DNA of 64,000 nt from Hamadaea flava. GTDB lineage: Bacteria; Actinomycetota; Actinomycetes; Mycobacteriales; Micromonosporaceae. Under the pieces are notes generated by a model. It was not told the DNA's origin. It did no database searches and was given only the letters and a program-made list of their open reading frames with translations. This document shows positions 1 to 64,000 of the stretch, piece after piece. The position numbers and the translations under genes are program-made. The number at the start of each line of letters is the position of its first letter. Within the stretch, counting starts at the first letter, position 1. The stretch spans positions 3,286,001-3,350,000 of the forward strand of contig NZ_JAMZDZ010000001.1 in assembly GCF_024172085.1 (NCBI RefSeq). The letters are read 5' to 3'.

Positions 1-791
1 TCGCCCCCGCGAGGTGGGAAGACGTATTCGAGGGAGCGCCCGGTCATCTTGCTGACCAGCTCGCGAGTCGGCGTCGTCCGCGCGGGCAGGTCCACCGCGG
101 AGGTCCGGCCGTCCTTGAGGACGGTGACCCGGTCGCCGATCTCGCGGATCTCCTCGAGCCGGTGGGAGATGTAGACGACCGCGATGCCCTCGGCGGTCAG
201 TTCCCGGATGATCCGGAAGAGGTTGGCCACCTCGTCGTGGGCGAGGACCGCGCTGGGCTCGTCCATGATGAGCAGTTTGGCCTCGTGCGAGAGCGCCCGC
301 GCCATGCTGACGATCTGCTTGCCCGCCGACGGCAACGCCTCGACCAGCCGGTGCACCGGGATCTCGGGGTGCCCGAGCCGCCGCAGGACCTCCCGGGTAC
401 GCGTGGCCGCAGTTCTCTTGTGGACGAACCCGAACCGGCTCGGCTCCTGGCCGAGGAAGACGTTCTCCGCGACCGACAAGTGGTCCACGAGATCGAGTTC
501 CTGGTAGATCGTCGCGATCCCGGCCTTCATCGCGGCCTGCGGGTTAGCGAAGACGACCGGGCTGCCCTGCCAGGTGACGGTCCCGGCGTCGGGCTTGTGG
601 ACGCCGGCCAGCACCTTGATCAAGGTGGACTTGCCCGCCCCGTTCTGCCCGAGCAGGCAGTGCACCTCACCCGCCCGGACCTCGAGGTGGACCCCGTCGA
701 GCGCCCGTACGCCCGGGAACTGTTTCACCACCCCGTCAAGCTGGAGGATCGTCGCGTCGGTGGCGGCGTCGGTGGCCGTGTCGGTGGTCAT
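1..791 (-). CDS. Sugar ABC transporter ATP-binding protein, partial (cut by window edge)
   Basis: Energises uptake of a sugar through an inner-membrane ABC importer. The first 263 codons are visible. A Walker A motif GQNGAGKST lies at about residues 48-56, followed by a Q-loop (IYQELDLV), a Walker B with DEPSAVL and a switch histidine in YISHRLEEI. The layout matches the first half of double-ATPase sugar transporters of the RbsA/MglA type, so a second ATPase half is expected beyond position 1. The signature helix is degenerate (LPSAGKQ), as is common in this family. Its ATG overlaps the stop of the ROK regulator (ATGA), so the two are translationally coupled and the regulator probably controls this transporter. 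The substrate cannot be told from this subunit. Confidence 0.9.
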   Translation of the reverse strand, partial: MTTDTATDAATDATILQLDGVVKQFPGVRALDGVHLEVRAGEVHCLLGQNGAGKSTLIKVLAGVHKPDAGTVTWQGSPVVFANPQAAMKAGIATIYQELDLVDHLSVAENVFLGQEPSRFGFVHKRTAATRTREVLRRLGHPEIPVHRLVEALPSAGKQIVSMARALSHEAKLLIMDEPSAVLAHDEVANLFRIIRELTAEGIAVVYISHRLEEIREIGDRVTVLKDGRTSAVDLPARTTPTRELVSKMTGRSLEYVFPPRGG

Positions 792-1948
792 GACGCCTGC
801 TCGAAGGCGATCTCGCTGGCCAGCAGGGCGGCGCCGGCGACGCCGGCCCGGCTGCCCAACTCGGACAGGACCAGGGGGAGGTTGCCGGTGGCGAGCGGCA
901 GCGAGCGCTTGTAGACGACGCTGCGGATCTCGGCCAGCATCACGTGCCCCAACTGGGCCAGCCCGCCCCCGATGACGATGAGCGACGGGTTCACGAAGCT
1001 CACCAGGCTCGCCAGGACGGCGCCGACGCGGCGGCCCCCGTCGCGGATGAGCTGGATGCAGGCGACGTCGCCCTCGGCCGCGCCGGCTGCGACGTCGAGC
1101 GCGGTCACCGCGCCGTTCGCGGCGAGCCGCTCGGCGAGCGCGGGCGAAGCCCCGGAGCGAGCCGCGGCGGTCGCCTCCCGAGCCAGCGCGCCCCCGCTGA
1201 ACACCGCTTCCAGGCAACCGTGGTTACCGCAGGTGCACACCGGTCCGGCGGGGTCGACCTGGATGTGCCCGATGTCCCCGGCGCACCCGTCCGACCCCCG
1301 GTAGACCGCGCCGTTGAGATAGATCCCGCAGCCGATGCCGGTGCCGATCTTGACGAACAGGAAGTTGTCGACCGAGTGCGCGACGCCGCCGTGTCGCTCG
1401 CCGACCGCCATGATGTTGACGTCGTTGTCCACCACCGCCGGGCAGCCGTGTTCGCGGGTGAGCAGTTCACGCACGGGATAGCGGTCCCAGCCGGGCATTA
1501 TCGGCGGCGACACCGGCAGGCCGTCCCGGAAGCTGACCGGCCCCGGTACGCCGATGCCGATGCCGTCGAGGCGGCTGAAGCAGCCCTCGGCCTTCGCCTT
1601 GGCCAGCAGTTCGTTGACCCGATGCAGGGTGGCCTTCGGGCCGGAGCGGATGTCCGCCGGTTCGCTGTACGCCGCCACGGGTTCCAGCCGCCCGTCGGTG
1701 ATCTCGACGTCGATCGAGGTCGCGCCGAGGTCGACGCCGGCGTACCGGATCTCGGGGTTCAGCTCGACGAGAGTGGACCGTCGTCCGCCCCGGGACTGCG
1801 CCGGTCCGGCCTCGGCGACCTGACCGGCGGCGACCAGCCGATCCAACTCGGCGAGCAGCCGCGGCCGGGGTACGTCCAGCCGGGCGGCCAACTCGGCCCG
1901 CGACAACGGGCCTTCGTCGCGCAACAGCCGCAGCAGCCTGACATGCAT
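788..1948 (-). CDS. ROK-family transcriptional regulator
   Basis: A 386-residue repressor of the NagC/XylR type, expected to control sugar uptake genes in response to a sugar or sugar phosphate. Residues 1-55 form a winged helix-turn-helix (LSRAELAARLDVPRPRLLAELD). From about residue 68 there is an actin-fold sugar-kinase-like domain starting AGVDLGATSIDVEI. Near residues 235-247 sits the ROK zinc motif CTCGNHGCLEA. The start is supported by a strong Shine-Dalgarno GAGGAGAG about six bases upstream of the ATG. It is first in a leftward operon with the ABC ATPase, overlapping it by four bases. A TTTTGT-N8-ACAAAA inverted repeat upstream is a candidate autoregulatory site. Confidence 0.92.
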   Translation of the reverse strand: MHVRLLRLLRDEGPLSRAELAARLDVPRPRLLAELDRLVAAGQVAEAGPAQSRGGRRSTLVELNPEIRYAGVDLGATSIDVEITDGRLEPVAAYSEPADIRSGPKATLHRVNELLAKAKAEGCFSRLDGIGIGVPGPVSFRDGLPVSPPIMPGWDRYPVRELLTREHGCPAVVDNDVNIMAVGERHGGVAHSVDNFLFVKIGTGIGCGIYLNGAVYRGSDGCAGDIGHIQVDPAGPVCTCGNHGCLEAVFSGGALAREATAAARSGASPALAERLAANGAVTALDVAAGAAEGDVACIQLIRDGGRRVGAVLASLVSFVNPSLIVIGGGLAQLGHVMLAEIRSVVYKRSLPLATGNLPLVLSELGSRAGVAGAALLASEIAFEQAS

Positions 1949-2034
1949 GCCGTCTCTCCTCTATGGACACATCGACGCTCGCAGGTGCGTGGTGTGGCGC
2001 ACACGTTACGAGCTTTCCCCGCGACTGTCCATAG

Positions 2035-2054
2035 TTTTGTCAGCAGAAACAAAA
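2035..2054. promoter_or_regulatory. Candidate ROK operator
   Basis: Inverted repeat TTTTGT, eight-base spacer, ACAAAA, in an AT-rich patch about 87-106 bases upstream of the ROK start. AT-rich palindromes with T/A-rich half sites are typical of ROK repressors; assigning it to this regulator is inference. Confidence 0.4.
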
Positions 2055-2100
2055 GTTCCGCCTGATCTTGCAAAAGCCCTCGCCAGCGGCCGCCCCAAAA

Positions 2101-2165
2101 GCTGCAGATCACGGTCACGCAGGCCAAGAGCGGCGAAGATTGCCTGCGTAACCGTGATCTGCAGC
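2101..2165. terminator. Long palindrome, family A, 3' of the MauE-like gene
   Basis: Arms 2101-2124 and 2142-2165 are 24 bases with one mismatch (GU-compatible in RNA) and a 17-base loop. The arm contains GATCACGG followed by ACGCA. It lies just downstream of the MauE-like gene on the minus strand, so it should act as its terminator. The arm sequence recurs at 14581 and 20596. No U tract follows. Confidence 0.7.
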
Positions 2166-2182
2166 GAAAAGAAGAGCAGAGG

Positions 2183-3034
2183 TCAGACGGCGTACTCGGG
2201 TTGCGCGTGGGGTTCGAGGGCGGCGAGCGTACTGCCGTTGTCGTCCACGACCGCCGCCCGGACGGACTGCGGGTCGTAGCGCAGCCGCGGCACGGCGAAC
2301 ACCGCCGACGCGGGCTGGCCGGCGTACCGGACGGAGTAGACGAGCACGCGCCAGTCCGCCTCGTCCCAGTGCTCCCGAACGTCCGAGGTGACGCTGCGCG
2401 CCAGGTCCCGCCACGCGCTGCTCTTGTGCAGTTGGTCCACCGTCGACTCCAGCGGCACGTCGAACGCGCCGGGCGAGGCGAGCGGGTGGGACAGCCGGAC
2501 GTACAACCGGCGCAGCGGCATCAGCCAGCGCTCGTCGAACTCCGGGGAGAACACGACGATCGCGGCGGCCTCGACCAGCAGAAGCGCGACTCCGGCGACC
2601 GGATGATCGGCGAGCCCACCGGTCCACGCGGCACCGGAGGCGAGGGCCAGCAGCGATCCGGCCAGCATCAGCCCGGCCCGGCCGAAGCTACGGCCGTTGA
2701 TCGGAATGGGCTGCGCGCTCAGGCACCCACAGGACGCCTTCGGGTCCTTGATCTTCGCGTACGCCAGATAGCCGAGGAACCCGGTGCTCAGGGCGGTGGC
2801 GGCGACCGCCTCCAGGCGTACGAGTCCGGGCAGGACGAGCGCGGCGCCCAGCACCGCTTCGACCCCGGCGAGCGTGCGATAGGCGAGCACCGCCCGGTCT
2901 TCGCCCAGCAGCGGGGCGAGCGCCGTACGCCGCGCGTGCGCGGCCGCGTACCGGCTGAACACCTTGGCCTGCGCGGACCACAGCAGGACCGCGCCGAGCA
3001 GGAGTGGTTGCAGGGAACCGATCCACACAAGCAT
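2183..3034 (-). CDS. MauE/DoxX-like redox-associated membrane protein
   Basis: A 283-residue membrane protein. The N-terminal half has about four hydrophobic segments (residues 3-20, 53-72, 76-94, 118-135). A cytosol/membrane-interface CGC motif (Cys102, Cys104) sits in SCGCLSAQPIPINGRSF, as in MauE/DoxX redox proteins that help form disulfides or cofactors in exported proteins. From about residue 160 there is a soluble C-terminal domain of about 120 residues that I do not recognise. It is the last gene of a leftward cassette after a Tat-secreted protein and a 14-cysteine protein, which suggests that it oxidises or matures the cysteine-rich partner (inference). A strong terminator palindrome follows. 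Confidence 0.75.
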   Translation of the reverse strand: MLVWIGSLQPLLLGAVLLWSAQAKVFSRYAAAHARRTALAPLLGEDRAVLAYRTLAGVEAVLGAALVLPGLVRLEAVAATALSTGFLGYLAYAKIKDPKASCGCLSAQPIPINGRSFGRAGLMLAGSLLALASGAAWTGGLADHPVAGVALLLVEAAAIVVFSPEFDERWLMPLRRLYVRLSHPLASPGAFDVPLESTVDQLHKSSAWRDLARSVTSDVREHWDEADWRVLVYSVRYAGQPASAVFAVPRLRYDPQSVRAAVVDDNGSTLAALEPHAQPEYAV

Positions 3035-3102
3035 GACGACAACTCCCAGGTCGACGGCAGCCGGGCGGCCGCACCCGCGCCGGACTGCCTAGTGCGTACC
3101 GA

Positions 3103-3717
3103 TCAGTGGTTGTGCTGGATGGTGGAGGTGTAGAGGGTGGCGATCTCGATCTCGTTGGTGTCGGGGATCCATGCACCGATGACCTGCGCGTGCCGTCCTA
3201 CCTGGACCATCGTCATGTCGGCGATGGCCGGCGTGTTGTTGTAGGAGGCGGCCGTGACGCCCGGCACGACGTGTCCGATGATGCGCTTGCCCCGATGGTC
3301 GAAGTGGATCTTCTTCGGGGCCAGCGCCGCCACGTGGACCTGGATGTTCACGATGTTCACCCAGATCGCGTCGGCGGCGAGGGTGCCGTCGCCGAGCCGT
3401 ACGCCACGGGCGTAGAGACCGTCACCCACCGCGACCTTGTCGAGGCTGGTCGGGTGCAGCTTCCAGATGCTGGAGGCGTTGGTGACCCGGATCCGCCACA
3501 GGGTGCCGTCCGAGCCGGCGACCAGCAGCATGCCTTCGCTGATGCCGGTGACCCGGCCTTCGGCGAAGTTCGGGTCGGGCGCACCCGGTTCGATGTCGTC
3601 GCCCTTGGCGAACGCCGCCTCCGGCGCCAGCGAGCCGAGCGCGGTCGCGCCGACGAGCGAGGCGCTGCCGAGCACGGCCGAGGTGAGCAGGGACCGGCGG
3701 TCCATGTTGAGAGCCAT
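3103..3717 (-). CDS. Tat-secreted protein with a DUF5666-like OB-fold domain
   Basis: A 204-residue protein. The N-terminus carries a twin-arginine signal (MDRRSLLTSAVLGSAS) ending near AFA at residue 45. The mature part has short beta repeats of the type GRVTGISEGMLLVAGSDG, followed by GDGLYARGVRLGDGTLAADAIW, which resembles DUF5666 OB-fold proteins, and a His-containing C-terminus (QHNH). The ATG at 3717 is chosen because GGGAGGG stands about eight bases upstream; an upstream in-frame start lacks a ribosome site. It begins 13 bases after the stop of the cysteine-rich gene. Export folded by Tat would let it carry the signal-less neighbour across the membrane (inference). Confidence 0.75.
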   Translation of the reverse strand: MALNMDRRSLLTSAVLGSASLVGATALGSLAPEAAFAKGDDIEPGAPDPNFAEGRVTGISEGMLLVAGSDGTLWRIRVTNASSIWKLHPTSLDKVAVGDGLYARGVRLGDGTLAADAIWVNIVNIQVHVAALAPKKIHFDHRGKRIIGHVVPGVTAASYNNTPAIADMTMVQVGRHAQVIGAWIPDTNEIEIATLYTSTIQHNH

Positions 3718-3730
3718 CGTCAATCCCTCC

Positions 3731-4141
3731 CTACACCACATCGATGTACGCCGGCCTCAGCCCGTACGACAGGCTGGAGATGGCACTGAACGCCGCGGGC
3801 GTCAGGTCGATGACGCGGTTCGATCCGCAGACCGATCCGCAGCAGGTGCGCTCGCCGCAGAACAGGTCGGTCTGCGGGCCGCAGTCGGCGATCGTCGTGC
3901 CGACCTTCTGCCCCGTGCACCGGTTGGTCGTGTAGTGGCGGAACCCGCAGGTCCGCCGAGCCAGACCTTCACCGCAGGCCTCGGGGTTGGTGATCGCGTG
4001 ACAGGCGTCGGAGGTGTTCGGCCAGGCGTGTTGCCGGCTGCCTGAGTTGCAGGTGCCACAGGCGCCGTGCCCCGCCGAGCCGCAGGGTCCCCACGAACTG
4101 CCGCAGCAGAACCATGAGACCTCGCCGTAGAACCCGGCCAT
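3731..4141 (-). CDS. Cysteine-rich protein (14 Cys), no signal peptide
   Basis: A 136-residue protein with 14 cysteines spread over its first 105 residues, including FCCGSSWGPCG, ACGTC and ERTCCGSVCGS, followed by a cysteine-free tail. The even number suggests a disulfide-knotted fold, yet there is no signal peptide, which is odd for a disulfide protein in the cytosol. Start supported by AAGGAG seven bases upstream. It is the first gene of a cassette with a Tat substrate and a MauE-like membrane oxidase. The combination loosely recalls methylamine dehydrogenase, whose Cys-rich light chain needs MauE, but I see no convincing alignment and no heavy chain. Metal binding is an alternative. Function unknown. 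Confidence 0.75.
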   Translation of the reverse strand: MAGFYGEVSWFCCGSSWGPCGSAGHGACGTCNSGSRQHAWPNTSDACHAITNPEACGEGLARRTCGFRHYTTNRCTGQKVGTTIADCGPQTDLFCGERTCCGSVCGSNRVIDLTPAAFSAISSLSYGLRPAYIDVV

Positions 4142-4197
4142 GCGCTACTCCTTTCAGGATGGGGGATTCTCCTGGGAGCGTTCGATGGCCATCGACA

Positions 4198-4220
4198 CTT
4201 ATCGCAATCATGGCGATAAG
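4198..4220. promoter_or_regulatory. Palindromic operator upstream of the Cys-rich cassette
   Basis: Perfect inverted repeat CTTATCGC, seven-base spacer, GCGATAAG, located 57-79 bases upstream of the Cys-rich ATG. It sits in a relatively AT-rich stretch that should hold the promoter. The symmetry and spacing fit a dimeric TetR, MarR or GntR-type regulator; none is encoded beside it. Confidence 0.6.
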
Positions 4221-4246
4221 ATCGCTGTTAGTCAATCCTTAACGAT

Positions 4247-4999
4247 TCACAATTCCTGGACGACAATGTCGAACCCCTTGGGCGTCGGCTCGACGAGATA
4301 CTTCAGGTCGCGCAACGTCCCGAGCAGCTCCTCCGTCGTCTGCGGCCGCGCGCCCGACAGGAGCAGATCCCGCACGACCCGGCCCTTGGTCGCCTTGTTG
4401 AAGTGGCTCACCACCATGCGCTTGCCGTCGCGCTCCTGCAGCACGCGTACCGCCACCTGCTCGCGGGGCGTCCAGGTCGCCGCGTAGGCGCCGGACCGCA
4501 GGTCAAGCACCAGCTCGTCCCGGACCTCGCGGTCCAGCGCCGGGCTCAAGGCTTTCTTCCAGTACGCCGTGAGCCCACCCACGGGCGGGAGATTCACCCC
4601 GATCGAGCAGCGGTACGGCGGGATCTCGTCGTCGAGCCGGACGACGCCCCACAGGCCGGACGAGACCAGGATCTTCCCGGTGTCGATCTCGGACGGCAGG
4701 CTCGCCAGATCGAGGTGGTCGTAGAGCACCCCGGTGTAGACGTGCCGCGCCGGCAACGTCTGCGCGGCCGGCAGATCGGCGTTGCGAGCCAGCTCGTCCC
4801 GCTGGCCCTCGCTGAGCCCGAGCGTCGTCAGCGCCTTCGCCTGGCCGGCCTTGCTCTTCGCCGAGCACAGCTTGACCAACGCCTTCAGCACACGTTCGCG
4901 CGACCGGCGCAGCTGCGGCAGGAACAGCGAGTCGTGGTCGACCGGTGCGCCGGAACCGGCGGCGGCCTTCCCCTCCGACGGCGGCAGCAGGATGAACAC
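4247..4999 (-). CDS. yaaA: Peroxide stress protein YaaA (UPF0246/DUF328)
   Basis: A 250-residue protein of the YaaA family, which limits intracellular iron-driven damage during hydrogen peroxide stress and has DNA-binding ability in E. coli. The family hallmark start ILLPPSEGK is present at residues 3-11, as are VSSGLWGVVR and the C-terminal NKATKGRVVR. The length matches the family. The gene starts ten bases after the stop of the upstream Nudix gene, so the two probably form an operon; a damage-response or nucleotide-clean-up partnership is plausible. Confidence 0.9.
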   Translation of the reverse strand: MFILLPPSEGKAAAGSGAPVDHDSLFLPQLRRSRERVLKALVKLCSAKSKAGQAKALTTLGLSEGQRDELARNADLPAAQTLPARHVYTGVLYDHLDLASLPSEIDTGKILVSSGLWGVVRLDDEIPPYRCSIGVNLPPVGGLTAYWKKALSPALDREVRDELVLDLRSGAYAATWTPREQVAVRVLQERDGKRMVVSHFNKATKGRVVRDLLLSGARPQTTEELLGTLRDLKYLVEPTPKGFDIVVQEL

Positions 5000-5009
5000 G
5001 CAGGTGAGC

Positions 5010-5477
5010 CTAGCTGGTCAGGGTCGCGGGCCGAGCGGTCGCCTCAGTCAGACTTCGGCGCGTCCATGGCGGGCAGGCCGGATGCGCCAGCGCCTCCTCG
5101 GTCGTCAGCCAGAGGGTCTCGGCGACCTCCTCCGGCGAGGCGGCGTACGGTTCGGCGCCCGCCGGAACCTCGGCGGCGAAGACCACGTTGACCACGGAGT
5201 CGCCGTCGTCGCTGACGAACAGCGAGTTACCCACGTACGCCATCGGCACCCCGTCGAGGTCGATCCCGATCTCCTCGAGGACCTCGCGCCGGCCGGTCGC
5301 CTCCAGTACGCCGGGCAGGAAGCCGCCGACCTCGACCTTGCCGCCCGGGCCGGCGAGCGTACCGGCCGCGTGCCCCTCGTTCCCGCGGCGGATGAGCAGC
5401 CAGCGGCCGTCCCGATGCGGGAAGACCTCGACGTTGACCACGTACGCCGGACGCCCGGCGGGGGTTTCGACGACCAT
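5010..5477 (-). CDS. Nudix hydrolase
   Basis: A 155-residue single-domain hydrolase of nucleoside diphosphates linked to another moiety. The Nudix helix is visible as GGKVEVGG through RREVLEEIGID (about residues 44-72). The glycine-to-REVLEEIG spacing is about four residues longer than the textbook box, so an insertion (GFLP region) lies before the catalytic helix. Metal-binding glutamates of REVLEEIG are intact. It is the first gene of a leftward pair with yaaA. The ribosome site is weak. Substrate unknown. Confidence 0.85.
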   Translation of the reverse strand: MVVETPAGRPAYVVNVEVFPHRDGRWLLIRRGNEGHAAGTLAGPGGKVEVGGFLPGVLEATGRREVLEEIGIDLDGVPMAYVGNSLFVSDDGDSVVNVVFAAEVPAGAEPYAASPEEVAETLWLTTEEALAHPACPPWTRRSLTEATARPATLTS

Positions 5478-5547
5478 CCCGGAACCGTACTGCCCGTGGC
5501 TTCACAGCGCCGCCACGATCAGCTTTACAGCGGCATCGGCTTTACGC

Positions 5548-6666
5548 TTACAGCGCCGCCAGGATCGCGGTGAGGACCTTGCGGGCGGTCGCCTCGTGCT
5601 TCGCGTACGCGTACGGATAGGCCGAGCCCTGAACCGCCTGGGCCGCGAGGGTCAGCTCCATGTTCTGCCAGCCGGAGACCCTCTTCAGCGCCTGGAAGAA
5701 CTTCGTCGAGGAGTAGGTCGTGTTCATGATCTGCTTGACCGTGCCCCAGCCCATGCTGGTCCGCTGCTGGAACAGTCCGCAGGAGTCGTAGTCCACCGAG
5801 CTGCCCTCGTGCGGGTAGTCGAGCGACTCCGGCACAGCCGAGCTGGCCTGGTTGTAGAGGTCGCTCTCCTGCATGGCGGTCATGATGCCGACGAGCAGCC
5901 CACGCTGCGCCACGCCCAGCTGCTGCCCGGTCTTGACGACGGTCAGCGCGTTGTTCATCTGCTTCTGGTCGAGCCCGGCGACCGGTTTGACCGAGGTCAC
6001 GACCTTCTTCACGGTCGGCGACGGCGAGGGCGTCGCGCTGACCGTCGCGCTCGGCGCCGGGCTGGCCGACGTCGACTCCGCCACCCGAGGGGCGAACCGG
6101 TCGGCGGCGTTGGCGACGGAGTTCCGGTCGGCGAGCTGCTGCGCCGCGTTGTCCAGCTGCGCCGGCGTACCCCGCTGGCTGGCCACGACCGAGACACCGA
6201 GCAGCGCGATCAGGCCGAGGGCGACGACGCGACCGGCCTTCGCCGAGCCGTGCAGTGTGCGTACGGGGGCGACGCCCGGGGTCAGCGGCCCGGCCGGGGT
6301 CAGGTATCGCTCCGCCGACTCCGTCGCCAGCTGGGTCGCTTCGGCGGTCGCCGCCTTGCCGGTGGCTTTCCTCGCGCGCCTCGGCTTCTCGTCTCCAGCC
6401 TTCGCGTCTCGCGGCTTCGCGTCTCGCGTCATCGCGTCTCGCGTCATCGCGTCCACCGGCATCGAACCCGTCGGCTTCGCGTCCGTCGGCTTCGCGTCCG
6501 CCGGCTTCGCCGATTTCGCCAGCCGGTGCCGGCCGGTCTCTCCGTCGGTTCGCTCCTCCCGAATGCGGTCGAGGAAGAACGTCTGGGTGTCGGTCCAGAG
6601 ATCGGGTTTGGGGGGCTGCGTACGAGGGCTGGGTCGACCGTCATGGTCGTCATGCTGGGGGCGCAT
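5548..6666 (-). CDS. Membrane-anchored lysozyme-like (transglycosylase-fold) protein
   Basis: A 372-residue protein. Residues about 45-95 are low complexity with imperfect DAKP/DAMT repeats rich in Lys, Asp, Ala and Pro. A single membrane segment (VVALGLIALLGVSVVAS, about residue 150) follows. A Thr/Ser/Pro linker leads to a C-terminal domain of about 140 residues, typical of actinobacterial lysozyme-like proteins: MQESDLYNQAS with a candidate catalytic Glu, then DYDSCGLFQQRTSMGWGT. This domain usually cleaves or binds cell-wall glycan outside the cell. No NlpC or M23 partner domain is fused. Start is by position only, as no clear ribosome site precedes it. Confidence 0.75.
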   Translation of the reverse strand: MRPQHDDHDGRPSPRTQPPKPDLWTDTQTFFLDRIREERTDGETGRHRLAKSAKPADAKPTDAKPTGSMPVDAMTRDAMTRDAKPRDAKAGDEKPRRARKATGKAATAEATQLATESAERYLTPAGPLTPGVAPVRTLHGSAKAGRVVALGLIALLGVSVVASQRGTPAQLDNAAQQLADRNSVANAADRFAPRVAESTSASPAPSATVSATPSPSPTVKKVVTSVKPVAGLDQKQMNNALTVVKTGQQLGVAQRGLLVGIMTAMQESDLYNQASSAVPESLDYPHEGSSVDYDSCGLFQQRTSMGWGTVKQIMNTTYSSTKFFQALKRVSGWQNMELTLAAQAVQGSAYPYAYAKHEATARKVLTAILAAL

Positions 6667-7033
6667 TGGTCGACTTTAAGCAGGTAAAACGTGGTCGCAA
6701 ACCCCTTAGGGGTGACCTGAGTCACACTGTGGCAGGGCTATCTACGCGCGCGGTGACACGGCGCGCGGCGCTGATTTTTCGGTCATGTCCGGCATTTCCG
6801 CTGCGCCGACCTATCTGGACCATGCTATCGACATCACCTGATTGAGCTATGACCCTGAGCTGGGAAATTCCTGCCACCGATATCGGCCGATCGGGCTCGC
6901 CCGATCGGACCCGAATCATCCCCTTACCACGATCGTTTACGCCGGCTCGACGACTCCACTGTGGGTCACCACCTGCCCACCAAGAGCTACCGCCTCGGCG
7001 CTTCCATTTGCGCCAGTCGATTACCGTGGCGCA
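6667..7033. promoter_or_regulatory. Divergent promoter region with two small palindromes
   Basis: 367 bases between the leftward lysozyme-like gene and the rightward membrane protein. ACCCCT-T-AGGGGT at 6701-6713 and GTGAC-CTGA-GTCAC at 6712-6725 overlap by two bases and lie 35-59 bases upstream of the leftward ATG. No riboswitch that I recognise is present; in particular I looked for the c-di-AMP type common upstream of actinobacterial wall hydrolases. The right half is open in the frame of the next gene from a TTG at 6842 but reads like non-coding DNA. Confidence 0.4.
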
Positions 7034-7801
7034 GTGATCGACGTTGTTCGCCTCTGGCTCGGCATCCTGGTCGCCGTGGCGCTGCCGCTCGGCCTGCCGG
7101 CGCGGCATACCAACATCGGGCTGCGATGTCTTTTCACCGCAGCGTATGCGGCATATGCCATTTTTCCGGCGCTTCTCTTCGGCACGGCGATCGCCACCTG
7201 GTTCGGCGTCGTCGCCATCGGCGTCGCCGCCCAGATCGGCGTACGCCGTCGCGCGTCGACCGCCGAACAGACGCCGGACCGCGACGACCTCGCCCGGATG
7301 GCGCACCGCATCTGGCAGTCCCACCGGCAGGTCGTCTACGTCCTGGCCGGCCTCCTCCTGCTCCTGCCGGTCGTCGCCGCCGTGCACTTCGGCGGGCGAT
7401 CGCTCGACGAGCTGGGCCGCCTGCTGGCCGACGATCGGGTGGCGATCATCGTCTCGGGACTGCTGTTCGCCGTCTTCACCGGCGGCGATTTCGTCGCGGC
7501 GACGGTCCGCCCGCTCATCCGCCGACTCGCCGAACGGGGCGCGGACATCCATCAGATCGTCCCGACGAGCGCCTACATTGGCTGGATCGAGAGAACACTC
7601 GTCTTCACCTTCGTCGCCGGCGGCCACCCCGAAGCCGCAGCGCTGGCCATCGCCGCCAAGTCGTTGACGCGTCTGCCCAACGTGGACCAACATCCCTCCG
7701 GCTTCGGCGAATACGTGCTCGTGGGTACGCTCTCCAGCCTGCTCGTGGCCTCGATGACAGCCGTCGTCGTACGCCTGGCCCTGGGCCTTTCCCCGGTGTA
7801 G
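7034..7801 (+). CDS. Integral membrane protein, unknown function
   Basis: A 255-residue protein with about five hydrophobic segments (VVRLWLGILVAVALPLGL, a double segment near residues 38-70, VVYVLAGLLLLLPVVAAV, IIVSGLLFAVFTGG, and a C-terminal LVGTLSSLLVASMTAVVVRL). A cytosolic loop after the third segment is basic. I do not recognise a family; the C-terminal GFGEYVLVGTLSSLL pattern recalls small holin or DUF3307-like proteins but is not diagnostic. The GTG at 7034 is chosen because coding-like sequence begins there. It is followed after two bases by a nucleotidyltransferase-like gene, so the two are probably co-transcribed. Confidence 0.6.
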   Translation: MIDVVRLWLGILVAVALPLGLPARHTNIGLRCLFTAAYAAYAIFPALLFGTAIATWFGVVAIGVAAQIGVRRRASTAEQTPDRDDLARMAHRIWQSHRQVVYVLAGLLLLLPVVAAVHFGGRSLDELGRLLADDRVAIIVSGLLFAVFTGGDFVAATVRPLIRRLAERGADIHQIVPTSAYIGWIERTLVFTFVAGGHPEAAALAIAAKSLTRLPNVDQHPSGFGEYVLVGTLSSLLVASMTAVVVRLALGLSPV

Positions 7802-7803
7802 CC

Positions 7804-8226
7804 ATGGCCGGATTCCGTGACCACCGGTACTTCCGCGAACTCGCGGCGCTGAACCTGCCCTCCGACGACTTCGCCGTCGCGGGCAGCGGCCCCCTGTACG
7901 CCCGGGGCTGGATCGACGATCCTCGTGACATCGACGTGATCGCGCGCGGCGAGGCCTGGCGGACCGTCTGCCGGATCGGTTCGCTCACCCGCGCGCCGAT
8001 CAGCGGCTCGGCCCAGGTCAGCCTGTTCCACGGGCACCTGGAGTTCTTCGACGAATGGTTCCCGCCGCGCTGGCGTGCCACCACGCTGATCGACGAGGCC
8101 GATGTCATCGACGGCGTCCGCTTCGTCCGCCTCGAGGTCGTCGAGGCAACCAAACGCATGCTCCGACGACCCCGAGACCTCGCCCAGCTGGCAGTGATGG
8201 CGGCACGCCGAAGACCACGGCACTAG
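7804..8226 (+). CDS. Nucleotidyltransferase-fold-like small protein
   Basis: A 140-residue protein. Residues 22-45 read DDFAVAGSGPLYARGWIDDP then RDIDVIA, the arrangement of a minimal nucleotidyltransferase: a GSG-type glycine turn followed by an Asp-x-Asp pair (DID). The middle contains VSLFHGHLEFFDEW and the C-terminus a basic helix that may bind RNA. Similar proteins are annotated as nucleotidyltransferase-like or conserved hypothetical. It starts two bases after the upstream membrane protein. Enzymatic activity is inferred from the motif only. It converges closely on the DUF1877 gene. Confidence 0.55.
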   Translation: MAGFRDHRYFRELAALNLPSDDFAVAGSGPLYARGWIDDPRDIDVIARGEAWRTVCRIGSLTRAPISGSAQVSLFHGHLEFFDEWFPPRWRATTLIDEADVIDGVRFVRLEVVEATKRMLRRPRDLAQLAVMAARRRPRH

Positions 8227-8230
8227 AACC

Positions 8231-8752
8231 TCACGAGATCCAGCAGACGACGGCGTCACCGTCCTTCGCCGCCGCCGCGAAGTACTCCTTGACGTGCGGG
8301 AAGTGGCAGACCGCCCACTCCAGCTCACCGGGACGGCCCCAGACGCTGGGATAGATCTCGGCCGCCTCCAGCTCGGCCTGGTCGACCCCGCGGATCAGAT
8401 CCTCGGCGGTCAGCTCGGCCAGCGCCGCCGACGCCCGCTGAACCTCCTCAGGCTGGAGGAACCCCGGCGGCGAATAACCCCAGTACTGCGACTCGTCCTC
8501 GGTGTCCTCCGTGAAGAACCACTCCCCGGTGATGATGTCGATCGGGAAATCCCGGCGGGCCAACAAGAACAGCAACGCGTGCCAGGTCTTGTCACTCCCG
8601 AACGATCGCCGCTGCGCCACCGGCAGCTCCTCGCCGTTCTCGCTCTCGGCCTTCGACTGCGCCAAGGCGTATCGGTGGGCCCAGTCGAGGTCCTCTTGCG
8701 CGCGCTCAAGCTCGGCCGGCGTCAGCCGGACCCATTCGCCATACATTCCCAC
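8231..8752 (-). CDS. DUF1877 (YfbM-like) protein
   Basis: A 173-residue cytosolic protein of the DUF1877 family, function unknown. Typical pieces are GMYGEWVRLTPAELE at the N-terminus, KTWHALLFLL with the ITGEW segment in the middle, and a C-terminal FPHVKEYFAAAAKDGDAVVCW. The GTG at 8752 is chosen because family members begin with a short M-G-M prefix before the RLTPAEL segment; an in-frame upstream start at 8794 would add 14 atypical residues and approach the divergent promoter. Convergent with the preceding gene, with four bases between stops. Confidence 0.75.
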   Translation of the reverse strand: MGMYGEWVRLTPAELERAQEDLDWAHRYALAQSKAESENGEELPVAQRRSFGSDKTWHALLFLLARRDFPIDIITGEWFFTEDTEDESQYWGYSPPGFLQPEEVQRASAALAELTAEDLIRGVDQAELEAAEIYPSVWGRPGELEWAVCHFPHVKEYFAAAAKDGDAVVCWIS

Positions 8753-8822
8753 GCGCGCACCATAGGCGAGGCGTACGACAGTTACACTTGTCAATCACTG
8801 GTCCCCGTCGAGGGGAGCGCGA

Positions 8823-9593
8823 ATGGCTGGGCAGCTCGCAAAGCCCCGCGACGAGGCCTACGGCACGCAACGCATCGTCGCGCGATCGGTCCTGTTCGTC
8901 ACCATCCCGATCGCCTTCATCGTCCTGCTCGCCGCGAATCTGGCCTGGGACCTCGTGCGGGAGAACCTCGCACCGACTGCCCTCGCCTCATGGCCGATGC
9001 GGCTGACCCTGCTGGACACGTCGACCTCGGCCGCACTGCTCGGCGCCGCGGCCGGCCTCTACTTCGCCCGGCTCCAATGGGCGTCGGCCAATCGGCCGGC
9101 CATCGGGCTGGCGATCGACGACGAAGGCGGCCAGTTCGATCCGGACAGCCCGCGATGGCGCTTCTGGGCGTACAACGCCGGGCCGGGATACGCCGTCGTC
9201 AAACGCTTCGCGTACGCGGTCCGCCGTTACGATTCAGCCGAGCCTGCGAGCGACTGGATCAAGCCGTTCGACCTCAACCGGATCTTCGAGAGCTGTGGGC
9301 TGATCGACGGCCAGGACTACTTCGTCCGCTGGTACGCCGAAGGTGCACCCTTCTCACCGGTGCCGCACTACACGCAGGGATCGATGGTGGCCTGGTTCCG
9401 GCCGGAGGCGCTGGCCAAGTTCGCGCAGATCGACGTAAAGATGGTGTTCCGTGACGCCAACGGCGACACCCACGAACGAGTCTTCCCCTTCATGGACCGG
9501 CTGCCCAGCGTCACCGCGAAGAAGATCGCCGCGATACGCCGGCACCCCGCGATCATTCCCCCACAGGTCAGCCGGCCACCGGTGGACGGTTAG
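8823..9593 (+). CDS. Two-segment membrane protein with soluble C-terminal domain
   Basis: A 256-residue protein of unknown function. Two hydrophobic segments lie at about residues 22-43 and 67-85, followed by a soluble domain (residues 95-256) beginning RPAIGLAIDDEGGQFD with WRFWAYNAGPGYAVVKRFAYAV, a beta-rich pattern seen in small actinobacterial membrane-tethered proteins. A GGGGAG ribosome site precedes the ATG. The last 26 bases overlap tail-to-tail with the AAC(3) gene. No catalytic motif was recognised. Confidence 0.7.
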   Translation: MAGQLAKPRDEAYGTQRIVARSVLFVTIPIAFIVLLAANLAWDLVRENLAPTALASWPMRLTLLDTSTSAALLGAAAGLYFARLQWASANRPAIGLAIDDEGGQFDPDSPRWRFWAYNAGPGYAVVKRFAYAVRRYDSAEPASDWIKPFDLNRIFESCGLIDGQDYFVRWYAEGAPFSPVPHYTQGSMVAWFRPEALAKFAQIDVKMVFRDANGDTHERVFPFMDRLPSVTAKKIAAIRRHPAIIPPQVSRPPVDG

Positions 9594-10374
9594 CCGCGAA
9601 CCACTTTGCGGCGTATGCCGTCGCGGATTCCATTGTGAACAGACAGCTCGGCGCACCACCGATTCGGCCGCGGACGACCGAGTCCGTGTCGTGCTCGAAG
9701 TCAGCGCCGAGTGCGGCGAAGTCTCCGGCGTTCAGCTTCACGGCCTCGTACGTGATCCGCTGTCTGCCTTCTGGGGTCGCCATAGGGGCGCTGAACGACT
9801 GCACGGGCAGATCCGGCAGCCGCGCTTCGGCCAGATGGAACGTGGTGCAACGGTCGAATCCGACGCCGAGGAGGACGACCAGCGCACCGACGGATTCCAT
9901 CGCGGCGAGCGGCGAACCGTCGCCCAGCGGCGAGGTGAGTTCATGGCGGTCCAGCAGCTTGTGCGCGTCCGGCCCGACCGCAGCGAAGGAAGTGTTCGGA
10001 TGGTTCGATCGAAACGCCGCGGGCCAGGTGCGTACGCGTTCCGCGATCACGCCCATGCCCACGCTCGGGGTGAGCGCGGGGTCGAATCCCGGAAGCTCGG
10101 CGCGGATGAGTTCCCAGTAATCCTCGCTGATCCGGCGATGCGGCCATCGCGATGGATCAACATAGTCCTGATTCTGCGCTGGAACGACGAGGGTCCCTTC
10201 GCCGCCGAGGACATCCAAGAACGCTTGGACGACGGTGGTCGCTCCACCACAGACATAGCCGACGGCCCTAAGCGAAGAATGCAGAAGAACAGTCTGCCCG
10301 GCTTCCACCCCCAGCTGCCGCACATGCGGCCTGAGCTGGGAAATCGTCCACGGTGCGGGGTGGTCCGCGCTCAC
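9568..10374 (-). CDS. Aminoglycoside N(3)-acetyltransferase family protein
   Basis: A 268-residue AAC(3) family enzyme, which transfers acetyl from acetyl-CoA to the 3-amino group of 2-deoxystreptamine aminoglycosides or related small molecules. Family motifs are present: LLHSSLRAVGYV near residue 30, TLVVPAQN, HPNTSFAAVG around residue 125, SPLGDGSPLAAM, and LLGVGFDRCTTFHLAEA with the expected His. Length is normal. GTG start. Overlaps the convergent membrane-protein gene by 26 bases. Chromosomal actinomycete homologues do not all confer resistance; the natural substrate may be different. Confidence 0.88.
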   Translation of the reverse strand: MSADHPAPWTISQLRPHVRQLGVEAGQTVLLHSSLRAVGYVCGGATTVVQAFLDVLGGEGTLVVPAQNQDYVDPSRWPHRRISEDYWELIRAELPGFDPALTPSVGMGVIAERVRTWPAAFRSNHPNTSFAAVGPDAHKLLDRHELTSPLGDGSPLAAMESVGALVVLLGVGFDRCTTFHLAEARLPDLPVQSFSAPMATPEGRQRITYEAVKLNAGDFAALGADFEHDTDSVVRGRIGGAPSCLFTMESATAYAAKWFAANRPPVAG

Positions 10375-10735
10375 GATGTCAGCGTATCAGCGACACTTGG
10401 CGAATCTCGTCGAACTGCGGCGCGGCGTACCGCCACCGATGGACGTCGAAGGTCGGCCGGCCCCGCCTCGGCAGCAGGGCCGGCCACGGAATCAGCGGAC
10501 GTAGATGGTGGGTACGGGTGGGTGCTCATGCCGTCGTCAAGGAAGGACGACGGGTGCGGCGGATGGTTGTAGGCGGTGTTCTGCCACGACAACGCGGCCC
10601 CGATATCGGGCGTCGTGCAACAGCGTGTACAACCGCCGGTCGGTCGAGGTCGGCGTGGCATAGGTCCGCAACGCGCTGCTGCCACCACGTCGACCCCGAC
10701 ACGTTCGATGACCGTCCGGTCAACGGACGACCGGT
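10375..10735. other. 361-base gap, possibly a decayed gene
   Basis: No convincing gene. The minus strand is open almost throughout (10371-10739), and one stretch (WQNTAYNHPPHPSSFLDDG) looks protein-like, but composition is erratic, there is no ribosome site and the reading does not resemble any family I know. A pseudogene fragment or plain spacer are both possible. Confidence 0.3.
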
Positions 10736-11116
10736 TCAAACAGTCGTCAATGTCTTCTCACGGTGCAAACGGCGACGGCGAAGGACGAACCCGACCCAGG
10801 AGACCGCCACGACCGTCCCGACGGCAACCTGGATGACGGTCGTATACCGGGCGGGGTAGACCACCCCGGTCAGGTAGGTGTCGATGAACCCTCGGCTCAG
10901 ACCGGCTTCGCCGGCCCCTCGCCGCCCCCAGCTCTCCAACGCGGTCAGCGGGCAGTGCCAGCCGAAGACCGTGCTGGTCAGCCCCCACGTCGCCATGGCC
11001 AGGTGCGGCCAGATCACCCACGGCCAGCGCCAGGCGAGGAACCCGCCCACCACGAGGAAGACGAGCAGTCCGAAGTGCACGACCATGGTCGCCTCGGCGA
11101 CCAGCCGATACCCCAT
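10736..11116 (-). CDS. DUF2784 membrane protein
   Basis: A 126-residue protein of the DUF2784 family, function unknown, with three to four membrane segments. Characteristic features are the N-terminal AEATMVVHFGLLVFLVVGGFL, the conserved WPWVIWPHLAMATWG, the FGWHCPLTALESWGR motif and a C-terminal TM followed by a basic tail (LRRRRLHREK). Full length for the family. Confidence 0.85.
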   Translation of the reverse strand: MGYRLVAEATMVVHFGLLVFLVVGGFLAWRWPWVIWPHLAMATWGLTSTVFGWHCPLTALESWGRRGAGEAGLSRGFIDTYLTGVVYPARYTTVIQVAVGTVVAVSWVGFVLRRRRLHREKTLTTV

Positions 11117-11239
11117 GGTTCGAGGTTAACCCCGCAGGCGCGCCACACGCGCAAGATCGTCGGCACCGACGACTGTGACGAGGCGACCTGGTGATCACGG
11201 AGTTGCGGAGTTGATCAGGGTGCTGGGAACACGACACGC

Positions 11240-11275
11240 CGGTTGATCACGACCGAAAGTTCATGATCAACGGGG
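11240..11275. terminator. GATCA-containing inverted repeat at the hexosaminidase 3' end
   Basis: Imperfect inverted repeat with cores GTTGATCACGA and TCATGATCAAC around an eight-to-ten-base loop; it overlaps the last codons of the hexosaminidase. The same spacer also contains GATCACGG and GATCAGGG (11190-11220), the leading words of the two palindrome families seen elsewhere in the window. Confidence 0.4.
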
Positions 11276-12709
11276 GAGGCCGAGGCGGTTGACGGTGACG
11301 GTGCGCTGCTCTAGGCGTACCAGATGCGCGTCGAGACGCTGGTGGAAGTCCGACAGGTCGCGATCCGCGGACCAGGCCACCTCCGCCACGGCCGCGAGCC
11401 GCGGGAAGGCGCGGAACTGCACGAGCGAGGGCGTGGGCGTGTACTCGCTCCAGAGCATGCCCTGGGTGCCCAGGACGCGCCCGGCGGCACCGGTCGGGAC
11501 CGGCTCGAAGCCGTAGACCCGGTCGAGCGGGGTATGCCCGCCGATGGCCAGCGGTTCGTCCGGCGACTGCGTCTCGTAGTGATCGAGGTAGACGAATTCT
11601 TGCGGCACCGCGACCACCTCGTGCCCGGCGTCCAGCGCGGCGGTCACCCGTTCGGCGCCACGCCAGGCGAAGATCAGCGTGTCCTTCGGCGGCGCGGCCT
11701 CGACCAGCTCGTCCCACGCCGCGATCTTGCGGCCGTGCCCGGCCAGGTGGTCGCCCATCTCCTTGATCCACCAGCCCAGCAGCTCGGCCGTGCCGCCGAG
11801 GCCCTCGTTGGCCACCCGCTTCTGCGCGGCCTCGCTCACGGTCCACTCGTCGAGCGGCACCTCGTCCCCGCCGAGGTGCACATATTCGAACGGGAAGACC
11901 GCCACGACCTCGTCCAGCACGTCGCGGGCGAAGGCCAGCGTCGCGTCGTCGGTGTTGAGGACATGCTTCGAGATACCCCAGGCGGTACGCACCGGAAGCT
12001 GCCGTTCGGGGTCGTTGCCCAGCCACGGGTACGCCGAGACGGCGGCCTGCATGTGGCCGGGCAGGTCGATCTCCGGCATGATCCGGACTCCCCGGCTCTG
12101 GGCGTACGTCACCAGGTCCCGCAACTGCTCCTGGGTGTAGAACCCGCCGTGCGGGGTCCCGTCGAACCTCCCGTCCCGGGCATGCCCCGAGTTGGACTCC
12201 GTCCGGTACGCCCCGACCTCGGTGAGGCGGGGGTACTTGTGCACCTCGAAGCGCCAGCCCTGGTCGTCGGTCAGATGCAGGTGCAGGGTGTTGAGCTTGT
12301 GCAGGGCCAGCAGGTCGACGAATTCGCGGACGAACTCGATCGGGTGGCACCAGCGGGCGACGTCGAGCAGGGCGCCCCGCCAGGGCAGCCGGGGGACGTC
12401 GGTGATCTCGGCGTACGGGAGGCCGTCGGGGTGGGCGAGCTGGCGCAGCGTGGACACCGCCCAGCGCAGGCCGGCCTCGGTCGTCGCGAGCGCCTCGACC
12501 CCGCTGCCGTCGATCCGCAGCCGGTAGCCTTCTGGGCCGAGCTCGGCGTCCTCGGTCAGCTGGAACGAGCCACCGACGCCAGGCAGCACCTCGGCGAGCA
12601 GGCCGGCGATCGCCGGAGGGGCGGTGACCTGGGCGGACTCGGCCAGCGGCAGTACGCCGGGCGGGAAGATCGCGTGGGCCGGACGAGGGATGATCGCGGG
12701 CTCGGGCAT
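11267..12709 (-). CDS. Beta-N-acetylhexosaminidase, GH20 family
   Basis: A 480-residue glycoside hydrolase that removes terminal N-acetylglucosamine or N-acetylgalactosamine by substrate-assisted catalysis. Residues 1-115 form the GH20b domain; the TIM barrel starts at WRGALLDVARWCHPIEFV. The TLHLHLTDDQGWRFE motif and the catalytic Asp-Glu pair in YVHLGGDEVP (about residues 272-281) are intact. No signal peptide is visible, so it should act inside the cell on imported chito-oligosaccharides or wall fragments. It stands alone, ending in a GATCA-rich palindrome. ATG start with a weak AGGGAG-like site. Confidence 0.93.
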   Translation of the reverse strand: MPEPAIIPRPAHAIFPPGVLPLAESAQVTAPPAIAGLLAEVLPGVGGSFQLTEDAELGPEGYRLRIDGSGVEALATTEAGLRWAVSTLRQLAHPDGLPYAEITDVPRLPWRGALLDVARWCHPIEFVREFVDLLALHKLNTLHLHLTDDQGWRFEVHKYPRLTEVGAYRTESNSGHARDGRFDGTPHGGFYTQEQLRDLVTYAQSRGVRIMPEIDLPGHMQAAVSAYPWLGNDPERQLPVRTAWGISKHVLNTDDATLAFARDVLDEVVAVFPFEYVHLGGDEVPLDEWTVSEAAQKRVANEGLGGTAELLGWWIKEMGDHLAGHGRKIAAWDELVEAAPPKDTLIFAWRGAERVTAALDAGHEVVAVPQEFVYLDHYETQSPDEPLAIGGHTPLDRVYGFEPVPTGAAGRVLGTQGMLWSEYTPTPSLVQFRAFPRLAAVAEVAWSADRDLSDFHQRLDAHLVRLEQRTVTVNRLGLPR

Positions 12710-12861
12710 GGGGAACTCCCTGCTGAGGGGACAGCGCTTTCCTCGACCATGATCGCAGAGTCGACGATTGATCGTGGGGCGGCTGCCGCACTCGCCGGTC
12801 GCGTACGGTCGGGCGGCTCTCGGGGCGGTCGTTTGTCGGTGTTCCGCGCGATAATCGGGCC

Positions 12862-13068
12862 ATGTGCCGAAGCATCAAGACGCTGCGCCCGCCGTTCCAG
12901 GAATTGGTGACGGAGGAGGACATCCGGGCGGCCGCGCTCCAATACGTCCGCAAGATCTCCGGCTTCCGCGCGCCCGCCGCGCACAACGCCGAGGCGTTCG
13001 ACCGCGCGGTCGAAGCCGTGACTCAGGCGACCGCCGAACTGCTGGGCTCCCTGCAGGTCCGCCGGTAG
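12862..13068 (+). CDS. DUF2277 family small protein
   Basis: A 68-residue protein matching the whole DUF2277 pattern: MCRSIKTLRPPFQELVTEEDI at the start, then AAALQYVRKISGF and the conserved AHNAEAFDRAVEAV. The family is widespread in actinobacteria; function unknown, cytosolic and helical. It is convergent with the DUF2630 gene, 17 bases apart. Confidence 0.88.
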   Translation: MCRSIKTLRPPFQELVTEEDIRAAALQYVRKISGFRAPAAHNAEAFDRAVEAVTQATAELLGSLQVRR

Positions 13069-13085
13069 CCGTAGGGTTTGGGTCC

Positions 13086-13361
13086 TCAGCCCAGGTAGCC
13101 CTCGACCTGCGCTGCCGACCGGGCTTCGGCGTCGTCCGGGTTCTGGTGGGCGGCCGCCCTGGCGCGACGCTGCCGGAGCAGATCCCAGAACTGGTCTAGC
13201 TCGACCTCGATCGCGGCCAGGCGGGGCTGCTCGGTCTCCGGGTTCAGCTGACCGGAGCTGAGCTTCGACCGCAGCTCGCGCTCCTCGGTCTCCAGGTCGT
13301 TGATGTGCTTGAGGATCTGGTCGTCGGTCAGATGCCGGCGCTTGTCGGCCTGGTCGGACAT
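13086..13361 (-). CDS. DUF2630 family coiled-coil protein
   Basis: A 91-residue protein of the DUF2630 family, function unknown. The sequence is helical and charged, with DDQILKHINDLETEERELR and AIEVELDQFWDLLRQRRARA, consistent with a two-helix coiled coil. The ATG at 13361 follows an AGGAGCAC ribosome site. Family members end shortly after a conserved basic segment, as here. Confidence 0.87.
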   Translation of the reverse strand: MSDQADKRRHLTDDQILKHINDLETEERELRSKLSSGQLNPETEQPRLAAIEVELDQFWDLLRQRRARAAAHQNPDDAEARSAAQVEGYLG

Positions 13362-13481
13362 GGTGCTCCTCCTGTCGGGCGTCCCCCGCGCGGCTGGGAC
13401 ACGTAGCTCAGTCTGCCAGCGGATGTGGCGTCCGTCATCCGATCTTGCGGACCAGGCCACGCCAGGAGCACGCTTTCTGAC

Positions 13482-14513
13482 GTGAGTGAGGCTGCGATGG
13501 CGGCGGCCCGCCCCTCGCGCAAGTGGCTGCGGTGGGCGGCGTACTCCGTCACAGCCGCGATCGTCTTCTTCGTGCTGCGGAACCGCCTTCCCCACCCCGC
13601 CGACGTGATCAACGCCGCGCACTCCGTGGACCTCCGCTGGTTCGCCCTCGCGAGCGTCGCCCAGCTCTGCTCCCTGGCCAACTTCGCCCGTCAGCAACGG
13701 CGACTGCTCAGTGCGTTCGGCGTACGCATGACGCTCCCGCAGTCGATGGCCTTGACGCTGAGCCGGTCGGCGATCGCGATCAGCCTGCCCGCCGGGTCGG
13801 CCGTGTCCGCCGCCTTCGCGTTCCAGCAGTTCCGGGCGAAGGGCGCGAGCAAGCCGGTGGCGACCGCGGTCATGGTGCTGTCCGGGGTGATGTCGTTCGT
13901 CGGGCTGGGCGTGCTCTACCTGATCGGCGGCACGGTCACCGGGCTGATCAGCGTGTGCGTCGGCGCGGCCAGCCTGGTCGGGCTGACCGCCCTGGTCGTG
14001 GTGCTGTGGCGGCGCTGGAACCCGACCTCCGACGGCCGGATCGCCCGCCTCGTACGCTCAGCGCACGACGTCGCACCCCGGCACTGGCTCCTCGCACTGC
14101 TCTTCGCAGTGGTGAACTGGTTCGCCGACCTGCTCTGCCTCTTCGCCGTCGCCCGGTCGTTCGACGTGAGCCTGTCGATCGGCGCGATCGCGGCGACCTA
14201 CCTGGGTGTGCAGATCGTCCGGCAGATCCCGCTGACCCCGGGCGGCATCGGCGTGATCGAGACCGGCCTGCTCGCCGGGCTGGTCGGCGCGGGGGCGGCC
14301 AGTGCTCCGGCGGCGGCGACCGTCCTCGGCTACCGCGTGCTCTCCTGCTGGCTGATCATCCCGGTCGGCTTCCTCGCCTGGACCGCGCTGCGCCGGGCCG
14401 GACGGGCGGCGCTGGACGCGGTCACCCCAGCGCTGGACGTGGTCGGGCCGGCGCTCGACGCGGTCACGCCGACGTCGGTCGCGGACGCCGAGCCGGAACC
14501 CGCCGCCGTCTAA
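13482..14513 (+). CDS. YbhN/UPF0104-type membrane protein (LPG synthase transmembrane-region superfamily)
   Basis: A 343-residue polytopic protein with about eight membrane segments, of the family that shares its fold with the flippase half of lysyl-phosphatidylglycerol synthase. Family landmarks are SVAQLCSLANFARQQRRLL, the SLPAGSAVSAAFAFQQFRAKG segment, and the C-terminal VRQIPLTPGGIGVIETGLLAGLVGAG loop. The last 35 residues are a low-complexity ALDAVTPALDVVGPALDAV repeat. A lipid or polyprenyl-linked cargo is likely. Start is uncertain: GTG 13482 or ATG 13497; no ribosome site decides it. Confidence 0.8.
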   Translation: MSEAAMAAARPSRKWLRWAAYSVTAAIVFFVLRNRLPHPADVINAAHSVDLRWFALASVAQLCSLANFARQQRRLLSAFGVRMTLPQSMALTLSRSAIAISLPAGSAVSAAFAFQQFRAKGASKPVATAVMVLSGVMSFVGLGVLYLIGGTVTGLISVCVGAASLVGLTALVVVLWRRWNPTSDGRIARLVRSAHDVAPRHWLLALLFAVVNWFADLLCLFAVARSFDVSLSIGAIAATYLGVQIVRQIPLTPGGIGVIETGLLAGLVGAGAASAPAAATVLGYRVLSCWLIIPVGFLAWTALRRAGRAALDAVTPALDVVGPALDAVTPTSVADAEPEPAAV

Positions 14514-14580
14514 CCCCGCGCCCGATCCGCGCCGTTCCGCCGCCGCGCTGCCGCTCGCCCGTTCCAGGCGGCTGGATCAG

Positions 14581-14643
14581 GTGCGGATCACGGTTACGCG
14601 TGCATCCCACGTCCAAGATCGCACGCATGACAGTGATCCGCAT
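14581..14643. terminator. Palindrome, family A, degenerate copy
   Basis: Arms 14581-14603 and 14621-14643 (23 bases, four mismatches) around a 17-base loop, downstream of the UPF0104 gene and upstream of the DUF2795 gene. The arm GCGGATCACGGTTACGC shares its core with the copies at 2101 and 20596, and the loop length is the same. Confidence 0.65.
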
Positions 14644-14722
14644 CCAACGGCAGACGCCCAAGGGCGAGCAGGGACCTGCGAGTGGGGCGTTTCAAGCGCC
14701 CGTCCACGGGTACGCGCCGCGC

Positions 14723-15130
14723 ATGGAGCGTGGGAGCAGCAAACACGGCCCCCAGTTGGACGACGAGATGGCCCGGGAGACCCGGGTGCTGACTCAAGGC
14801 AGCGGCGGCGGGCGTACCGAGGAGTGGCGGGAAGCCGAACCGGCCGGCGACGGACAACCCGAACCGAACTGGGCTCTCGAAGGCAGTATCGACGTCGCAG
14901 AAGGGGATGAAACCGACGCCGATCGGCGAGACTGGCGTGCCCGGGTGGGGTCGTTCTTGCACAAGAGCGATTTCCCAGCGGGCCGCGAAGATCTCGTGAA
15001 CACCGCGCAGGCCGAGAACGCCCCGCCAGAGGTGCTCGCGGCGCTGGAGAAGCTGCCCGTCGACGGGCGGTACGCCAACGCCCGCGAGCTGTGGGGCGCG
15101 CTCGGACTGCGGATCGACGAGCGGTTCTAG
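14723..15130 (+). CDS. DUF2795 domain protein
   Basis: A 135-residue protein of an actinobacterial DUF2795 family, function unknown. The start MERGSSKHGPQLDDEM is the family's conserved N-terminus, which settles the ATG at 14723 over longer in-frame options. The middle is acidic and disordered with EEWREAEPAGDGQPEP. The C-terminal helical DUF2795 domain runs from LHKSDFPAGREDLV to PVDGRYANARELWGALG. Its stop is three bases before a perfect 23-base palindrome separating it from the convergent WD40-KAP gene. Confidence 0.85.
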   Translation: MERGSSKHGPQLDDEMARETRVLTQGSGGGRTEEWREAEPAGDGQPEPNWALEGSIDVAEGDETDADRRDWRARVGSFLHKSDFPAGREDLVNTAQAENAPPEVLAALEKLPVDGRYANARELWGALGLRIDERF

Positions 15131-15132
15131 CT

Positions 15133-15180
15133 GATCTTGAATGGGAGACGTCGCCTGGGCGACGTCTCCCATTCAAGATC
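15133..15180. terminator. Perfect 23-bp bidirectional hairpin
   Basis: Arms 15133-15155 and 15158-15180 are perfectly complementary with a two-base loop; ends read GATCTTGAATGG and its complement. It lies between the convergent DUF2795 and WD40-KAP stops, so should terminate both. Stem ends carry GATC as in the other palindromes. Confidence 0.85.
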
Positions 15181-15191
15181 GGCCAGGTGGG

Positions 15192-18100
15192 CTAGAGGTA
15201 CCGGACGGCGATCGACGCGAACACTTCGCGGTCGGTCCCCGGCCGGTCGAACAATCGGCGCAGGCCGCGAATCGTGGGGTCGTCGGCGTCCAACCCGGCG
15301 GCCTCGGCGGCCTGCTTCCAGCGTTCCTCGTCACCTGCCGAGTCCAGCAACTCCGCCAGCGTCGTCCGCGCGGCGGTACTCTCCTCGCCGCGAAGCGCAC
15401 CGAGGGTGTCCAGGAGCCACGGCCAGCGGACCATCAGCTCGACGAACCGGGCCATCTCGATGCTGTGCCGTTCGACCGCCGAGATGCTGCTGCTCAGGTG
15501 CCCGGTGAGGTAGTCGAGGACCATGTAGAAGCGCCACAGGTTGAGGAAGGCCTTGGTCTGCCTCGGATTGCGCTGCGGCAGATTCAGCACCGCCGTACGC
15601 AGTGCGAGCCGGACAGGCGGCAGGCGCTCAAGGTCCTCCGCGAGTTGCGCCCCGGTCGCGGTGTCCGAGGGCGCCGACGGATCCAGCGCGGCGAACGGCG
15701 CGGCCAACCCCGCCGGATCAGCCGCCACTCCCGGTCCCTCCGACAAGGTTCCCAGCGGAGAAGCGGCCGCCCGCTGAGCCGGAACCCGAGAAGCCTGCGC
15801 GGGCGAAGCGTCGAGCAGCGCGTCGAGATACGAGGCCATCGCCTGATCGCGTACGCGCGGAAGCCGGATCGGCAGGTCGAGGATCTTCTCCATGAACCGC
15901 CACCCGGTGTGCTGGAGGTGGCCGAACGTCGCGGGGTCGTCGTGCGCCCGCCGCCGCAGTGATTCGTACACCGTCTCCAGCTGCGCCGCGACGGTCGCCG
16001 GATCGAGTGCGATCACGAACAGGCAGTCGCCGAACGCCTTGTTCAGGAACAGGTTGACCGCCTCGATGGTGTCCGAGACGATCGCCGGGCTGCATCGGTC
16101 GAGGTCGTCGACCATGATGATCACCGGCGAGTGGGCGGTGGCGAGCGCGACGACTTCGCGTACGTCGTGTTGCAGCATATAGAGGTAGCCGCGCTGGCTG
16201 TTCTCCAGCGGGTCACGGGCGGCCTTCCAGTCGCGGTCGCCGTCGTCCGCCGCGACGCCGTCGGCGGCCGGGCGGGTCAGCACGTCGGGCGAGATCCAGC
16301 CGCGTACCTGTTTGAAGCTGGAGAAGGCCAGGTTGCCGATGATCCAGGCGGCGGTGATGCCGATGACCGCGCCCGAGCCGAGCAGCGCGTTGAAGTCGGT
16401 GTTGTTCCAGGCCGCGACGCCGACGGCGACCACACCCATGATCACGATGGTCGCGACGGTCAGCCCGATCAGCATGCCGACCAGGGTCCGGGGGATGTAG
16501 CTGGCGAGGATGCGCTTGCGCATCGCGGCCGGGTCGGTCCGCCGCAGGTTCAGATCGAACCACAGCCGCTCGCGCTGCGCGGGCGGCAGCCGGTCCGTGA
16601 TCGAGGTCAAGATCTCCCGGGTCAGCCCGGCCCAGACCTGGTCAGGCTTCTCGTACATCCACGGGTTGAACCACACGGTAATCGCCGTGCTGTCCGCGTC
16701 GGCGCGCGGCCGCATCTCGTACTCCAGTCGCTGGTCGGCCTCCGCGGGCCGCGCGATCTGCCGCCAGGCCCAGGCTCTCGTCAGTCTGGTACGCACGACG
16801 CCGCCCTGCCATTTCGTTCGTCGGCCGGCGAACAGCCCTTTCGGCGTCTCCGCCTCGGGCCGGGCGAGCAGTTCGTGCGTCGTCTCGACCGGGGTCTTCG
16901 CGTCCGCGGCCAGCGCCCCCGGCGGATCCACTTTGGCGCGCAGCTGGCGGAGGACGCTCGACTTGCCCTGGCCCCACGGCGCGTGGATGCCGACGACGAC
17001 GGGCGGTTTGGTGCTCGGCGACATCAACACCGAGTGGATCGTGTCGATCAACCCGTCGCGGGAGAGTTTGTCGAGGTCGGTGGGCTGATCCTGGAGCAGG
17101 ATCGAGGCCGGGCGGACGGCGGATCCGATCGAGCCGCCGGAGCGCAGGAGGCTGCCGGTCGCGATCGGCCAGAGGCGTACGCTGCCGTCGTCGTCGGCGG
17201 CGAACAACGCCGGGCGCGTGACTCCGGTGCCACGGCCGTCTGGGGGCGCGATCTCGACGACGCCCAGCGCCCGGACCGTCGAGGTGCCGAACCGGACCGG
17301 CTTGCCGACCGGCGTGCCGTCGGTCTGCCAGACCATCACCCGGCCGTCGTCGAACCCGCCGAAGATCAGGACTTCCTGGCCGATCCGGGCGGCGGCCAGC
17401 GCCGAGACCTGAGCGCTGCTGTGCGTGTACCGGAACCCGGAGGCGACCGTACGCGCGACGGGGTCCACGTATTCCAGGACGCAGGTGTCGCCGTCGGGCC
17501 GGGCGGTGACGACCTGATGCCGGGTGCCGTCGTCGAGCGGGCAGGCCGCCGAGATCTGATGGCTCGACACCACCGAGACGGCCTCCGGGCTCTGCACCGC
17601 CACGACGCGTACGCCCCGGGTGGAGGCGACGGTGAGCAGCGCTCCGTCGGCGTACGGCACCGCCACCAGGGCGTTGACCGCCCCGCAGTCGCTGATGAGG
17701 ACGGCGGCCTGGTCCCCCTCGGACAGTCCGCAGATCCGGACCGAGCCGTCGGCGCTGCCGCTGGCGACGTACTGAGCGCCCCGCAGACGAAAGGGTGCCA
17801 GCGCCCACACCTCGCCCTGATGCCCCATCGGCAGTTCGGTACGCAGCCCGCCGGAGACGGGGTCCCAGTCGAACACCCGCCGGTCGGCCCCGCCGCTGAT
17901 CAGGTGCGGGTTCAGCGCGGTGCCCGCCGAGGTCAGCGAGCGGACGGTGCTGACGTGCGCCTTCAGGGCGAGCGGCTGCCGGGCGGTGTTCATCGGGTCG
18001 AACCCGCCCGGCGGCATCTCGGTGTCGGGGTCGAGGACGTGGACCGTCTGGTCCACCCCGGCGCACGCGACGTACTGCCCGTTCGCGGTGACGCCGCTGA

Positions 18101-19115
18101 CCGCGACCCAGGTCGTGCCGGGCGCGGCGAACAGGTCGCGCCCGGTGACGTCGCTGATCAGCTCGGTCTGCAGCGGGGTCATCTCGACCCGGCCGTGCAT
18201 GTCGCCGGAGGCGATCACCACGCCGCCGTCGGCGGTGGTCGCGCAGGCCAGCGCCCAGACCTCGCCGAGGTGCCGGGTGATCTCCCGGAGCGGCCGGTCG
18301 GTCGGCCCGTCGAAGCGCCACAACGCCACCGAGCCGCTGGCCGAGGCCGACACCAGCAGCGGCGTCTCCGCGTCCCGGACGAACCGCAGGCGACGGACGG
18401 TCGCGGCCTCGTACAACGTGCGCCCCGGACGCAGACCCGCGTCGCGGTCGGCGATCCACAGCTTGACCGTGCCGTCGGCGCTGCCGCTGGCGACCACGTA
18501 CCCCGAGGCCGGTTCGTCGACCGCGATCAGCGACCAGATCTGGCCGCCGTGGACCCGGGGCTCCCGCGACACCCGGCCGCGATCGAGGTCGTGCAGATCC
18601 CAGGTGGCCAGCGAGTTGTCGTTGTACGCACAGGCCAGCCACTGCGAGCCGAGCGCGCGATAGGCGCAGATCTTGAACGGGCGCACATCCCCGCCACCGG
18701 CCGAGTCGGGCAGCGTGGTCACCCCGGTGGCGCCCGGCCTCCACAGCACTACGCCGTCGTCGTGGATCGCCGCGACGACCTGGGTTCCGTCGGCCAGCAC
18801 TCCGACGGCCACGTCCTGGACCGCACCCTCGCCGATCTGCTGGGCGGCGGCCTGCCGGCCGGTGGCCAGGTCGAAGAGCCGCACCACACCATCGGCGCCA
18901 CCGACGACGAGCCGATCCGGTACGCCGTCGCGCCCCGGCAGCCGGGCGACCGAATGGGCGGCGATCCCGGTGGCGAGCACCCGGATGACCTCGTTCTCCG
19001 GCGCCGTACGCAGTTCCACGCCCTGACTGCGGCTGGCCGCGATGATCAACTCGCCGTCGAGACGCAGGAACGTCATGTTCTCCACAGCGCCGCCGAGCCT
19101 GGTCAGTTCCGCCAC
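15192..19115 (-). CDS. WD40-repeat protein fused to a KAP-family P-loop NTPase
   Basis: A 1307-residue protein. Residues 1 to about 690 are a long WD40 array (repeats such as ASGSADGTVKLW and ASGSADGSVRIC), enough for two propellers. Then comes a KAP P-loop domain with Walker A GIHAPWGQGKSSVL near residue 710, two membrane segments inserted at about residues 880-940, and Walker B VIIMVDDLDRCSP near 995. KAP NTPases have membrane segments between Walker motifs and include phage-exclusion proteins. WD40 propellers act as sensors or scaffolds in signalling NTPases. GTG 19115 is chosen for its GGGGGA ribosome site; a TTG at 19163 would add 16 residues. Single gene. A role in surveillance or defence is inference. 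Confidence 0.85.
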   Translation of the reverse strand: MAELTRLGGAVENMTFLRLDGELIIAASRSQGVELRTAPENEVIRVLATGIAAHSVARLPGRDGVPDRLVVGGADGVVRLFDLATGRQAAAQQIGEGAVQDVAVGVLADGTQVVAAIHDDGVVLWRPGATGVTTLPDSAGGGDVRPFKICAYRALGSQWLACAYNDNSLATWDLHDLDRGRVSREPRVHGGQIWSLIAVDEPASGYVVASGSADGTVKLWIADRDAGLRPGRTLYEAATVRRLRFVRDAETPLLVSASASGSVALWRFDGPTDRPLREITRHLGEVWALACATTADGGVVIASGDMHGRVEMTPLQTELISDVTGRDLFAAPGTTWVAVSGVTANGQYVACAGVDQTVHVLDPDTEMPPGGFDPMNTARQPLALKAHVSTVRSLTSAGTALNPHLISGGADRRVFDWDPVSGGLRTELPMGHQGEVWALAPFRLRGAQYVASGSADGSVRICGLSEGDQAAVLISDCGAVNALVAVPYADGALLTVASTRGVRVVAVQSPEAVSVVSSHQISAACPLDDGTRHQVVTARPDGDTCVLEYVDPVARTVASGFRYTHSSAQVSALAAARIGQEVLIFGGFDDGRVMVWQTDGTPVGKPVRFGTSTVRALGVVEIAPPDGRGTGVTRPALFAADDDGSVRLWPIATGSLLRSGGSIGSAVRPASILLQDQPTDLDKLSRDGLIDTIHSVLMSPSTKPPVVVGIHAPWGQGKSSVLRQLRAKVDPPGALAADAKTPVETTHELLARPEAETPKGLFAGRRTKWQGGVVRTRLTRAWAWRQIARPAEADQRLEYEMRPRADADSTAITVWFNPWMYEKPDQVWAGLTREILTSITDRLPPAQRERLWFDLNLRRTDPAAMRKRILASYIPRTLVGMLIGLTVATIVIMGVVAVGVAAWNNTDFNALLGSGAVIGITAAWIIGNLAFSSFKQVRGWISPDVLTRPAADGVAADDGDRDWKAARDPLENSQRGYLYMLQHDVREVVALATAHSPVIIMVDDLDRCSPAIVSDTIEAVNLFLNKAFGDCLFVIALDPATVAAQLETVYESLRRRAHDDPATFGHLQHTGWRFMEKILDLPIRLPRVRDQAMASYLDALLDASPAQASRVPAQRAAASPLGTLSEGPGVAADPAGLAAPFAALDPSAPSDTATGAQLAEDLERLPPVRLALRTAVLNLPQRNPRQTKAFLNLWRFYMVLDYLTGHLSSSISAVERHSIEMARFVELMVRWPWLLDTLGALRGEESTAARTTLAELLDSAGDEERWKQAAEAAGLDADDPTIRGLRRLFDRPGTDREVFASIAVRYL

Positions 19116-19320
19116 GCGGTCGTCCCCCGTTCGCCCTTGCGGTCTTGTTGTACCTTCTGGCAAGGCACTTCCATCGCACTTGTCGAAGGCACTACGTGGA
19201 TATCATGCGGCGTTCCTGTTCGGGTGTCCGGTTCATGACCCATCCTGGGGTCACCCCGGGCTCGGGCGAGACGAGCGAACGGTGAAGACGAACACCCGAC
19301 GGCGCCGCGAGGTGGCAACC

Positions 19321-20571
19321 GTGGACGAAGACCTCTCCGCCACCGCGGCGGCCGCTCCGGCGGAACCCATCTCGGCGGCCACTCCGGCGCACCCGCGCGG
19401 CCTGCTCGGCCGACTGAGCGGGATGGACTGGCTGGCGATCGCGCTGCTCGTCGCGGGCGGTCTGGCGACCGCTACCGGCCTCCTGCCTGCCCGCGACGCG
19501 AGCGAGACGCTCGAACGCATCCTGCCGATCCTGATCTTCCTGTTCTCGGTGGTCATCCTGGCCGAGCTGACCGCCGAGGCCGAGGTCTTCGACGTGATCG
19601 CGGCGCGGGTGACGATCGCGGCGCGCGGCAGCAACGTCGCACTGTTCTGGCTCTGCCTGGCCTTCGCCGCACTGACCACGATGTTCCTGAACCTCGACAC
19701 GACCGCCGTCCTGCTCACGCCGGTCATGTTGGCGACCGCCGTACGCGCCGGGGTCGCCCCGCTGCCGCTGGCGATGACGACGGTGTGGCTGGCCAACACG
19801 GCGAGCCTGTTGTTGCCCGTCTCCAACCTCACCAACCTCCTCGCCGCCAGCCGTGTGAAGCTCAGCCCGGTCGCCTTCGCCGAGCGGATGGCGCTGCCTC
19901 AACTCGCCGCGATCGTCGTCGTCGCGGGTTGTCTCTGGATCTTCTATTGGCGGCGCAACCCGCCGCGTTACACACCGCCGAGTCCGCACCGGGCGGGCAA
20001 CCGTCCACTGTTCTGGGTCGCCTCGGTCTGCTGCGCGGTCTTCATCACCGGCCTGCTGCTGGACGTGCCGCTGGCGTACATGACGCCGGTCTGCGCGGCC
20101 GTCCTCGTCGCCGCGTTCGCGAAGTGGGGGCGGCGGCACCTGCGCTGGAGCCTGATCCCGTGGCGGCTGGTCGTCTTCGTGACCGGCCTGTTCCTCGTGG
20201 TCGAGACGGTCGGCCAGCACGGCCTCGACTCGATGATGACCTCGCTGATCGGCACCGACCCGGGCGCGACCGGCACCTGGCGCGCGGCGATCGCCGGCGG
20301 CGGCTTCGCCAACATCCTCAACAACCTGCCCAGCTACGTCGCCGGCGAGGCGGTCATCCCGGAGGCCAACCACACGCAGGGGCTCGGCCTGCTCATCGGC
20401 ACCAACGTCGGCCCGCTGATCACGCCGTGGGCGTCGCTGGCCACCCTGATCTGGGCCGAGCACTGCCGCAACCGGGGCGTGGCGATCGACTGGCGCAAGT
20501 TCGTCCTGACCGGCGCCGCCACGGCCGCCGCCGTCCTCGCGGCCAGCGTCGCCGTCCTCATCGTCACCTGA
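19321..20571 (+). CDS. Arsenite/citrate-type ion transporter (ArsB/SLC13 superfamily)
   Basis: A 416-residue transporter with about eleven membrane segments. The motif TTMFLNLDTTAVLLTPVML is the ion transporter superfamily signature, with a second inverted-repeat copy in GGGFANILNNLPSYVAGEAV; LGLLIGTNVGPLITPWASLATLIW follows. These match the ArsB/CitMHS group. The ion (arsenite, dicarboxylate or other) cannot be assigned: no arsR, arsC or arsenic gene is nearby. GTG 19321 is preferred because GAGGTGG stands about nine bases upstream; GTG 19282 and 19312 are in-frame alternatives. Divergent from the WD40-KAP gene across a 205-base spacer. Confidence 0.82.
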   Translation: MDEDLSATAAAAPAEPISAATPAHPRGLLGRLSGMDWLAIALLVAGGLATATGLLPARDASETLERILPILIFLFSVVILAELTAEAEVFDVIAARVTIAARGSNVALFWLCLAFAALTTMFLNLDTTAVLLTPVMLATAVRAGVAPLPLAMTTVWLANTASLLLPVSNLTNLLAASRVKLSPVAFAERMALPQLAAIVVVAGCLWIFYWRRNPPRYTPPSPHRAGNRPLFWVASVCCAVFITGLLLDVPLAYMTPVCAAVLVAAFAKWGRRHLRWSLIPWRLVVFVTGLFLVVETVGQHGLDSMMTSLIGTDPGATGTWRAAIAGGGFANILNNLPSYVAGEAVIPEANHTQGLGLLIGTNVGPLITPWASLATLIWAEHCRNRGVAIDWRKFVLTGAATAAAVLAASVAVLIVT

Positions 20572-20595
20572 TTTCCCCTCGCCCCGGCGAAGCGA

Positions 20596-20662
20596 CCCTG
20601 CAGATCACGGATACGCATGCTTCCGACGGCCGAGATCGCATGCGTATCCGTGATCTGCAGGG
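20596..20662. terminator. Perfect 25-bp palindrome, family A
   Basis: Arms 20596-20620 and 20638-20662 are perfectly complementary with a 17-base loop, between the convergent transporter and beta-lactamase-like genes. The arm carries CTGCAGATCACGG then TACGCATGC, close to the copy at 2101. Confidence 0.8.
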
Positions 20663-20677
20663 AACAGCGGGAGCGGG

Positions 20678-21700
20678 TCAGCCGCCGTTGGACGGGCGGT
20701 AGGGGGTGCGGGTCACGAGGGTGGCAGCCTCGGTCGCGCCGGTGAGGCGGCCGAGGATGGTCAGGAACGCGCGGCCCATGACCGCCCGTGCCTGCACCGC
20801 CGGGTGGGTCGCCCCGAAGTCCTCCGGGTTCGCCTGACCCCTCGCGAAGAAGGCGTACGTGAGCAGGGGTTCACCGGCGGTGTCGAAGACGATCCCGGCC
20901 TCGTTGCGGCCGTCGTCGAACCAGCCCGCCTTGGTGGCGATCCGGGCCCGCTCGTCGGAGGACATCTCCCGGCGTACGCCGTCGGTGAAGGCGATCGGCG
21001 AGCGCAGCAGCCCCACCAGGTACGCCGTCGAGGCCGGGCTGAGCAGGTCGCCCCGGACCAGCGCCCGGAGCAGGTCGTGCATCTCGGTGGGAGTGGTGGT
21101 GCCGAGGAAGAACCGGTTCGGGTTGGCGACCGGCTCCACCTGCGTACGCGGGAAGCCCTTGGCGACGAGGATCTGGTTGATCTCCAGCGCCGGGGCGACC
21201 AGCCCACAGAGGCGTACCGCCGTGTCGTCGGAGACGGTGAGCAGCGCGGCGAGCGCGTGGCCCAAGGTGACCGAGCTGGGGTAGGCCCCGTCGAGGCTGA
21301 AGATCCCGTCGCCGCCGGGGATGACGATCGCCGAGGTCACCTCGATGCGCTGGTCGAGCGCGAGCAGCCCGCGGTCGACCTTGTCGAGGACCGCGATCGC
21401 GACCGGGATCTTGTTCACGCTATAGGACTCGACCGTGTCGTCGACGCCGGCCGCCACGGCCGAGATCGGTCCGGCCGCGCCTTCGACGCTCACCTTGGCG
21501 TTCCAGGTTCCGCCGGCCTTCTTCGCGGCGGCCTTGTAGACCAGGCCGATCGCGGCGGCGGCTTGTTCCGGGGTGGCCTGGGCGGACACGGACGGGCTGG
21601 CCTCCTCGGCGGCGGCGGACTCGGCCGTGCCGAACACGGCCGTCGCAGCTGCGACGCTACCGAATCCGAGTGCCGCGCGGCGGCTCATCGGGACGGTCAT
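20678..21700 (-). CDS. Class A beta-lactamase-like serine hydrolase, Tat-exported
   Basis: A 340-residue protein with a Tat-type signal (MSRRAALGFGSVAAATAVFG, cleavage near AAA at about residue 31). The class A fold is recognisable: SVNK supplies the Ser-x-x-Lys nucleophile pair, VSDDTAVRLCG replaces the usual SDN, VEPVAN gives the omega-loop Glu-x-x-x-Asn, and ATKAGWFDDG stands where KTG is expected. The nucleophile and general base are kept but two classic loops are changed, so penicillin hydrolysis is uncertain. The ATG at 21700 has AGGAGG seven bases upstream. Divergent from the DUF4037 gene; ends at a strong palindrome. Confidence 0.85.
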   Translation of the reverse strand: MTVPMSRRAALGFGSVAAATAVFGTAESAAAEEASPSVSAQATPEQAAAAIGLVYKAAAKKAGGTWNAKVSVEGAAGPISAVAAGVDDTVESYSVNKIPVAIAVLDKVDRGLLALDQRIEVTSAIVIPGGDGIFSLDGAYPSSVTLGHALAALLTVSDDTAVRLCGLVAPALEINQILVAKGFPRTQVEPVANPNRFFLGTTTPTEMHDLLRALVRGDLLSPASTAYLVGLLRSPIAFTDGVRREMSSDERARIATKAGWFDDGRNEAGIVFDTAGEPLLTYAFFARGQANPEDFGATHPAVQARAVMGRAFLTILGRLTGATEAATLVTRTPYRPSNGG

Positions 21701-21796
21701 GCTGATACCTCCTCGTAGCGAGATCATCCGTCGGGAAGACGTGATCGGCGCGGAATTACGTTGCGGGTCGACCGGGATTTCCGGTTTGCTGCGATC

Positions 21797-22852
21797 ATGA
21801 AAGGCATCGACCTCTCCCGCGCGTACGCCGCCGATGTCGTCGAGCCGCTGCTCACGCGGCATTTCCCGGACCTGCGGTACGCCACCGCCCGGCTGGGGTC
21901 CGGGTCGGACATGCTCGGGCTGGACGACGAGATCAGCCGCGATCACGACTGGGGCTGCCGGCTGACCCTGCTGCTGCCGAACGCTGAGCACGCCCGGGTC
22001 GCGACCGTGCACGCGATGCTCGAAGCCGAACTGCCGCCCGAGTACGCCGGCCACCGGGTGCGCTTCCCCGTCACCTGGAATCAGACCGAGTCCCACCAGG
22101 TCGAGGTGGCGACGGTGACCGACTTCGCGGCCAGCCGCCTCGGCGCTCGGCCCGCCGGCGACCACACGCTGACCACGAAGGGCTGGCTGACCGTCACCGG
22201 CCAGGGCGTACTGGAGGTCACTGCCGGGGCTGTCTTCACCGACACGACCGGGGAACTGGGTCCGCTCCGCGACGCCCTGCGCTGGTATCCCGCCGAGGTG
22301 GACCGGTTCGTGCTGGCCACCGCCTGGATCCGGATCGGGATGCGGATGTCGTTCATCGGGCGTACCGCCGAACGAGGTCAGGAGCTCCAGTCGCGGATCC
22401 TCTCCGCGGCCCTGGCCGGTGAGCTGATGGAACTGTCCTACCTGGTCCACCGCCGCTGGGCCCCGTACGCCAAATGGCGCGAAGCGCTGCTCCCGGCCAA
22501 GGAGTCCCTGACCGAGCCGCTGCGGCGGCTGCTCGACTCCGATGACTGGCGCGACCGGGAGCGAGCCGTCCTCGACGCGGCCGAGCTGCTCCTGAAGGTC
22601 CAGCGGGAGAACGGGCGGCCCGGCCCCGAGACGGCGGCGGCCCGCTTCTTCGATCGTCCCTTCTGGACGATTGCCGACGAGGTGCAGTCGTCGCTGCTGG
22701 CCGAGGTCACCGACGCCGGGCTGAAGGCGATGCCGCATGGCGTCGGCGCGGTGGGCCAATGGGCCGACAGCGATCCCCTGCTGAGCAATCCGGACAATCG
22801 CGCCAAGCTGGCGGAGATCTATGACAACCTGACGGGCGGGCTAACCAGTTAG
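21797..22852 (+). CDS. DUF4037 nucleotidyltransferase-like protein
   Basis: A 351-residue protein of the DUF4037 family. The N-terminus carries a nucleotidyltransferase signature, ARLGSGSDMLGLDDEISRDHDWG (given in part: GSGSDMLG then DHDWG), with Gly-Ser and an Asp-x-Asp pair that could bind metal and NTP. The remainder is helical (KWREALLPAKESLTEPL and beyond), typical of the family, whose substrate is unknown. ATG 21797 is the only plausible start but lacks a ribosome site. Its stop lies within a 14-bp stem. Divergent from the beta-lactamase-like gene. Confidence 0.8.
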   Translation: MKGIDLSRAYAADVVEPLLTRHFPDLRYATARLGSGSDMLGLDDEISRDHDWGCRLTLLLPNAEHARVATVHAMLEAELPPEYAGHRVRFPVTWNQTESHQVEVATVTDFAASRLGARPAGDHTLTTKGWLTVTGQGVLEVTAGAVFTDTTGELGPLRDALRWYPAEVDRFVLATAWIRIGMRMSFIGRTAERGQELQSRILSAALAGELMELSYLVHRRWAPYAKWREALLPAKESLTEPLRRLLDSDDWRDRERAVLDAAELLLKVQRENGRPGPETAAARFFDRPFWTIADEVQSSLLAEVTDAGLKAMPHGVGAVGQWADSDPLLSNPDNRAKLAEIYDNLTGGLTS

Positions 22853-22873
22853 TAGGAGGTAACTGGTTAGCCC
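22838..22873. terminator. Perfect 14-bp hairpin spanning the DUF4037 stop
   Basis: GGGCTAACCAGTTA (22838-22851) and its complement (22860-22873) flank an eight-base loop GTAGGAGG. The stop TAG is inside the stem, and the next start is only 21 bases beyond, so it could end transcription or modulate translation of the following secreted-protein gene. Confidence 0.6.
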
Positions 22874-22893
22874 CATCGTGAGGAGGCACCCCC

Positions 22894-23427
22894 GTGCGTC
22901 TTGCCCGAGCAGTCGCCGCCACCGCCCTGATCACCGCGCTCGGCGTCACCGCCGCCGCCAGTCCGGCCGTCGCGGCCGGGCAGCCGGAGAGCCCGTACGG
23001 CGACTCCGGCTGGTTCCCCACGCCCAGTGAGCCCGCCGAGATTCCCGGCGGCGCGCTGTGCGCCTTCCCCATCCGGATCGAGGAGCCCATCGACGGCGTC
23101 CGTGGCCGGGTCATCGCCACCGAGCCCGAACTGCAGGAGGAGTACCTCGGCCCGCTGACGGTCAAGGTGACCAATCTGGACACTGGCGCGTCGGCCACCG
23201 TCAACGCGAGCGGCCACGGGCACGTGGTCACCTATCACGCCGACGGCAGCCAGACCTGGGACTGGTCCGGCCCGGTCGCCATGGGCTTCCGGCCCGACCG
23301 CGCCAACAACCACGCCGCCGGGCTCTACTTGCTGACCGGCCGCTACATCGCGGAACTCACGCCCGCGGGCCGCACCCTCAGCTACGCCAAGGGCACGGAG
23401 AAGGACATCTGCGCGATGATCGCGTGA
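22894..23427 (+). CDS. Small secreted protein
   Basis: A 177-residue protein with a clear Sec signal peptide (RLARAVAATALITALGVTAAAS, cleavage near AVAA at about residue 28). The mature part is beta-rich with two cysteines (ALCAFPIRIEEP and KDICAMIA) that may pair, and a conserved-looking HVVTYHADGSQTWDWSGP. No known family recognised. GTG start follows GAGGAGG. It is convergent with the DUF2269-like gene, three bases between stops. Confidence 0.7.
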   Translation: MRLARAVAATALITALGVTAAASPAVAAGQPESPYGDSGWFPTPSEPAEIPGGALCAFPIRIEEPIDGVRGRVIATEPELQEEYLGPLTVKVTNLDTGASATVNASGHGHVVTYHADGSQTWDWSGPVAMGFRPDRANNHAAGLYLLTGRYIAELTPAGRTLSYAKGTEKDICAMIA

Positions 23428-23430
23428 CGC

Positions 23431-23901
23431 TCAGGCCGTGGGGCGGCTCTTGCTGATCCGGCCCCACGGCTTGAAAACAGCCAACGTGTACGCGATGAGC
23501 AGGCAGACCGGTGACACGACAGGCGGATAGGCCAGATCGCCGACGGCCGCCAGCTCCAGGGAACGCTGAATCGCGGGGGCGAGCCCGACGAGCACGAGCG
23601 CCGTGAGGATGAGGTTGAGCACCAGCTTGACCGCCACCCACCAGTACCTGACCAGGCCGTAGCGGCTGCCGAGGCCGAGCAGCAGCCCGCTCAGCAGGCT
23701 GATCGTGCCCGTGGTCAGCAGCGACGGCACCGCGAAGGTGTCCAGCGCCCGGAAGCTGAGCATCCGGGTGCTCGGGTCGTCCGTGGTCGCCGCGACGCCG
23801 ACGAAGACGGCCATCACCACGTCGACTCCGAGCCACACGCCGGCCGCCAGGATATGGACGAGCAGGATCGCTTTACGCGTACGCGGGCCGAACCGTTTCA
23901 C
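23431..23901 (-). CDS. Four-segment membrane protein, DUF2269-like
   Basis: A 156-residue integral membrane protein with four hydrophobic segments. The N-terminal KAILLVHILAAGVWLGVDVVMAVF contains the His and Trp-Leu-Gly pattern typical of DUF2269/CopD-like small membrane proteins; YWWVAVKLVLNLILTALVL is the third segment. Its ATG overlaps the stop of the TetR gene by four bases, so the regulator and this protein are coupled, and the protein is probably a target or effector of that regulation. Function unknown. Confidence 0.7.
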   Translation of the reverse strand: MKRFGPRTRKAILLVHILAAGVWLGVDVVMAVFVGVAATTDDPSTRMLSFRALDTFAVPSLLTTGTISLLSGLLLGLGSRYGLVRYWWVAVKLVLNLILTALVLVGLAPAIQRSLELAAVGDLAYPPVVSPVCLLIAYTLAVFKPWGRISKSRPTA

Positions 23902-24521
23902 GACTGTCCTCCCAGGCCGGTGGCGAGCAGATCGAAGGCGCGTACGCCGAACTCGGTCGTCTCGGCGGCGAGCCGATCCGGCGCGACCCCGGCGGCGACG
24001 GCTCGCCGGACGTGATCGATGAGCGCGCGATGCACTCCCATCAGCGCGTTGGCGACCACGTACGCGGTGACCTCGTCAGCACCCGGCTCGGCGGCGAGGA
24101 GCCCGGCCAACGCAGCGGTCGCCTCGGCCATGACCCGCTGCTCGCGCGTACGCAGAGCGGCGCTGCCGGCGATGACCCGGTTGAGCGTCCGCAGCCGCTC
24201 CCACGCCTCCGCGTCCGTGGCGACCTGGGCCAGCAGTCCCCCAGTACGCAGCAGTCGATCCCGGAACGCGGCCAGCGCCGACACGCCCGGCGCACGATCA
24301 CGGACGGCGTCGACGAGCCCGCTCTCGAAGCTCTCGAACCGCGAGTAGAAGAGGTCTTCCTTGGCCGGGAAGTAGTTGAAGACGGTCGCCTCGGCGACCT
24401 GGGCCTCGCGGGCCACCTCGGCGACGGTCACCCGGTCGAACCCGCGCTCGGCGAACAACCGGCCCGCGACCTCGGCGAGGTGTCGCCGAGTCTGTTCCTT
24501 CTTGACTTCCCGCAACCCCAT
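23898..24521 (-). CDS. TetR-family transcriptional regulator
   Basis: A 207-residue repressor. Residues 9-60 are the TetR helix-turn-helix: RHLAEVAGRLFAERGFDRVT followed by VAEVAREAQVAEATVFNYFPAKEDLF. The C-terminal ligand domain is helical and unspecific. It begins a leftward two-gene operon with the DUF2269-like protein and is divergent from a small NTF2-fold gene, so it probably represses both from the 57-base shared spacer, which contains TTAGGGCAGCTCTAA. Confidence 0.9.
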   Translation of the reverse strand: MGLREVKKEQTRRHLAEVAGRLFAERGFDRVTVAEVAREAQVAEATVFNYFPAKEDLFYSRFESFESGLVDAVRDRAPGVSALAAFRDRLLRTGGLLAQVATDAEAWERLRTLNRVIAGSAALRTREQRVMAEATAALAGLLAAEPGADEVTAYVVANALMGVHRALIDHVRRAVAAGVAPDRLAAETTEFGVRAFDLLATGLGGQS

Positions 24522-24528
24522 GGCGCTA

Positions 24529-24565
24529 ATCTTAGGGCAGCTCTAAAATTGGGGCAACACCAAAT
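24529..24565. promoter_or_regulatory. Putative TetR operator in the divergent spacer
   Basis: TTAGGGCAGCTCTAA (one mismatch from symmetry) and the adjacent AATTGGGGCAACACCAAATT (imperfect) sit between the divergent TetR and NTF2-fold genes. Nearest-regulator assignment is inference. Confidence 0.4.
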
Positions 24566-24578
24566 TCAAGGAGGAATC

Positions 24579-24944
24579 ATGACCGTCCTCGACCTCGTGC
24601 AGCGCTGGGCCGCCGCCGAGCAGCGGAACGACGCGACCGCGCTGGATCAGGTGCTGGCCGACGGTTTCGTCGGCGTCGGCCCGTTCGGCTTCGTGCTGAA
24701 CCGGCAGCAATGGCTCGCCCGGTTCGGTCAGGGCCTGGCCAACCAGGCCGTGGCCGTGGAAGAGCCGCAGGTGCACGACCACGACGGGGCTGCCGTGGTG
24801 ATCGGCGTCCTCGACCAGCACACGACCCATCAAGGCCAGGACAAGTCCGGCCGATACCGGGTCACGATCGTGGCCGTCGGCGACGCCGGCGAACAGCGGG
24901 TGGCGGCCGTGCACATCGGCCCGCTGCACGACCCCCGGCGTTGA
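24579..24944 (+). CDS. SnoaL/NTF2-like protein (DUF4440-type)
   Basis: A 121-residue single-domain protein with the cone-shaped NTF2-like fold: an N-terminal helix pattern LVQRWAAAEQRNDATALDQVLADGFVGVGPFG, then RQQWLARFGQGL and alternating beta strands ending in HIGPLHDPRR. Such proteins bind small hydrophobic ligands or act as isomerases; no substrate can be assigned. A strong AAGGAGG ribosome site precedes the ATG. Divergent from TetR, hence probably regulated by it. Confidence 0.8.
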   Translation: MTVLDLVQRWAAAEQRNDATALDQVLADGFVGVGPFGFVLNRQQWLARFGQGLANQAVAVEEPQVHDHDGAAVVIGVLDQHTTHQGQDKSGRYRVTIVAVGDAGEQRVAAVHIGPLHDPRR

Positions 24945-25024
24945 TCAGACCCGGTGGACTCGATTGCTTAGGCTGGAGTGAAGATCCCAAGGGGGAACTT
25001 GTCCGGCTGCCCAAGGAGAGCGCC

Positions 25025-25621
25025 ATGGAATGGCTGATCGGCATCGTCTGTCTGGTTCTGATCGTGCTTGTCGTCGGCGGGTGGGGCGTGTCCGTTTACA
25101 ACGGGCTCGTTCGCGCGCGCAACGGGTACAAGAACGCCTTCGCCCAGATCGATGTGCAACTCACCCGGCGGCATGACCTGATCCCCAACCTGGTGGAGAC
25201 GGCCAAGGGGTACATCAAGCACGAGCGGGAGACCCTCGAGGCCGTCACCGCGGCGCGGACCCGGGCCGTCACGGCGCAGTCCGCCGCCGGAGCGAACCCG
25301 GGCGACCCGGCCGCGATGCAGGAGCTGGGCGGGGCCGAAGGCATGCTGACGCAAGCGCTGGGCCGCCTGTTCGCGGTCGCCGAGGCCTACCCGGATCTGA
25401 AGGCCAACCAGAACATGATGCAGCTCTCCGAGGAGCTGACCAGCACGGAGAACCGGGTCGCGTTCGCGCGCCAGGCGTACAACGACTCCGTCATGGCCTA
25501 CAACAACAAGCGGGAGGTCTTCCCGGCGAACCTGATCGCGGGGATGGGCGGCTTCGGCCAGGCCGCGCTGCTGGAGATCGAGGACCCGCAGCAGCGTCAG
25601 GCGCCCAAGGTCCAGTTCTGA
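25025..25621 (+). CDS. LemA family protein
   Basis: A 198-residue membrane-anchored protein. One N-terminal membrane helix (LIGIVCLVLIVLVVGGWGV) is followed by the conserved LemA segment YNGLVRARNGYKNAFAQIDVQL, then RRHDLIPNLVETAKGYIKHE, and helices through EELTSTENRVAFARQAYNDSV, with NLIAGMGGFG near the end. LemA proteins associate with M48 membrane proteases; here an M48 gene follows after 20 bases, so the pair is a membrane quality-control unit (established association, role inferred). AAGGAG ribosome site precedes the ATG. Confidence 0.93.
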   Translation: MEWLIGIVCLVLIVLVVGGWGVSVYNGLVRARNGYKNAFAQIDVQLTRRHDLIPNLVETAKGYIKHERETLEAVTAARTRAVTAQSAAGANPGDPAAMQELGGAEGMLTQALGRLFAVAEAYPDLKANQNMMQLSEELTSTENRVAFARQAYNDSVMAYNNKREVFPANLIAGMGGFGQAALLEIEDPQQRQAPKVQF

Positions 25622-25641
25622 GCCCGGGCCGGACCCCTCGG

Positions 25642-27564
25642 ATGGACTTCTTCGGCCGCCAGCAACAGGTACGCCGCATGTCGGCGCGCCTGGTGGTGCT
25701 CTTCGTCGTAGCCGTCATCGGCATCATCGTCACCGTCGCGCTGGCGGTGATCACGGCGTTCGGCGCCTGGGATGAGGATCCCACGACGATCGTCGGCCTG
25801 GCCGTCGCCGCCGCCTTCGTGACCGGACTGTCGATCGGGCTGGCCAGCCTGTTCCGGACGGTCAGCCTGCGGGGCGGCGGCGGCAAGGTCGCCATCGAAC
25901 TGGGCGGCGTCCTCGTGCCCCAGGACACGACCGATCCGCAGCTCCGGCGGCTGCGCAACGTGGTCGAGGAGATCGCCATCGCGTCCGGCGTACCGGTGCC
26001 GGAGGTGTATGTGCTGCCTCGGGAGCAGGGCATCAACGCCTTCGCCGCGGGCTGGTCGCCGACGGACGCGGCGGTCGCGGTCACCCAGGGGTCGCTGGAC
26101 CGGCTCAACCGCGACGAGTTGCAGGGCGTCATCGCCCACGAGTTCAGCCACGTCCTCAACGGAGACATGCGGCTCAACATCCGGCTGATCGGGCTGCTGT
26201 TCGGCATCCTGTTCCTCACCGTCATCGGGCGGGAGCTGCTGCGCTGGGGCTTCTTCGCGGGCGGCGGCAACAACCGGTCGTCCCGGGACGGCGAGAAGTC
26301 CGGCGGCAACCCGTTGCCGCTGATCGGCATCGCGATGGTCGGCGCGGGCCTCATCGGCGTCTTCGCCGGACGGCTCATCCAGGCGTCGGTGTCCCGGCAA
26401 CGGGAGTACCTGGCCGACGCCTCGGCCGTGCAGTTCACCCGGCAGACCTCCGGCATCGCCGGGGCGCTGAAGAAGATCGGCGGGCTGCCGACCGGCTCGC
26501 AGGTCCGCAATCCGCGCGAGGAGGAGGTCGGGCACATGCTGTTCGGCTCCGGCCGCCGCCTCAGCTCGCTGTTCGCCACCCACCCGCCGCTGGCCGACCG
26601 GATCAAGGTGCTGGAGCCGGAGTTCGACCCGGCCGAGCTGGACCGGCTGGCGCAGCAGTGGGCGCAGCAGCCGCCGGACGGGCAGCAGGAGGACATCGCG
26701 CTCGGCTTCGCACCGCCTGCGGCGGCCGCCCCCGCTCCCGCGCCCAAGGCGGCGGTGCAGCCGCACGTCGTGGTGACCCAGGTCGCCGCCCCGACCAGCG
26801 AGTCCTATCAGCGGGCCGGAACGCTGCTCGGCGAGATCCCCGAGGCCGTCCTCGGCCGCGCCCGGAATCCGCAGACCGTCGGCCCGCTGGTGCTGGGGCT
26901 GCTCATGGCGGAGGACCCGTCGGCTCGGAACGCCCAGCACCGGACGCTGCAGGAGAAGCTCGGCCAGCGGATCGCCGACGCCGCCCTGGCCGAGGCCGGC
27001 GACCTGGCCACGCTCGCCCCGGCGCACCGGCTGCCACTGGCCGAGATCGCCTTCCCGGCGCTGCGCTCGCTGGCCACCGCCGACCAGCAGGCTTTGCTCG
27101 GCGCGGTCTTCGCGCTGATCCACGCCGACGGCCGGATCACCGTCTTCGAGTACTGCATGTCCCGACTGCTGCTCGGCCAGCTCCAGGAATCGATGAAGCC
27201 GAACTCGGGCTGGCGGGAACCGCAGCGTACGCTCGCGGCCTCGACGGACGCCGCGCTCATCCTGCTGGCGGTGCTCGCCCAGGCCGGCGCGGTCAGCGCC
27301 ACCCGGGCCCAGAGCGCGTTCGACGCCGGAGTCGCCGTCCTCCTGCCCGGCAAGCAGGCCGAGTACGTCGCTCCCCCGCGCGGGGTCGTCGAACTCGAGT
27401 CGGTCTGGGCGGCGCTCGACGGCCTCGTCCCAGACGACAAGTCCCGTCTGGTGCAGGCGATCGTGGCGGTCATCGGGTCCGACGGCACGGTGACCGTCGC
27501 CGAAGCCGAGCTGCTGCGGACCGTCTGCTCCCTGCTGCACTGCCCGCTCCCCCCGCTCAGCTAG
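25642..27564 (+). CDS. M48 membrane metalloprotease with TerB-like C-terminal extension
   Basis: A 640-residue membrane zinc protease. Two N-terminal membrane segments (residues 15-38, 50-70) precede the protease domain with zinc motif GVIAHEFSHVLNGDM near residues 167-181, two further hydrophobic segments, and the distal Glu in REYLADASAVQF. HtpX-type enzymes end near residue 320; here about 300 extra residues follow, starting with an Ala/Pro linker. The last 160 include LIHADGRITVFEY and VIGSDGTVTVAEAELLRTVC, acidic turns like those of TerB-like helical domains. Cotranscribed with lemA. The extension probably recruits partners or metal (inference). Confidence 0.88.
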   Translation: MDFFGRQQQVRRMSARLVVLFVVAVIGIIVTVALAVITAFGAWDEDPTTIVGLAVAAAFVTGLSIGLASLFRTVSLRGGGGKVAIELGGVLVPQDTTDPQLRRLRNVVEEIAIASGVPVPEVYVLPREQGINAFAAGWSPTDAAVAVTQGSLDRLNRDELQGVIAHEFSHVLNGDMRLNIRLIGLLFGILFLTVIGRELLRWGFFAGGGNNRSSRDGEKSGGNPLPLIGIAMVGAGLIGVFAGRLIQASVSRQREYLADASAVQFTRQTSGIAGALKKIGGLPTGSQVRNPREEEVGHMLFGSGRRLSSLFATHPPLADRIKVLEPEFDPAELDRLAQQWAQQPPDGQQEDIALGFAPPAAAAPAPAPKAAVQPHVVVTQVAAPTSESYQRAGTLLGEIPEAVLGRARNPQTVGPLVLGLLMAEDPSARNAQHRTLQEKLGQRIADAALAEAGDLATLAPAHRLPLAEIAFPALRSLATADQQALLGAVFALIHADGRITVFEYCMSRLLLGQLQESMKPNSGWREPQRTLAASTDAALILLAVLAQAGAVSATRAQSAFDAGVAVLLPGKQAEYVAPPRGVVELESVWAALDGLVPDDKSRLVQAIVAVIGSDGTVTVAEAELLRTVCSLLHCPLPPLS

Positions 27565-27596
27565 CCCCTTCGACGCTGCCGGCCCTTCTGTGCTCT

Positions 27597-27651
27597 GGAT
27601 CAGGGTTCTCGGTCGAATCTTTCCTCATGATTCGACCGAGAACCCTGATCC
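27597..27651. terminator. Perfect 22-bp palindrome, family B
   Basis: Arms 27597-27618 and 27630-27651 are perfectly complementary, 11-base loop. GGATCAGGG at the outer end and TCGAAT at the inner end recur in the hairpin at 35061. It lies between the convergent M48 gene and the next leftward gene, whose last codons are inside the stem. Confidence 0.8.
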
Positions 27652-28662
27652 GCCGGAGGCTCGGTACTTGTCGAGGTCGGTGGCCCGTTCGTCGTACGCC
27701 AGCCGCGTCAGCTGCGAGCTGAGCGTCCACATCGCACGCTCCTCGCTGAGGCCGTCCGGCAGCCGCAGGCCCAGCGCTTGGGCAAGGGGTACCCGGCCGA
27801 CGTTGACCATCGCGCGTACGGCGGCGGACCAGTCGTCGGTCGTGATGACGGCCGCCCGGTACCAGGCGATCGACAGCAGGACCAGAGCGGCCACGGTGGA
27901 CCACAACGCGACAGAGCCGTCGGCCGCACCCGAGGCCACCGCGCCGACGGCGAACGCTGCGACGATGAGGTGGCCGTAGAGCAGGCAGACGAAGAAGTCC
28001 ACGGTGGTCCGTGCTTGGTCCACCTGCTTCGCCGTACGCTCAGGCACGACCGCGGTCAGCTCGTACCAGAAGACCTGGGAGTCGAGGCGGTACCGGTCGT
28101 AGCCGTACTCTTCCAGCCGCCGGATCGCGTTGCCGAGCCGGGTCGCCACTACTTGACCGTCGTCCACCGGGAAACGGCGCAGCCGCTCATGCAACAGTCC
28201 ACGTTGGACCGGGCCGCGCCGGGTGTCGGCGGTTACGTGGCGGCCGACCAACGGGTGTGCCCGCATCGCGGCGAGCGCCGCCGCGCCGTCCTCGTCCAGC
28301 GTCCCGTTCGCCTCCGCGTCGGCCAGACGAGCCGCGTCGAGGCGGTCGGCGAGCAGGTGCTTGCGGCGCAGCATGCGACGGCGGCCAGCCGCCACGAACG
28401 GGCGCGGCCAGCCGAAGTAGCCCTCCAGAATCCGGTAGAGCGGCGTCTGGACGGCGGCGAGCAGCAGCCCGGCCAGGATCGCCGTGGCCAGGGCCAGCAA
28501 CCCCGTACGCGTGGCGTCCTCGGCCAGATCGCTCAGCCGGGGCAACCCCGCGACCCCGGGAAGCAGCCACGCAGCGATGATCACATTGAGCGCGGCGGGC
28601 AGAATCCAGCCGACGACCAGTCCCCAGCCGCCGCTGAGGACTCCCTTGACGATGTCGCTCAC
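27625..28662 (-). CDS. Integral membrane protein, unknown
   Basis: A 345-residue protein with about four hydrophobic segments: two near the N-terminus (GLVVGWILPAALNVIIAAWLL region and LLALATAILAGLLLAAV) and two near residues 235-285 (FFVCLLYGHLIVAAFAVGA and WSTVAALVLLSIAWYRA). A long basic/acidic cytosolic region lies between. No family recognised. GTG start overlaps the stop of the proline-rich repeat gene (TAGTG), so the two are coupled. The C-terminal ASGGSGFSVES is encoded inside the terminator palindrome, so the true end may have been altered by palindrome insertion. Confidence 0.65.
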   Translation of the reverse strand: MSDIVKGVLSGGWGLVVGWILPAALNVIIAAWLLPGVAGLPRLSDLAEDATRTGLLALATAILAGLLLAAVQTPLYRILEGYFGWPRPFVAAGRRRMLRRKHLLADRLDAARLADAEANGTLDEDGAAALAAMRAHPLVGRHVTADTRRGPVQRGLLHERLRRFPVDDGQVVATRLGNAIRRLEEYGYDRYRLDSQVFWYELTAVVPERTAKQVDQARTTVDFFVCLLYGHLIVAAFAVGAVASGAADGSVALWSTVAALVLLSIAWYRAAVITTDDWSAAVRAMVNVGRVPLAQALGLRLPDGLSEERAMWTLSSQLTRLAYDERATDLDKYRASGGSGFSVES

Positions 28663-29414
28663 TAGCGGCTCCGGAAGCGGCGGAACAGCCGCGTCAAAAA
28701 CGGTTCGTAATGCTCCGTGCGCGGACCCGGCGTCGTGCCGCTGCGGCCGCTGTCACTGAGGTACGGCCCGGGTGGTGCCGATCCCGGGGCGTTGTCCCAA
28801 GGCGCGTCCCCCAGATAGGGACCGGGCGGCGGTGAACCCTGCGGCTGCGGCGTATTCCAGCCCTGGTCGCCCAGATACGGCCCGGGTGGCGGCGAACCTG
28901 GCGGCTGCGGCGCATTCCAGCCCTGATCCGCCAGATACGGCCCCGGCGGAGCCGAACCCGACTGCTGCGGGGCACTCCAACCCTGATCCGCCAGATACGG
29001 CCCCGGCGGAGCCGAACCCGACTGCTGCGCGGCACTCCAGCCCTGGTCGGCCAGATACGGCCCCGGCGGCGGTGAACCGGGGGACTGCACCGGAGACGGC
29101 CCGGCATCCCAGCCCTGATCGGCAAGATACGGCCCGGGTGGAGCCGATCCGGGTGGCTGCACCGGTCGCGACCACTGCGGCGTGGGCGGCTGCGGAACGA
29201 ACGGCGACGGCGCGGGCGGCGGTGGGACGAAGGGCGGCGGTGGGACGACGGGCGGCGGCGTGACCGGCTGCGGCGCGGCGACCGGTGTCGGCGCGTCCCA
29301 GCCGTCGTCGGAAAGGTACGGGCCGGGCGGCGCCGCAGTCGGCAGGTGGAAATCTTCCGGCATCGGCGGCGGGCTGATCGGCGGCGGAACGGGCTGTTCG
29401 TCTGGTGTAGACAT
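28662..29414 (-). CDS. Proline-rich tandem-repeat protein
   Basis: A 250-residue, almost entirely low-complexity protein. After a Pro-rich lead (VPPPISPPPMPEDFHLP) come eight copies of a roughly 20-residue unit built on PPGPYLxDxGW (first near residue 33, the rest between about 98 and 225), then a basic C-terminus (LTRLFRRFRSR). The start ATG follows GGGAGG. No signal peptide or membrane helix. It is coupled to a membrane protein by a TAGTG overlap and could be a cytosolic scaffold or membrane-tethering partner; Pro-rich repeats of this type often bind SH3, WW or EVH-like modules. Function unknown. Confidence 0.7.
   Translation of the reverse strand: MSTPDEQPVPPPISPPPMPEDFHLPTAAPPGPYLSDDGWDAPTPVAAPQPVTPPPVVPPPPFVPPPPAPSPFVPQPPTPQWSRPVQPPGSAPPGPYLADQGWDAGPSPVQSPGSPPPGPYLADQGWSAAQQSGSAPPGPYLADQGWSAPQQSGSAPPGPYLADQGWNAPQPPGSPPPGPYLGDQGWNTPQPQGSPPPGPYLGDAPWDNAPGSAPPGPYLSDSGRSGTTPGPRTEHYEPFLTRLFRRFRSR
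28752..29146. repeat. Tandem 60-75-bp coding repeats (PPGPYLxDxGW units)
   Basis: Seven DNA repeats on the minus strand, each starting near CCGGGCGGCTG and encoding PPGPYL(A/G/S)D; adjacent units at 28921-29040 are almost identical over 60 bases. This is recent duplication rather than codon convergence, so copy number probably varies between strains. Confidence 0.75.
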
Positions 29415-29547
29415 ACGCGACCTCCCCAGGGCCGGGAACGGAAAGCGACCACATCGTACTGCCGGGGAACTCTGGCGGAAGCCCGCCCAGAGGACCAGTC
29501 TCGGATGCGCGTACTCCGATGGATCCGAGCATTCGCGCCCGCGACGG

Positions 29548-30132
29548 CTACGGCTCCTGAGCCCGTTCCACGATCTCGGCGACCTGCCGCGCGAGCGCCT
29601 CCCGGCCACCCCGGTTGTCGACGCGCTCGTGCGGCGCCGCCGGCGGCCGGTCCGGCTGGATGCGCGCCACGTACGCCCCGTAGTCGGCGAGCTTGACCCC
29701 GTCCCGGGCCAGCCCCCGCGTCTCGATCCGGCCCCGCAGCGTCACCGGATCGGTGTGCACCCAGATCAGGCGTACGCGCGGGCCGCCGAGCGCGGCGACC
29801 CAGACCTCCCACCGGCCCGGATCATGGATCGGGCCGCTGAACGGGCCCGACAACAACACGGGACAGCCGTGCGAACGCACTTCCCGGGCCGTCGCGGTGA
29901 GCCCGGCGTACTCGTGTTCCTTGATGTGCTGGTCATACCAGGGTCCCTCGCGTTCCCCCTCCGGCCGCCCGTACGCCGCCAGCGTCGCGGCCACGAAGTC
30001 GCCGTAGAGGGTGTCCTTGTCGAGCAGGGCCGGCACCGGATCGAGGCGCTCCAGCAGCAACCCGGCGACGGTGGACTTGCCCGCCCCGGGCGGCCCGGCG
30101 ACCACCCACACGTCCGCGACCTGGTCTTTCAC
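29548..30132 (-). CDS. P-loop nucleoside/zeta-toxin-like kinase
   Basis: A 194-residue AAA-type small kinase. Walker [10 protein letters not shown] is at residues 13-21, followed by [12 protein letters not shown] (typical of nucleotide or zeta-toxin-like kinases), SGPFSGP and a basic [13 protein letters not shown] lid segment. Substrate unknown; small-molecule phosphotransfer is likely. Stand-alone gene, divergent from the thiamine-binding protein gene, 23 bases between starts. Confidence 0.8.
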
Positions 30133-30155
30133 GCCCCGATGATAGCCTCGTGATC

Positions 30156-30467
30156 ATGTCCGTTCTGGTCGCGTTCAGTGTTTCCCCGGTCGGCACCGGC
30201 GAGGACGTCGGGGAGATCGTCGCCGAGGCCATTCGCGTCGTACGCGCGTCCGGCCTGCCCAACCGCACCGACGCCATGTTCACCACCATCGAAGGCGAGT
30301 CCTGGGACGAGGTGATGGCCGTCGTCAAGGCCGCCACCGAGGCCGTGCACGCCCGCTCTCCGCGTACCGGGCTGGTGCTCAAGCTCGACTGGCGCGACGG
30401 CGTCAGCGGAGCGCTCGACGCGAAGGTGGCGACCGTCGACCGCCTCCTCGGCGACATCGGGGACTGA
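30156..30467 (+). CDS. MTH1187/YkoF-type thiamine-binding protein (DUF77)
   Basis: A 103-residue protein of the thiamine-binding MTH1187 family, thought to bind thiamine or its precursors in the cytosol. Characteristic pieces are [44 protein letters not shown] and VLKLDWRDG. Full length. ATG 30156 is preferred; a GTG at 30150 is two codons upstream in frame. No thiamine gene is adjacent. Confidence 0.88.
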
Positions 30468-30613
30468 CCGGATCGATCGATTTGGTGGCACAATCCCCCC
30501 GACCGCCACGAGCCTGCCGGCTCGGTCCGGTGGTCTTCGTCGATTCCAACGGCCGTGAGTCCAGCGAACGGAGGAGTTCGACGACCACGTAAGACCTGGG
30601 GAGGAGCGAAGTC

Positions 30614-31690
30614 GTGGTTCGCAGGAGTTTGGCGATCTTGGTGATCGCCGTCGCCGGGATGGTCATCCCGGGCGCGGTGCCCAGTGGGGCCGCGGTTCTT
30701 TCGGCCGGCGAGGTCCCGGCCACCAACGTCCTGACGACTCCAGCCCCGGCGGGCGCGGCTACGGCGAATGTCGCTGTCGCCGCCACCGTGGGGCTCAAGG
30801 TGATCAGCCACAACATCTGCGGTGGCATGTGTCAGCACGGGACGACCACCAATCTGCCGGTCGTGGCCAATCTGGTGGACGCCTACACGCCGCACTTGAT
30901 GATGTTCCAGGAGGTGTGCTACCAGCAGTTTGAGTGGTTCGGCGCGCACACCTTCACGTCCGGGCGATATCAGATGGGCTTCACCGCGATGCTCACCAAC
31001 TACACCGGTTGCGGGGCGACGAATTGTGCGGTCAACGAGGACGCGGATCCGTCCAATGACGACCGACGCTGCTGGATCGGTCAGGTCATGGCCGCTAGGG
31101 GCACGCTGAGCGGCCGCGACGAGATCTCGGTCGGCGGCGAGCGTCATCAGATCAACGGGTCGGCTGCGGTCAATCCGCGTACCTTCCGCGCGTTGTGTTT
31201 CGACGTCAGCCTGCCGGAGTTGGGCAGCCGTGTGGTCAAGGGGTGCAGCGTTCATTTCCGCGCGTTCCAGGATCCTGCCGGGATCAACAAGCGAGCCCGC
31301 ACCGCGCAGGCGACGCGCCTGGCATCCGATCTCGACGGCGACATCGCCAACCGCAAGATCGTCGTCGTGGGCGGGGACTTCAACTCGCACGCCGTCGACC
31401 CGGCGATGGACGCGTTCTACCGCCCGGAAACCCTGCCCGGCGGCGGGTTCGGCATGTTCTACGAAGCCGACCAGGACGACGACCGCTACTACGGGACCCG
31501 GTGCAGCGCATCGGCCGCAGCCTGCCGGAGCGGCGCGAAGACCCTCGGAACCGCCACGAAGTACGACTACATCTTCTACTCCGAAACCGTGGACCCGGCC
31601 TCGGTGAGTGCCCTGCCGATCGAGGTCGCCGACACCGTCTCCGACCACGACTTCTACCGTGGCCTCAACGAGGTGAGCACCACCGCCTGA
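30614..31690 (+). CDS. Secreted endonuclease/exonuclease/phosphatase (EEP) family hydrolase
   Basis: A 358-residue exported hydrolase. A Sec signal (SLAILVIAVAGMVIPGAVPSG) is followed by an Ala-rich linker, then the EEP fold: VISHNICGG, the metal Glu in MMFQEVCYQ, VVGGDFNSHAVDP and the C-terminal DTVSDHDFY with the catalytic Asp-His pair. Seven to eight cysteines (GCGATNCAV, RRCW, TRCSAS, AACRSG) suggest disulfides outside the cell. Family members act on nucleic acids, phosphoinositides or sphingomyelin; the substrate is open. GTG start with GGGGAGGAG upstream. A perfect hairpin terminator follows. Confidence 0.85.
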   Translation: MVRRSLAILVIAVAGMVIPGAVPSGAAVLSAGEVPATNVLTTPAPAGAATANVAVAATVGLKVISHNICGGMCQHGTTTNLPVVANLVDAYTPHLMMFQEVCYQQFEWFGAHTFTSGRYQMGFTAMLTNYTGCGATNCAVNEDADPSNDDRRCWIGQVMAARGTLSGRDEISVGGERHQINGSAAVNPRTFRALCFDVSLPELGSRVVKGCSVHFRAFQDPAGINKRARTAQATRLASDLDGDIANRKIVVVGGDFNSHAVDPAMDAFYRPETLPGGGFGMFYEADQDDDRYYGTRCSASAAACRSGAKTLGTATKYDYIFYSETVDPASVSALPIEVADTVSDHDFYRGLNEVSTTA

Positions 31691-31697
31691 CCAACGG

Positions 31698-31725
31698 CCC
31701 CCGAGCGGCGGTCGCCGCTCGGGGG
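31698..31725. terminator. Perfect 13-bp bidirectional hairpin
   Basis: CCCCCGAGCGGCG (31698-31710), two-base loop, exact complement (31713-31725), between the convergent EEP and DUF5060-like genes. Confidence 0.85.
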
Positions 31726-31743
31726 CGACGGTTCGCGGGGGAG

Positions 31744-32796
31744 CTACCGCGGCGTGCGCTGCGCCGGAACGGCCGGCGTCACGCGTACCGCCGTGTCTGC
31801 GGGAAGAGCGGGGATCGCGAGCCGGATCGTGCCGTCGGGCGCGGCCACTGGGTCTTGGCGTTGCGCGGACCCGTCCGCGGTCGAACACCAGGTGGCGATG
31901 TACGGGCCGGGCGTGAGACCGCTCAGCGTGACTAGTCCCTCCGAAGTGGAGGGAATCCACAGCAGCGCTTTGTTCGACGCGGTGAGTGCCAGGGCGGGTC
32001 CGGTCGCGATCGGCGCGAACCGGCCCAGGCACTCTCCCGCGAGAAACGCGCGCAGACCGCGAAACCGCACGTCGGCGAGGTGCCCGGCGTATCCCGAGAA
32101 GATCGTCGCCCACGGCGACCGGTCGCCGTCGTAGAGAACGGGCAGGTGGCCGAGGCCCGAGCCGATTTCGAAGTCGACTCCCGCGATCGGGTGGCCGTAC
32201 GGATCGACCGCACGCAGCGCGTCGGTCCACTCCGGACTATCACGTGACCAGGCGAACAGCGCCGGGTGCGCCGCCCAGCGTGCACCCGCGTGCAGGGTCC
32301 AGCTCGCCGCGGGCAACGTCATGATCACCGATAGGCCCTGCTCGGCGGCCAGGTCGAGAACCCGATCGAGCCGCTGCGCGGATTCTCCTGGCGGCTCGGC
32401 GGCGAGCCGGGCGACGGTCGCGCCGGCCGCCGCCAGCTCGGCCAGCCGCGCCTCGGCGTCGGCGAGCGGGCCGAGGTCCGCGCCGAGCGGGAGAAACGGC
32501 TCGCCTGACTCGTAGCGAAATGCCCCATCCTGGGAGTGAATCGCCCCACGCGCCGCCGGATCGGGGTCGACGTCCAACCCCAGCGGCGGACTCAGCTCCC
32601 GTCCGTGGCTGGCCACCACCTGCCAGTGACCCGGCAGCGGCGGCGCGAACCGCACCCGCCACCCGGCCTCGTGGGGAAAGGCCGGCACCGCGGTGCTCAG
32701 TCCGGCGGGGCCGGTCACGGTCATGATCGGCGCTTCTTCCCCCATATCATACGCAGGACGCACCCCGTCCAGGGTGAACTCGGTCGGCCGGTGCAC
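31744..32796 (-). CDS. DUF5060-containing glycoside-hydrolase-like protein
   Basis: A protein of about 350 residues. The N-terminus resembles the DUF5060 sandwich of plant-glycan hydrolases: PTEFTLDGVRPAYDMGEE then GWRVRFAPPLPGHWQVVAS. Next is a motif of DUF4038/apiosidase-like barrels, FRYESGEPFLPLGADLG, and a shortened barrel (VIMTLPAASW, HPALFAWSRDSPEW). The barrel is shorter than in characterised enzymes and I cannot place both catalytic acids, so it may be degenerate or non-catalytic. No signal peptide seen. The start is uncertain: GTG 32796 or GTG 32832, neither with a ribosome site. Confidence 0.6.
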   Translation of the reverse strand: MHRPTEFTLDGVRPAYDMGEEAPIMTVTGPAGLSTAVPAFPHEAGWRVRFAPPLPGHWQVVASHGRELSPPLGLDVDPDPAARGAIHSQDGAFRYESGEPFLPLGADLGPLADAEARLAELAAAGATVARLAAEPPGESAQRLDRVLDLAAEQGLSVIMTLPAASWTLHAGARWAAHPALFAWSRDSPEWTDALRAVDPYGHPIAGVDFEIGSGLGHLPVLYDGDRSPWATIFSGYAGHLADVRFRGLRAFLAGECLGRFAPIATGPALALTASNKALLWIPSTSEGLVTLSGLTPGPYIATWCSTADGSAQRQDPVAAPDGTIRLAIPALPADTAVRVTPAVPAQRTPR

Positions 32797-32904
32797 CGCG
32801 GTCTGCGCAGGTCCGGCGAGGATCAAGGTCACGGCGCAAACGATTTCATCGATCCACAGCAGCGGCAACCGCCGTTCGGAGGGTCCGCCTGTAGTGTCTG
32901 TGGC

Positions 32905-35040
32905 GTGGAGCTGCGTGATCAGGCTGAATCGGTCCTGCGTAAGCTGGTCGGCCCAGCAGGCAGTGGTGCTCCTCATGGGGGGCGGGCGGCCGAGCCGACG
33001 CTGCGGGAAGATCAGTGGACGGCGATCCAGGCTCTCGTCGAACACCGTCAACGCGTCCTCTGTGTGCAGCGCACGGGCTGGGGCAAGTCCGCCGTGTACT
33101 TCATCGCCACCGCCCTGCTCCGGCGCACCGGGAGCGGGCCGACGGTGATCGTGTCGCCGCTGCTGGCGCTGATGCGCAACCAGGTCGCCGCGGCGGAGCG
33201 GGCGGGCATCCGCGCCCGGACGATCAACTCGGCGAATCTGGAGGAATGGGACCAGATCACCGACGAGATCCGGGCCGGGGCCGTCGACGTGCTGCTGATC
33301 AGCCCGGAACGGCTCAACAATCCGGACTTCCGGGACGGGGTGCTGCCGAAGCTGGCCGCCACGACCGGCCTGCTCGTCATCGACGAGGCGCACTGCGTCT
33401 CCGACTGGGGTCACGACTTCCGGCCCGACTATCGGCGGCTGCGTACGCTGCTCGGCGAGCTGCCCAGCGGCGTTCCGGTGCTGGCGACGACCGCCACCGC
33501 CAACGGCCGGGTCTGCGCCGACGTGGCCGAGCAGCTCGGCGCGGACGTGCTCGTGCTGCGGGGTCCGCTCGGCCGGGATTCCCTGCGGCTGTCGGTCATG
33601 TCGCTGCCGTCGGCGGCCCACCGGCTGGGCTGGCTCGCCGACCACCTCGACGGCCTGGCCGGCTCGGGCATCGTCTATACGCTGACCGTCGCCGGGGCGA
33701 GCGAGACCGCCGAGTTCCTGCGGTCACGCGGCTACTCGGCCGCCGTCTACACCGGACAGGCCGAGGACGCCGAGCGCCGCCAGGCCGAGCAGGACCTCCT
33801 CGACAACAAGGTCAAGGCGCTGGTGGCGACGTCGGCGCTGGGCATGGGCTTCGACAAGCCCGATCTCGGGTTCGTCGTGCACCTGGGCGCGCCCGCCTCG
33901 CCGATCGCGTACTACCAGCAGGTCGGCCGGGCCGGACGCGCGGTGGAGTCGGCGGACGTCGTGCTGATGCCGGGCGAGGAGGACACCGCGATCTGGCGAT
34001 ACTTCGCCTCGCTCGCCTTCCCGCCCGAGGACCAGGTACGCCGCGTGCTCGACGTCCTCGATCAGGCCGGCCGACCGCTGTCGACGCAGGCGCTCGAACC
34101 CCTCGTCGACCTTCGGCGTACGCGGCTGGAGATGATGCTCAAGGTCCTCGACGTCGACGGCGCCGTCCGCCGCGTACGCGGTGGGTGGTGCTCGACCGGC
34201 GAGAAGTGGTCCTACGACACCACCCGGCTGGGTCGCGTGGCCGACGCCCGGGAGTCCGAACAGCGGGCCATGCTCGCGTACGCCTCCACTTCGGACTGCC
34301 GGATGCACTTCCTGCGGCAGCAGCTCGACGATCCCGCCGCCGCGCCGTGTGGACGCTGCGACACCTGCGCCGGGGAGTTCCTGGCGCCCTCGGTCAGCGA
34401 GGAGGCGCTCGCGGCGGCGACGGCGTACCTGCATCGGCCGGGCGTCACGATCGAGCCCCGGCGGCAGTGGCCGACCGGGCTGGCCGCCATCGGCCTCGAC
34501 CTGTCCGGCCGCGTACCCCCCGATGAGCAGGCGTCGGCTGGCCGGGCCATCGGCCGGCTGTCCGATCTCGGCTGGGGGCCCCGGCTGAGATCGCTCCTCG
34601 ACGCCGGGGACGGACCGGTCCCGGACGACGTCCTGAAGGCGCTCGTGGAGGTGCTGAAGGACTGGGCCAAGGGCGACGATCCCTGGCCGGTACGCCCAGC
34701 CGGCGTGGTCGGCATCGGCTCCCGCCGCCGCCCTAAGCTCGTCGCGTCGGCCGCGGCCCGGATCGCCGAGATCGGCCGCCTGCCGTTGCTCGGTCTCACG
34801 ACTCCGCTCGGCCCGCTGTCCCCGGTGGCGGGCGGCAACAGCGCGCAACGGCTTCGCCTGGTCCACGGCTCGATCGAGATCGGCGCGGACCTCGCCTCCG
34901 CCCTGTCTACTGTCGACGGACCCATCCTGCTGGTGGACGACGTCGTCGACAGCGGCTGGACGGCGACGCTGGTCGCCCGCGAGCTACGCCAGGCCGGCGC
35001 GTCCGCGGTCTACCCCCTCGCCCTCGCCCTCAACGCCTGA
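32905..35040 (+). CDS. RecQ-family DNA helicase fused to a phosphoribosyltransferase domain
   Basis: A 711-residue superfamily 2 helicase, expected to unwind DNA 3' to 5' during repair or recombination. Motifs in order: Walker A GWGKSAVYF (about residue 56), DEAHC (about residue 160), ATTATANG, ATSALGMGF, QVGRAGRA, and a zinc cluster with CRMHFLRQQ then CGRCDTC. The final 70 residues are a PRPP-binding signature, GPILLVDDVVDSGWTATLV, as in type I phosphoribosyltransferases, preceded by NSAQRLRLVHGS. GTG start lacks a clear ribosome site. RecQ-PRTase fusions are known in actinobacteria; what the transferase does is not. Divergent from the DUF5060-like gene. Confidence 0.9.
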   Translation: MELRDQAESVLRKLVGPAGSGAPHGGRAAEPTLREDQWTAIQALVEHRQRVLCVQRTGWGKSAVYFIATALLRRTGSGPTVIVSPLLALMRNQVAAAERAGIRARTINSANLEEWDQITDEIRAGAVDVLLISPERLNNPDFRDGVLPKLAATTGLLVIDEAHCVSDWGHDFRPDYRRLRTLLGELPSGVPVLATTATANGRVCADVAEQLGADVLVLRGPLGRDSLRLSVMSLPSAAHRLGWLADHLDGLAGSGIVYTLTVAGASETAEFLRSRGYSAAVYTGQAEDAERRQAEQDLLDNKVKALVATSALGMGFDKPDLGFVVHLGAPASPIAYYQQVGRAGRAVESADVVLMPGEEDTAIWRYFASLAFPPEDQVRRVLDVLDQAGRPLSTQALEPLVDLRRTRLEMMLKVLDVDGAVRRVRGGWCSTGEKWSYDTTRLGRVADARESEQRAMLAYASTSDCRMHFLRQQLDDPAAAPCGRCDTCAGEFLAPSVSEEALAAATAYLHRPGVTIEPRRQWPTGLAAIGLDLSGRVPPDEQASAGRAIGRLSDLGWGPRLRSLLDAGDGPVPDDVLKALVEVLKDWAKGDDPWPVRPAGVVGIGSRRRPKLVASAAARIAEIGRLPLLGLTTPLGPLSPVAGGNSAQRLRLVHGSIEIGADLASALSTVDGPILLVDDVVDSGWTATLVARELRQAGASAVYPLALALNA

Positions 35041-35060
35041 CCCACGCCTCCGTTCTTGGG

Positions 35061-35123
35061 CGCTGGATCAGGGATCCGCGTCGAATCTTGGGCCAAGATT
35101 CGACCGGGATCCCTGATCCAGCG
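35061..35123. terminator. 29-bp palindrome, family B
   Basis: Arms 35061-35089 and 35095-35123 match at 27 of 29 positions around a five-base loop. GGATCAGGG and TCGAATCTT recur from the hairpin at 27597. It separates the convergent recQ-like and AhpD-like genes. Confidence 0.8.
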
Positions 35124-35167
35124 CTGAGCAAGGCGACGGCGGTGAGCGGGGCGGCAATGGCGGCGGC

Positions 35168-35626
35168 TCACCAGGTCTGGGAGCCGGCCTGCTGGCGTGT
35201 GGTGGCGTTGACCCGGTTGTAGAAGTTCGTGGTGGCGATCCACAGCACCAGCGCGGCCAGCTCCTGCTCGTCGTAATGCTTCGCGGCCGCCTCCCACACG
35301 TCGCCCGGGACGGCGTCGGCCCGGTCGGCGAGGCGGGTCATCGACTCGCTGAGCGCCAGGGCGGCCCGTTCGGCGTCGGTGAAGTACGGCATCTCGCGCC
35401 AGGCGGCGACACCGTGGAGGCGCTCGTCGGTCTCGCCGGACTTCTTGGCGCTCTTCACGCCGTAGTCCACGCAGAAGCCGCAGCCGTTGATCTGGCTGGC
35501 CCGCAGGTGGACCAGCTCCAGCACCGGGCCGGGTACGCCGGTCGCCTGGACCGACTGGCTCAGCGCGTACACGGCCTTCAGCGCACCGGGAACGACGGAG
35601 ACGGGGTTGGTCATCCGAGCCTGCAT
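35168..35626 (-). CDS. Carboxymuconolactone decarboxylase family (AhpD-like) protein
   Basis: A 152-residue helical protein. The redox motif is INGCGFCVDYG (residues 47-57), the Cys-x-x-Cys of AhpD-like peroxidase/reductase proteins, with the expected HLRASQ before it and the helix RLHGVAAWREMPYFTDAERAALALSES after it. Such proteins reduce alkyl hydroperoxides with a thioredoxin-like partner. AAGGAGAG ribosome site precedes the ATG. No AhpC or regulator is adjacent. Confidence 0.88.
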   Translation of the reverse strand: MQARMTNPVSVVPGALKAVYALSQSVQATGVPGPVLELVHLRASQINGCGFCVDYGVKSAKKSGETDERLHGVAAWREMPYFTDAERAALALSESMTRLADRADAVPGDVWEAAAKHYDEQELAALVLWIATTNFYNRVNATTRQQAGSQTW

Positions 35627-35740
35627 TGTTTCTCTCCTTCACAACGGTTCGTCATTGCACTGACGGGTGCGAAGGAGCGGATGTGACAGCTGTGACAGCC
35701 GTCACATGAAGCAGGCCGGCAAGATGAGCCGGCAAGACGA

Positions 35741-35772
35741 AACGGCGCCCGGGGGCAAGCCCGGACGCCGTT
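35741..35772. terminator. Hairpin terminator of the M6 protease gene
   Basis: AACGGCGCCCGGG (35741-35753) and CCCGGACGCCGTT (35760-35772) pair with one mismatch around a six-base loop, 30 bases past the M6 stop. Confidence 0.75.
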
Positions 35773-35801
35773 CGCGGAACAGGTGAAGCAGGTGCGGTCC
35801 G

Positions 35802-38213
35802 TCAGGAGGTGACGCGGATCTTGATCGACGTGCCGCTCTCCGAGAGCACGCGGATCTTGACCCCCGCCGCCGGCAGGACGACGCCGTGGTTCGGCAGTTC
35901 GGCGTACCAGTAGGTCTTGGTGTCGTCGAACAGCGGCTGCGCCGCCTGGCCACGGACGTAGTTCGCCACGCCGTTGATGTGCAGCGTGAACGAGTCCGCC
36001 CGAGTCAGGCTGAACGGCGCGTCGTAGACCTGGACGCGAGCCCGCCACGGAACCCCGTTGAGGTTGTACAGGGGCACCGGGTGCGAGTCGATGTACAGGT
36101 TCCGGCCGGAGCCGGGGTGGGCGAAGGTGTCGTTGTCGGCGTACGACGTGTCCCAGTAGGAGACGAGCAGACCCTGCTGGTACGCGTAGTGGTCGACCTT
36201 GTCCGGCTGCGTGTTCAGGTAGCCGAAGTAGTACGGCCCGGTCTTGAGGTACTTGTCGTAGGAGACGTAAGACCGGTGCCCGGCGATGTAGTAGTTGTCG
36301 AAGAACGCCGAGATGGACGTCCCGACGGCGGAGAAGTTCGCCGCGGTCCAACCGTTCGCGCCGCTCTCCGCGCCGTCACTGAAGATCGCCGAACCGTTCG
36401 CCGTGATGGCGACCTCGTCCACGAAGATGCCGTTCGGCACCGCCGCGTCGTTGCCGGCCACCGCGCCGTCCGTGGCGTAACGGATCCGCAGCGAGACCGT
36501 CTTGCCGGCGTACGCCGACAGGTCGAAGGTCGCCGGGGTCCACGCCGCCTGCGTGCCGTCGATACCGTTGCCCTCGGCCGCGTTGGCGATGCTGCCGGGG
36601 ATGGCCTTCCAGCCGGTGCCGTCGTCGACCTCCACGAACGCGTAGTCACACGCGTCCGGGCCGCAGTCTTCGATGTCGTACCGAGCCTGGAAGGACAGCG
36701 AGGCCGTGCCGGCCGGCAGAGTCACCTGCCGGGCCAGGGAGGCCGCGTAGTCGTCACCGGAACCGCTCCACCACTGCTTCGATCCAGCGGCGGGAGCGCC
36801 CAACGCGGTGACGACTTCCTTCTTCGGGAGTACGACCACGAGGCCTTGGGCCTTGTCCGAGTTGTACTCCTGCGGGCCGAGCGTCAGCGTCTTGTTCCCG
36901 CCGACTCCGGCTCCCGCCACCACCGTCTCGTAGTCCAGCCAGCCCAGCTGCAGCTTGTTCCAGGCTCCGAGGTCGCCGGCACGGTCGCCGATGAACTGCT
37001 CGCCCTTGGCGCCGAGTCGGCTCTGCGCCATGAGCGTCCAGTGCTCGTTGTTGTTGTCCCCGCCGTAGATGTTGTTGTAGTCGTCCGGCAGGCCGAGGTC
37101 GTGACCGAACTCGTGGAAGAACACGCTCCGGCCGCCGTTCTCCGGCTGGATCGTGTAGTCGCCGATCCACAGACCCGAGGTGCCCACCTGGGTGCCACCG
37201 AGCGGGTTGGCCGCCGGGCCCTGCGACCCGACGAGGTTGCTGTACGCGTACCAGCGGTGGCTCCAGATGGCGTCCTCACCCTGCTGCGGGTCGCCGTCGG
37301 CCTGGTCGCCGCCGGCGTGGACGATCTGGAAGTGGTCCATGTACCCGTCGGGCTCGTTGAAGTTGCCGTCGCCGTCGAAGTCGTAACGGTCCCACTTGTC
37401 GAACGTCGCCAGTTCGGCCGTGATCTCGGCGTCGGTGCGGCCGAGGGCCTTCTGGTCGGCGTACCACTGGTTGGCCGCGTCCTTGATCAGCGCCCACGTG
37501 TTCGAGCAGACGTTGCTGGCGCACGGGTAACCGTTGGACCGGCCGTAGCGCGCCTCGTTGTACTGGACCTTGACCCAGTCCGTGACCGTGCCGTCCACGC
37601 TGTACCGCCCGGACGACTGGGTCTCGTAGTAGGTCTTGAGCGACTCGACACCCTTGCCGGTGCCGAAGTACATCTCCTGGTAGTGCTCCCGGTTGTAGTC
37701 GGGCTGCCACACGGTCGAGTTGTCGACCGCGCGGTTCGGTTCTGGGATCGAGTTGACCAGAGGACCCTCGAACGTCGCCGGACCTGCGGTGTTGGCGTCG
37801 GTGTCCTGGTCGGGGTAGCTGGGGTGCCGCTGGTCGCCGAACTCGGCCAGGATCACGAAGACCCGGTCGGTCGTCTCGCGGGCCAACTCCACGTACTGGT
37901 CCTTCTTACCTTTCCCAGAGGACGTGCTGCGGGAGCCGGCGGCCGTCTGTCCGACCTTGACGACCGTGCTCGCGCCGCGTTGCTCAGCCTTCCGCTCGCC
38001 GTTCAGAACGGCGGTGAGGCCTTGCTCGCGCAGCTCCCTTCGCTTGTCCTCCAAGGGGTTGGGCAGCTCGTCTGCGCCCGGCGCACTGTCACCGGTCGCT
38101 TCCGTGCTGACGGGGGAAGCCGGCTGAGGCGCCGCCAACGCAGCCGAACCCAGCGTGGTGCCGAGTCCGGATGCCAGCGACAAGCCGAGCAACCCCGCGA
38201 CGATTCTGCGCAT
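35802..38213 (-). CDS. Secreted M6 (immune-inhibitor-A-like) metalloprotease
   Basis: An 803-residue exported zinc protease. A Sec signal peptide (IVAGLLGLSLASGLGTTLGS, cleavage near ALAA) leads into a propeptide with a cluster of charged residues. The M6 domain has VFVILAEFGDQRHPSY then the zinc motif FFHEFGHDLGLPDD near residue 365. From about residue 490 there is a MAM/jelly-roll-like region (DYAFVEVDDGTGWKAIPGS and FVDEVAITANGSAIFSDGAE) and an alpha-beta tail of the InhA type. It probably digests extracellular protein. ATG 38213 has GGAGGT about six bases upstream. Terminator follows. Confidence 0.93.
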   Translation of the reverse strand: MRRIVAGLLGLSLASGLGTTLGSAALAAPQPASPVSTEATGDSAPGADELPNPLEDKRRELREQGLTAVLNGERKAEQRGASTVVKVGQTAAGSRSTSSGKGKKDQYVELARETTDRVFVILAEFGDQRHPSYPDQDTDANTAGPATFEGPLVNSIPEPNRAVDNSTVWQPDYNREHYQEMYFGTGKGVESLKTYYETQSSGRYSVDGTVTDWVKVQYNEARYGRSNGYPCASNVCSNTWALIKDAANQWYADQKALGRTDAEITAELATFDKWDRYDFDGDGNFNEPDGYMDHFQIVHAGGDQADGDPQQGEDAIWSHRWYAYSNLVGSQGPAANPLGGTQVGTSGLWIGDYTIQPENGGRSVFFHEFGHDLGLPDDYNNIYGGDNNNEHWTLMAQSRLGAKGEQFIGDRAGDLGAWNKLQLGWLDYETVVAGAGVGGNKTLTLGPQEYNSDKAQGLVVVLPKKEVVTALGAPAAGSKQWWSGSGDDYAASLARQVTLPAGTASLSFQARYDIEDCGPDACDYAFVEVDDGTGWKAIPGSIANAAEGNGIDGTQAAWTPATFDLSAYAGKTVSLRIRYATDGAVAGNDAAVPNGIFVDEVAITANGSAIFSDGAESGANGWTAANFSAVGTSISAFFDNYYIAGHRSYVSYDKYLKTGPYYFGYLNTQPDKVDHYAYQQGLLVSYWDTSYADNDTFAHPGSGRNLYIDSHPVPLYNLNGVPWRARVQVYDAPFSLTRADSFTLHINGVANYVRGQAAQPLFDDTKTYWYAELPNHGVVLPAAGVKIRVLSESGTSIKIRVTS

Positions 38214-38376
38214 GTCCACCTCCGGTAGGGGAGTCGCCCGCCACCGTTCGGATGATCCGGTGTCGAGCGTGGGGGTACGCCTCTCGATCGGAGAGCCGAC
38301 ATGCAAGCTAATCCAGATATCCGGAAATCGGAATACCAGGTTCATCGATAACTATTAGCCGAGCGTACGGTTTCGG

Positions 38377-39006
38377 TTACCGTACGAGGGCGTACGCCTC
38401 CCGCAGGTCGCCCCCGGCATAGACATGCGTTGCGAGTGTGCGCACATGATGGTCACCGTTGACGGCCACCCGCACGGGCACCGCCGCGAAGAGCGCACTG
38501 TCCGATTTGGAGTCTCCATACGCGACACAGTCGTCCCTGGTCAGACCGTATCGAGCGGCCAGCTCGTCGGCGATCGTCACCTTCGACTGAGGGTTCAGCA
38601 CACCGCACACGTCGAGGGTGGTCCCGGCCGGGAACGGCACGTCCGGGAAGACCGCCGCGCGTACCTCGTGCACGCCCCAGGAACTCAGCCGGCGGACGAA
38701 GAAACTCGGCGACAAAGATATGACAGCGCAGTGCTCACCGCGCTCGGTGATCTCGGTCCAGACGTCGCGGATGCCCGCCAGCCATGGCGCCCCGGCGAAG
38801 GCGTCGGCCACCACGGCCTCCGTCAACGCCGACCACATCGCGTACGCCTGGCGCGCGTACTCGGCTGAATCGACCACGCCGGTGGCGAACTGGCCGTCCA
38901 GCGATCGAAACTCGTCCACCTTGCCGATGACCTTGGCCAGCTCGATGTTGGCCGAGGAGTCGCGGATCAGCGTGCCGTCCATGTCGAACAGATGCAGCCG
39001 GCCCAT
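38377..39006 (-). CDS. HAD-family phosphatase (PSP/SerB-like)
   Basis: A 209-residue HAD hydrolase. Motif I is FDMDGTLI at residues 7-14 (nucleophile and acid Asp), motif II Ser is in VISLSPSF, motif III Lys in NPQSKVTIADEL, and motif IV GDSKSDSAL. The C1-type cap suggests phosphoserine phosphatase or a sugar-phosphate phosphatase. GGGAGGG precedes the ATG. Single gene; the upstream spacer to the M6 gene (38214-38376) is AT-rich and holds the M6 promoter. Confidence 0.87.
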   Translation of the reverse strand: MGRLHLFDMDGTLIRDSSANIELAKVIGKVDEFRSLDGQFATGVVDSAEYARQAYAMWSALTEAVVADAFAGAPWLAGIRDVWTEITERGEHCAVISLSPSFFVRRLSSWGVHEVRAAVFPDVPFPAGTTLDVCGVLNPQSKVTIADELAARYGLTRDDCVAYGDSKSDSALFAAVPVRVAVNGDHHVRTLATHVYAGGDLREAYALVR

Positions 39007-39028
39007 CGCGCCCTCCCTTCAAACACTT

Positions 39029-39108
39029 CCTGCTCAGGGGGCATTTCTGTGAGCAGGGGAGATGAAGGATAGCGCTGAGGGCGGTCCCCCGCCAGGAAAA
39101 CCGCCCTC
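39029..39108. promoter_or_regulatory. Two small inverted repeats between PAC2 and HAD genes
   Basis: CCTGCTCA/TGAGCAGG (39029-39057) and GAGGGCGGT/ACCGCCCTC (39077-39108). The latter is placed to terminate the upstream PAC2 gene; the former is close enough to the HAD start to be an operator or part of a terminator. Confidence 0.4.
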
Positions 39109-39130
39109 GAAACGCCTAAATCCGGGTGAA

Positions 39131-40069
39131 CTAGTCGCCCTGGTCTCGCCGCGAATGCTCAGCCAGGAACTTCTCCAGCTCGGCACCCAGCTCGTCGGCG
39201 GTCGGCAGCGGCACCGGATCGGTCAGCAGGCTGACGTCCCGGCCGCGAGTGAACGCGTCGTACTGCTCCTCCAACGCCTTCACGACCGCCGCCGCCTGCG
39301 GGTTACTGACGAGCTGGCGTTCGATCTCGGCGCGTACGCGTTCGCCGGCCTCCCGCAGCTCGTCGGCGGGCAGCAGCAGCCCGGTCGCCCGGGAGACCGA
39401 GGTCAGCAGCAGCTCGGCCGCCGGCGGGTACTCCCCTTCGGCCAGATAGTGCGGAACGTGCGCGGCGAACCCGATCGCGTCCAGCCCGATCTGGCCCAGC
39501 CGGAACTCCAGCAGGTTCGTCACACTCGCCGGTACGCGTACCCGATCGATCCACGGCTCGTAACCCGCGATCAGCTCAGCGCGCGTGCCGTGCGCGGTGA
39601 CCCCCGCGGGCCGCGTATGCGGCACGGACATGGGAATGGCGTGGATGCCGACGGTGACCCGGACGTTGAGCCGGTCGATGAGCATCCTCAGCGCGGCGAT
39701 GAACCGCTCCCACTGCATGTCCGGCTCCGGGCCGGTGAGCAGCAGAAACGGGGTGCCGTCGTGGTCGCGCAGGGCGTGCAGCTCCAACCGGGGATCGTCG
39801 TAGGTCTCCCAGTGGTCGGCGGCGAAGTCCATCAACGGGCGCCGCGCCCGATAGTCGAGCAGCTGGTCGATGTCGAACGAGGCGACCACCGACTGGCCGG
39901 GCAGCGCGGGCTCCAGCACGTCCAGCAGATGCTCACGGGCCAACCGGCCGGCCCCGCCGGCGTCGATGAACCCGCTCAGGGCGTGCAGCAGCACCGGCCG
40001 CCCGAGGTCGGCCGCCTCGGGGCCGGTCAGCTCCGGCGCCAGCTCGAAGAGTTCCTGCGGGTCTCGCAC
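39131..40069 (-). CDS. PAC2 family protein
   Basis: A 312-residue protein of the PAC2 (proteasome assembly chaperone 2-like) family. Typical core: PVLLHALSGFIDAGGAGRLARE at about residue 25, then SFDIDQLLDYRARRP, FLLLTGPEPDMQWERF and the VGIHAIPMSVPHTRP segment. A C-terminal acidic/helical tail ends in DQGD. Actinobacterial PAC2 proteins occur in proteasome-bearing species but their role is not established. GTG start. Not in an operon with the neighbours. Confidence 0.85.
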   Translation of the reverse strand: MRDPQELFELAPELTGPEAADLGRPVLLHALSGFIDAGGAGRLAREHLLDVLEPALPGQSVVASFDIDQLLDYRARRPLMDFAADHWETYDDPRLELHALRDHDGTPFLLLTGPEPDMQWERFIAALRMLIDRLNVRVTVGIHAIPMSVPHTRPAGVTAHGTRAELIAGYEPWIDRVRVPASVTNLLEFRLGQIGLDAIGFAAHVPHYLAEGEYPPAAELLLTSVSRATGLLLPADELREAGERVRAEIERQLVSNPQAAAVVKALEEQYDAFTRGRDVSLLTDPVPLPTADELGAELEKFLAEHSRRDQGD

Positions 40070-40203
40070 AGTCGTAAACCTCTCAAGGTCCGCACACGTA
40101 CAAAGCGCACAACGCGTGCGCTTCGTGATCCATTCCCGGCGCAGAGCGCGTATGCGAGCCGCCGGGAATGTGGTCGATGACGCCCCCCGCGCCCCCGATC
40201 ACA

Positions 40204-40590
40204 TCACACCTGGAGTACCGCCATCCGCAACGGGCCTACCGGTCCGTGGCTTTCGATGCCCGGTCCGGCGTGCTTGAGCCAGCAGGTCCGAGTGTCCTGG
40301 TCGACGACGTACCAGACGCGACCTCCGCTGGTGACCTCGTACTGCCACTGCTCCAGCCGCCGGCCGTCGTGCACCGCCCAGCCCAGATCGAAGCGAAGCC
40401 GGTGCTGGCGCTCGGTCTCTGGACGAGGACACGGATCGTCACGCATCGCCTCGTACGCGGTCCGTGCATTCGAGGCCGCCTGGCGGCACAGTTCCTCCCA
40501 GCCCTTGGCGGCGTCGTTGGTCGCGAACCGGATCGTGTACTCGTCACGAGTCGCGGGCGGAGCGGCCCGATCACCGCGCTTGGGACTCAT
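40204..40590 (-). CDS. Type II toxin (RelE/ParE-like, actinobacterial family)
   Basis: A 128-residue protein resembling the actinobacterial RelE/ParE-like cytotoxic repressors paired with prevent-host-death antitoxins. The core reads IRFATNDAAKGWEELCRQAA, a helix, HRLRFDLGW, then EQWQYEVTSGGRVWYVVDQ and TCWLKHAGPGIES. The QWQYEV and GGRVWYxxD block is the hallmark. Expected to be an mRNA interferase or gyrase poison; which is not decidable. The ATG overlaps the upstream antitoxin stop (ATGA), the usual coupled order. No resident mobile element is seen. Confidence 0.8.
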   Translation of the reverse strand: MSPKRGDRAAPPATRDEYTIRFATNDAAKGWEELCRQAASNARTAYEAMRDDPCPRPETERQHRLRFDLGWAVHDGRRLEQWQYEVTSGGRVWYVVDQDTRTCWLKHAGPGIESHGPVGPLRMAVLQV

Positions 40591-41057
40591 GGAGCATCGG
40601 GCAACGGCACCGTGCCGAAGTCGCCGGTGGTCTGGTCTCGGAGGATCGCGAACAGTTCGGGGTCGGAGTACGCCTCGGCGGTGTTCCGCCAAGCCGTGAG
40701 CACCACCGAGACCGAGGCCATGTTGCCGAGATCGGCGGCGGCAGCTGCGATCGCGACGAACTCCTTCGCGAACTCGTCGATCGCCTCCGCCGGCAGGAAT
40801 CGGACCCAGGGCAGCACTCTCGGGAGCAGGCCGGCCAGCAGATGCGGATCGGTTCGCGCGATCTCCGAGAGGAGCCGGGTCGTGAGATCGACGACTTGAC
40901 CTTCTCGGTCGGCTCGGTCGGCGGACATGAGGACGAGGTCGTCGGCGTCCCGACGGCGCAGCCGCAAAGCACGCACCCGGAGCAGGCGCTCCACTGTCGC
41001 GGCTGGTTCACGGAGAAGCTCCGAGAACGGCACCGAGTCCAACGGCACAGCAGTCAT
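40587..41057 (-). CDS. Antitoxin (prevent-host-death-like)
   Basis: A 156-residue partner of the adjacent toxin. The N-terminus SVPFSELLREPAATVERL and RALRLRRRDADDLVLMSADRA is the typical Phd-like DNA-binding part of actinobacterial antitoxins, followed by a helical toxin-neutralising half (RLLSEIARTDPHLLAGLLPRVLPW). The gene is first in the operon and overlaps the toxin by four bases. Antitoxins of this kind repress their own promoter; the upstream ACTTC-N12-GAAGT inverted repeat is a candidate site. Confidence 0.78.
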   Translation of the reverse strand: MTAVPLDSVPFSELLREPAATVERLLRVRALRLRRRDADDLVLMSADRADREGQVVDLTTRLLSEIARTDPHLLAGLLPRVLPWVRFLPAEAIDEFAKEFVAIAAAAADLGNMASVSVVLTAWRNTAEAYSDPELFAILRDQTTGDFGTVPLPDAP

Positions 41058-41110
41058 ACTTCAATATTAGTTCAGAAGTCCCCATCGAGAGCAGTCCATT
41101 CATGATCATG
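41058..41110. promoter_or_regulatory. Toxin-antitoxin promoter/operator region
   Basis: ACTTC (41058-41062) and GAAGT (41075-41079) flank the AT-rich AATATTAGTTC immediately upstream of the antitoxin ATG, and CATGATCATG (41101-41110) is a perfect palindrome 44 bases further on. Both are positioned for autoregulation. Confidence 0.45.
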
Positions 41111-41140
41111 GTCATGCAAATGCGCGTGGGCAGGGCCCGA

Positions 41141-42271
41141 TCAAGGGAGCCGTGAGCGGGCGATAGCCGTCGCGGCGTCGCGAAGCGTCGTGGAGTCGGC
41201 GGAGGCGCGCGCGAGCGTCTCCAGCGTCAGCGTCCCGAGCACGGAGGAGATCTTGGCGTACGCCGCTTCGGCGGTGGGCGCGATGTCGCCGAACAGCGTC
41301 CACCACCACCACGCGTTGGTGGCGACGTTGGCCACGAAGTCGGGCAGCACGACGACGCCGCGGGCGTACAGGGCGGCGGCAGCGGCGGGGGTGGTGGCGA
41401 CGTTAGCCGCCTCGACCACCAGCCGAGCTTGCACGGAAGAAGCGTTCGAGGAGTCGATGGCGTACGAGACGGCGGCGGGGACGAGGATGTCACAGGGCAC
41501 GTCCAGCCAAGAGTCTGCCGAGACGACGTCGCCGGGTGCCAGGGCGGAGCGGTCCATCCTGCCGAAGCCGTCCCGATGGCGCAGCAGGTGCTCCACGTCG
41601 AGGCCGGACGGGTTGACGACGAGCCCGTCCGCGTCGGCGACCCCGACGACGAGCACCCCGGCTCGCGCCAGGTAGCGGGCGGTCGCCCCACCCATCGAGC
41701 CGAATCCTTGAATCACCGCGCGCGGGGTGGACGGGCCAGCGGGGAGGGCGGTCAGGGCGCAGGTCGCGACCCCGTAGCCGCCGACGAGGTCGGCCAGGCT
41801 GATCCCATCGACGTCGACGGCGAAGCCCGCCTTGACCCGCGCCAGCCCGGCTTCCGGGTCGGGCAGGAGCTGGAGAGCCGCCTCGATGGTGGACCGCAGC
41901 CCGATCTCCCCGGCCAGCTCGTCCAGCATGTCCTGGCGTACGCCGAGGTCTTCACCGGTGGACCAGATCGTCTCCAGCAGCGGGCGCATCGCCTGGAGGT
42001 AGCGGCGCAGCACGCCGCGCGCGTCCGGGTGGTGGGGCGAGCAGTCGATGCCGCCCTTACCGCCGCCGAAAGGCTGGTAGCGGTCGCCGGGGACGCGGAC
42101 GACCGCTTCTTTCAGGGTCATCCCCTGGGCCAGGTCGCGCACCTCGTCGAGGGTGCAGCCCGCACGCATGCGCAGGCCGCCGCTGGATACGCCTTGGCGC
42201 AGCGCGTCCACGACCAGGTAGCCGCGGATGCCGGTGACCTCGTCGGTCCAGGTGACTTCCAGATAGGTCAC
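41141..42271 (-). CDS. Glu/Leu/Phe/Val dehydrogenase family protein
   Basis: A 376-residue NAD(P)-dependent amino-acid dehydrogenase that reversibly deaminates an L-amino acid to its 2-oxo acid. The substrate domain has PFGGGKGGIDC with the catalytic Lys, and TGEDLGVRQDML; the Rossmann domain has VIQGFGSMGGATARYLA, and VEAANVATTPAAAAAL follows. Substrate (Leu, Val, Phe or Glu) is not clear, but the operon partners favour a branched or aromatic acid. GTG start overlaps the TPP-enzyme stop (TAGTG). It is the last gene of a four-gene coupled operon. Confidence 0.9.
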   Translation of the reverse strand: MTYLEVTWTDEVTGIRGYLVVDALRQGVSSGGLRMRAGCTLDEVRDLAQGMTLKEAVVRVPGDRYQPFGGGKGGIDCSPHHPDARGVLRRYLQAMRPLLETIWSTGEDLGVRQDMLDELAGEIGLRSTIEAALQLLPDPEAGLARVKAGFAVDVDGISLADLVGGYGVATCALTALPAGPSTPRAVIQGFGSMGGATARYLARAGVLVVGVADADGLVVNPSGLDVEHLLRHRDGFGRMDRSALAPGDVVSADSWLDVPCDILVPAAVSYAIDSSNASSVQARLVVEAANVATTPAAAAALYARGVVVLPDFVANVATNAWWWWTLFGDIAPTAEAAYAKISSVLGTLTLETLARASADSTTLRDAATAIARSRLP

Positions 42272-43884
42272 TAGGGTGCCTCTTCCTCCACCACGAGCAG
42301 GGTCGGCCCGGGGTGTTCCAGGCTCGCCTTGACCAGGCTGCGCAGTTCATCGGGCGTGCGCACGGCGAATCCGGCCCCGCCGAGCGCGGTCGCGAGCGCG
42401 ATCAGGTCGGGCACCGGCAGGTCGACGCCGATCGGGTCGATCGACGCCGCGCGCATCTCGGCGCGGATCTCGCCGTATCCCCCGTTGACGAAGACGACGA
42501 TCGGCAGGGCGACGCCTTCGGCCGCGGCGGTCGCGATCTCCTGACAGCTGAACATCAGGCCGCCGTCGCCGCACAACGCCACGACCGGCCGGCGCGGCCG
42601 CGCCACCTTCGCGCCGATCGCCGCCGGCAGCGCGTACCCCAGGGTGCCGAAGCCCGTGGGGAAACCGAACGCGCCGGGCTCGTGCACCGGCAGGTTGCCC
42701 AGCGCGCCGTAATACCCCGCCATCGCGTTGTCCGCGAGCACAAGTGCGCGCTTGGGCAAAGCTCCGGCCAGCGCGTCCATCCACGCCGTCCAGCGCGCGC
42801 CCTCGGCCCGCGCTTCCGCTCGAATCTTCGCTTGTACGCCGGACGCAGCGACCTCCACGGTGATCCCGTCGGCGGCTTTCAGCAGTGGCAGCAGGTCTTC
42901 GAGGGCGGCCGTGGCGTCGCCGCAGATCGGCAGGGCCGGGCGGGCGTTGATGAGCAGTTGGGTGGGATCGAGGTCGATCCGGATGACCTCTCCGCGCGGG
43001 GCTGGCGGCTCGTGCCAGAAGTCGCTGGGCGCCATCTCCGTCCCTACTGCGAGCAGTACATCCCGTTCGGCCAGCCATTCGCCGGCGGCCGGCAGATGCG
43101 CGGCGGCGCCCAGGCTGAGCGGATGGTTCTCCGGCATGACGCCCTTGCCGTTGGCGGTCGTCAGCACTCCACAGTGGAGGAGTTCGGCGATCGCGATCAC
43201 CTGAGCGGCGGCGCCCCGTGCCCCGCCGCCGGCCAGGATGCCGGGCCGCTGGGCGCCGTTGAGCATCGTCGCCGCCCGGACGATCTGGGCTTCGTCGGCC
43301 CGGCGGCGGGCGATCCGCAACGGCGGCGCGATGCTGACCGGAGCGCTCTCGGCGAGCAGGTCCAGCGGGATCTCCAGATGGACCGGCCGAGGTCGCTCGG
43401 CGGCGAAGTCGGCGAAGATCTGGGCGACCGCCTCGGTCAGCTCGGCGTGGCTGCTCACCCGGTGTGAGTACCGCACGATGTTGGCCAGCGCCGCTCGCTG
43501 GTCGCGCATCTCGTGCAGCAACCCGGTCCCGCGCTGCGGGTGGCGTAGCGGCATGCCGGGGGACACGGCCAGCACCGGCACCGAGTCCGAGTACGCCTGC
43601 GCCAGCGCCGCCGTGATGTTGAGCAGCGCCGGACCGGTCGTGACCAGCGCGACGCCGGGGCGGCCGGAGGTCCGGGCGTACCCGTCTGCGGCATATCCGG
43701 CGCCCTGCTCGTGGCGGGTGGTGACGTGCCGGATCTTCGAGCCCGCCAGATGCCGGTAGATCTCCAGGTTATGGGTGCCGGGGATGCCGAACACAGTGTC
43801 CACCTTGTGCGCGGCAAGGCTGGCCACCAGTGTTTCCGCACCGGTCAGCTGGGCTCCGCCAGGCTGGCTCAGGCTATGAGTCAT
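42271..43884 (-). CDS. Thiamine-pyrophosphate-dependent enzyme (acetolactate synthase/2-oxoacid decarboxylase-like)
   Basis: A 537-residue ThDP enzyme with the usual three domains. The N-terminal domain has HEQGAGYAADGYAR, with the catalytic Glu that activates ThDP. The central transhydrogenase-like domain has PGILAGGGARG. The C-terminal binding domain has LCGDGGLMFSCQEIATA then VFVNGGYGEI, the GDG-to-NxG metal motif (NG replacing NN). No FAD-type acetolactate synthase hallmark is obvious, so a 2-oxoacid decarboxylase or carboligase is plausible. Its ATG overlaps the acyl-CoA synthetase stop by four bases. Confidence 0.88.
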   Translation of the reverse strand: MTHSLSQPGGAQLTGAETLVASLAAHKVDTVFGIPGTHNLEIYRHLAGSKIRHVTTRHEQGAGYAADGYARTSGRPGVALVTTGPALLNITAALAQAYSDSVPVLAVSPGMPLRHPQRGTGLLHEMRDQRAALANIVRYSHRVSSHAELTEAVAQIFADFAAERPRPVHLEIPLDLLAESAPVSIAPPLRIARRRADEAQIVRAATMLNGAQRPGILAGGGARGAAAQVIAIAELLHCGVLTTANGKGVMPENHPLSLGAAAHLPAAGEWLAERDVLLAVGTEMAPSDFWHEPPAPRGEVIRIDLDPTQLLINARPALPICGDATAALEDLLPLLKAADGITVEVAASGVQAKIRAEARAEGARWTAWMDALAGALPKRALVLADNAMAGYYGALGNLPVHEPGAFGFPTGFGTLGYALPAAIGAKVARPRRPVVALCGDGGLMFSCQEIATAAAEGVALPIVVFVNGGYGEIRAEMRAASIDPIGVDLPVPDLIALATALGGAGFAVRTPDELRSLVKASLEHPGPTLLVVEEEAP

Positions 43885-45821
43885 GAAACATTTTCTCCAT
43901 GACAGTCCAGCGCCACAGCCCCGGATGATGTGACGAGTACCGGGTTGAGTTCCAGCGCGGCGAGCCCGGCCGTCCGGCAGATCGCCCGGGAGACCGCCTC
44001 GATCACGCTGGTCAACCCGGTCACGTCGACGGCCGGTCGCCCCCGATGCCCGGCGAGCAGCGGGAACAACCGCAGTTCGCGCAGCAGATCGCCGGCCCGG
44101 TACGCGTCGACGGGCGCGAGCGCGACGGCGGAATCCTGGCGAACCTCGGCGAGCAGCCCACCCGCGCCGACCACGACGACCGGGCCGAAGCAGCGATCGA
44201 TCCGGGCGCCGATCAGCACTTCGATCCCCTCGGCGAGATCATGCTGCCGTTCGACGGCGTACGCGGGACTGGCGGGCAGCCGGCCGAACGCGGCGGTCAC
44301 CGCAGCGGCGGTGCGCAGTCCGAGGACGACGCCGCCGTCGTCGGACTTGTGCGCCCGGCCCAGCGCCTTGAGCACCACCGGATAGCCGATGCGCTCGGCC
44401 GCCGCCACCGCCTCGGCGGCGTCGCGTACCGGTTCGGCGTCGGCGAAGGCGACCTCGGGCAGGAGCGCCCGACCGGCGAAGTACCAGTCGCCCGGCGGCA
44501 CCGCGTCCACCCCGGACGACGCTGCATCCACTGCCGACACTCGTGGGGGTACGCCGCGCACCGGGGTCGCCGCGTAGGCGAGCGCCCCGATCGCGTGCTC
44601 GACGGCCGGCCAGACCGGGATGCCGGCCGCCGTCAGCCGCCGTACGCTGGCCGACGGCCCGCTCGGCGGGAATCCGGCGAAGCTGTGCACCACCACCGGG
44701 ACACCTCCCTCGGCGGCACCGTCGCTGATCTCGCCCGCCACCGCGAGTTCGGTCTCGGCCATGGCCGGATCGTCCGCGCTGTAGCCACCGAAATACCCGG
44801 TGAGCAGCACGCAGTCGACGTCTCCGGTGGCCGCCAGGTCGCCGGCAGCCCGGGAGTACGCGGACATGTCCCGTTCGCCGGCGCCGGCCAGATCCACCGG
44901 CGGACGCGGGACGGCCAGCCCGGCCGCGATCGCGAGATCGGCCGCGAGGATGCCGTGCCCGCCGCCGTCGCCGACGATCCCGACGCGGTTGCCCCGAAGC
45001 CTCCGGACGACCCGGCACGCCTCGATCAACTCCGTCGGCGTACGCACCAGCCGGATTCCGGCGTCCCCGCAGGCGGCCGCCAGGACGGCGTGATCGCCTG
45101 CCAGCGCGCCGGTGTGCGTACTCGCGGCGGTCGCACCGACGGTCGAGCGACCGGCGGCCAGCAGCGCCACTGGAATTCCACTGTCGACGATCGCGGCGGC
45201 CCGTTCGATCAGCGTCCGCCCGTTGGTGAAGTCTTCGAGGTAGAGCGCGATCGCCCGCGCGCCGCCGTGTTCGGGCAGCAGATCAGCCGTACGCAGGCCG
45301 GCGCAGTCGCCCAGCGAGGCGAACCGCCGGAACCCGAGCCCGGATCGGCGCGCGATCACGCCGAGTTCCAGCGCCAGATTGCCGCTCTGGGAGAACAGCG
45401 TGATGTCGCCCGGCGGCAGCTCACCCCACAGGAGGCTCAGGCCGCTTCGCGAGTCGTAGACGCCGAGGCAGTTGGGACCGAGCAGGGTCGCGCCCTGATC
45501 GCGTACCACTTGGGCGACCCGATGAGACTCGGAGCGGGACAGGCCGGCGGTGATCCCGACGACGGATCGCGCGCCCGCGGCCAAGGCGACGCCGACGGCG
45601 GCCGCGAAGCCGGCGGCCGGCACCGCGATGACCGCGAGGTCGATCGCCCGCTCCGGAGCGGGCGTGAACGCGACGGTATGCAGGCGGCCGGGGCGGGGAT
45701 TGACCAGCTGGACGTCCACACCGGACCGCAGCGCGCCCTCGGCGAGGTGACGGCCCCAGGACCCCGGCCGGTCGGAGGCGCCGAAGACCGCGATCGAGTC
45801 GGGGGCGAAAAGCGGGTTCAC
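43881..45821 (-). CDS. Acyl-CoA synthetase (NDP-forming)
   Basis: A 646-residue single-chain ADP-forming acyl-CoA synthetase, which makes an acyl-CoA from a carboxylic acid with ATP to ADP. Domains: CoA-binding Rossmann (IAVFGASDRPGSWGRHLAE at residues 10-28), succinyl-CoA ligase-like (GPNCLGVYDS; VGIVGDGGGHGILAADLAIA with the phospho-His), and a C-terminal ATP-grasp (RIGYPVVLKALGRAHKSDDG; RCFGPVVVVGAGG). GTG 45821 starts exactly at the conserved N-terminus and overlaps the acyl-CoA dehydrogenase stop (GTGA). The acid chain is not predictable from sequence. Confidence 0.9.
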   Translation of the reverse strand: MNPLFAPDSIAVFGASDRPGSWGRHLAEGALRSGVDVQLVNPRPGRLHTVAFTPAPERAIDLAVIAVPAAGFAAAVGVALAAGARSVVGITAGLSRSESHRVAQVVRDQGATLLGPNCLGVYDSRSGLSLLWGELPPGDITLFSQSGNLALELGVIARRSGLGFRRFASLGDCAGLRTADLLPEHGGARAIALYLEDFTNGRTLIERAAAIVDSGIPVALLAAGRSTVGATAASTHTGALAGDHAVLAAACGDAGIRLVRTPTELIEACRVVRRLRGNRVGIVGDGGGHGILAADLAIAAGLAVPRPPVDLAGAGERDMSAYSRAAGDLAATGDVDCVLLTGYFGGYSADDPAMAETELAVAGEISDGAAEGGVPVVVHSFAGFPPSGPSASVRRLTAAGIPVWPAVEHAIGALAYAATPVRGVPPRVSAVDAASSGVDAVPPGDWYFAGRALLPEVAFADAEPVRDAAEAVAAAERIGYPVVLKALGRAHKSDDGGVVLGLRTAAAVTAAFGRLPASPAYAVERQHDLAEGIEVLIGARIDRCFGPVVVVGAGGLLAEVRQDSAVALAPVDAYRAGDLLRELRLFPLLAGHRGRPAVDVTGLTSVIEAVSRAICRTAGLAALELNPVLVTSSGAVALDCHGENVS

Positions 45822-46969
45822 GGCAGGAACCTCGAAATGATCAAGCGCTGGATGTCGGAGGTGCCCTCCTCGATCTCCTCCAGCTTGGCGTCGCGCATCC
45901 ACTTCTCGGCCAAGAACTCCCGCGAGTAGCCCCAGCCGCCGAGCGTCTGCACCGCCGCCCAGGAGCAGAACATGGCCGTCTCACTGGCGGTCAGCTTGGC
46001 CATGGCCGACTCCGCGGCGCACGGCAGCCCGGCGTCGAGGCGTTTGGCCGCACGCCAGGTGAGCAGCCGCGACGCCTCGATCTTGGCGGCCATGTCGGCG
46101 AGCCGGAAGGCGACCGCCTGGTGCTCGATGATCGGCTTGCCGAACTGGGCCCGGTCGCGGGCGTAGCTCGTGGCCAGGTCCAGACAGGCCCGCGCGAGCC
46201 CGGTGGCCGACGCGGCGAGGACGGTCCGCGAGATCTCGAAGGTACGCATCAAGCCGTGGAACCCGCGGCCCTCGTCGCCGAGCCGGTCCTCCTCGGGCAC
46301 GAAGACGCCGTCGAGGAAGATCTCGGTGTTGGTGATCGCGCGCTGGCCCATCTTCCGCATCGGCGGCCCGAAGCTCAGCCCGTCCTTCGTGAGCAGGAAC
46401 GCAGTCACGCCCTTCGAACGCCGGCCGGGATCGACGGTGGCGAAGATCACGTAGTACTCCGCGACGCCGCCGTTGGAGATCCACGCCTTCTGGCCGATCA
46501 ACCGGTAGCCGCCGCTGGTCCGTTCCGCACGGGTGGTGATCGCGGCCGAGTCGGAGCCGACGCCGGGTTCGGTCACCGCCAGCGCCGTCATCGGCGGGTT
46601 CGGCCCGGTCAGCGGGCGCAGCCAGCGTTCCCTCTGCGCCTCGGTGCCGAGTTCGAGGACCGGGTCGGCGAAGAACCCGTTCGAGGTCAGCAGGTTGCCG
46701 ATCGCGGCGTCGGCCGCACCCAGCTCCTCCTGCACGAGGCACTGGGTGAACACGTCGGTCGCGCCGCCTCCGCCGTACGCGGTGGGCAGCATGAAGTCGG
46801 TGATCCCAGCTGCAGCGGCCTTCCGCCACAGCACCCAGGGCGTGACCGTGTCGGCCTCGTCGACCTCGCGGGCCACCGGCCTGATCTCGCGTACGCCGAA
46901 GTCCCGGCAGAGGTCGAGCAGCGCCCGCTGCTCGTCGGTCAGCGGAACGAGTTCGGTCGGGAGATCCAC
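45818..46969 (-). CDS. Acyl-CoA dehydrogenase
   Basis: A 383-residue FAD enzyme that introduces an alpha-beta double bond into an acyl-CoA. Motifs: ALAVTEPGVGSDSAAITTRA with the FAD loop, IGQKAWISNGGVAEYYV, RAQFGKPIIEHQAVAFRLADM, and the C-terminal LEEIEEGTSDIQRLI with the catalytic Glu in the short/medium-chain position. It is the first gene of the operon, followed by an acyl-CoA synthetase, a ThDP enzyme and an amino-acid dehydrogenase, all overlapping. Branched-chain acyl-CoA is a plausible substrate (inference). Divergent from the P450 gene. Confidence 0.93.
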   Translation of the reverse strand: MDLPTELVPLTDEQRALLDLCRDFGVREIRPVAREVDEADTVTPWVLWRKAAAAGITDFMLPTAYGGGGATDVFTQCLVQEELGAADAAIGNLLTSNGFFADPVLELGTEAQRERWLRPLTGPNPPMTALAVTEPGVGSDSAAITTRAERTSGGYRLIGQKAWISNGGVAEYYVIFATVDPGRRSKGVTAFLLTKDGLSFGPPMRKMGQRAITNTEIFLDGVFVPEEDRLGDEGRGFHGLMRTFEISRTVLAASATGLARACLDLATSYARDRAQFGKPIIEHQAVAFRLADMAAKIEASRLLTWRAAKRLDAGLPCAAESAMAKLTASETAMFCSWAAVQTLGGWGYSREFLAEKWMRDAKLEEIEEGTSDIQRLIISRFLP

Positions 46970-47051
46970 GGCGGCCCCTTACTGATCGGTGAGTCAGTAG
47001 ACCCGCTGGCCGCGACGCTGTCAACGGCGGTCGCCGGATACTCTCCATGAC

Positions 47052-48188
47052 GTGCTGTTTCGGACCTGGGAAGCGTCGGCGGAGTCCCCCGTCGTGCGCC
47101 AGGGCGACCACGTCCTCGTCTCCTCGCACGCCCTCGTCCGCCAGGTGCTAGCCGATCCGGAGACCTTCGCGCCCGACAACGCGCTCGACGCGGTGACCCC
47201 GATCCCCGTCGCGGCTCTGCGCGTACTGGCCGGGCACGGTTTCCGGCTGCCGCCGACACTGGCCAACAACGGCACCCCCTCGCATCCGGCCGTCCGAGCC
47301 CTGGCGGAACAGGCGCTCCATCCGCATCGAGTGGCCGCGCAGGCCGACTGGCTGACCGGGATCGTCCGGCGGCGGGTGGCCGCCTTGGCGACCCGGCTGC
47401 GATCCGGCGAGACCGTCGACCTGTACGCCGACCTGACCTCGGACCTGCCGCTCCTGGTGCTCGGTCGGCTGGTCGACCTCCCTGACGACGACGTACGCGT
47501 GGTGAAGGAGTTCTCCCGGGCCGCCCTCGAACTGTTCTGGGCGCCCGTCGACCTCGACCGGCAGCTCGCCCTGGCCGAGACGGTCGGGCACTACCACGCC
47601 GTCCTCCGTAAGCACGCCGAGCAGGGCGAAGGCATGATCGCCGGGCTGCGCGCCCTGGGCGACCCCGATCTCGTCGTGGGCGCGCTGTTCTTCCTGCTCG
47701 TCGCAGGTCAGGAGACGACGTCGCAGTTCCTGACGCTGCTGCTGCACCGGCTCGCGACCGAGCCGGCCGTCGTGACCGGGCTCGCGCGCGGAACCGTCCG
47801 CGTCGACGACGTCGTCGAGGAAGGGCTGCGCCTGGTGCCGCCGATCACCACCTGGCGGCGGGTCGCGACGCGTACGGTCTCGCTGGGCGGCGTCGAGGTG
47901 GCGGCCGGGGCGTCGATCCTGCTCTGGCTGGCCGAAGCCGGGCGCGACCCGTCGATGACCCCGCACCCGCAGGACTTCGTCCCCGGCCAGCGGGGCTCCC
48001 GGCGGCACCTCGCCTTCGGCGCGGGCGCACATCGCTGCGTCGGCGCTCAGCTCTCCCGCATGGAGGCGGCCGTGGTCGTCGCCGAGGCCGCCGCCCTCGT
48101 CCGCGAGATCGACGTCGTCCGGGCGCCGTGGTGCCCCGACAACCTCAGCTTCCGGATGCCGGACGCCTTCCAGATCCGCCGATCATGA
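47052..48188 (+). CDS. Cytochrome P450
   Basis: A 378-residue heme monooxygenase. The I-helix motif is LLVAGQETTSQF (about residue 218), the ExxR-like motif sits in EEGLRLVPP, and the heme loop is HLAFGAGAHRCVGAQL (about residues 319-334) with the Cys thiolate. It is slightly short for a class I P450, mainly at the N-terminus; the start is GTG 47052, with no good ribosome site. No ferredoxin is adjacent. The gene ends by a six-base overlap with the convergent DUF3152 gene. Substrate unknown. Confidence 0.92.
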   Translation: MLFRTWEASAESPVVRQGDHVLVSSHALVRQVLADPETFAPDNALDAVTPIPVAALRVLAGHGFRLPPTLANNGTPSHPAVRALAEQALHPHRVAAQADWLTGIVRRRVAALATRLRSGETVDLYADLTSDLPLLVLGRLVDLPDDDVRVVKEFSRAALELFWAPVDLDRQLALAETVGHYHAVLRKHAEQGEGMIAGLRALGDPDLVVGALFFLLVAGQETTSQFLTLLLHRLATEPAVVTGLARGTVRVDDVVEEGLRLVPPITTWRRVATRTVSLGGVEVAAGASILLWLAEAGRDPSMTPHPQDFVPGQRGSRRHLAFGAGAHRCVGAQLSRMEAAVVVAEAAALVREIDVVRAPWCPDNLSFRMPDAFQIRRS

Positions 48189-49127
48189 CGGTGCCCACGG
48201 CCCCATCACGAACCGCCCGTCCACAGTGAACGGATACGGGTTGGGCAGACAGCCGTCGAGCGCGATCGTCTGGGTCTGCATGACCGGCGCGAGCTGACCC
48301 GCACCGGGGCACAGCATGTGGTTGAAGCCGAGGAAGTGCCCCATCTCGTGACTGATCACCATCTGCCGGTACGCCGCCATGTCCCGGAAGCCGACCGCAC
48401 CGTACAGCCATCGGCCCAAGTTGATCAAGATGTTCTTGCCGTATCGGCAGGAGTAGACGCCCTCGGTGTCGACGCCGGCCGACCCGCAGAGCTTGTCCAC
48501 CGTGGCGGGCGTCGCCAGCCGGACGCGTACGCCGTAAGAGCCGTCGCTGACCCGCTGGAAGGACCAGGACTCGTTGCTCATCCCCTCGTCCGCGTCGGTG
48601 ACCGGATGCGCGGCGGAGGCGATCCAGCCCCGCTCGTTCGCGAGGATCCCGTCGACGGCGGCGGCGAAGCTCGCGGCGGTCCACGGCGGCACGGTGCCCC
48701 AGGAGATGCCCTGCTCCAGCTCGACCTGATATTTCACCAGCGTCTCGCCGGCGCCGACGACACCGGAGCCGCCACCGGCGATGGTGAACGTACCCGCACC
48801 GTGCTGGGGCACCTCGAACTTGGGCACCTGAGGCAGGACGACGCCACGCTCCGATTTCGCCGGAAGCGTCGTCGAAAGGATCTTGGCCGGACTCCGCCGA
48901 GGCAACGGGGTCGTCGTCCGCGTCGGCGTCACCCCTGGGGTCTCGGTCGCCGCACCGGCCAGCGTGAGCTTCTCGGTGGTGGCCTTTCCGGCGCTCGACG
49001 AGGCGACGGCGCTCGGCCCGACGTCGCTCGGCCCGTCGGCGACCTCGCCGGGAACACTCGGTTTGCAGCCCACCAGGGCGGTCGCGCAGACCACCGCGGT
49101 CACCACCGGTACCCAGAATCGCCGCAT
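48183..49127 (-). CDS. DUF3152 lipoprotein (putative secreted metalloprotease)
   Basis: A 314-residue exported protein. The N-terminus is a lipoprotein-type signal (VVTAVVCATALVGCKPS, Cys21). After a Thr/Pro/Ser-rich linker, the DUF3152 domain (from about residue 110) runs from VVGAGETLVKYQVELEQG to the zinc motif SHEMGHFLGFNHMLCPGAG near residue 258, an HExxHxxGxxH metzincin-type motif. The C-terminus is LNPYPF-like (CLPNPYPFTVDG). DUF3152 proteins are actinobacterial and presumed proteases. SD GGGGGAGG-like before the ATG. A terminator lies between this gene's start side and the next gene. Confidence 0.88.
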   Translation of the reverse strand: MRRFWVPVVTAVVCATALVGCKPSVPGEVADGPSDVGPSAVASSSAGKATTEKLTLAGAATETPGVTPTRTTTPLPRRSPAKILSTTLPAKSERGVVLPQVPKFEVPQHGAGTFTIAGGGSGVVGAGETLVKYQVELEQGISWGTVPPWTAASFAAAVDGILANERGWIASAAHPVTDADEGMSNESWSFQRVSDGSYGVRVRLATPATVDKLCGSAGVDTEGVYSCRYGKNILINLGRWLYGAVGFRDMAAYRQMVISHEMGHFLGFNHMLCPGAGQLAPVMQTQTIALDGCLPNPYPFTVDGRFVMGPWAPS

Positions 49128-49175
49128 CGCGTCCTCCCCCGAACCAGATCCGGGCGGGAGGTTACCACCATGCGA

Positions 49176-49211
49176 AGCGGGAGGCGACCGACGACCCGAT
49201 CGCCTCCCGCT
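49176..49211. terminator. Perfect 12-bp hairpin after the first AspT gene
   Basis: AGCGGGAGGCGA (49176-49187) and its complement (49200-49211), 12-base loop, just past the aspT stop on the minus strand. Confidence 0.8.
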
Positions 49212-49235
49212 GCCGTGACGCAGCGATGAAGGTCG

Positions 49236-50927
49236 CTAGTTGAGGGCTCCGGAAAGGGCCACCACGATGGGCCCCAGCAACGGCAGCACCACATTCGACA
49301 ACGCGTACACGATGGTGTAACTCATCAACGGCGTGGCGTTGCCCGCCGCCTGCTGGACCGCCGTGGCGGCCGGGGTGGAGCACTGCTGACCGGCCACCGC
49401 GCCCAGGGTGAGCGGCGCGGGCAGCTTCATCAGCTTCCAGCCCACGAACAGCGAGATCGAGGCCGGGATCAGGGTGACGAGGATGCCCGAGATCGGCAGC
49501 GCGAACCCGAACTTCTTGATCAGGTCGATCGCCTCCGGTCCCGAGGACAGGCCCACCGCGCAGATGAAGGTGGCCAGGCCGAGATCCTTCACGACCTGCG
49601 CCGCCGCCGGGGCGTACTGCCCGCGCTTCGGGTTCTTGGCCCGCAGCCAGCCGAACAGCAGACCGGACAACAGACAGCCGCCGCCGGTGCCGAGCGAGAG
49701 CGGGATATCGCCGAGCGGCACCTCGATCTTGCCGATGAGCATGCCCAGGATGATGCCGATCGAGATGAAGACGATGTCCATCTTGACCGTCGGGTCGATC
49801 TTGAAGCCCACTCGCGGCACGAACCTGTTCAGGTCGCTCTTCATGCCCGTGAACTTGAGCGTGTCGCCGGTGTTGATCTGGGTGCCGTTCTGCACCGGCA
49901 GGTTGTGGTCCATCCGGGTGATGCCGGTGAGGAAGATGCCGTGCCGGTCCTTCTCCGGGATGTCCGCCCGGAGGTCGCCCAGCGACTTCCCGCCGTAGCC
50001 GGGCGCGGTGAGGATGGCCTCCTGGACGTCGAGGTCGACGTTGAAGCCGCTCACGCTGGCCCGCTCCGGCCCGATGATCTGGTCCGCGTCCAGCAGACCT
50101 TCCCTGCGGCCGTTGAACAGCACCAGGTCGCCCGAGGCGAGCCGGGTGCCCGGTTGGACGGCGACCGCCTCGCCCTGCCGCTGGATGCGCTCCACGACCA
50201 CGCCCCGGCCGAGGACGCCCTCGACTTGGCCGACGGTCTGCCCGGCCGCCATCGTCACCTCGTGCGCCCGGCCCACCACGTCCGGCAGCGCCGGAGTGGC
50301 GCCCTCCTCCTCCGAGCCGCCGCCCAGTTTCTTCCAGAGCTTGTCGGCCTCGTCGCGGAGGTTGATCCGCATGATCGCCGGCGCGATCTGGCTGGTCAGC
50401 AGCACGATCGTGATCAGGCCCATGATGTAGGAGATCGAGTACGCCGTACCGACGTTGGCCTGCAACGTGCTGATCTGATCGGCTGGTAGGTCGAGTTTCC
50501 CGATCGCGTCGGTGGCTGTACCGACGACCGCCGACTCCGTCGCGCCGCCGGCGAGCAGGCCGGCCGCCGTGCCCTGGTCGAGTCCGAGGATGACGGTCGC
50601 CAGGCTCACCACCACCAAGATGGTGACCACCTCGATGAGCGTGAAGACGCCGTACTTGAGGCTGGCCTTGTTGAGGCTGGCGAAGAAGGACGGGCCGCTC
50701 ATGTAGCCCAGGGTGAAGATGAACATGGCGAAGGCGATGTTCTTCACCTGGCTGTTGAGCGTCACGCCGAGCATGCCGACGAAGATCGCGACGATCAGCG
50801 TACCGGCGACGCCGCCGAGCGAGATCTTCCAGAACTTGATCTTCCCGATCGCGAAGCCGAGCGCCAGGCAGACGAAGAGCACCAGCCCGTCGACCGACTT
50901 GAAGAGATCGGCCAGCCAGTCCTTCAC
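49236..50927 (-). CDS. AspT/YidE-family aspartate-alanine exchanger, paralogue 1
   Basis: A 563-residue antiporter with two membrane halves flanking two TrkA-C-like soluble domains (DVVGRAHEVTMAAGQTVGQV, and GGKSLGDLRADIPEKDRHGIFL). The membrane halves carry the family signatures GGATESAVVGTATDAI, RVGFKIDPTVKMDIVFISIG and VAGQQCSTPAATAVQQAAG. AspT exchanges aspartate for alanine to drive a proton motive force together with AspD. Its GTG start overlaps the aspD stop (GTGA), so it is the downstream partner of AspD. A hairpin terminator follows. Coordinated with a second paralogue at 52978. Confidence 0.92.
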   Translation of the reverse strand: MKDWLADLFKSVDGLVLFVCLALGFAIGKIKFWKISLGGVAGTLIVAIFVGMLGVTLNSQVKNIAFAMFIFTLGYMSGPSFFASLNKASLKYGVFTLIEVVTILVVVSLATVILGLDQGTAAGLLAGGATESAVVGTATDAIGKLDLPADQISTLQANVGTAYSISYIMGLITIVLLTSQIAPAIMRINLRDEADKLWKKLGGGSEEEGATPALPDVVGRAHEVTMAAGQTVGQVEGVLGRGVVVERIQRQGEAVAVQPGTRLASGDLVLFNGRREGLLDADQIIGPERASVSGFNVDLDVQEAILTAPGYGGKSLGDLRADIPEKDRHGIFLTGITRMDHNLPVQNGTQINTGDTLKFTGMKSDLNRFVPRVGFKIDPTVKMDIVFISIGIILGMLIGKIEVPLGDIPLSLGTGGGCLLSGLLFGWLRAKNPKRGQYAPAAAQVVKDLGLATFICAVGLSSGPEAIDLIKKFGFALPISGILVTLIPASISLFVGWKLMKLPAPLTLGAVAGQQCSTPAATAVQQAAGNATPLMSYTIVYALSNVVLPLLGPIVVALSGALN

Positions 50928-52873
50928 CGCTTCGACCCGGCCTTGGCCGGAGCCTTCTTGGCTGTGGTCTTCCGGGCCGTGGTCTTCCGGGCCGTCGACT
51001 TCTTTGCCGTCGGCTTCTTGGCCGGAGCCTTCTTCGCCGTCGCCGTCGCGGCCTTCTTGACGGGCGCCTTGGCGACAGCCTTCTTCACCGGGGCCCGCTT
51101 CGCCGCTGCCTTCTTGGTGGCCGCGGCCTTGGTGGCGGTGGACTTCGTGGCTTCGAACTTCGTGGCTTCGGACTTCGCAGCCGGAGCCTTGGTGGCTGCT
51201 GCCTTGGTGGCTACGGCCTTTTTGGCGCCGACGGCCTTCCGGGCGGACGTGCCCCCCGAGGTCTTCTCGAACTCGGCGTAGTAGTCCTCCATGATCTCCC
51301 GGAGCCACTTACCGATGTCCTGATAGGACTCATAACGCAGGTTCGCCAGGCTCACCCGGACGCTCCACTCCGGACCGTCGAAGCCGCCGCCGTTCAGCAG
51401 GACGACCGAACCCTTCTCGGCCAGCCGGAAGACCGGGTCCACCGGCTCGAAGTTCTGCGCCAGCCAGCTCGCGAACTCCGGACTCACATACCGCTCGGCG
51501 TAGTTCATCAGGTCCAGCTCGACGTAGTAGTGCGCCGCGTGCGGGTCCTTGGGCAGCTTCACGCCCATCCCCTTGACCAGCGCGTGCATCCGCCGGGCGA
51601 TGATGGTCTGACAGGTCTCCTGGTAGGTGCGCTGCTCGTCCAGCAGGTCGAACAGGGCGAACAGCCCCATCTGGATCTGCTGCGGCAGGGAGAGGCCGGC
51701 CGTGTGGTTCAGCGCGACCTGCCGGGAGTCGGCTACGAGCCGGTCGATGAACTTGAGCTTCTCCGGCTCCAGCGTGATCGAGGAGTAGCGCTCGTTCAGC
51801 TGCGCCTTGCGCTTGGCGGGCAGCTTCGCCAGCTTGCCCTCGAAGATGTTGTCCCGGTTGACCGCGATGACGCCGAGCCGCCAGCCCGTGCAGCCGAAGT
51901 ACTTGCTGAACGAGTACACCCCGATGGTGTTCTTCGGCACCGTCGACATCAGCGACTCGAAGCCGTCGACGAAGGTGCCGTAGACGTCGTCGGTGATGAC
52001 CGTCAGGCCCGGGTTCGAGGTCTCGGTGATCCGCTTGATGTGCGCCCGCGACTCCGGCGACAACGCGACCGACGGCGGATTCGACGGGTTCACCAGGAAC
52101 AGCGCCTTGACCTTCGGGTCGGCCAGCTTGTCCAGCTCGCTCGGGTCGTACTGCCAGGTGTGGAAGCCCTCGGAGTCGAACCGGGACGCCTTCAGCTCGA
52201 CGACGTCGAACTGGTAGCGCTCCAGATGCGGGATCTCCAGATAGGGCGTGAAGATCGGCGTCATGATCGCGATCGTGTCGCCCTTGTTCAGGATGCCGTT
52301 GATCAGCGCCGAGTCGAACAGGTAGCACATCGCCGCCGTGCCACCCTCGACGGCGTACAGGTCGAAGGGCTGCTTCGGCGCCTTGCCGCCGCACATCGCC
52401 TGCACCAGGTACGCGTGGACGACCCTCTCCATATGGCTCAGCATCCGGTCCGGCTCCGGATAGTGGTCGCCGATCACGCCGTCGGCCAGCTCCCAGGCGT
52501 ACGCGTCCGGGTCGAACTTGAGCTTCTTGACGCCGTAGTCGAAGCTGCGCTGAAGCAGCGAGGCACCCGGCTCGTTCCGGTTGGCCTGCAGGAAGGCGCG
52601 GTAGCGCTGGGCGATCCCGGCCTTGGCCGGCATGCCGCCGACGCCGTCCCACTCGTCCCAGTCCCGCCGGGACTCCTCGATGCCGAACCTGCCCAGCAGG
52701 AAGAATGCCTCCCGGGGTTCGGTCGCGATCCAGTTCGGGTTGCCCCGGCCGGCGTTGAGCATGGTGACCGCTTCGAGCTTCACGTTGTCGTTCGCCAGCT
52801 CGATCAGCGAGTTCTTCAGCTCGAACGGGCTCAGCGACTCCAGTCGCTTCTGTTCGGCCCTCGACGTAGCCAT
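50924..52873 (-). CDS. aspD: Aspartate 4-decarboxylase/aminotransferase AspD with a Lys/Ala-rich C-terminal tail
   Basis: A 649-residue PLP enzyme that decarboxylates L-aspartate to L-alanine and CO2, and also transaminates. PLP loop YSFSKYFGCTGWRLGV holds the Schiff-base Lys; NPSNPPSVALSP and TSNPGLTVITDDVYGTF are present. The enzyme core ends near residue 536. Residues 537-649 are a tail of Lys, Ala, Thr and Pro repeats (AKKAPAKKPTAKKSTARK), a pattern otherwise seen in actinobacterial histone-like and DNA-binding proteins. ATG 52873 has a GGGGGAAG site. Coupled to the aspT paralogue downstream; the tail is the oddest feature of the region. Confidence 0.92.
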   Translation of the reverse strand: MATSRAEQKRLESLSPFELKNSLIELANDNVKLEAVTMLNAGRGNPNWIATEPREAFFLLGRFGIEESRRDWDEWDGVGGMPAKAGIAQRYRAFLQANRNEPGASLLQRSFDYGVKKLKFDPDAYAWELADGVIGDHYPEPDRMLSHMERVVHAYLVQAMCGGKAPKQPFDLYAVEGGTAAMCYLFDSALINGILNKGDTIAIMTPIFTPYLEIPHLERYQFDVVELKASRFDSEGFHTWQYDPSELDKLADPKVKALFLVNPSNPPSVALSPESRAHIKRITETSNPGLTVITDDVYGTFVDGFESLMSTVPKNTIGVYSFSKYFGCTGWRLGVIAVNRDNIFEGKLAKLPAKRKAQLNERYSSITLEPEKLKFIDRLVADSRQVALNHTAGLSLPQQIQMGLFALFDLLDEQRTYQETCQTIIARRMHALVKGMGVKLPKDPHAAHYYVELDLMNYAERYVSPEFASWLAQNFEPVDPVFRLAEKGSVVLLNGGGFDGPEWSVRVSLANLRYESYQDIGKWLREIMEDYYAEFEKTSGGTSARKAVGAKKAVATKAAATKAPAAKSEATKFEATKSTATKAAATKKAAAKRAPVKKAVAKAPVKKAATATAKKAPAKKPTAKKSTARKTTARKTTAKKAPAKAGSKR

Positions 52874-52893
52874 TTCTCTTCCCCCCGTTGTGC

Positions 52894-52976
52894 GTTGCCA
52901 GACGCTGTTGCCAGACGCTGTTGCCAGACGCTGTTGCCAGCTGCTTGCCAGACGGTGTCGCCAGATGGTGTTGCCG
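52894..52976. repeat. 13-bp tandem repeat between aspD and the second aspT
   Basis: Three exact copies of GTTGCCAGACGCT at 52894, 52907 and 52920, then a partial copy and three decaying copies to about 52976, in a 104-base spacer. It could be a regulator array, a slipped duplication or a structured leader. Located upstream of aspD on the minus strand. Confidence 0.8.
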
Positions 52977-52977
52977 G

Positions 52978-54675
52978 TTAGGACAGCAGGGCGACGATGA
53001 CCGCGCCCCAGATCGTGAGCAGGGTGTTGCCGATCGCGTACGGGACCGTGTAACCGAGCACCGGCACTCGGCTCTTCGCCGTGTCGCAGACCGCCCCGAT
53101 CGACGCCGTCGTGGTGAACGTGCCGGCCGTCGAACCGAGGTTCGTGGCAGTGGGCCACTTGTAGAGCCACTTGCCGAGGAACAGCGTCAGGAACATCGGC
53201 AGCAGGGTCACGACGAGGCCGGCGAAGAGCAGCCCCAGTCCCTCGCTCTTGACCCCGGAGATGAAGTCCGGGCCGGACTGGATGCCGACGATGCCGACGA
53301 ACATGCACAGGCCGCCGGTGTCCATCAGCCACTCCGCGGCCGGCGGGAACCGGCCGAAGGTCGGGTTCCGCGAGCGCAGCCAGCCGAAGATCAGGCCCAT
53401 GATGAGCGCGCCGCCGCTGGTGGTCAGGCCGATCTTCGCGCCCGCGATGGCCACCGTCGGGATGCCGATCAGGCCGCCGAGGAAGATGCCGAGACCGACG
53501 TAGGAGTAGTCGGTCTCGTCACTGCTCCGGTTGGGCTTGCCGATCACCGGCACGGCCTGCTCGACCAGTTCCTTCGGGCCCTCGACGGTCAGCTCGTCGC
53601 CCTTGTGCAGGACGGTCGTCAGGCCGAACGGGATCTCGACGCCGGCCCGCACGATCTTCTTGACGAAGAGGTTGCGCGCCTCGTCCTCCTGCGCCAGCTC
53701 AGCGAGCGTACGCCGCTCGAGCTTCTTGTTGATCAGGACGACCGAGAGCGTCTCGATGTCGTAGCCGAGCAGCTCGGGGTCGTCGACCTCGGTGCCGACG
53801 GCGTTCATCTCGCCGTGGATGAAGTCGCTGTGATTCGCCGTGACGGTGACGATGTCGCCCGCCCGCAGGACGGTGTCGGGCGTCGTGAAGGCCAGCTCGT
53901 CCCCGCGCCGGTAGCGCTGGAGATAGATCCGGCGGCCCCGGCTCTTGGCCAGCGTCTCCTCCGCCTTGACGGTGCTGCCGTCGAGTTCCGAGCCTTCGGA
54001 CACCCGGAAGGTCCGCCGCACGACCTGCCGGTACGCGGGCTGGCTGTCGGGATCCTTGAACGTGCCGAGCTTCTTCTCCAGCTCGGCGCACTCGGCCGCG
54101 AGGTCCTTCGTGCCCAGCATCCGCGGCGCCAACTGCGACAGGAAGTACGCCGCCGCCGCCGTCCCGAAGAGGTAGCAGACGGCGTACCCGACCGGGATCT
54201 GGTTGACGAAGGTCTGCTTCTGATCGTCGGGGATGCTCGACGAGCCGTTGATCGCGTCGGTCGCGACGCCGATGACCGCCGACTGCGTCAGCCCGCCGGC
54301 CAGCAGTCCAGCGCCCCAGCCGGGGCCGTAGCCCATGATCTTCGCCATGACGTAGGCGACGATCAGGCCGAACACACAGCCGATCACGGCGATCACCAGC
54401 TGCGGCACGCCGTCCTTCTTCAGCGCCGCGAAGAACTGCGGCCCGACCCGATAGCCGAGGGCGAACAGGAAGGCGATGAAGGCCACCGTCTTGACGAGGT
54501 CGGGGATCTGGATGTCCAGCTGCCCGACCAGGACACCGGCAAGCAGCGTACCGGTGACGGAGCCGAGGGTGATGCTCTTGACCTTCAGCCTGCCGATGGC
54601 GAAGCCCAGGGCGAGGGTCAGGAAGATCGCAAGCTCGGGATGAGCTTGCATCGACTCCTTGAACCAATGCCACAT
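52978..54675 (-). CDS. AspT/YidE-family exchanger, paralogue 2
   Basis: A 565-residue membrane antiporter, paralogous to the gene at 49236. Signatures: GGLTQSAVIGVATDAINGS, GGALIMGLIFGWLRSRNP, and GSTAGTFTTTASIGAVCDTAKS; two TrkA-C-like domains lie between the membrane halves (RRTFRVSEGSELDGS and LLGYDIETLSVVLINK). It is upstream of aspD in the same orientation, with the 13-base repeat between. Two exchangers with one decarboxylase implies a heteromeric pair or different ligands. ATG 54675 is preferred; TTG 54684 is an alternative. Confidence 0.9.
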   Translation of the reverse strand: MWHWFKESMQAHPELAIFLTLALGFAIGRLKVKSITLGSVTGTLLAGVLVGQLDIQIPDLVKTVAFIAFLFALGYRVGPQFFAALKKDGVPQLVIAVIGCVFGLIVAYVMAKIMGYGPGWGAGLLAGGLTQSAVIGVATDAINGSSSIPDDQKQTFVNQIPVGYAVCYLFGTAAAAYFLSQLAPRMLGTKDLAAECAELEKKLGTFKDPDSQPAYRQVVRRTFRVSEGSELDGSTVKAEETLAKSRGRRIYLQRYRRGDELAFTTPDTVLRAGDIVTVTANHSDFIHGEMNAVGTEVDDPELLGYDIETLSVVLINKKLERRTLAELAQEDEARNLFVKKIVRAGVEIPFGLTTVLHKGDELTVEGPKELVEQAVPVIGKPNRSSDETDYSYVGLGIFLGGLIGIPTVAIAGAKIGLTTSGGALIMGLIFGWLRSRNPTFGRFPPAAEWLMDTGGLCMFVGIVGIQSGPDFISGVKSEGLGLLFAGLVVTLLPMFLTLFLGKWLYKWPTATNLGSTAGTFTTTASIGAVCDTAKSRVPVLGYTVPYAIGNTLLTIWGAVIVALLS

Positions 54676-54726
54676 ACCAGGCAAATTACGGCAAATGCCC
54701 TACCCGGATGAGGCGATTCGAAAAGA

Positions 54727-55485
54727 TCAGTAATCGTCCTCGGCGAGCAGCCGGGGGTCGTCGCAACTGCCGTAGAGCGTCTCCGTCAGCCACCCGGCCG
54801 CGCTGCGCCGGAACACGCCCGGCTCCATCGAACCGGCTCCGTCCGGAAGCAGGCCGTGCAGGTCACCGGGCAGATCGTCCAGGTTAGTCAGATGCACCAG
54901 CTCGACCTCGGCCGGCCACGCGCCCAGCACCACCAAGCCGGCGACACCCCGCCGCTCGAGCGCCTCCAAGGTCAGCGCCGTGTGATTCAGCGTCCCGAGT
55001 CCGGCGCGGGCCACGACGACGGCCGGGGCGCCCAGGTTCACGGCGAGGTCGGCGACCGTCCACGCGCCGCCGCCGGGAATGTCGGCGAGCCGGGGACCCA
55101 TCGGGACCAGCAGTCCGCCCGCGCCCTCGACCAGGACGAGATCATGCTCGGCCGCCTGCCGCTTGACCTCGTCCAGCACGGTGTAGAGGTCGAGCGGCGG
55201 CAACTGCGCGACGCGGGCCGCCGCGAGCGGGGCGAGCGGATCGGGGTACGACGCCAGCGTCCGAGTGGTGGCCGGACCCGCCAGGCGGCGAATCACCTCC
55301 TCGTCGGGGACCTCCCCGTACGCCGGGTCGACGCCGGTCTGGCCGGGTTTGACGACGGCCACCCGCAGTCCGCTCGCGGTGGCACAGGCGGCGATGGCGG
55401 CCGTCACGACGGTCTTGCCGACTCCGGTGTCCGTCCCGGTGACGATGACCGGACCGGTGACAGGGGTGGTGAGGGGGGTGTTCAT
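54727..55485 (-). CDS. bioD: Dethiobiotin synthetase
   Basis: A 252-residue ATP-dependent carboxylase that closes the ureido ring of biotin. Walker A-like VTGTDTGVGKTVV is at about residues 15-27, and the substrate-binding LVLVEGAGGLLVPMGPRL near residue 125. It is the second gene of a leftward bioF-bioD pair; ATG 55485 overlaps the bioF stop (ATGA). Length normal. bioA is not in the window. Confidence 0.95.
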   Translation of the reverse strand: MNTPLTTPVTGPVIVTGTDTGVGKTVVTAAIAACATASGLRVAVVKPGQTGVDPAYGEVPDEEVIRRLAGPATTRTLASYPDPLAPLAAARVAQLPPLDLYTVLDEVKRQAAEHDLVLVEGAGGLLVPMGPRLADIPGGGAWTVADLAVNLGAPAVVVARAGLGTLNHTALTLEALERRGVAGLVVLGAWPAEVELVHLTNLDDLPGDLHGLLPDGAGSMEPGVFRRSAAGWLTETLYGSCDDPRLLAEDDY

Positions 55486-56645
55486 GGTGCTGCCTCTACG
55501 ACTTTCTCCAGCGCTTGCTCGAAGGCCGCCCGGGGCACCCCGACGTTGATCGTCAAGCGCAGCCGGGACACATGGTCCGGAGTGGACGGTGGCCGGAAGC
55601 ACCCTACCGCCACCCCGGTACGCCGGCACTCGGCGGCCCAGGTCGCCGCCAGTTCGGCCGACGGCGCCTCCACCGACACGATGCCGCCGGCCGGTCCGCT
55701 CACTCGGGCCGAGGGTGCGGACGCAGGATCGGACGACGCAGCCGCCGGGCGTACGCGGAAGCCGGCGTCGGCCAGCCGGCGGTGCGCGTACAAGCTGCGA
55801 GAACGTAGCTCGACCCGCAGCTCGGGCGAGGTGATCGCGAGGCGGGCGGCCACGCGGACGCCGGCGGCGACGGCCGGCGGTAGCGCGGTGTCGAAGATGA
55901 AGGTGCGGCCGGTGTCGATCAGATGCCGGACCAGCGCGGACGGTCCGGCGACCACGCCGCCCGCGCCGCCGAGGGCCTTGGAGAGGGTGGCGGTGATCAC
56001 GACGTCGTCGGCGCCCGCGAGCCCGGCGGTGGAGTCCTCGACCACCCCGAGGCCGTGCGCGTCGTCGATGAGCAGCAGGGCGTGCTGCTCGCGCGCGACG
56101 TTGTGCAGGTCCCGCAGCGGCGCGAGGTCCCCGTCGACGGAGAACACCGACTCGGTGAGCACCACTGCCTTCTTGTGTTCGCCGAGCAGGCTCGCCAGAT
56201 GGTCCGGGTCCGCGTGCCGATAGGTGACCGTACGCGCCCCGGCCAACCGGCAGCCGTCGATGAGGCTGGCGTGCACATGCTCGTCCGCGATCAGCACCGT
56301 CTGCGGCGTGACGAGGGCCCGGACGACGCCGAGATTCGCAAGATAACCGGACGAATACACCAGAGCGTCGGCGGCGCCGAACCAGGCGGCCAGCTCCTGC
56401 TCCAGCTCCGTGTGCAGCTCGGTAGTGCCCCGGACCAGTCGTGAACCGGTCGCACCCAGCCCGTACGCGTCGAGCGCCGCACTCGCGGCGGCGATCACCT
56501 GCGGGTGACGGGACAGCCCGAGATAGTCGTTGCCGGCGAGGTCCACCATCGGCTCGGCGGCCGGGCGGGGACGCAGTTCGCGCCGCAGGCCGGCCCGGTC
56601 CCGCAGCTCGGCCTTACGCGCGAGGGCGGCCTGCCAGTCGGACAC
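55482..56645 (-). CDS. bioF: 8-amino-7-oxononanoate synthase
   Basis: A 387-residue PLP enzyme of the alpha-oxoamine synthase family that condenses pimeloyl-ACP or -CoA with L-alanine to make 8-amino-7-oxononanoate. Motifs: VDLAGNDYLGLSRHP, the LLLIDDAHGLGV Asp that binds pyridinium, and ATLSKALGGAGGVVAG with the Schiff-base Lys. GTG start. Divergent from bioB across 55 bases, coupled to bioD. Confidence 0.95.
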   Translation of the reverse strand: MSDWQAALARKAELRDRAGLRRELRPRPAAEPMVDLAGNDYLGLSRHPQVIAAASAALDAYGLGATGSRLVRGTTELHTELEQELAAWFGAADALVYSSGYLANLGVVRALVTPQTVLIADEHVHASLIDGCRLAGARTVTYRHADPDHLASLLGEHKKAVVLTESVFSVDGDLAPLRDLHNVAREQHALLLIDDAHGLGVVEDSTAGLAGADDVVITATLSKALGGAGGVVAGPSALVRHLIDTGRTFIFDTALPPAVAAGVRVAARLAITSPELRVELRSRSLYAHRRLADAGFRVRPAAASSDPASAPSARVSGPAGGIVSVEAPSAELAATWAAECRRTGVAVGCFRPPSTPDHVSRLRLTINVGVPRAAFEQALEKVVEAAP

Positions 56646-56700
56646 TGCGCGGGTCCCCTTCCAGGTGAGCGATGGTTAAGGCACCTTGTAGGGTACGGCC
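56646..56700. promoter_or_regulatory. Divergent bioF-bioB promoter; leaderless bioB start
   Basis: TAGGGT at 56689-56694 fits a -10 hexamer and ends six bases before the bioB ATG at 56701, so transcription would start at or next to the ATG; there is no ribosome site. AAGGcaCCTT at 56679-56688 just upstream is nearly symmetric and could be an operator. Confidence 0.5.
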
Positions 56701-57708
56701 ATGACCGACATCCCCAGTGACATCCTCGTACGCGCGCGGGAGCAGGTACTCGAGCGGGGCGTCGGCCTCGACGAGACCGACGTGCTGGAGATCCTGCGGC
56801 TGCCGGACGACCGCATCGCCGACGCCCTGCAGCTCGCCCACGAGGTACGCATGCGCTGGTGCGGGCCGGAGGTCGAGGTCGAGGGCATCGTCTCGCTGAA
56901 GACCGGCGGGTGCCCGGAGGACTGCCACTTCTGCTCCCAGTCGGGGTTGTTCTCCTCCCCGGTGCGCGCCGTCTGGCTGGACATCCCGTCACTGGTCGAG
57001 GCGGCCCGGCAGACCGCCGCCACCGGCGCCACGGAGTTCTGCATCGTTGCCGCCGTCCGCGGCCCCGACGCCCGGCTCATGACGCAGATGCGCGAGGGCG
57101 TGAAGGCGATCAAGGAAGCCGTCGACATCAACGTCGCGGCCAGCCTCGGCATGCTCAGCCAGGAGCAGGTCGACGAGCTGGTCGAGATGGGCGTGCACCG
57201 CTACAACCACAACCTGGAGACCTGCCGGACGTACTTCCCGAACGTGGTCACCACGCACTCGTGGGAAGAGCGCTGGGGCACCCTCAAGATGGTCCGCGAC
57301 TCGGGCATGGAGGTCTGCTGCGGCGGCATCCTCGGCCTGGGCGAGACCGTCGAGCAGCGCGCGGAGTTCGCGGTCCAGCTCGCCGAACTGGACCCGCACG
57401 AGGTCCCGCTGAACTTCCTGAACCCCCGCCCCGGCACGCCCCTGGAGGACCAGCCGGTCCTCGACCCCAAGGACGCCTTGCGCGCCATCGCCGCCTTCCG
57501 GCTCGCGATGCCGCGGACGATCATCCGGTACGCGGGCGGCCGCGAGATCACCCTGGGCGACCTGGGTACGCGCGACGGCCTGCTCGGCGGGGTGAACGCG
57601 GTGATCGTCGGGAACTACCTGACGACGCTCGGCCGACCGGCGACCCAGGACCTGGAGCTGCTCGCCGAACTGAAGATGCCGGTCAAGGCGCTGTCGGCGA
57701 CCCTATGA
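56701..57708 (+). CDS. bioB: Biotin synthase
   Basis: A 335-residue radical-SAM enzyme that inserts sulfur into dethiobiotin. [14 protein letters not shown] (about residues 67-80) is the Cys-x3-Cys-x2-Cys cluster motif; [12 protein letters not shown] and [13 protein letters not shown] are conserved. The ATG is chosen by family start and by the leaderless promoter. Its last four bases overlap the start of the bsaP-like gene (ATGA), so the auxiliary protein is coupled. Confidence 0.96.
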
Positions 57709-57893
57709 CCCGATTTTGCGGTCGATGCGGTCACCCCGCCGTCGCGGATCACGGGGGGTGCGCGGCGGCGTTGGAGCTGGAGCCGCCGCGGTACTGCGCC
57801 GAGTGCGGCCGCCGGATGAAGGTGCAGGTCGTCCCGACCGGCTGGTCGGCCACCTGCGTCGAGCACGGAGAGCGATCCAGCGGGTCTTCCTAA
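57705..57893 (+). CDS. bsaP: Biotin synthase auxiliary protein (BsaP-like)
   Basis: A 62-residue cysteine-rich small protein encoded immediately after bioB in many actinobacteria, where it supports biotin synthase activity. Cysteines: FCGRCG at the start, HGGCAAAL, then [10 protein letters not shown] and ATCVEHG near the end, consistent with a metal or Fe-S site. Its ATG overlaps the bioB stop (ATGA). The assignment is from position, size and Cys pattern. Confidence 0.85.
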
Positions 57894-57921
57894 TGCGAGA
57901 GTTACTCACTAGTATCCGCGC

Positions 57922-58788
57922 ATGCCCGTCCCTGACCTGCCCGATGTCGTCCTCTGGTCGATCCCGGCGTTCATCCTCCTGACCCTGCTCGAAGCGATCT
58001 CGTACCGGCTTCACCCGGACGACGACGAGCTGGGGTACGCCGCCAAGGACACCGCCACCAGCCTGTCCATGGGATTGGGCAGCCTCGGGTTCGACCTGCT
58101 CTGGGGCATCGTCCCGGCGTTGGCGTACTCGGCGATCAACCTGGTGACCCCGCTGCACGTCCCGATCACCTGGCAGTGGGTGCTGGTCTGCCTGCTCGCC
58201 CAGGACTTCTTCTACTACTGGTCGCACCGCAGTCACCACGTGATCCGCGTCCTGTGGGCGTCGCACGTCGTGCACCATTCGAGCCGCCGCTTCAACCTCT
58301 CCACCGCGCTCCGGCAGCCGTGGACCGGGTTCACGAGCTGGCTGTTCTACCTGCCGATGATCGCGTTGGGCGTACACCCGGCGGTGCTGGCCTTCTGCAG
58401 CTCGGTCAACCTCGTCTACCAGTTCTGGATCCACACCGAGCGGATCGACAAGCTGCCCCGGCCCCTGGAGTTCGTCCTCAACACGCCGTCGCACCACCGT
58501 GTGCACCACGCTTCGCAGGGCGGCTATCTCGACCGGAACTTCGGCGGCATCCTGATCGTCTGGGACCGGCTGTTCGGCTCGTTCGCCCCCGAGATCGAAC
58601 GGCCGGTCTACGGGCTGACCAAGAACATCGGCACCCACAACCCGCTACGCGTCGCCTTCCACGAGTACGCCTCGATCGGCCGGGATCTGCGCGCCGCGCG
58701 TACCTGGCGGGAGCGGCTCGGCCGGATCTTCGGCGGACCGGGCTGGGAGCCGGCGGCGCCCGCCGAGTCCGAGGGGGCCGGCAAGTGA
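57922..58788 (+). CDS. Sterol desaturase/fatty-acid hydroxylase family protein, alkylglycerol-monooxygenase-like
   Basis: A 288-residue membrane di-iron oxygenase. Histidine boxes: YYWSHRSHHV, WASHVVHHSS and NTPSHHRVHHAS. The context around the boxes, HHSSRRFNLSTALRQP, LVYQFWIHTERIDKL, and GILIVWDRLFGSF, follows animal alkylglycerol monooxygenase (AGMO/TMEM195) closely, more than typical bacterial sterol desaturases. AGMO cleaves ether lipids using tetrahydrobiopterin. About four membrane segments. The stop overlaps the start of a YhhN gene (GTGA), whose family cleaves vinyl-ether lysoplasmalogens, which supports ether-lipid chemistry (inference). It begins 28 bases after bsaP, so could be co-transcribed. 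Confidence 0.85.
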   Translation: MPVPDLPDVVLWSIPAFILLTLLEAISYRLHPDDDELGYAAKDTATSLSMGLGSLGFDLLWGIVPALAYSAINLVTPLHVPITWQWVLVCLLAQDFFYYWSHRSHHVIRVLWASHVVHHSSRRFNLSTALRQPWTGFTSWLFYLPMIALGVHPAVLAFCSSVNLVYQFWIHTERIDKLPRPLEFVLNTPSHHRVHHASQGGYLDRNFGGILIVWDRLFGSFAPEIERPVYGLTKNIGTHNPLRVAFHEYASIGRDLRAARTWRERLGRIFGGPGWEPAAPAESEGAGK

Positions 58789-59417
58789 TCCTCGCGCTGT
58801 ACGCCGTCCTCGCGGTGACGCACATCGTCGTCTCCGCCTTCGACGTCACCTGGGCGGAGTGGGCCACCAAACCGCTGCTCATGCCGCTGCTGGCGCTCTA
58901 CGTCGTGCTGCGCCGGGGACCACGGCCGGTGGTCGCCGCCCTGCTGCTGTCGGCGGCCGGGGACGTGGCGCTCCAGTTCTCCGGGCCCGACGTCCTCTTC
59001 CTCGTCGGCATGGGATTCTTCGGGGCCGCCCACGTCTGCTACATCGCGTACTTCGTGCGGCGCGGAACCTTCGCCGGGAAGGCGTGGATCGCCGGTGTCT
59101 ACGCCGTGGTGTGGGTCGGCTTGATCGCCTGGTTGTGGCCCGATCTGGGGGCGTTGCAGATCCCGGTGGCCGCCTACTCGCTGCTGCTGTTCACGACCGG
59201 AGCGACCTCCGCGCGGCTGGGCCTGCGGGCCGGACTCGGCGGGGCGTTCTTCGTCCTGTCCGACACCCTCATCGCGGTGGGCCTGGCCGATCACGACCTG
59301 CCGGGGCCGGACGTCTGGGTGATGGTCACCTATGCGTTAGCGCAGGTCCTGCTCGCAACGGCGGCAACCCGGACAGACCCGTCGCACAAGGTGTCCGCCA
59401 TGGACAACTCATCGTAA
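58785..59417 (+). CDS. YhhN/TMEM86 family lysoplasmalogenase
   Basis: A 210-residue polytopic membrane protein of the YhhN family, whose animal homologue TMEM86B hydrolyses the vinyl-ether bond of lysoplasmalogens. Typical elements: WATKPLLMPLLALYVV, LLLSAAGDVALQF, GMGFFGAAHVCYIAYF and FVLSDTLIAVG, with the acidic GD and SD residues expected in the active site. GTG start coupled to the upstream di-iron oxygenase (GTGA). About eight membrane segments. Downstream is a nitric oxide synthase, 15 bases away. Confidence 0.88.
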   Translation: MILALYAVLAVTHIVVSAFDVTWAEWATKPLLMPLLALYVVLRRGPRPVVAALLLSAAGDVALQFSGPDVLFLVGMGFFGAAHVCYIAYFVRRGTFAGKAWIAGVYAVVWVGLIAWLWPDLGALQIPVAAYSLLLFTTGATSARLGLRAGLGGAFFVLSDTLIAVGLADHDLPGPDVWVMVTYALAQVLLATAATRTDPSHKVSAMDNSS

Positions 59418-59432
59418 CCCTTAAATGACCGG

Positions 59433-60803
59433 ATGAGCCCGGCCCCCGGTTATCGCGACGCCCCCCTCACTCAGTTCCACAACGAGCCAACGGATCCGGA
59501 CGAGGCGGAAGACTTCCTGCGACAGCTGTACGCCGAACAACCCAGGCTCGGCGTGGACGCGCGACTCGTCGCCGCCCGCGTCGAGCAGGTACGCGAACAG
59601 ATCGACGCGCTCGGCACGTACGCGCACACCCGGACGGAACTGGTCCACGGAGCCCGGATGGCGTGGCGCAACTCGAGTCGCTGCATCGGCCGCCTCTACT
59701 GGAACAGCCTGGTGGTACGCGATCTGCGCGGAGTCTCCGGTGTGGACGCCACCGCCGAGCAGCTCGTTCAGCACCTGCAGATCGCCGCGGGCCAGGGCAA
59801 GAACCGCGGCCGGCTCCGTCCGGTCATCTCGATCTTCCCGCAGGCCGTGCCGGGCCGGTCGCGTACCGTGCTGTGGAACGAGCAGCTGATCCGCTACGCG
59901 GGCTACCGGGACGGCACCGGCGATCCCCTGTACGCCGACTTCACCGAAGCGGTCACCGAACTCGGCTGGAAGGGCAAGCACAGCGCGTTCGACATCCTGC
60001 CGCTGGTCCTGCAGGAGACCGGCCAGGAGCCGCGCCTGTTCGAGTTGCCCGAGCACGCCGTGCTGGAGGTGCCGCTCACGCATCCCGATCTGGCCTGGGT
60101 CGCCGAGCTGGGCCTGCGCTGGCACGCGGTACCCGCGATCAGCAACATGCGGCTGACCATCGGCGGCGTCAACTATCCGCTCGCGCCGTTCTCCGGCTGG
60201 TACATGGGCACCGAGATCGGCGCGCGCAATCTCGCCGACGCCGATCGCTACGACCAGCTCCCGATCATCGCGGAGCGGCTCGGCCTCGACACCACGCGCG
60301 AGTCCAGCCTGTGGCGCGACCGCGCGCTGGTCGAGCTGAACCGTGCGGTGCTGTGGTCCTTCGAGCGGGCCGGGGTGAAGATCGCCGACCATCACACCGA
60401 GTCCCGGCACTTCCTCACGCACATCGCCAAGGAGGAGAAGGCCGGGCGGACGGTCCCGGCCGACTGGTCCTGGATCGTCCCGCCCCTGTCCGGCGGCGCC
60501 ACCCCGGTCTTCCACCGGTACTACCCCGAGGCCGACCTGAAGCCCAACTTCTACCTCGACGAGAACGCCAAGGAACTCTCCCGCTGCCCGTTCCACGCCG
60601 CGGCCAGCGCCTCGGTCGCCCCGCCCGGGGCTCACTCGCTTCCCGCGCAGCGCACTCGAGATCACCCAGCGGTACGCCCAGCGGTGCCGGACTATGACGA
60701 CATCACTCGGGAGGTGCCCATGGTGGCCGAGTCCCTGGCGTTGGGCGGTCCCGACGCCGGGCCGATGCGCAAGGGCTGGCTTCGCGGGAACCGCAAGGTC
60801 TGA
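59433..60803 (+). CDS. nos: Bacterial nitric oxide synthase oxygenase with C-terminal extension
   Basis: A 456-residue heme enzyme that oxidises L-arginine to nitric oxide and citrulline. The heme-thiolate Cys is Cys84 in RNSSRCIGRLYW; the substrate Glu is in FSGWYMGTEIGARN near residue 265; the conserved WKGKHSAFDILPL and YHFPxxE-like region (FHRYYPEADLKPNFYL) are intact. The N-terminus lacks a hook, as in bacterial enzymes, so a separate reductase and a pterin are needed. About 67 residues follow the core (after CPFHAAAS, about residue 390), unlike the short end of B. subtilis NOS. ATG 59433 has no good ribosome site. Confidence 0.93.
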   Translation: MSPAPGYRDAPLTQFHNEPTDPDEAEDFLRQLYAEQPRLGVDARLVAARVEQVREQIDALGTYAHTRTELVHGARMAWRNSSRCIGRLYWNSLVVRDLRGVSGVDATAEQLVQHLQIAAGQGKNRGRLRPVISIFPQAVPGRSRTVLWNEQLIRYAGYRDGTGDPLYADFTEAVTELGWKGKHSAFDILPLVLQETGQEPRLFELPEHAVLEVPLTHPDLAWVAELGLRWHAVPAISNMRLTIGGVNYPLAPFSGWYMGTEIGARNLADADRYDQLPIIAERLGLDTTRESSLWRDRALVELNRAVLWSFERAGVKIADHHTESRHFLTHIAKEEKAGRTVPADWSWIVPPLSGGATPVFHRYYPEADLKPNFYLDENAKELSRCPFHAAASASVAPPGAHSLPAQRTRDHPAVRPAVPDYDDITREVPMVAESLALGGPDAGPMRKGWLRGNRKV

Positions 60804-60812
60804 CCGGACCGG

Positions 60813-61457
60813 TCAGACGAGCTGCGCCTTCTCCTTGTTCTGCTGCACCCGGCTGATGAGGTCGTGGACCGGCTTCGTCCCGCTGCCCACGATCAGGCCG
60901 GTGATCAGCGAGTCGACCCAGGCGGGCACGGCGTCCCACTGCGGGTTCTCGGCGAGCATGTGCAGGAGGTAGAAACCGCCGCTGGCCGACATCACGGTGG
61001 CCAGCCCGGTGGCCAGGCCCCAGGCGATGATGCCCTTGTCCGCCTTGGCCTGCTCCAGGTCGGCCTTCGCCTTGGCGGTCGCGGCGGTCGTGCCGGCGCC
61101 GTTCTCCATCGCGGCGAGCGCCCAGTCGTAGCGGTGCTGTGCGGTGCGACCCGGCAGCCACCGCGTGAACGGCTCCAGTACGCGTTCGACAGCGGCGGTC
61201 ACCACGACCAGACCGGCGAAGATGGACCCTTCGCTGGTGGCGCGGAAGGTGTTCACCGGACCGTTCGCCCAGATCGCCCAGGCGGCGAGCAGCCCGCCGC
61301 CGACCAGCGCCAGCCCGACCCCGAAGGCCCAGAGGTGGGCCGGCATCGTCGGAACCGCCGCGGTCTCGGCGTCCGCCGGTTCGGTGGTCTGCTGCCCGGT
61401 GGTTTCCTTGGGCTTCGCCTGCTGCGGGATCGTGCCGGTACGCCGTACCACGGCCAT
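60813..61457 (-). CDS. Membrane protein, unknown
   Basis: A 214-residue protein with a Gln/Thr/Pro/Glu-rich N-terminal 35 residues, then about four hydrophobic segments (LWAFGVGLALVGGGLLAAWAIW, IFAGLVVVTAAVERVLEPF, GIIAWGLATGLATVMSASGGF, and VDSLITGLIVGSGTKPVHDL). A charged coil AKAKADLEQAKADKG lies between the middle two segments. The last segment ends GSGTKPVHDLISRVQ, a pattern seen in small holin-like actinobacterial proteins. No family assigned. Convergent with the nos gene, ten bases between stops. Confidence 0.65.
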   Translation of the reverse strand: MAVVRRTGTIPQQAKPKETTGQQTTEPADAETAAVPTMPAHLWAFGVGLALVGGGLLAAWAIWANGPVNTFRATSEGSIFAGLVVVTAAVERVLEPFTRWLPGRTAQHRYDWALAAMENGAGTTAATAKAKADLEQAKADKGIIAWGLATGLATVMSASGGFYLLHMLAENPQWDAVPAWVDSLITGLIVGSGTKPVHDLISRVQQNKEKAQLV

Positions 61458-61728
61458 CGTCGGAACCAGCCTTCTGTCGTCCGTCTTACTCAGCCTTACT
61501 CAGCGCGGCGAGCTTAATGCCCGGTGCCGACACTGCGGAAGCTCGCCGACTGTCGGGAACCCGGCGATGCTCACTCTAAGTAATTCTTCTATGGCCATAT
61601 TTACAAATCAGGTCGACCTGAGCATCCTTCTGTTCAGTCGTCCTGGCCTACCGGCCCATGGGCGACTAACCCGGACGGACCGTGGCGAGCTGGCTCAGTC
61701 CCGGTCCGCCTGACCAAGGGAGGAAATC
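61458..61728. promoter_or_regulatory. AT-rich divergent promoter region
   Basis: 271 bases between the leftward membrane protein and the rightward M4 protease. It has a direct repeat CTTACTCAG at 61485 and 61495, and an AT-rich stretch near 61575-61610, the likely promoter area. Confidence 0.4.
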
Positions 61729-63270
61729 TTGTCCATCCGCCGGATCACCCCCGTCCTGGGTGCCGCGGTCGCCGGAGCGGCGTTGTTCGCCGCCGCTTCA
61801 CCGGTCGCATTCGCCGCCCCCGCGGCGCCCAGCCCGTTCACCCGAGCCGTCGCACAACTCAAGAGCCACGCGGCCCCGGGCGCGGTCAGCGCCGGACAGT
61901 CGTTCACGCTCCGGAACGTGCAGACCGACGCCGACGGCACCGAGCACGTCCGCGTCAACCGGTACTACCAGGGCCTGCCGGTCCTAGGTGGAGACACCGT
62001 CGTCCACCTCGGCAAGGGCAACTCCTGGAAGGGCGTCAGCCACGCGTTGCGCGGCGGGCTGACCCTGTCCACGACGCCTCGACTGTCGGCCGCGCAGGCC
62101 GCGACCGCCGCCCTGGGCGCGTCGCGGGCGGCTTCCCAGCACATCGACGGTACGCAGCTCGTCGTCGACGCCGACGGAGCCGACACCGCGCTGGCGTACG
62201 AGGTCGTCGTGAGCGGGGTGGCCGCCGACCGGCTCCCGAGCGAACTGCACGTGCTGGTCGACGCTCAGACCGGCCGCGTACGCGACGCGTGGGACGCCGT
62301 GCAGACCGACGGCGTCGGCCACGGCTTCCACAACGGCGACGTCGCGGTGGGCACTGTCCTCAGTGGCGGCACCTACCAGCTCAACGACTCCGCCCGGGGC
62401 GGGCACAAGACGTACGACCTGTTCGGGGCGACCACCGGCACGGGCACGCTGGTCACCTCGACCAGCAACGTCTTCGGCAACGGCACGCTGAGCGACCGTA
62501 ACTCCACGGCCGTCGACGCCCACTACGGCGCGGCGATGACCTGGGACTTCTACAAGAACACGTTCGGCCGCACCGGCATCCGCAATGACGGTGTGGCGGC
62601 GTACAGCCGGGTTCACTACAGCAGCGGGTACACCAACGCCTTCTGGAGCGACTCCTGCTTCTGCATGACCTACGGCGACGGCGGCACCGGCTGGACCCCG
62701 CTGACCTCGTTGGACGTGGCCGGGCACGAGATGAGCCACGGCGTCACGAGCAACACCGCGGGCCTGCGGTACAGCGGCGAGTCCGGCGGTCTGAACGAGG
62801 CGACCAGCGACATCTTCGGCACCCTCGTGGAGTTCTACGCCGGCAACGCCAACGACCCCGGCGACTACCTCATCGGCGAGGAGCTGCAGACCAGCGGCGC
62901 GCCGTTGCGCTACATGGACAAGCCGTCGAAGGACGGCGCGTCGGCCGACTGCTGGTCCAGCTCGGTCAAGCGGCTCGACGTGCACTACTCGTCGGGCGTG
63001 GCGAACCACTTCTTCTACCTGCTGGCGGTCGGTAGCGGCACCTCCTCGTGGGGCACCAGCCCGACCTGCAACGGTGCGACCGTCACCGGTATCGGCAACG
63101 CCAAGGCCGGCGCGATCTGGTACCGCGCGCTGACCGTGTACATGACCTCGCGCACCGCGTACAGCGGCGCGCGTACGGCCACCTTGTCCGCCGCGGCTGA
63201 CCTCTACGGCTCCGGCTCGACCGAGTACGCGACCGTCGCGGCCGCTTGGTCCGCGGTGAGCGTGTCGTAA
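61729..63270 (+). CDS. Secreted M4 (thermolysin-like) metalloprotease
   Basis: A 513-residue exported zinc protease with a signal peptide (PVLGAAVAGAALFAAASPVAFA), an FTP/PepSY-type propeptide up to about residue 200, and the M4 domain. The zinc motif is VAGHEMSHGVTSNTAGL (about residues 331-347) and the third ligand Glu is in GGLNEATSDIFG; the substrate His region is RLDVHYSSGVANHFFYLL. The start is TTG 61729, set by the strong AAGGGAGGAA ribosome site six bases upstream. Likely a nutrient protease. Ends with a hairpin terminator. Confidence 0.95.
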   Translation: MSIRRITPVLGAAVAGAALFAAASPVAFAAPAAPSPFTRAVAQLKSHAAPGAVSAGQSFTLRNVQTDADGTEHVRVNRYYQGLPVLGGDTVVHLGKGNSWKGVSHALRGGLTLSTTPRLSAAQAATAALGASRAASQHIDGTQLVVDADGADTALAYEVVVSGVAADRLPSELHVLVDAQTGRVRDAWDAVQTDGVGHGFHNGDVAVGTVLSGGTYQLNDSARGGHKTYDLFGATTGTGTLVTSTSNVFGNGTLSDRNSTAVDAHYGAAMTWDFYKNTFGRTGIRNDGVAAYSRVHYSSGYTNAFWSDSCFCMTYGDGGTGWTPLTSLDVAGHEMSHGVTSNTAGLRYSGESGGLNEATSDIFGTLVEFYAGNANDPGDYLIGEELQTSGAPLRYMDKPSKDGASADCWSSSVKRLDVHYSSGVANHFFYLLAVGSGTSSWGTSPTCNGATVTGIGNAKAGAIWYRALTVYMTSRTAYSGARTATLSAAADLYGSGSTEYATVAAAWSAVSVS

Positions 63271-63281
63271 GGCACTACTCT

Positions 63282-63314
63282 GTGCGGCCCCTGGGACCCA
63301 CCTGGGGGCCGCAC
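63282..63314. terminator. Hairpin terminator of the M4 protease gene
   Basis: GTGCGGCCCC (63282-63291) pairs with GGGGCCGCAC (63305-63314) around a 13-base loop, 11 bases past the stop. Confidence 0.8.
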
Positions 63315-63343
63315 GTGTCAGCGGCGTACGCCAGAATGACGCC

Positions 63344-63979
63344 GTGACCGAACGCCCCAAGATTGCTCCCGAGTCCGGCCATGGCCTGGAACGCGTCATC
63401 TTCTTCTCCGACGCGGTCATCGCCATCGCCTTGACGTTGCTGGCCATCGAGCTGCCCGTGCCGAAGGGCGAGGAGTGGGTCCACCAGCTCAAGGACTACC
63501 TGGGCTCGGACTATGTGGCGTTCCTGATCAGCTTCGCCGTGATCGCCACGCTCTGGTTCAACCATCACCGGATGTTCCAGCAGATCGCGCGGCTGACCTA
63601 CGGCATGATCTGGCTCAACATCCTGGGCCTGTTCACGATCGTCCTGATGCCCTTCGCCACCAAGATCCTCACCGGGCTCGGCGACCTCCCGGCCGGGCCG
63701 ATCTTCTACTCCAGCGTCATGGTGCTGTGGGCCGTCGTCTGGATTCTCATGGTGCTGACGGCGACGCGCCAGAAGCTGTGGAGCGAGGACGCGCCCGCCA
63801 CGGCTCCGGGCAACATGATCTTCGGTGCGTCCGCGCTGCTGGTCGCGTTCGGCCTGTCGATTCCGATCGCGTTCGTCAACTCGGACTGGGCGACCTTCTT
63901 CTGGATCAGCGCCTGGCCGATCTCCAGCGTCGGCATGCGGATCCGCCGGAGCCGCCTGGAGCGTGCGTCGGCTCAGTAG
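63344..63979 (+). CDS. TMEM175 family (DUF1211) potassium-channel-like protein
   Basis: A 211-residue membrane protein with six hydrophobic segments. The TMEM175 hallmark is ERVIFFSDAVIAIALTLLAIELPVP (FSD at residues 21-23); WFNHHRMFQQIARL follows the third segment. Bacterial members form tetrameric potassium-permeable pores lacking the TVGYG filter. GTG start. Complete; ends 21 bases before the window edge. Confidence 0.9.
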   Translation: MTERPKIAPESGHGLERVIFFSDAVIAIALTLLAIELPVPKGEEWVHQLKDYLGSDYVAFLISFAVIATLWFNHHRMFQQIARLTYGMIWLNILGLFTIVLMPFATKILTGLGDLPAGPIFYSSVMVLWAVVWILMVLTATRQKLWSEDAPATAPGNMIFGASALLVAFGLSIPIAFVNSDWATFFWISAWPISSVGMRIRRSRLERASAQ

Positions 63980-64000
63980 CATCACTGCGCGCACCTCACC

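Follow-up and report, generated by a model that had tools for sequence, protein, structure and literature searches.

Three adjoining genes of Hamadaea flava, here called P1, P2 and P3, almost certainly form one functional unit, and we propose that this unit would be self-contained and serve the maturation and export of a single product, P1. ORF listing found them as three leftward reading frames in the window, that is, the whole stretch of 64,000 nucleotides that was analysed:

3731–4141, minus strand: P1, 136 amino acids, a leaderless protein with 14 cysteines and a predicted double-psi beta-barrel
3103–3717, minus strand: P2, 204 amino acids, with a twin-arginine motif and a DUF5666-like body
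2183–3034, minus strand: P3, 283 amino acids, a MauE-family membrane protein with a Cys-Gly-Cys motif and, at its C-terminus, a soluble region of about 115–120 residues

The anatomy given in the original prediction, a 14-cysteine protein, a Tat-motif protein 13 bases further on and a protein with Cys-x-Cys, is present in these reading frames, the 13 bases being the distance from the P1 stop to the P2 start.

The three-gene unit is found far above chance expectation. By counts that are lower bounds, a limited number of candidates having been scored per genome, P1 is present in at least 48 of 200 genomes of the family, and the co-occurrence that the original prediction had proposed to look for was found, with P2 and P3 in all 48. 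Among the same 200 genomes, P2 additionally matched a deletion remnant (G119) and, by its signal region only, one other genome (G014), and P3 matched G119 and gave three weak matches; weak matches aside, P2 or P3 without P1 occurs as one deletion remnant only. In one genome P1 has been lost and the reading frame of P3 is still open. The gene order P1-P2-P3 is kept in 30 of 30 family loci, including the window's own. Among the named loci (best 80 of 102), P1 and P2 are found in all 80 and P3 in 79, and the locus of the lone miss (L069) ends 95 bases past its P2 match. Two outcomes that had been named as counting against the prediction were not seen: P1 did not stand alone in the 48 family genomes or the best 80 named loci, and its neighbourhood is conserved across the family loci. 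In a large genus of another family at least 18 of 199 genomes were positive, with P1 and P2 in all 18 and P3 in 16, the remaining two loci ending early. A class sample gave a strong P1 in at least four of 345 genomes, H. flava's own included, and P2 in those same four. The cassette is found in filamentous soil actinobacteria. In 21 of the 80 loci no further reading frame (at least 110 amino acids, E 1e-20) was common to more than four of 13 genus labels, and no other mau gene is widely kept beside the cassette.

P1 carries no leader. In the window sequence an in-frame TAG stands two codons above its ATG, therefore no leader has been overlooked, and in 119 of 119 distinct sequences (all the unique ones from 148 matched loci, none removed by length) the core motif is preceded by 7–22 residues, too short a stretch for a leader and containing no hydrophobic one. 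The earlier claim that P1 lacks a signal peptide is thus upheld. The cysteines are near-invariant, the 14-cysteine core being intact in 118 of the 119 sequences, and in the sole exception C12 and C20 are both gone together. A cysteine at the N-terminus and one at position 79 or 81 are co-present in 17 sequences and both missing in the remaining 102. Paired gains and losses of this kind fit disulfides better than bound metal. Additional cysteines occur at position 131 (67/119) and position 6 (4/119), and the total is odd in 67 of the 119 sequences, so that intrachain pairing of all cysteines is impossible in these. The paired changes amount to few independent events. Mean column identity is 84 per cent for P1, 76 for P2 and 64 for P3 (19, 19 and 14 rows, respectively, the row sets differing); from these alignments P1 seems to be the slowest of the three to change, which suggests a demanding function.

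The original prediction assigned the Cys-rich protein to no family. Fold and profile matches now place it in a known type, and at the level of a structural model it is next to certain that P1 has a double-psi beta-barrel fold. Pfam DPBB_1 matches 43 of 43 P1 members at E≤1 (best 3e-7) and is the sole Pfam match of the window's P1 at E≤5, with 20 bits, below the gathering score of 28.8. The AlphaFold2 model (pLDDT 83.4, pTM 0.75) is a double-psi beta-barrel that Foldseek matches to loosenin 9ce9 (E 1.8e-6). In a fold search the closest structure is PA4485 (4avr; Z 13.8, 1.5 Å over 93 residues), the second best a cyanophage baseplate domain (Z 11.7), and loosenin (Z 11.5), the Streptomyces papain inhibitor SPI (Z 10.3, 94 residues), kiwellin and expansins are also near; cytosolic barrels, for example p97 N-domains, match at a Z of about 7. 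The best-known proteins of this fold are exported, and DPBB-family proteins usually leave the cell by their own signal peptide. Given the baseplate-domain and p97 matches, an external location of P1 does not follow from the fold alone.

P1 thus shares its fold with PA4485, loosenin PcaLOOL12, bacterial expansins, kiwellin and SPI, and its single-domain build with loosenin and SPI. It differs from this family in lacking a signal peptide, in its 14 cysteines and an extra Cys-rich loop (approximately residues 11–36) after the first strand, and in having fixed Tat-signal and MauE partners. Expansins in the strict sense have a second, C-terminal domain, CBM63, which is absent from P1, a protein of one domain by Pfam and by the AlphaFold2 model. 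A conserved Asp in the barrel cleft is a trait of the expansin/RlpA/loosenin family. Asp86 of P1 is invariant across 83 rows, and we take it to lie at the expansin/RlpA Asp, the barrel as a whole being presumably of the RlpA type. In a weak match to PA4485 (E 0.42) Asp86 aligns with the Asp of INDRGP, and an Ile-Asp-Leu/Val stretch before the last helix is common to both proteins in the same alignment. Distant weak P1 matches were found in five of 396 genomes (E 9e-4 to 6e-3), three of them barrel domains that end larger proteins and two that look spurious, and the class sample gave further weak matches in three of its 345 genomes (E 9e-5 to 4e-3). Readings of P1 as a GH45 or a metal protein were considered and set aside.

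P2 is very probably a Tat substrate, and carries RRSLL followed by a hydrophobic stretch and AFA. We compared 121 unique P2 relatives of 151–289 amino acids, with starts picked by script: RRx[LFVMI][LF] lies within the first 60 residues in 120 of them, and all reach a mean hydropathy of ≥1.50 over 12 consecutive residues inside the first 45. The start of the one P2 without the motif (L148) is probably miscalled. Pfam TAT_signal matches one of 19 P2 at E≤1, and P2 resembles the Tat signals of established substrates weakly (E 0.4–1). The OB-fold earlier ascribed to P2 is weakly supported, with DUF5666 matches in 18 of 19 sequences (E≤1, best 1.3e-4) and matches to an OB-fold nucleic-acid model in two of the 19 (best E 0.018). 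The idea that P2 is a single domain repeated in tandem was rejected, profile comparison of the halves giving a probability of 0.5 per cent.

P3 had been described as MauE-like, and it matches Pfam MauE with 53.8 bits (E 3.2e-14) against a cut-off of 27 and has Cys-Gly-Cys at residues 102–104. The motif is kept in 94 of 94 rows (93 unique sequences of 231–339 amino acids with the stop inside the locus, and the window's P3) and follows the third predicted membrane span, as it does in MauE of methylamine utilisation. P3 differs from that protein in that no other mau genes belong to the P1-P2-P3 unit, in having about 115–120 C-terminal residues beyond the MauE match, and in its partner, which is a barrel and not an amine dehydrogenase light chain. 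Basic residues flank the Cys-Gly-Cys loop, a charge pattern which, by a crude rule, favours the cytoplasmic side. Two other MauE proteins of the H. flava genome likewise have their CxC beside basic residues, suggesting that the predicted cytoplasmic position is a family trait. The protein on which MauE acts is presumably periplasmic. A disulfide role suggested for MauE is mentioned in PMC7794033.

With a leaderless P1 encoded beside a Tat-motif P2, the cassette has the layout of a Tat hitchhiker pair. The Tat translocase accepts folded proteins. We infer, with a slight leaning in its favour, that P1, once folded, is bound by P2 and passes through the translocase with P2 as its carrier; the fold, typical of exported proteins, and the paired cysteine changes make export with P2 a sensible reading. 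P1 is probably stabilised by about seven disulfides, and it is somewhat more probable still that P3 acts on these, supplying or shuffling them. Since the Cys-Gly-Cys of P3 is predicted on the cytoplasmic face, P1 oxidation may precede Tat transport. Outside the cell P1 would most likely act on a cell-wall or environmental glycan via the conserved Asp86 site. The scheme as a whole, in which P2 takes folded P1 through Tat, P3 makes the disulfides and P1 acts outside, we consider evenly poised between right and wrong. Its strictest form, in which a MauE protein with an inward Cys-Gly-Cys oxidises a barrel in or at the cytoplasm and the leaderless product then passes through Tat on a private escort, is doubtful.

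A working precedent for such export supports the putative passage of P1 with P2: in Streptomyces, the leaderless MelC2 is exported with its Tat-signal helper MelC1 (PMC2758597). As in the cassette, one operon encodes a leaderless product and, next to it, a partner with a Tat signal. As that paper describes the pair, copper loading requires MelC1, and the MelC operon, presented without a MauE, begins with the helper gene, whereas in the cassette the leaderless gene is first.

Alternatively, P1 and P2 could act together outside the cell, with P2 as a separate Tat-exported partner and P1 leaving by another leaderless route or by lysis; P3 would then oxidise P1 on the outer face and only once it is exported, the order in which the original prediction gives the two steps. 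P2 has its own Tat motif and linkage of P1 to P2 does not prove binding, and the presumed periplasmic action of MauE would agree with oxidation outside. However, the cassette holds no hint of a non-Tat export route, and the basic residues by the Cys-Gly-Cys loop favour the inner face, and we regard this alternative as somewhat unlikely. A similarly modest chance is given to P1 being a protease inhibitor like SPI, and not a barrel acting on wall or other glycans, with the export scheme unchanged. SPI, an actinobacterial single-domain barrel, is among the nearest folds, but PA4485 and loosenin score above it and the invariant Asp86 presumably corresponds to the expansin/RlpA Asp, making inhibition less likely than glycan action.

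That P1 is instead a cytosolic Cys-rich protein, metal-binding or redox-active and served by P2 and P3 from the membrane side, seems improbable. The leader is missing from every distinct P1, cysteine totals are often odd and some double-psi barrels, such as the p97 N-domains, are cytosolic; on the other hand, the nearest folds come for the most part from exported proteins (PA4485, loosenin, kiwellin, expansins and SPI), some P1 cysteines come and go in pairs, like disulfides, and the constant Tat-signal neighbour would be left unexplained. That P1 is a RiPP-like precursor and P3 its modifying enzyme, an arrangement proposed for three MauE-containing decRiPPter candidate families of Streptomyces, is highly improbable: in those families MauE homologues do cluster with small Cys-rich proteins, predicted precursors of at least eight cysteines, but decRiPPter by design scanned only proteins of less than 100 amino acids and the passages on these families mention no Tat partner (PMC7794033), while P1 has 136 residues and models as a folded globular domain.

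Among the literature matches listed, in which MauE turns up as a surname too and subscription papers are few, the P1-P2-P3 combination is not described. If P1 does ride on P2 and receive its disulfides from P3, the cassette would be a case of Tat hitchhiking without a cofactor, P1 would offer a defined substrate for testing the function of MauE-type proteins, and filamentous soil actinobacteria would hold an unrecognised class of Cys-rich expansin-like proteins. If the inward reading of the Cys-Gly-Cys is also true, the three genes would have the making of disulfides ahead of Tat transport as their natural purpose.

Four elements flank the reading frames:

4207–4235, minus strand: predicted cassette promoter TTGACT-N17-CATGAT, from a consensus scan
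4198–4220, no strand assigned: palindrome CTTATCGC-N7-GCGATAAG, spanning the −10 element
4182–4195, no strand assigned: perfect 14-bp palindrome TCGATGGCCATCGA, in the leader
2101–2165, minus strand: hairpin after P3, with arms at 2101–2124 and 2142–2165

The consensus scan found one promoter, against a mean of 0.2 in shuffles. By a pattern written only after the sequences were seen, 26 of 80 loci (best 80 of 102) have a similar TTGAC/−10 pair ahead of P1, with 15/15 in Micromonospora, 3/3 in Plantactinospora, 6/8 in Catellatospora, 2/3 in Hamadaea and 0/51 in others. The perfect palindrome earlier reported before the cassette, CTTATCGC-N7-GCGATAAG, does exist and is the single perfect copy in the 8.86-Mb genome, but it is one of many inverted repeats. 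Perfect 8-bp inverted repeats with spacers of 0–20 number 66 in the window, where three block shuffles gave 49, 50 and 44, and those with a spacer of exactly 7 number four against 1, 3 and 4; the palindrome alone is not far above chance expectation. Its designation as the cassette's own operator is not supported in view of these counts, its position on the −10 element and its decay within Hamadaea, where two loci each have one arm mismatch and H. tsunoensis has lost it. In the other genera, the sequence upstream of the cassette did not show it.

Of 80 loci (best 80 of 102), 11 have ahead of P1 an element CGATGG(G)CCATC, which resembles TCGATGGCCATCGA and was again chosen as a pattern after the sequences were seen; 1.32 Mb of flanking sequence gave no match to it. 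A degenerate upstream motif, GAAANNTTTC, is common to cassette loci. The 24-bp hairpin noted after the cassette is real, with a 24-pair stem that includes one G-U pair (−50.2 kcal/mol, z −9.1), but it is not specific to the cassette. It is likely a terminator or repeat belonging to a dispersed family, 14 bases of its arm having 39 copies in the genome, 12 of which, the two in the window among them, are arranged as six opposed pairs at a distance of 49 bp.

The three leftward genes of the original prediction are present, and P1, P2 and P3 form a real, unusually tight three-gene system made from known parts. The cassette, its immediate neighbours and the elements discussed below are located as follows.

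788-1948, ROK-family gene, neighbour of the cassette
2101-2165, hairpin after P3
2183-3034, minus strand, P3 open reading frame
3103-3717, minus strand, P2 open reading frame
3731-4141, minus strand, P1 open reading frame
4182-4195, perfect palindrome TCGATGGCCATCGA in the P1 leader region
4247-4999, YaaA-family peroxide stress gene, neighbour of the cassette
5548-6666, neighbouring long open reading frame of no clear family, with repeated short Asp/Ala/Lys words in its N-terminal half

The P1 stop and the P2 start are 13 bases apart, as predicted. In 80 named loci, the top 80 among 102 relatives, the gap lies between −11 and 17 bases when the P2 start is projected from the match, showing that the P1/P2 pair is tightly packed. 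The three families also occur together: all are found in the same 48 of 200 family genomes, P1 in one copy each. Outside these 48, P2 is represented by a fragment in genome G119 and, in G014, by a match confined to the signal region, and P3 by G119 and three weak matches (E 2e-7 to 2e-5). In G119 a deletion (locus L128) removed P1 entirely together with the first half of P2 but left the P3 frame open, so that the unit has been lost in nature. In the class sample, strong P1 matches (E below 1e-50) were obtained in 4 of 345 genomes, the window's own included, and P2 matches fall in the same four. Neither of the samples in which both were sought (200 and 345 genomes) yielded an intact P2 without P1. 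Since a phylum sample of 396 genomes gave no strong P1 match beyond the window's own, the distribution of the unit is patchy.

The conserved neighbourhood on which the original prediction depended was found: the order P1-P2-P3 holds in 30/30 family loci, the window's own included, in the named loci (P1 and P2 in 80/80, P3 in 79/80, the exception reaching a contig end) and in a large genus of another family (P1 and P2 in 18/18 genomes, P3 in 16/18, the locus being truncated in the remaining two). These sets have species in common and are not independent of one another. The named hosts are Hamadaea, Micromonospora, Catellatospora, Plantactinospora, Asanoa, Actinorhabdospora, Phytomonospora, Kribbella, Nonomuraea, Sphaerisporangium, Streptosporangium, Thermoactinospora, one record labelled Streptomyces and an unclassified Micromonosporaceae genome. 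In the Streptomyces record (sp. SID13031, L048), P1 and its leader closely resemble those of Kribbella catacumbae (L059), suggesting that the record name may be wrong. NZ_LT559118.1 of Nonomuraea gerenzanensis (L159) is listed as a plasmid, is probably a chromosome judging by its 11.85 Mb, and carries P1 at a site without an annotated feature in the collection. Outside the three genes, no reading frame of at least 110 aa was common to more than 4 of 13 genus labels (21 loci).

P1 was predicted to lack a signal peptide, and this is borne out. In the window no leader can have been missed, since a stop codon lies two codons upstream of the P1 start. Relatives begin at the same site or, in Nonomuraea, Sphaerisporangium, Streptosporangium and Thermoactinospora, 9–14 codons earlier. 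Among 119 distinct P1 sequences the conserved (S/T)WFxCG motif comes after only 7–22 residues, and the most hydrophobic 10-residue stretch of these has a mean Kyte-Doolittle value of 1.26, so that an ordinary leader cannot fit.

Assignment of P1 to the double-psi beta-barrel fold is well supported. All 43 members examined match Pfam DPBB_1 at E≤1 (best E 3e-7); the window's P1 alone scores below the curated cut-off and is the third and weakest such match in its genome, behind two clear ones. An AlphaFold2 model (83 rows; pLDDT 83.4, pTM 0.75) retrieved with Foldseek, below E 0.001, loosenin PcaLOOL12, PA4485, kiwellins, expansins, a cyanophage baseplate protein and the Streptomyces papain inhibitor (SPI). 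By VIA-align, PA4485 is closest (Z 13.8, 1.5 Å over 93 residues), followed by the baseplate domain (11.7), loosenin (11.5), kiwellin (11.1), expansins (9.4–10.8), SPI (10.3) and a barwin-like protein (8.8); cytosolic barrels, p97 N-domains for example, score about 7. The model is least certain in the Cys-rich stretch, about residues 11–30 (block means 61 and 68; residues 16–19 below 50). D86 and D112 are invariant (83 rows), and D86 aligns, in a weak sequence alignment, with an Asp of PA4485. Because of the conserved Asp and the likeness to PA4485 and loosenin, we favour a putative glycan or wall role for P1 over protease inhibition.

The 14-cysteine core is whole in 118 of the 119 distinct P1 sequences, the exception (L120) missing both C12 and C20. 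An N-terminal Cys occurs in 17/119, each time accompanied by a Cys at 79 or 81; neither is present in the other 102, including L158, though the rest of its genus has both; these paired gains and losses, which represent few separate events, fit disulfides. Extra cysteines at position 131 (67/119) and position 6 (4/119), and odd totals in 67/119, count against a fully paired P1.

The RR motif is present in 120 of 121 distinct P2 sequences, and 86 of the 121 contain no cysteine after residue 40; the body of P2 is weakly DUF5666-like in 18/19. P3 proved to be MauE-like as predicted, its family membership being well supported and its Cys-x-Cys appearing as CGC in 94/94. Averaged charges place basic residues in loops 21–50 and 94–118 and after residue 170, with few in other loops, which under the positive-inside rule we read as a predicted topology of five spans, N-terminus out, C-terminus in and Cys-Gly-Cys inside. 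Two other MauE proteins of the genome also have CxC beside basic residues, so this inward pattern is not peculiar to P3.

Our inference is that P2 carries folded P1 through Tat as its escort. The leaderless tyrosinase MelC2, carried by MelC1, is the direct precedent (PMC2758597); hydrogenases are another (PMC10924467). That no intact P2 was seen without P1 in the 200 and 345 genomes is consistent with a dedicated escort. P3 is the obvious candidate for forming the P1 disulfides and, if its Cys-Gly-Cys faces the cytoplasm, oxidation of P1 could precede transport. Both the hitchhiking export and the formation of disulfides are putative steps. As far as the literature could be searched, the system is undescribed, in line with the original prediction: no paper was found linking MauE with twin-arginine and cysteine-rich, or double-psi beta-barrel with twin-arginine and actinobacteria, and in the text accessible to searching MauE met double-psi only in one paper, on an RNA polymerase. 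The decRiPPter study mentions three Streptomyces families that combine MauE with a precursor containing at least 8 cysteines, its candidates being taken from proteins below 100 aa (PMC7794033).

The cassette has a predicted sigma-70-like promoter, TTGACT-N17-CATGAT, with a similar pair upstream of P1 in 26/80 loci from four genera only. The palindrome first proposed as its own operator brackets the −10 element; two Hamadaea loci each carry it with a single mismatch, and H. tsunoensis has lost it, as have the other genera on inspection by eye. The better candidate for a putative control site is TCGATGGCCATCGA, with counterparts upstream of P1 in 11/80 loci (Hamadaea, Catellatospora, Actinorhabdospora, Phytomonospora) and none in 1.32 Mb of flanks, for a pattern chosen after the sequences had been inspected. 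The predicted hairpin is strong and sits 3' of P3, but 14 bases of its arm recur at 37 other genome places. This 14-mer, ACCGTGATCTGCAG, has 39 copies in the 8.86-Mb genome, 12 of them as six opposed pairs 49 bp apart, and is a dispersed palindromic repeat or shared terminator. An inverted repeat resembling GAAANNTTTC lies about −85 to −125 upstream of P1 in several of loci L032–L111, at comparable positions in Catellatospora, Plantactinospora, Kribbella and Asanoa.
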